13,484 nucleotides of DNA, taken from Rickettsiales bacterium. Its GTDB lineage: Bacteria; Pseudomonadota; Alphaproteobacteria; Methylaequorales; Methylaequoraceae. The notes under the pieces are model-generated. The model searched no databases. It was not told the origin of the DNA and saw only the letters and a list, made by a program, of their open reading frames with translations. Position 1 is the stretch's first letter; every line of letters begins with the position of its first letter. Of the stretch, positions 1-13,484 are shown piece by piece. Made by a program: the position numbers and the translations under genes. The stretch covers positions 1 through 13,484 of the forward strand of contig PALK01000017.1 of assembly GCA_002710765.1 (NCBI GenBank), written 5' to 3'.

Positions 1-8
1 CTATCTGT

Positions 9-28
9 AAAGATCGCCAAAGATCGCC
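9..28. repeat. Tandem 10-mer AAAGATCGCC x2
   Basis: Two perfect adjacent copies (9-18 and 19-28). The core GATCGC recurs in both orientations in the palindrome at 397-406, so it may be a shared protein-binding site or iteron. A T6 run follows at 31-36. Confidence 0.75.
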
Positions 29-93
29 ACTTTTTTAGGGCCTTACACATTTCTCTGAGAGTTCCACCATCATGACTTTGGTTAGTTCCTACT

Positions 94-112
94 GTTGATA
101 TGAGATATCAAC
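94..112. repeat. Perfect inverted repeat, 8-base arms
   Basis: GTTGATAT and ATATCAAC are separated by GAG. This 8-3-8 geometry is typical of an operator for a dimeric DNA-binding protein. No gene starts next to it, so its target is unknown. Confidence 0.6.
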
Positions 113-257
113 TATTATTTTACATTGTTATGTATTGTTATAGTAAGGACTGTAATGGTTAATTTCTACTGATGGGAAGATAAATCTAACGCTGGGAGTC
201 CGCAGGTTTGAGAGGGTTTTTGGCAACTGTCTTTTAGTGGCGATGGTCATGAAAATA

Positions 258-290
258 AGATTCAAATCTGGAAGTTAGAGATTCAAATCT
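258..290. repeat. Two direct copies of AGATTCAAATCT, 21 bases apart
   Basis: The 12-mer occurs at 258-269 and 279-290. Each copy is itself an imperfect palindrome (AGATT-CA-AATCT). A 21-base centre-to-centre distance is two turns of DNA, so dimers bound at both sites would sit on the same face. This suggests an operator pair. No linked gene is visible. Confidence 0.6.
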
Positions 291-314
291 TTTTGTGGTC
301 ATTATAGTTACTAT

Positions 315-338
315 AGAAGACCGATCCGTCTGTAAATA
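315..338 (+). repeat. 24-base near-copy of a piece of the downstream glycosylase gene
   Basis: Positions 315-332 match 10956-10973 exactly over 18 bases (agaagaccgatccgtctg). One mismatch follows, then five more identical bases. The matching part of the glycosylase gene encodes its degenerate zinc-finger hairpin. The copy is in the same orientation, so an RNA read from the minus strand here would be complementary to the glycosylase mRNA. Confidence 0.7.
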
Positions 339-344
339 TTTACA
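331..344. repeat. Perfect 14-base palindrome TGTAAATATTTACA
   Basis: Self-complementary over all 14 bases, and it overlaps the end of the glycosylase-like 24-mer. It is operator-like. An AT-only palindrome (375-386) and GATCGCGATC (397-406) follow within 65 bases. Confidence 0.6.
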
Positions 345-396
345 CAAAAACAACGGCTACTCAATTCGTCGTTATAAATATATTTAGTAGGTAGAG

Positions 397-406
397 GATC
401 GCGATC
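397..406. repeat. Palindrome GATCGCGATC
   Basis: Perfect 10-base palindrome containing the GATCGC core of the tandem repeat at 9-28 in both orientations. It lies about 25 bases downstream of the TATA-like sequence at 372-382. Confidence 0.5.
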
Positions 407-570
407 TGAGTGCACGGCGTTGAATACTTTCTGAATCTTGATGTGACACCAATCATTAAATCCTAAAAAGGGTTACTGCGAGCCTGTTTATCATATATTT
501 ATACTTCCTACCCTTGCTAAATACACGCTATACGACGGACCTGATACACTGATCACTAACAAGTTACTTG

Positions 571-593
571 AACTGGGTGGGCACCGTCCAGTT
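571..593 (+). terminator. Hairpin followed by T-rich tract
   Basis: AACTGG (571-576) pairs with CCAGTT (588-593), and TTATTTTG follows directly. It resembles a hairpin terminator, or the 3' end of a plus-strand transcript starting from one of the upstream TATA-like elements. Archaeal terminators usually need only a T-tract, so the role is uncertain. Confidence 0.3.
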
Positions 594-655
594 TATTTTG
601 TATCAATAAATATATCTTCCGTTTCGTTTCGTGACATTATATAAAGTCTCGCCTA

Positions 656-675
656 CAAAATAATGAAAAAGAAAA
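656..675 (-). terminator. Oligo-T terminator of the leftmost minus-strand operon
   Basis: Read on the minus strand, the sequence right after the zinc-ribbon stop codon is TTTTCTTTTTCATTATTTTG. Such T-runs are the usual archaeal transcription terminator, and the position directly after the last gene of the operon fits. Confidence 0.6.
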
Positions 676-831
676 TCACTCTTCTTCGTGTATACTTTGA
701 TAATTATGAGCAGGAACTTTGATGGCGAGGTCTGCTTGACAAGTAGGGCACTGTAATAATAAACATTTATAATTAGCGACTTCCCAAGAACGGTGAAGAA
801 TTAAAGTAGAGTCACAGTTGAAACACTTCAT
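676..831 (-). CDS. Small zinc-ribbon protein, 51 aa
   Basis: A 51-residue protein with two Cys pairs, C3-x2-C6 (CFNC) and C28-x2-C31 (CPTC), separated by 21 residues. This is the layout of a minimal zinc ribbon that probably binds one zinc ion. A short acidic tail (HEEE) ends the protein. Its ATG is five bases after the stop of the methyltransferase gene on the same strand, so the two are probably co-transcribed. A T-rich terminator follows. Phages and archaeal viruses often carry such mini-ribbons as transcription or DNA-binding accessories, but nothing here names the partner. Confidence in coding comes from the Cys spacing and operon position. Confidence 0.65.
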   Translation of the reverse strand: MKCFNCDSTLILHRSWEVANYKCLLLQCPTCQADLAIKVPAHNYQSIHEEE

Positions 832-836
832 AGTTA

Positions 837-1424
837 TCACTCGGGTGAAATAATGACATGAGTTTTATTTTTGAACTCGCCACCAGTTTCATGGTTTACA
901 GTTATCTTACCATTTACCAATTTGGCGATGTCTTCGGCTACGACCAGTTCGTCAGGACGTTCACAATCGTCCACAATAATATATTTACCTTGAAACCAAG
1001 CAGGATGGTCTTGAATGAAGGTTAAGATTCCGGCTCTTCCGATCCAACCATCTATTTCGCTGGCAGAAACATAATCAAAAGTTCCAGTGCAAGGCCCATC
1101 TATAATAACTAAATCAAAGTTATCGTCTTGTAGTCCTGCAGATAAGGCTTCATGATTATACCATAAAGTATCAGGATATTTATCTTGCTTCGGAGTGGGA
1201 CTAAGTGGGGCATGAATATATTTACTGCGATGAGGGCCAACATTAAACCGAGTAGCCAAGTTAAGCCATTTAGCATTATCTTCTACCGATATGACGGACC
1301 AGTGTTTTAGTAATTCATGTGTTCCAGAACCACTACCGAACTCTAAGATAGTCTTGCCTTCGGGCAGGATACTCTTAATATCTTCATAAAGTTCTTCACT
1401 AATGGCCCATTCTCCGAAACCCAT
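837..1424 (-). CDS. Class I SAM-dependent methyltransferase
   Basis: A Rossmann-fold methyltransferase that would transfer a methyl group from S-adenosylmethionine; the substrate is unknown. From the ATG chosen here (196 aa), motif I is ILEFGSGSGT at residues 26-35, the acidic end of strand 2 is VED at 47-49, and strand 4 carries LVIIDGP at about 105-111. The chain has no target-recognition domain, so a small molecule, sugar or protein is as likely as DNA. An upstream in-frame ATG at 1439 would add MYTLS. I prefer 1424 because the minus-strand TATAAG at 1448-1453 lies 29 bases upstream of it, the spacing seen at other leaderless genes here, but only 14 from 1439. The zinc-ribbon gene follows after five bases. 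Confidence 0.85.
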   Translation of the reverse strand: MGFGEWAISEELYEDIKSILPEGKTILEFGSGSGTHELLKHWSVISVEDNAKWLNLATRFNVGPHRSKYIHAPLSPTPKQDKYPDTLWYNHEALSAGLQDDNFDLVIIDGPCTGTFDYVSASEIDGWIGRAGILTFIQDHPAWFQGKYIIVDDCERPDELVVAEDIAKLVNGKITVNHETGGEFKNKTHVIISPE

Positions 1425-1447
1425 AGATAGGGTATACACGATACCTA

Positions 1448-1453
1448 CTTATA
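1448..1453 (-). promoter_or_regulatory. TATA box of the methyltransferase operon
   Basis: Minus-strand TATAAG followed by TAGGTAT, 29 bases upstream of the ATG at 1424. It sits inside the last codons and stop of the preceding gene. The extended TATAAGTAGGTA form resembles the sequence in front of the primase gene (CATAAGTAGGTAG). Confidence 0.6.
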
Positions 1454-1454
1454 T

Positions 1455-2045
1455 CTAACTAAAGTATTCATCTACAGGTTCAACTCGGTTTTCTAAATTA
1501 TAATAATCTATGTATTCTTCAATAAAGGTATAGTTAATAGTTCCAAGACTGTGAGCAGGTTTCAACTCCATTCCGGACTCAAACTCTGTCCGGTCTTTAC
1601 TTTTAGTAAACCCATATGAACCACTGCCAGATGCTGAGCCATAATCATATACTTTTACTTTGAAATCCATAAAAGATTCAGACATACTTCCTAAATAATC
1701 AAAATCTCGGAGATCTGCTGGGAAGGATTCTCCAATACGAACAAAGAACCATTCTGATTCAGGATAAGTTTCATTATCTTTAGCCATTAGTTCTACCATG
1801 TTGTTAATATCTCCTTCAGGATTATAAGATTGATACCACTTGGTTCTTTCAGTAGACATAATTTGCCACACGGGATAGATGTAGGGTGTTCCATAACGAT
1901 TACCAGAATTACTATCATATTGTCCCCACATAGTATCTTCAAACACCTCTTCAGGAAGTTTACCAATAGTTTTTTCAAAGAGTCTTTCAATCTTATCTGC
2001 TATTTCGGCAGTATAGCCAAAGTAAACATCAGAATAGTGACCCAT
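1455..2045 (-). CDS. Viral MGYRS-like family protein, 196 aa
   Basis: Function unknown. The N-terminus MGHYSDVYFG, a central TKWYQSY (68-74) and FFVRIGESFPAD (100-111) match in order the N-terminal half of the protein at 12081-13067 (MGYRSYGFFA, WKWYSGY, AFVRVGEEYPD). That pattern is common in small uncharacterised proteins of tailed phages. The tail is Ser/Gly/Tyr-rich (about 133-148) and acidic, with no Cys cluster, signal peptide or membrane segment. The gene diverges from the one at 2114 across 68 bases that hold a promoter for each strand. It may be transcribed separately from the methyltransferase gene, which has its own TATA box. Confidence 0.8.
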   Translation of the reverse strand: MGHYSDVYFGYTAEIADKIERLFEKTIGKLPEEVFEDTMWGQYDSNSGNRYGTPYIYPVWQIMSTERTKWYQSYNPEGDINNMVELMAKDNETYPESEWFFVRIGESFPADLRDFDYLGSMSESFMDFKVKVYDYGSASGSGSYGFTKSKDRTEFESGMELKPAHSLGTINYTFIEEYIDYYNLENRVEPVDEYFS

Positions 2046-2066
2046 GGTTTAGGATGGTCTTGACTG

Positions 2067-2073
2067 CTATATG
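2067..2073 (-). promoter_or_regulatory. Putative TATA box, minus strand
   Basis: Minus-strand CATATAG, about 26-28 bases upstream of the ATG at 2045. It is a weaker match than the plus-strand box in the same divergent region. Confidence 0.45.
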
Positions 2074-2081
2074 TAGTTAAG

Positions 2082-2090
2082 TATAAATAA
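2082..2090 (+). promoter_or_regulatory. TATA box (TATAAATAA)
   Basis: Consensus archaeal TATA box starting 32 bases before the ATG at 2114. This fits a leaderless or nearly leaderless transcript. No Shine-Dalgarno sequence precedes that ATG. Confidence 0.7.
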
Positions 2091-2113
2091 CTGTTCGGTG
2101 AAGACTGGTTACT

Positions 2114-2377
2114 ATGAAATCACTGCGTAATCCCATGTCCGATCATCAGGACACAGACCACTTTTCCTACAATAAAAGTTGGGAAGAGATTGAGGCTATG
2201 TTAGACAAGGCCGAGCGCAAGATGAACAATTGGATTACTGTGTTTTATGAGGCACAAGCCCGTAATAATAAAAGGGTTATGAAAGATGCTGCTCGTAATA
2301 AGAAAGCATTAGAAGGAGTTATAAAGACTCTACGGTGGACTTTAGGAGATAAAAACATCAAGAACCCATTGAATTGA
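2114..2377 (+). CDS. Small helical protein, 87 aa, unknown
   Basis: Not recognised. The first 20 residues are polar and probably flexible. From about residue 22 (SWEEIEAMLDKAERKMNNW) onward the sequence is strongly helical, charged and amphipathic, with a Lys/Arg-rich second half, which suggests a helical hairpin or short coiled coil. There are no Cys residues and no membrane segment. The start is supported by the TATA box 32 bases upstream. The gene at 2387 follows after nine bases on the same strand, so they form a two-gene operon. Confidence 0.7.
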   Translation: MKSLRNPMSDHQDTDHFSYNKSWEEIEAMLDKAERKMNNWITVFYEAQARNNKRVMKDAARNKKALEGVIKTLRWTLGDKNIKNPLN

Positions 2378-2386
2378 TGTGTTAAT

Positions 2387-2905
2387 ATGGTAGTTAAATC
2401 AGCCACGAAAAAGAAACTAATGGATATGGGTATCCCTGAAGAAGTAGCACATTTATTATCGGACGATAGAAAGTGGGCCGATGCCAGTGGGATGCAGCAG
2501 TGGGATACTATAAAAGATTTAATGAACCGACCTTACCAAGAGTTCGTAGATATAATTAGACCCGTCATGAATCATTATCCTTTCAAGAATGCACCCGTAG
2601 AAAATCTTATGCTGTGGCACGGTATAATTGATGAAGAGTTTGTCAACCAACATCATATAAAACCTGAAGAAGCAGTATTTTATACAGGCGTAGGTCATGT
2701 AATGTATCTGGGTGGTGGTTCTCCTGTTCCAGCCATCAAAAATCGTTTAAAGCAATATGTGGAAGGTTCTGCTATTCCAGAATACAAAAAATGGAACGAT
2801 GAATCATTAGACTCCAAGCGGTTGAGATTTCAGAAAGCATGGTCACCCGTATCACTACATCATAACTCTATTAACTATAAGATGGTTTGGTTTGACTTAT
2901 TTTAA
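2387..2905 (+). CDS. Unknown protein, 172 aa, helical N-terminus
   Basis: Not recognised. Residues 8-35 (KKLMDMGIPEEVAHLLSDDRK) form a short helical unit resembling UBA-like or small DNA-binding helix pairs, but this is only a shape similarity. The middle is rich in His and aromatic residues (MNHYPF, LMLWHG, NQHHIKP), and the C-terminus is aromatic (MVWFDLF). No catalytic motif, signal peptide or membrane segment is visible. No Shine-Dalgarno sequence or strong TATA box precedes the ATG, so it probably relies on transcription from 2082. Its TAA overlaps the stop codon of the convergent membrane-protein gene within the four bases TTAA. Confidence 0.75.
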   Translation: MVVKSATKKKLMDMGIPEEVAHLLSDDRKWADASGMQQWDTIKDLMNRPYQEFVDIIRPVMNHYPFKNAPVENLMLWHGIIDEEFVNQHHIKPEEAVFYTGVGHVMYLGGGSPVPAIKNRLKQYVEGSAIPEYKKWNDESLDSKRLRFQKAWSPVSLHHNSINYKMVWFDLF

Positions 2906-3069
2906 GCCACTAAAGCCAATCCTACTAAAGCAGAAGTTCCTAATACTTTGGCACCGACTAATCGTTGGTTAGTTTTGAGAACACCTACAGAATATAAGCC
3001 GATAATAATAGCATCAATAAGCAGAATGGTAGCAATTGAGTTGGGTATACCTAATGTTGAGCCTTTCAT
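2902..3069 (-). CDS. Two-helix small membrane protein, 55 aa
   Basis: A 55-residue hydrophobic protein with two predicted membrane helices at about 9-30 and 40-55, separated by a short polar basic turn (KTNQR). No signal peptide or Cys. It is the last gene of the minus-strand surface-protein operon, starting five bases after the stop of the preceding gene, with AAGGA about 11 bases upstream of the ATG. Small size and two helices would fit a holin, a membrane-anchoring partner or a virion membrane protein; none can be chosen from the sequence. Its stop overlaps that of the convergent gene ending at 2905. Confidence 0.65.
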   Translation of the reverse strand: MKGSTLGIPNSIATILLIDAIIIGLYSVGVLKTNQRLVGAKVLGTSALVGLALVA

Positions 3070-3074
3070 ATTAT

Positions 3075-3659
3075 TCACAATCCTTTGAGTAGACTTGCAC
3101 CTGACGAGATCGCAGTAGAGGCTACATATGCATCAGGATGACGCATCATAAATGTATAATTAGCAAGAGCACCCAGCACTATAACTAAACCTATGCCACC
3201 TAAGATATATCCTGCGGGACGATTCCATCCAAACAGAGGTTTAGAGTCTGATGCCGCAACTGTAGTAACTACTGTTTCTTTATCTGTATCTAAATTAGTT
3301 TCCTCGGGTTGCTCTTCACCGCCGGGACCCAGTTCAGGAGTGGTGGTATTGCTACCTTCCTCATCTGCAGACATGGTATCTACACGTCTTAAAGTTATTT
3401 CAGGTAGTCCTGAAGTATATTTAGGTTTCGCTGTGAGTGTGCCATCAGGATTAGTAGTAACTACATATCCATCTTCCCAAGCATCTAAAGTTTTGGTAGC
3501 ACCATCATCACCTTGCCAGAGAGAAGATCGTTGCCTGTCATTAAGATATGTCCAGTTAAGTTCATTTGATGGGCCACCATAGAATGCAGATACATTTTGT
3601 AAGTCATCGCCAACCCATTGGGTTAGAAATGGTGCGTTAAATAAGTTATTTCCAAACAT
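3075..3659 (-). CDS. Putative surface protein with C-terminal membrane segment, 194 aa
   Basis: Family not recognised. Residues 1-90 form a compact Trp/Asn-rich domain with no signal peptide. Residues 95-140 are an acidic Thr/Pro/Glu-rich linker that is probably disordered. A hydrophobic helix lies at about 150-170 (GYILGGIGLVIVLGALANY), followed by a 24-residue tail containing MRHPDAY. This head-stalk-anchor plan matches the TSP1 protein encoded just upstream. The ATG is four bases after that gene's stop, and a further small membrane protein follows, so all belong to one operon. A virion spike, an adsorption protein or a lysis component are possible. Confidence 0.7.
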   Translation of the reverse strand: MFGNNLFNAPFLTQWVGDDLQNVSAFYGGPSNELNWTYLNDRQRSSLWQGDDGATKTLDAWEDGYVVTTNPDGTLTAKPKYTSGLPEITLRRVDTMSADEEGSNTTTPELGPGGEEQPEETNLDTDKETVVTTVAASDSKPLFGWNRPAGYILGGIGLVIVLGALANYTFMMRHPDAYVASTAISSGASLLKGL

Positions 3660-3663
3660 GATA

Positions 3664-4560
3664 TCACTTCTTCAAAGTTATTAGTAATGCTACGAAGGCT
3701 AATCCTCCGAGTCCGTAAAGTAAGAAAGGAGTTTGCGTATCGTCATCAGTATCGTCGTTATTATCACCTTCTCCACCTGTTCCTCCACCGCTGGTAGTAA
3801 TATTGGTTACACCAGTTTCACAATCTTTTGTTTCTTCTTCTGATAAATGAGGGCAGACGCTACCGCCTCCAGAAGCAGGAGTTGTAACAGTTCGGTTGCG
3901 AGTTCGGGTGCCACATTCATCGTCTGACCAAGCCGACCATTCACTCCACGCACTAACTACACAATTTACTGGGTCGCTTCCACTGCTGCCACCATTACCT
4001 GAACCACCCGTATCCGGGGTTTCTTCATAAACATCTATGAGAGAAATATAAACTTCATCATCAATAGATTTATCTGTATTAGTATATAGATCTGTGCCCT
4101 GAACTTTTATGTCAAACCGAGCAATACCTGTCCAATCAGAATCTATGTCTACTTCTAAATAATCTCCGCCTTTGAGGATAACTATGGTAGAATCACTATC
4201 TTTAGATACGACTCCATAAGAACTATCACTAAATTGGTCTTGGAATCTTTCTTGGAATCCATATTCACCACGAGTTTCAAACTTAAACTCTAATTTAACT
4301 TGATAACCATCTCTAACTTTTATTTTCACGGCACCTGATTTGGTGCTTCCACCATCATAATTAGATAAACCTAATTGATTATCATTAACCCACCACCAAC
4401 GTCCATCGTCCATGGCATCGCCTTCTGTTCCACGAATAGTAAACTCAGAAAAAGGTCCTGAACTACAGGTTTCGGTAGTAGCAGATCCAGAATCAGTGCA
4501 CAGGGCTTGAATAGATTTAAGTGTCCAACCAGATACTTGTTGCCAACCTTCTAAAACCAT
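3664..4560 (-). CDS. TSP1-domain protein with C-terminal membrane anchor, 298 aa
   Basis: Probable virion-surface or attachment protein. Residues 1-180 are beta-rich with many aromatic and Asp residues and look like a carbohydrate- or ligand-binding head. A Gly/Ser linker (184-195) leads to a thrombospondin type 1 repeat at about 199-247: the Trp ladder WSEWSAWS (205-212), Cys at 200, 216, 236 and 247, and an Arg-rich strand TRTRNR. A Gly/Asp/Thr-rich stalk (258-277) precedes a membrane helix at about 279-295 ending in LKK. No signal peptide is seen. An in-frame TTG at 4575 overlaps the stop of the collagen-like gene; I chose the ATG at 4560, preceded by GAGAGTGAAGGGA. TSP1 repeats are mostly known as animal and protist adhesion modules, so one here is unusual. 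Confidence 0.85.
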   Translation of the reverse strand: MVLEGWQQVSGWTLKSIQALCTDSGSATTETCSSGPFSEFTIRGTEGDAMDDGRWWWVNDNQLGLSNYDGGSTKSGAVKIKVRDGYQVKLEFKFETRGEYGFQERFQDQFSDSSYGVVSKDSDSTIVILKGGDYLEVDIDSDWTGIARFDIKVQGTDLYTNTDKSIDDEVYISLIDVYEETPDTGGSGNGGSSGSDPVNCVVSAWSEWSAWSDDECGTRTRNRTVTTPASGGGSVCPHLSEEETKDCETGVTNITTSGGGTGGEGDNNDDTDDDTQTPFLLYGLGGLAFVALLITLKK

Positions 4561-4571
4561 TCCCTTCACTC

Positions 4572-5015
4572 TCAATTATCACTGATAAAGTTATGTCTAA
4601 TCTTGAACTCGGCACTACCCAAATCATAAGAAGCATTGGAGGTTGGAAGAACATGGCCATTCAAAGCAATACCATCAATTTCTAAACTATTACCGCTCTT
4701 CCGAGCAACTTGAAGTATTCCACGAAGTTGTGCTAATTCGGCAGAAGTTAAATCTCCTCCAGTTCCGGGTGCACCGTCTTGACCATCCTGTCCAGCATCT
4801 CCTGTTGGACCTTTGTCCCCAATAATACCTTTATCTCCTGTTGGACCCTTGCTTCCTGTATCTCCTTTATCACCGATTGGACCTTTCGGGCCGGGCGGAC
4901 CTTGTGGACCAGCAGGGCCTTGACCTTGTGGGGCTTGTTGAGATACTGGCCTACCCGGTTGTCCTAATAAACCACTCCATGGGGCCTCAAATAGATCAGA
5001 TTGAACGATTCCCAT
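4572..5015 (-). CDS. Collagen-like fibre protein, 147 aa
   Basis: Residues 33-86 form 18 uninterrupted Gly-X-Y triplets, rich in GPx and GDK, which would fold as a trimeric collagen-like rod. Residues 1-30 are a short N-terminal head. Residues 88-108 could be a helical trimerisation segment (LTSAELAQLRGILQVARK). The end (123-147, with LPTSNASYDLGSAEFKIR) matches the motif seen near the C-terminal modules of tailed-phage fibre proteins, but stops where those usually continue with a beta-rich tip or chaperone domain. The likely role is a thin virion fibre or attachment rod. It is the first gene of the four-gene minus-strand operon. A strong Shine-Dalgarno (GGGAGGTGG) lies 10 bases upstream of the ATG. 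Confidence 0.88.
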   Translation of the reverse strand: MGIVQSDLFEAPWSGLLGQPGRPVSQQAPQGQGPAGPQGPPGPKGPIGDKGDTGSKGPTGDKGIIGDKGPTGDAGQDGQDGAPGTGGDLTSAELAQLRGILQVARKSGNSLEIDGIALNGHVLPTSNASYDLGSAEFKIRHNFISDN

Positions 5016-5025
5016 ACCTTTATTG

Positions 5026-5034
5026 CCACCTCCC
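5026..5034 (-). promoter_or_regulatory. Strong Shine-Dalgarno of the surface operon
   Basis: Minus-strand GGGAGGTGG, ending 10 bases before the ATG at 5015. It is the best Shine-Dalgarno in the window and stands before an operon-leading gene, unlike the leaderless pattern elsewhere. It implies a leader, which fits transcription from the TATA box at 5062-5069. Confidence 0.6.
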
Positions 5035-5036
5035 GA

Positions 5037-5044
5037 CTATTTAA
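5037..5044 (-). promoter_or_regulatory. Alternative TATA-like element, minus strand
   Basis: Minus-strand TTAAATAG starting 29 bases upstream of the ATG at 5015. If used, it would give a leaderless mRNA that excludes the Shine-Dalgarno sequence. Confidence 0.35.
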
Positions 5045-5061
5045 TGGTTACCATCGCAGCA

Positions 5062-5069
5062 TTTATATA
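5062..5069. promoter_or_regulatory. TATA box shared by two divergent operons
   Basis: Plus-strand TTTATATA is 28-30 bases before the ATG at 5092. Read on the minus strand, the same bases are TATATAAA, about 54 bases before the ATG at 5015. This would place a start site about 25 bases upstream of that gene, so that its leader includes the Shine-Dalgarno sequence. One TBP site could thus serve both operons. Confidence 0.55.
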
Positions 5070-5091
5070 CCAGAAGCAATAAACTCTTAAT

Positions 5092-5742
5092 ATGCCCATT
5101 GATAACGAGATACTGTCTCCCGTTCCGATTTGGATTTGGGTAGACCCAAAAACTAAAAAGAAGCATTTAACTGGAGGTTATGGCCAACCTGATATGACTA
5201 AGTGTTTGTGCTCTAAGAAAATTACTACTAAGACTGTGGTAGATGTGAGAGATGTAGTTCCATACAAAGAGGGTCAAGATTATAATCAATACTGTTTAAA
5301 ATGTTTGAATATGTTAAGATACGAAGCCTTGGAATACAAAATATATTTCGCAGCCGTAGATACTCCCGTGAAAGGTAAATCTTTTGGTGGAGAAATTATC
5401 GCAGGTCAATTAACTCGTCGTTCACCACCTACTGAACTTAATAACGCCCCTGCTAAACCTAAAACTGCTAAAATTAAAGATGTGGCCGGATCACCTCCTC
5501 CTAAGAAATACAAACATAGATTAAAATCCAGCATGAAGCCTAAGAAAGTTAAATCTACTAAGAGTCAAATGCCTAAAAAGAGAAAAACTCGTTCTGATAA
5601 GGGTCAAAAGCGAGGACCTCGCACTGCAAAGGTAGATAAAGGTAGCAACACTACTGATACACATGGAGAGAAGTCTGCTAAAGAAATTGTTGGTGGAAAG
5701 CGTAGCAAGCGTAGCAGCACATCTATGGAAGATGTATCCTGA
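5092..5742 (+). CDS. Four-Cys protein with long basic tail, 216 aa
   Basis: Family not recognised. The N-terminal domain (about 1-105) contains C38-x-C40 and C68-x2-C71, a likely zinc site between beta strands. Residues 120-210 are low-complexity and very rich in Lys, Arg, Ser and Pro (PPKKYKHRLKSS, MPKKRKTRSDKGQKRG), resembling a histone or linker tail that would bind nucleic acid non-specifically. The architecture suggests a nucleoid-associated, DNA-packaging or transcription-linked protein; this is inference. The start is supported by TATA at 5062-5069. Its end overlaps a possible 27-codon frame, and the nuclease candidate follows, so it probably leads an operon. Confidence 0.8.
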   Translation: MPIDNEILSPVPIWIWVDPKTKKKHLTGGYGQPDMTKCLCSKKITTKTVVDVRDVVPYKEGQDYNQYCLKCLNMLRYEALEYKIYFAAVDTPVKGKSFGGEIIAGQLTRRSPPTELNNAPAKPKTAKIKDVAGSPPPKKYKHRLKSSMKPKKVKSTKSQMPKKRKTRSDKGQKRGPRTAKVDKGSNTTDTHGEKSAKEIVGGKRSKRSSTSMEDVS

Positions 5743-5815
5743 ATTAACAATGCAAGAAATTATTGACTTGGCTGACAATCAGGCTGGGTTATTGAACGGT
5801 GAGTGGGATGTATAA
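5732..5815 (+). CDS. Possible 27-aa microprotein
   Basis: A 27-codon frame (MYPELTMQEIIDLADNQAGL, then LNGEWDV) that starts inside the last codons of the preceding gene and ends inside the first codons of the next one, whose ATG overlaps its TGGGATGTATAA end. The composition is natural and amphipathic (EIIDLADNQAGLL). An internal ATG at 5750 is possible. It fills the only gap between the two genes and could couple their translation. It is too short for firm support from one genome. Confidence 0.35.
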   Translation: MYPELTMQEIIDLADNQAGLLNGEWDV

Positions 5816-6374
5816 GTGGGGATTATCCAATTGGGATTTGAAAAAGGCTGTTGAGTTAGCCAAGAAATCTGTAGAATACTACGATAAACGCTTCGGCAAG
5901 GGCGGAAGTGGCAATTATCAACATAATCGTTTGGAAGGTTGTTTAGTGGGAACTAAATGTGAATATGCTACTTTCGGCTGGTTACGATGGAAGATGAAAG
6001 GAAGTGGTCGTAAGATTACAGCCGATTTTGAAAACCTGACCAGTCATACAGATGTGATGTGTGACGAACAGAAAATAGAAATAAAAGGATTACGCAACCA
6101 TCAATGGGATCCTTTCAAGCGATGTATACCTCCAACTCAATTAGATAAATATGTCAAAAAGAATGCTATTGTTATTTGGGCTACTTGCGAGGCAGACCAA
6201 AAGAATCCTGAAGTAAAACTATGGGGTTGGAACTGGGCTTCTGATGTCAAAGATAAAGGTGTCTTCCGTAAAACTATTTGTGATAACATCTGGTTGAAGG
6301 ACGATAAAGATATGCGGTCTATGGATTCCTTGATTGACGTGCTCAGCGAAAATATAAATAGCGAAAGCCAGTAA
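5808..6374 (+). CDS. Putative PD-(D/E)XK nuclease, 188 aa
   Basis: Residues 82-93 (D82 in HTDV, then E91-I-K93 in KIEIKG) match the core of PD-(D/E)XK nucleases: an Asp, a short turn, then a beta strand with E-x-K. An upstream helix carries candidate Glu residues (E43 in NRLEG, E52 in KCEYATFG). Q111-x3-Y115 (TQLDKY) resembles the Q-x3-Y motif of the RecB/lambda exonuclease branch. Such enzymes cut DNA with divalent metal and serve in viral recombination, repair or Holliday-junction processing; the exact role is unknown. A GTG at 5799 would add three residues. I chose the ATG at 5808, preceded by GGTGA five bases upstream. Its last codons hold the TATA box for the next gene. Confidence 0.65.
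   Translation: MYKWGLSNWDLKKAVELAKKSVEYYDKRFGKGGSGNYQHNRLEGCLVGTKCEYATFGWLRWKMKGSGRKITADFENLTSHTDVMCDEQKIEIKGLRNHQWDPFKRCIPPTQLDKYVKKNAIVIWATCEADQKNPEVKLWGWNWASDVKDKGVFRKTICDNIWLKDDKDMRSMDSLIDVLSENINSESQ
6353..6360 (+). promoter_or_regulatory. TATA box (TATAAATA)
   Basis: Begins 31 bases upstream of the ATG at 6384 and lies within the end of the nuclease gene. It predicts a leaderless transcript for the large modular protein and, probably, the gene after it. Confidence 0.7.
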
Positions 6375-6383
6375 ATATATGGT

Positions 6384-8342
6384 ATGAGCCTATTTGCTGC
6401 AGCGTTTGTTGGTGGCATGACCGTATGGTTAATCAACTATATGGAAGATAAAAAGACTGAAAAAGACCTCACACAAATGTATTATGATAAGTATGGGGCA
6501 CAATGGGATGAAAAGATTTATCCTCAAGGTGTCGTTCAGAATGCATTAGGTTATGGTGAATCTCCTACTTTGTATTATAATGAGGCTGAGACTCTGAAAC
6601 CAGTTGGTGAAGGACTCAAAGGCGCACAACGAAATAAAATTGTGATAGATCGCAGTGATGTAGAGTATTATTTTAATTTTAGAATGGGTGACCAAACAGG
6701 AGATTTGAAAACCAGCCAGAACATACCCATGTGTTTTACGGTGTCTTATGATAATCAAGGTTCATTTGATTTCAAGGTGGGTGAAGTAGCAGGAGTAGTA
6801 AATCTCCTTGATGACGCAAACTTCTATTATTCTTCTAACCCAAAACATATGAATTATTCTCCTGATGGTTGGAAGTGGGTAGAAACGTTACGCACACCTG
6901 CTTATGTTTTAGAACATAATAACATGGAGTTTACACCGCACCTTCCTGCCAGTCCTAATACTATGTGGAGAGGCGCAAGAGTGTTCAATGAGCATGAAAC
7001 GATTCCTGAAGGTGGTGCCCGACTTAACGAAAGGCAAACCGAATCTATGGATATATATTTAAGAAACCCAAGTAATAAAGAGGAAGTAAAGTTCTTTACA
7101 GTATATTTTAAAGATCGGGCAGACTATTATTATGATGACCCAGACTTTGATAGATATGATTTCCGAAGCAAGGAACTTATGGTAGAAATAAGGGATATGT
7201 TGGGAGAAAGAATGTTTTTGTCGCCCCTTCCTACATTTAATGCAGAATCAGAAGTTGTTAGTGGCAAAAAGCGTGGAAAAGTTATTTCTATGATTGGAAG
7301 TGATCCACGTCTTCGTAAACTAACTAAAGATAAAGATATTACTCCAGAAGAGGCTGCGAAAAGGTTAGAAATATCTGCGGAACAGTTTGCAGTAGAGTTT
7401 GATGACTGGGCTGAACAAGAAATGAAAACCCACGGATATGATATATCTTTCCGTGAGTGGGCAGATGAAGAATCTGGAAGTCATGGTGATATAGAATTAT
7501 TAGATTGGGCACAACACGAAGAAGAATCGCATGATGCTCGTTATGATGCAGAATCATATAAGCCTCCTGCCAGTGCAGTTAGTAATGCTAAGCGTGGTTT
7601 AAGTTTAAGAAAAGAGTTTGGCCGGGGTGGATTATCACCTTCAGAAGCGAAAGCGCAAGGAATTGATTCTGGTGTTACTCGTGCTCGTAAAATAGCATCT
7701 GGTAAAGTAAGTCGTCATGATGTGCGTCGTATGTCTGCTTTTAATCGTCATCGCAAGAACTATCGTCCTGAAAAGAAAATGCCTGATGGTGGTCCAACCG
7801 CTGGAACGATCGCATGGTTATTGTGGGGCGGAACTTCAGGAGTGAATTGGGCTAAAAATAAATCTGCTTCAATGAATGCAGAATCAGAAATAGTCGTCGT
7901 GCCAGAATGTTTGTTTTGTGAAAATGATGATACTGATGAACCTTTAGTAGAAGTATTGTTAGATGGATATCCAGAACTTATTTGTGAAAGTTGTATGGAT
8001 CCTAATAATTGGGCTGCAGAATCTTTTGGACCTGTAGACGAAGATGGAATCTTGGCCAAAGCCTTGGCTAAGGCTCGTGCTAAAAGTAAAGAACCTCGTC
8101 GTCCATTAAAAATAACTAAATTACCACATCGTAACCAGAAGTCACTTAAAGATTTTGAAGAGTTTAATTCTGCTATTGTGTATCGGAAACCTGAAGGTAT
8201 AGTAGCACAAGTCATGGCTAAAGAAAAAGCCTTACAACAATTAGCACTCTCTGAAGCCTTGTTAGAATTAGAACAATACATTAGATTAGGTATGATTACC
8301 GAGGAAGAGGCATTTCGTAAAATAGTGCAGATGTCACAATAG
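6384..8342 (+). CDS. Modular virion protein, probable processed polyprotein, 652 aa
   Basis: Modules in order: a hydrophobic N-terminal segment (2-18); a beta-rich domain (30-280); a Lys-rich stretch; three repeats with WA/E/H positions (339-351, 356-368, 372-384); a basic helical domain (397-492) with RGLSLR, a GG turn, VTRARKIASGKVS, VRRM, FNRHR and GTIAWLLWGGTSGVNWA; a four-Cys zinc ribbon (CLFC 509-512, CESC 534-537); an Ala/Lys helix; and a helical C-terminus. Four xAE-S sites (E288, E390, E500, E546) sit at module boundaries and look like protease sites. From memory, the 397-492 module recurs in structural proteins of marine tailed phages without a known role. The most likely function is a head or tail structural or head-maturation polyprotein. 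The start is set by TATA 31 bases upstream. Confidence 0.8.
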   Translation: MSLFAAAFVGGMTVWLINYMEDKKTEKDLTQMYYDKYGAQWDEKIYPQGVVQNALGYGESPTLYYNEAETLKPVGEGLKGAQRNKIVIDRSDVEYYFNFRMGDQTGDLKTSQNIPMCFTVSYDNQGSFDFKVGEVAGVVNLLDDANFYYSSNPKHMNYSPDGWKWVETLRTPAYVLEHNNMEFTPHLPASPNTMWRGARVFNEHETIPEGGARLNERQTESMDIYLRNPSNKEEVKFFTVYFKDRADYYYDDPDFDRYDFRSKELMVEIRDMLGERMFLSPLPTFNAESEVVSGKKRGKVISMIGSDPRLRKLTKDKDITPEEAAKRLEISAEQFAVEFDDWAEQEMKTHGYDISFREWADEESGSHGDIELLDWAQHEEESHDARYDAESYKPPASAVSNAKRGLSLRKEFGRGGLSPSEAKAQGIDSGVTRARKIASGKVSRHDVRRMSAFNRHRKNYRPEKKMPDGGPTAGTIAWLLWGGTSGVNWAKNKSASMNAESEIVVVPECLFCENDDTDEPLVEVLLDGYPELICESCMDPNNWAAESFGPVDEDGILAKALAKARAKSKEPRRPLKITKLPHRNQKSLKDFEEFNSAIVYRKPEGIVAQVMAKEKALQQLALSEALLELEQYIRLGMITEEEAFRKIVQMSQ

Positions 8343-8351
8343 GTGGCACAA

Positions 8352-9260
8352 ATGTGGATAAATACATTTGATATTGTGCAAGAACCTGCAGATACTGAAT
8401 TAAAACACACTGGTCAAGCGTGGTTGTTTGATGGTGCTCTAATGATCGCAGAAATAAACGTTACAGGTCGTGATGGCACTAATTTTATTATATTTAAATC
8501 AGGTGGACAAGATGGCGTAACCAAATGGTTACAGAAAAATGATTACCAATTAAGTTGGAAAGCCATTAAAAGAACTGAAGTCCCGTCAACAGATGAAAAA
8601 ATTAGAATTAGAATGGCTATGGACCCCAGCCTTGGTTTAATACAGTTTGATGATGGTAGAACTATAAATAAATCTGATGTCATGGGGCCATGGGCTATCA
8701 ATGAGGTAGGACATAGAACGATGTCCAAGAAATTAGGCACTCTACAACCAAAAGAAACCAATAGAACGTATGTGGTAGTGGTAGATGGTAGTATTGTAGC
8801 CTTTATGCCTATGGAGGCTTTTCAAGATCCTCGTTATGGTATCACTGATTACGAAGGTGGTGGCCATAATTTCTGGATACCTTTTATGATGTCTGGCGGT
8901 AGGTCAGGAACAGGATACATTATGACAACAGAAGTTCCTCAACTACAAGCAAATATACTTCTTAAAGCGTTAAAGAACCAAACTAAAGGCGAAAAGATGC
9001 AGGAAATCTTGGGTTATGTTTTAAATAATTCACCTATGGCACCCCTTCCGGAGTTTCAACCCCGATTAGAATGGATGGCTCAGAAACAACAAGAAATAAT
9101 GGATGACGAAGAAATAGATATTGAAGAGTCTGCTGGTAGAATGAGTCAAGAACTGATTAGGGCCATAAAAAGTAAAAAGCCTGAAGTTTTTGATAATAGT
9201 TTTACTCTGGACGGCGGTTACGTCGTGGAAGGACGAGAATACGAGTGGCCAAAACCATAA
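8352..9260 (+). CDS. Unknown protein, 302 aa, probable virion or assembly protein
   Basis: Not recognised. Residues 1-190 are beta-rich with many Gly, Trp and Asp residues (QAWLFDGALMIAEINVTG, FDDGRTI, YVVVVDGSIVAF), and the segment after it (HNFWIPFMMSGGRSG) is aromatic. Residues 195-275 are helical and charged, including an acidic run (DDEEIDIEES). There is no membrane helix, signal peptide or Cys cluster. It follows the modular virion protein with almost no gap, which suggests a linked structural or assembly role. A GTG at 8343 directly after the upstream stop would add MAQ. I chose ATG 8352 because AGGTGG (8341-8346) sits five bases before it as a Shine-Dalgarno. Confidence 0.8.
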   Translation: MWINTFDIVQEPADTELKHTGQAWLFDGALMIAEINVTGRDGTNFIIFKSGGQDGVTKWLQKNDYQLSWKAIKRTEVPSTDEKIRIRMAMDPSLGLIQFDDGRTINKSDVMGPWAINEVGHRTMSKKLGTLQPKETNRTYVVVVDGSIVAFMPMEAFQDPRYGITDYEGGGHNFWIPFMMSGGRSGTGYIMTTEVPQLQANILLKALKNQTKGEKMQEILGYVLNNSPMAPLPEFQPRLEWMAQKQQEIMDDEEIDIEESAGRMSQELIRAIKSKKPEVFDNSFTLDGGYVVEGREYEWPKP

Positions 9261-9267
9261 GTAGGTA
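9255..9267 (+). promoter_or_regulatory. Weak TATA box with GTAGGTA extension
   Basis: CATAAGTAGGTA lies about 30 bases upstream of the primase ATG and overlaps the stop of the previous gene. The same extension follows the methyltransferase TATA box on the minus strand. Confidence 0.45.
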
Positions 9268-9285
9268 GTTGCTATACTTATATTT

Positions 9286-10170
9286 ATGGAACCAGCATGG
9301 CTTAGAGATCAGGCTATTGTAGGTAACATCGCCGCTATTGCCAAAAACCGAGAAGTAAAGTGGACATGGAATCTTCCTGATGGTAAACAAATTGGAATCC
9401 GTCAGACTCGCATCGCTTGGTCTCGGGACTTTGAACGTTGGATTACTATGTTAGGTATAGACCAGAGACATTTAGACATATTTATATCTACTAACCAATT
9501 GAATTGGAAGGCTCTTCCTGAACTACCTCCTCCCTACCGAGTTAAAGGCCGGGGCGTGAATACGAAAGGAAGAAAATTATATTCCACTCGTTGGAAATAC
9601 TTTTTGACACCTGAAGGATTGAAACCATATGGATTAAAGTTTGAGGAAGTGTGGTTAGGTAAAAACATGGTCTGGGATTTCGATCATGAAGATTTAAGTG
9701 TATCTTTCCAAGATGCTTACCAAGTATATAATTATCTTACCGAGGCTGGAATGCATCCCACAATAGTGTTTTCAGGTAGAAAAGGTTTTCACGTTTGGCT
9801 TACTGGTGATGAATCTGCTCAAATGGCAGGAGTTCATTTACATGATTTAAAAGATAACGAGGACCCTTTGCGAGATATAGGTAAAATATATGCTCGGGTA
9901 GTAGCAGATACTACTTTCGCTGCCACAGGAAATGCACACCCCAGTTTAGATTTAAGTCCTAATTACCGTCAGGGACTGATCCGTCTTCCCTACAGTGTTA
10001 ACCAGCAAGTGGTTTGGCCTCTGTCCGCAGAAGAAATAAATATACTCCACCGCAGTGAGTTCACTACCGACGCAGAAGTTGGAAGTCTACTACATCCTTG
10101 GCAGAAACAAAATCTTTTCTATCGTGCCGGAAATCAGTGTTTCCGTAGAATGTTAGATAACTTTGATTAG
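9286..10170 (+). CDS. priS: Archaeo-eukaryotic primase (PriS-like), 294 aa
   Basis: Catalytic small-subunit-type primase of the AEP superfamily, which makes primers for DNA replication. Motif I is D131-F-D133 (VWDFDHED), the two-metal site. Motif II is S163-G-R-K-G-F-H169, which binds the nucleotide phosphates. Motif III has D222 (LDLS) followed by R233-L-P-Y-S236. All key residues are present, so it is probably active. At 294 aa it is shorter than typical cellular archaeal PriS (about 330-360 aa), and I see no Cys cluster for the zinc knuckle; only one Cys is present (C285). No large subunit (PriL) is in the window. The ATG is preceded by a TATA-like element about 30 bases upstream. Another AEP branch, such as a LigD-type polymerase, is less likely. 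It is followed by a DNA repair gene. Confidence 0.88.
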   Translation: MEPAWLRDQAIVGNIAAIAKNREVKWTWNLPDGKQIGIRQTRIAWSRDFERWITMLGIDQRHLDIFISTNQLNWKALPELPPPYRVKGRGVNTKGRKLYSTRWKYFLTPEGLKPYGLKFEEVWLGKNMVWDFDHEDLSVSFQDAYQVYNYLTEAGMHPTIVFSGRKGFHVWLTGDESAQMAGVHLHDLKDNEDPLRDIGKIYARVVADTTFAATGNAHPSLDLSPNYRQGLIRLPYSVNQQVVWPLSAEEINILHRSEFTTDAEVGSLLHPWQKQNLFYRAGNQCFRRMLDNFD

Positions 10171-10179
10171 TATAAATAA
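10171..10179 (+). promoter_or_regulatory. TATA box of the glycosylase gene (TATAAATAA)
   Basis: Starts directly after the primase stop codon and 31 bases upstream of the ATG at 10202. It is one of the clearest leaderless promoters in the window. Confidence 0.75.
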
Positions 10180-10201
10180 GTGATAGCCTCATAGATATCC
10201 T

Positions 10202-11071
10202 ATGCCAGAAGGTCCAGAAGTTAAACGCACTACTGAAAGGCTTAATCGCTTTTTACAAGGAAGTAAATTACAAGAAATTGTGGTAGAAGACGACCGCTGG
10301 TTTCAGAATCAAGTAAGAGATGAAGTAAGTTTATTTATGTCAGAGTTAAGTAAAGGTCCTCTGGAAATTAGATCTGTGGATTGTAAAGGGAAGTTTATTT
10401 ATTTCCAAATTGGGAAGTTTGACGTGCATCATACTTTAGGAATGACTGGGACATGGAGATTTCCCGGCAAAGGCGACCACAAACATCGTAGGTTAGTTCT
10501 CAAAACCGATAAAGGTGAGATTACTTATGTGGATTATCGTAAGTTTGGAACATTTAAGATATTTCATGATAAACCTGAGACCCTGCAGAAGAAATTAGGA
10601 ACTTTGGGACCTGATTTATTGAACGAAGAAGTATCAGAAGATTTATTTTTATCACGAATGCGAGGAGAACATACTCGCAAAGGATATAATCACAAGGAAG
10701 TAACACAAGTTATGATGGACCAGAAAGCCGTGGCAGGCATTGGTAATTATATTAAGGCTGAAGCACTGTATATGTCTAAGATTAATCCTCGTGCCAAAGT
10801 GGGAGATTTATCTGATGAGGAATTAAAAGAATTAGGAAGAGCCTGTATCTGGGTTATTCATGCCAGTTACAAAGCCCGAGGTGCCACTATCAGAAATTAT
10901 AAATTACCTAATGGTGATGTCGGTGATTATAAGTTTGAGTTCCAAGTATACTCCCAGAAGACCGATCCGTCTGGAAATAAAGTTATTAGAGAAGAAACTG
11001 CAGATAAACGCACAACTCATTGGGTGTCAGAAATACAAACCCGGGGTGTGACAACACAAAACCATTTATAG
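10202..11071 (+). CDS. fpg: Fpg/Nei-family DNA glycosylase with zincless finger, 289 aa
   Basis: Base-excision repair enzyme that removes oxidised bases and cuts the abasic site by beta/delta elimination. MPEGPE gives the catalytic N-terminal Pro and Glu. K64 (CKGKF) matches the conserved Lys, M81 (LGMTG) the void-filling Met, and R113/F115 (DYRKFG) the intercalating residues. The helix-two-turn-helix includes GIGNYIKAEALY (179-190) with the conserved Asn (N182). The C-terminal hairpin keeps FQVY and the Arg in KRTTHW (R270), but all four zinc-binding Cys are missing (SQKTDPSGNK, VSEIQ). This is a zincless finger of the NEIL1, plant and mimivirus type, so activity is still expected. It likely protects viral DNA from oxidative damage. 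It has its own TATA box and lies between the primase gene and the 11093 operon. Confidence 0.93.
   Translation: MPEGPEVKRTTERLNRFLQGSKLQEIVVEDDRWFQNQVRDEVSLFMSELSKGPLEIRSVDCKGKFIYFQIGKFDVHHTLGMTGTWRFPGKGDHKHRRLVLKTDKGEITYVDYRKFGTFKIFHDKPETLQKKLGTLGPDLLNEEVSEDLFLSRMRGEHTRKGYNHKEVTQVMMDQKAVAGIGNYIKAEALYMSKINPRAKVGDLSDEELKELGRACIWVIHASYKARGATIRNYKLPNGDVGDYKFEFQVYSQKTDPSGNKVIREETADKRTTHWVSEIQTRGVTTQNHL
11065..11070 (+). promoter_or_regulatory. TATA box (TTTATA) of the 11093 operon
   Basis: Lies over the last codons and stop of the glycosylase gene, 28 bases upstream of the ATG at 11093. No Shine-Dalgarno sequence precedes that ATG. Confidence 0.6.
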
Positions 11072-11092
11072 TCGGCGGAATAAAATAAGTTT

Positions 11093-11722
11093 ATGAGTGT
11101 CATCAACTATGTTTCAGGTGATAGGTATGTTTTACTTATTGTGAACCAAAACGCTGCTCAGGTATGGGGCACTCAAGATGCATTAGTGAAAGGATATCGT
11201 ATTTCAGGAGAAAAGAAAAAGAAGACTTCGGCTTTAGAGGATGTCTTTGTGTTTCCCAGTATTGATAAATGTCTTAGCATGATTCAAGAATATGTAGATT
11301 TACAAACCGACATGAGAGAATCTCAAGTAAGACAAGGTGGAGATTATGAGGGCAGATATGTAGCCGTATCAGCAGGACCTCTTAATGATATCAAAGAGTC
11401 TACAACTTATTTAGATGGACTTTATGACGAATGGGCACACGATTATCCGGATCGGCAAAATGACATGCATTTTATTTTTGGTGATGAGGACGGCGATGGA
11501 GTGCAAGATAATTGTGATGGAAACCTAATTACTCGGAAAATAACGTATCCTGTAAAACAAGTAACTCCACAAATAAAAGATTATGTTACTGAAAGAGCAG
11601 AAGCCGGTTTAGCCACTCAAGGCCATATAACTTTATGGGCACCACAGAAAGATTTAGATAGTCGTAGACAGGATATTAGATTATACGAGTGGTTAATTAT
11701 ACCAGTGGAGGGTTATGAATGA
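11093..11722 (+). CDS. Unknown protein with TSP3-type calcium motif, 209 aa
   Basis: Overall fold not recognised. Residues 131-142 (DEDGDGVQDNCD) match the Ca-binding DxDxDGxxDxxD loop of thrombospondin type 3 and related repeats, present once. The first 20 residues (MSVINYVSGDRYVLLIVNQN) resemble the start of the next protein. A short basic run (EKKKKT) lies at 40-45. No signal peptide or membrane segment is seen, so calcium binding would stabilise a domain, perhaps in a virion protein exposed to seawater. The stop overlaps the next start by four bases (ATGA), and a third gene follows, so this is the lead gene of a three-gene operon. Confidence 0.78.
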   Translation: MSVINYVSGDRYVLLIVNQNAAQVWGTQDALVKGYRISGEKKKKTSALEDVFVFPSIDKCLSMIQEYVDLQTDMRESQVRQGGDYEGRYVAVSAGPLNDIKESTTYLDGLYDEWAHDYPDRQNDMHFIFGDEDGDGVQDNCDGNLITRKITYPVKQVTPQIKDYVTERAEAGLATQGHITLWAPQKDLDSRRQDIRLYEWLIIPVEGYE

Positions 11723-12081
11723 GTGGAGTAATCAATTGGCTAAAAGGTAACACTGTGTATATTGTTACTTTAACGCTGTATGGTAATCCTGATGGACACT
11801 TGGACACCATCTCAGAAAATAATATAGATGAACACAAGAAATCACCGTTTCAACAATGGATATTTAATTCAGGGGAAGAGGCCGTAGAAGCAGCCCAAGC
11901 CATCGCTGCCGCCGTAGATAAAAGCACAGGTCAAGATTTGGGAATAACATTGAAAGAAAATATCATGGCTGGTAGTCAAGATATAATTTTATGTGTAGAG
12001 TTATACGATAAATCTGATGATACTGTGCAATTTAGAATATATGTAACTGCTTTTCAGAAGCAAGGTAGGGAGTGGTTGTAA
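11719..12081 (+). CDS. Unknown small protein, 120 aa
   Basis: Not recognised. It begins MSGVINWLKGNTVYIVTLT, close to the start of the upstream gene product, and ends with a beta strand (VQFRIYVTAFQ), so the two may be distant duplicates. The middle has an Ala-rich helix (SGEEAVEAAQAIAAAVDK). The start is well supported: GGAGG at 11707-11711 lies seven bases upstream, and the ATG overlaps the preceding stop. Its own TAA shares a base with the next ATG (TAATG). No Cys cluster or membrane segment. Confidence 0.78.
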   Translation: MSGVINWLKGNTVYIVTLTLYGNPDGHLDTISENNIDEHKKSPFQQWIFNSGEEAVEAAQAIAAAVDKSTGQDLGITLKENIMAGSQDIILCVELYDKSDDTVQFRIYVTAFQKQGREWL

Positions 12082-13067
12082 TGGGTTATCGTAGTTATGG
12101 GTTTTTTGCATTTCCTAAAAAATATCTTCCTGAATTAGAAAGAAGAGTTATTGAAGCAGATATAAAGTGGATGATAACAGAGGATTCAGGAAAAAAGACT
12201 CTGGATTTGGGTCATTTTGAAGAAGTAGATACTTTTGAAGATCGAAATGGGTTTGGAGAAATGTTGAAACTTACTTTTTCAGAATGGAAGTGGTATAGTG
12301 GTTATGATTTCCCACAAATAGTAGAAACCTTTTTGTATGAAATGGATGAAGCCGATCACTATCTTAATCCGGAAGAGGCAAGAGAAAATACATTTAAAAC
12401 TTTAGACATTACTTATCCCTTAAGATTCATTAACTATCCTGCTAAACAAATTGATAATGTTATGCGAGTTAATACCTATGAAGAACCATATGCTTTTGTG
12501 AGAGTAGGTGAGGAATACCCAGATACGGAAGTAGCCACCAATATGTATGATATTTACGCCCAGACCTATATTTCTAATCATCCCATAACCGAACAACCTC
12601 CCGTAACTACAATTGTTGTAGATATTACCAGTAATAATGAACAAGAAGTGGTGGCACTGGCTGAAGAGTTCAATAAGATTTATAATCCGAAATTAAGTGC
12701 ACTATCTTCCCAAGAATATTTTGATCAGATAGACCAAACACCTCGTAAATATTCTCCTTATGTTAAGCAAGGAGAACCACCTAAACCCGATATGTGGACT
12801 AAAAATCTTTATTATGGGTGGCACAGCGACCAATTCGCTTCGGGAGATGGCCTAACATCCTTGGATATATTAGTGGCTGACATGGCTAAATGGTGTCTTG
12901 AACACTCCGAGCCTTATGCTCACCGAGATATTACTTTAGCGGCGTTTACCTTCACTGAGGAGAGTGAACCTATAGATCACGGTCAGAAAATTGATGTAGA
13001 TTTTGAATTAACACCACATTGGGATATGGATATCTATCTAAATAACGATTACTATAGTGAGATATAA
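12081..13067 (+). CDS. Viral MGYRS family protein, 328 aa
   Basis: The N-terminus MGYRSYGFFAFP, SEWKWYSGY (67-75) and YAFVRVGEEYPD (137-148) match a family of uncharacterised tailed-phage proteins. They also match the shorter protein at 1455-2045 in the same order. After about residue 170 there is an extra domain (TTIVVDITSNNEQEVVALAEEF onward) that the shorter protein lacks. Function unknown; no catalytic motif is evident. A GTG at 12072 would add MVV, but ATG 12081 gives the family start and has GGGAGTGG (12068-12075) five bases upstream. It ends the operon that starts at 11093. Confidence 0.82.
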   Translation: MGYRSYGFFAFPKKYLPELERRVIEADIKWMITEDSGKKTLDLGHFEEVDTFEDRNGFGEMLKLTFSEWKWYSGYDFPQIVETFLYEMDEADHYLNPEEARENTFKTLDITYPLRFINYPAKQIDNVMRVNTYEEPYAFVRVGEEYPDTEVATNMYDIYAQTYISNHPITEQPPVTTIVVDITSNNEQEVVALAEEFNKIYNPKLSALSSQEYFDQIDQTPRKYSPYVKQGEPPKPDMWTKNLYYGWHSDQFASGDGLTSLDILVADMAKWCLEHSEPYAHRDITLAAFTFTEESEPIDHGQKIDVDFELTPHWDMDIYLNNDYYSEI

Positions 13068-13069
13068 GA

Positions 13070-13077
13070 TATAAATA
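13070..13077 (+). promoter_or_regulatory. TATA box (TATAAATA)
   Basis: Begins 29 bases upstream of the ATG at 13099, directly after the end of the MGYRS gene. Confidence 0.65.
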
Positions 13078-13098
13078 TGTGCGAAAGGAAGAAATCTT

Positions 13099-13254
13099 AT
13101 GGGCCTTAAACAATACGCCGAGAGAATGACTATTTGTCGGACATGTCCTGAATTAAAACGCAAGTTAACAGGAAGTTTCTGCAACATATGTGGGTGTAAT
13201 ATGAAGTTAAAGACGCAAGTTAAATCTGCTAAATGTCCTTTAGGAAAGTGGTGA
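13099..13254 (+). CDS. Cys-rich mini-protein, 51 aa
   Basis: A 51-residue protein with C13-x2-C16, C28-x2-C31-G-C33 and C46, starting MGLKQYAERMTICRTCP and ending CPLGKW. This pattern (ERxxIC..CP, C..CGC, CPLGKW) is a familiar small zinc-binding protein of marine tailed phages, usually without an assigned role. Six Cys could bind one or two zinc ions. It has its own TATA box, and its TGA lies one base before the GTG of the membrane-protein gene, so the two form a mini-operon. Conservation of the full motif makes it very probably real despite its size. Confidence 0.85.
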   Translation: MGLKQYAERMTICRTCPELKRKLTGSFCNICGCNMKLKTQVKSAKCPLGKW

Positions 13255-13255
13255 C

Positions 13256-13447
13256 GTGGCTAAAGGTAAAGATATATTAAAAAAGGTAGTTCTTTGGAGG
13301 ATTATTTCCATTCTTTTAACCCTGACAACTATCTGGATTGTTGAGGGAGATATTAAAGATGCTACGTTTATTACCGTGGTGTTACATATTATACTAATTA
13401 TTTCGCATTGGATATTTGAATCCATTTGGGACAGTAAGTATAAATAA
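13256..13447 (+). CDS. DUF2061-type membrane protein, 63 aa
   Basis: A 63-residue protein with two membrane helices at about 11-29 and 37-53. The features of DUF2061 are present: an Arg at the start of helix 1 (WRIISILLT), a Gly between the helices (VEGDIKDA), and a helix 2 ending in H-x3-E-x2-W (HWIFESIWD). DUF2061 is known from bacteria and marine viruses; its function is unknown. The only possible start is GTG at 13256, one base after the preceding stop, which implies translational coupling. The stop codon forms part of the next TATA box. Confidence 0.8.
   Translation: MAKGKDILKKVVLWRIISILLTLTTIWIVEGDIKDATFITVVLHIILIISHWIFESIWDSKYK
13439..13447 (+). promoter_or_regulatory. TATA box (TATAAATAA) for the gene at the window edge
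   Basis: Identical to the boxes at 2082 and 10171 and 30 bases upstream of the ATG at 13469. It also encodes the last codons and stop of the DUF2061 gene. Confidence 0.65.
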
Positions 13448-13468
13448 CAAGTCACACGAAATCTACAT

Positions 13469-13484
13469 ATGGTTGATTTCGGTC
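13469..13484 (+). CDS. Start of a gene truncated by the window end
   Basis: ATG followed by four complete codons (MVDFG) at the right edge, placed 30 bases after a consensus TATA box. The promoter spacing is the only support; the product cannot be identified. Confidence 0.4.

Follow-up and report, generated by a model that had tools for sequence, protein, structure and literature searches.

The familiar examples of polyproteins come from RNA viruses and from a few large eukaryotic DNA viruses. Among the closest described systems are the head-maturation proteases of tailed phages: gp245 of the giant phage SPN3US cuts after A-X-E with Ser preferred at P1' (PMC10052503), and gp21 of T4 cleaves after L/I-X-E (PMC9026906). 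Polyvalent proteins are single chains built of 2-15 dissimilar domains; some of these proteins are packaged and some processed (PMC5512222). On the archaeal side, the Magroviruses (Magrovirales) combine an HK97-type virion with PolB (PMC10768690). Here we describe an ORF that is probably one of several modular polyproteins of archaeal virus-like elements, in which Ala-Glu-tagged modules would be cut after the Glu.

The window, the whole 13,484-nucleotide stretch under analysis, corresponds to the opening 13.5 kb of contig C16 (G000), which is 136,324 bases long. In what follows, V0 stands for C16, and V60, V61, V63 and V64 for four sister contigs (G060, G061, G063 and G064) of 123-166 kb in IMG/VR; the group has a further relative in a 61-kb contig from MAG RS826. 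Reciprocal best hits to C16 define 28 genes common to all five elements, including those for an archaeal PolD large subunit, TFB and a HerA-type ATPase. The PolD subunit of C16 (L040:15575-19069 (+)) is matched by Pfam at E 4e-108, and its counterparts in the other four elements were assigned by alignment. Since PolD occurs within the window's own MAG (G000) on C16 only, and the window's 652-aa protein was found in one of the 60 genomes searched, that same MAG, contig C16 is probably mis-binned. A full-length query with this protein retrieved no relatives among viral contigs; a single-module query did. At its ends (L019, L026-L027), G061 bears inverted terminal repeats of ~3,460 bases with 99.4% identity, no such repeats being seen in the other four contigs, and its 166-kb sequence is probably that of an entire linear genome. 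We call the five contigs virus-like elements; that they form a virion we infer from their presence in IMG/VR and their gene content, and the word virion in the first-pass name for the polyprotein should be read as equally presumptive. The group apparently represents an undescribed, large archaeal virus-like element: among the titles and abstract openings listed from the open-licence PMC literature, none describes it.

Several further genes of these elements deserve mention. A highly conserved 210-aa protein present in 5/5 elements (L042:6100-6729 (-)), for which C16, V60 and V61, at least, also encode paralogues, is a candidate capsid protein; it has no significant sequence match in the PDB (a single match, E 0.25) and no match to HCIV-1 VP4 or VP7. 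The HerA-type ATPase (L043:5169-11404 (-)) has a C-terminal hydrophobic segment, and nearby lie two proteins identified by eye, a VWA-like one and one with HEIGH; the contig encodes, at other places, an ATPase of the AAA class (Pfam) and one that resembles ArsA/GET3 (by eye). Among 50,697 phage records, this HerA-type ATPase has one weak match and the candidate capsid protein none. Within the window, a TSP1-like domain protein (below the Pfam cut-off) sits beside a collagen-repeat protein (3664-4575 (-) and 4572-5015 (-)); both are possible surface or attachment proteins, and the collagen-repeat ORF matched tail-fibre families of PHROGs. Downstream of the 652-aa ORF are a primase-like protein with a weak LigD Prim-Pol match (9286-10170 (+)) and an ORF resembling formamidopyrimidine-DNA glycosylase by eye (10202-11071 (+)).

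The pentapeptides FNAES, YDAES, MNAES and WAAES occur in the 652-aa protein exactly where the first-pass annotation had placed them (Table 1), with the alanines of AES at A287, A389, A499 and A545. Four AES tripeptides in this protein compare with a mean of 0.33 in 20,000 composition shuffles, four or more arising in a fraction of 0.0003, and none occurs in the other 16 of 17 window ORFs (17 chosen from 34). The proposal that these sites are module boundaries is borne out in respect of both modularity and borders, although a fifth boundary site, ISAE/Q, had been overlooked; with it, the modular string would yield about six pieces instead of the about five originally envisaged.

Table 1. Modules and putative cut sites of the window polyprotein (nucleotide positions in the window; a slash marks the predicted cut)
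Feature	Position	Strand	Remarks
Polyprotein ORF	6384..8342	+	652 aa
Module 1, N-terminal domain, end FNAE/	6384..7247	+	aa 1-288
Site FNAE/S, cut 288/289	7236..7250	+	FNAES = aa 285-289
Module 2	7248..7382	+	aa 289-333
Site ISAE/Q, cut 333/334	7371..7385	+	aa 330-334; next module AE-bounded in V64 too
Module 3, WA/E/H repeats	7383..7553	+	aa 334-390, 57 aa
Site YDAE/S, cut 390/391	7542..7556	+	YDAES = aa 387-391
Module 4, basic KRGL...WLLWGG module, phrog_2859	7554..7883	+	aa 391-500
Site MNAE/S, cut 500/501	7872..7886	+	MNAES = aa 497-501
Module 5, zinc-ribbon-like, two CxxC	7884..8021	+	aa 501-546, from sequence
Site WAAE/S, cut 546/547	8010..8024	+	WAAES = aa 543-547
Module 6, fusion of two units found in two separate V60 ORFs	8022..8339	+	aa 547-652

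Modules recur in different ORFs and in different orders across the five elements; those of the window protein are spread over four G060 ORFs and also occur in G061 and G064; tblastn found none of them in G063. Module 1 has no relative in the five elements and no membrane segment at a hydropathy cut-off of 1.6. Similarity to V60_36188 starts directly after a WDAE in that protein, four residues past the FNAE of the window, and reaches 41% identity between window aa 293-361 and V60_36188 aa 83-144. Module 3 has a counterpart in V64_37952 (aa 342-398) that is of the same length and likewise AE-bounded, with different neighbours, and its terminal YDAE/S belongs to a family of three sites (V0, V63, V64). 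The clearest example is provided by module 4, which measures 110 aa in V0, V60 and V61, ends in MNAE in 3/3 and is followed by three unlike sequences, while its start directly follows xAE/ in two elements and lies close to the initiator Met in the remaining one. Module 5 has no relative by phmmer; a comparable CxxC end, MAAE/, was seen in V61_72424, a protein that also contains neighbouring repeats of 73 and 75 aa, each running from AE/ to AE/. In the sole close relative of module 6, V60_94913, AE is missing at the position of WAAE/S (NWGG-DPEG), and site 546 is the weakest-supported of the protein's sites. The joint near aa ~592 inside module 6 (DFE-EF) is without AE; the matching module of V60 ends in DFEAE/T.

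The association between Ala-Glu and module ends was quantified in two ways. Among the ORFs of the five elements, with those cut at 20-kb piece borders kept as they fell, AE lay within two residues of 81 of 346 distinct partial-alignment ends, the expectation from random positions in the same proteins being 17.6 (200 draws, maximum 30). Its z of 15.1 was the highest of all dipeptides with an expectation above 1, followed by ET at 6.1, and in the control, the ends of whole-gene alignments, AE was counted at 37 of 774 against 25 (maximum 38). SE, GE, AD and EA stayed within the random range at module ends (SE, 13 against 8.1, maximum 16); EE exceeded it (21 against 10.0, maximum 17). AE directly before module starts was modestly enriched (35/339 against 17.3). 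The pairwise break test compared 20-residue windows around 394 AE positions in 53 proteins, chosen for at least three [FMYLWI]xAE motifs, a choice that enriches AE positions and not breaks at AE. Upstream similarity was present in 60 AE pairs; 51 of these were dissimilar downstream, three intermediate and six similar, whereas 1612 pairs at 302 other dipeptides gave 305, 181 and 1126, respectively. Restricted to inter-element pairs, downstream similarity was lost in 42/49 cases at AE versus 228/1353 elsewhere. The AE pairs form 26 families, which are not 26 independent exchanges, as some are within-protein repeats and a few probably mark no boundary (for instance, the DWAE in V64 repeats). By fraction of sites, the runners-up include YG, SA, NA and MN, which are pieces of the same tags. 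Only 21 pairs were similar downstream of AE alone, and thus it is mostly the upstream module that the tag accompanies. In orthologue triples, AE was not conserved above average (0.107 versus 0.129), and all 12 Pfam domain matches tested in module ORFs, four of them overlapping or weak, are free of internal AE. In one core protein, [TV]F[AS]AE is kept in 5/5 elements, one of which has an insertion of ~45 aa just after it. On the level of sequence, these comparisons establish module exchange with boundaries exactly at Ala-Glu.

The 94 boundary sites, from 36 proteins, define a profile of Met/Tyr at P4, Ser/Gly at P3, Ala at P2 and Glu at P1, followed by Ser/Thr/Gly/Asp at P1' and Glu/Phe at P2'. 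The first-pass motif, AES, persists in its Ala-Glu core and is better written as hydrophobic-x-Ala-Glu/, since P1' accepts several residues besides Ser. Likewise, the expectation that homologues would keep AES while the flanks vary holds for Ala-Glu at module ends and not for Ser: the site at the end of one and the same module reads MNAE/S, MNAE/T and MNAE/E in three elements. Relative to a control with the central dipeptide swapped to xEA, the motif [FMYLWI]xAE[STGD] is 2- to 5-fold more frequent in each element (28 versus 14, 51 versus 16, 52 versus 14, 53 versus 11 and 39 versus 18). Five distant HerA-bearing 20-kb loci, which share only the HerA-like ATPase or little more and two of which look nearly identical, contain 1-2 motifs versus 1-4 for the control, without excess. 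The tripeptide AES or AE[ST] alone was ruled out as a diagnostic, AE[ST] being conserved inside the PolD subunit in 5/5 elements.

The modules carry recognizable domains. The 1325-aa module ORF of C16 (37544-41521) contains a PolX palm and thumb, a LigD 3'-phosphoesterase and DUF5872; the module ORF V61_151891 combines a Cu/Zn superoxide dismutase with DUF5872; and a WGR-like domain occurs in a V63 module ORF and, weakly, in C16. Several unlike domains per chain are thus found, as in polyvalent proteins. The superoxide dismutase polyprotein (V61_151891_154662; L026) also has a HELGH near its end (aa 877), possibly an embedded metallopeptidase; Pfam recorded no peptidase in the module ORFs scanned. 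Module 4 matches phrog_2859 at E 6e-6. In four of five tailed-phage proteins scanned it is joined to an S78 or S78_2 prohead protease, and the three phage regions viewed place it within or close to a gene with a major capsid annotation, which ties it to virus heads elsewhere. At L005-L007, L009 and L011, the WLLWGG module is N-terminal and precedes an HK97-type prohead protease (by Pfam for L005, by eye for the rest); at L008 and L010 the sequence is truncated.

JAMM/MPN+ enzymes share an active-site set of Glu, HxH, Ser and Asp. A protein encoded at C16 41532-42368 and conserved in 5/5 elements has the invariant residues E34/E36, H86, H88, S103/S104 (SSTD) and D106, with an H-to-D spacing that exceeds that of the JAB relatives seen by seven residues. 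Profile comparison (hhalign) gave E values of 0.1, with the motif in register, and 0.29, both weak; Prok-JAB PF14464 was detected in none of the five orthologues, DUF4329 in one of five below the cut-off (E 0.0068), and no significant match was found in the PDB (best E 0.14). All five orthologues possess a C-terminal hydrophobic segment, 2-7 residues ahead of which stands xAE in two and xSE, whose SE lacks a clear enrichment at module ends, in three, and xAE follows the segment in four of the five. In C16 the gene adjoins the 1325-aa module ORF; in V60 and V61 it does not. This conserved, tail-anchored, JAMM-like protein may tentatively be put forward as the best protease candidate, these features pointing to it weakly. 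The protease motif scan covered three elements and the HExxH scan all five; HEIGH proteins were seen in C16, V60 and V61 and a HEMAH homologue in V63, with no HExxH counterpart seen in V64.

The same observations can be read without cleavage. The window ORF could encode an uncut multidomain protein of the polyvalent type, with the Ala-Glu tags serving as linker or capping motifs where fusion is tolerated. An uncut packaged multidomain protein does exist, the N4 virion RNAP (PMC5512222), the protease of the present elements is a candidate only, and the tag is missing at the joint within module 6. We nevertheless regard this account as unlikely: residue preferences flank a fixed bond on both sides, the tag travels with the upstream module, and the core protein keeps the motif ahead of a variable stretch, all of which are more readily expected of a protease site than of a linker. 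A hot spot in the DNA itself, at which modules are exchanged at a specific sequence that reads AES by chance, is barely credible. The 15-base match in the window (7239-7253 and 7875-7889) and the 11 bases shared with a third site (7240-7250, 7546-7556 and 7876-7886) are confirmed and had suggested that sites were copied with their modules. That explanation fails, however, on codon diversity: Ala and Ser codons at the 94 sites are about as varied as elsewhere, with GCT at 44%, GCA at 31%, GCC at 20% and GCG at 5% for Ala and four kinds among 17 Ser codons, and P1' is often a residue other than Ser. Glu is GAA in 89% of sites and in 76% elsewhere. As the site codons vary, the constraint acts on the protein, and the idea of AES as a DNA recombination site is largely refuted.

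A further alternative agrees with the preferred reading on cutting and differs from it in the type of virus and of protease: caudovirus-like head maturation, in which an undetected protease of the S77/S78 kind cuts virion precursors after AE. Such an origin would accord with the Glu-P1 specificity of T4, phiKZ and SPN3US, with the fusions of module 4 to S78 or S78_2 in tailed phages, and with one ORF that matches a terminase-named PHROG (phrog_2666, E 3.6e-17). Pfam, however, names that same ORF a HerA DUF87, and V61 has 3.46-kb inverted terminal repeats. The search for a prohead protease proposed in the first-pass annotation also came back empty, no known family of these enzymes being found: S78 and S78_2 were detected in 0/5 elements (E <= 10) while the positive controls, both tailed-type records, rang (S78_2 in G062, S78 in G066), and S77 (T4 gp21-type) was seen in none of three records (G060 and G061 of the group, and G062). 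Nor did PHROGs reveal a capsid, including the HK97 capsid, or a portal among the 30 of 158 C16 ORFs scanned. On balance, a caudovirus identity is quite improbable.

We return to the favored explanation, a family of cleavable modular polyproteins. Short, exchangeable modules, most ending in hydrophobic-x-Ala-Glu, would be strung together, among them basic units and zinc ribbons, with the family's other ORFs contributing repair enzymes and superoxide dismutase. The cut, most commonly ahead of Ser, Thr, Gly or Asp, would be made after the Glu by a maturation protease that the element itself probably encodes, and would release the pieces of the window protein. Cleavage of the bonds, packaging of the pieces and the identity of the protease are here what we infer from genomes. 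A bolder and rather doubtful extension is that archaeal dsDNA viruses possess a general cassette system, in which a large library of small, interchangeable proteins, each with a terminal Ala-Glu release tag, is assembled into several packaged polyproteins per genome that are cut by a viral protease of the JAMM type. If true, new cargo such as repair enzymes, superoxide dismutase or zinc ribbons could be added by simple fusion, JAMM enzymes would acquire a new role, and archaeal viruses would be credited with a polyprotein strategy that the covered part of the open-licence PMC literature does not report for them. Archaeal elements that shuffle tagged modules would offer a natural catalogue of virion cargo with cut sites readable from genomes, and would predict precisely where new N-termini arise, what a single protease recognizes, and where dozens of small, unknown domains begin and end.

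Comparison with known systems places the window protein among several partial analogies. The asfarvirus core polyproteins pp220 and pp62 are likewise polyproteins of a large DNA virus cut into virion parts, cutting being presumed for the elements described here. Their motif and protease presumably differ from those of the present elements. As regards the Magrovirales, the five elements carry a PolD large subunit, and an HK97 capsid was not seen in the 30 of 158 C16 ORFs scanned. The Borg elements of Methanoperedens are also archaeal; they have JAMM-fold proteins, to which the JAMM-like candidate may correspond, and, in some, superoxide dismutase; in their description, which does not use the word polyprotein, they are linear with inverted terminal repeats, here present in G061 only, of megabase size and all endowed with PolB (PMC12660748). 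For polyvalent proteins, release is ascribed to embedded peptidase domains, whereas in the present elements many exchangeable modules, spread over several ORFs, terminate in a recurring tag; a single tag ending many exchangeable modules across ORFs was not encountered in the part of the open-licence PMC literature covered. A further parallel is the prohead maturation of giant phages (SPN3US gp245, phiKZ) together with T4 gp21, which also relies on a short motif with Glu at P1. SPN3US resembles the present case in favoring Ser at P1' and, presumably, in processing internal head proteins, and departs from it in having Ala at P3 instead of P2. S78-type proteases were not detected in the five elements. 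Finally, the cuts identified in SPN3US, apart from self-cleavage, yield N-terminal propeptides, whereas in the archaeal elements cleavage would act on whole strings of modules.
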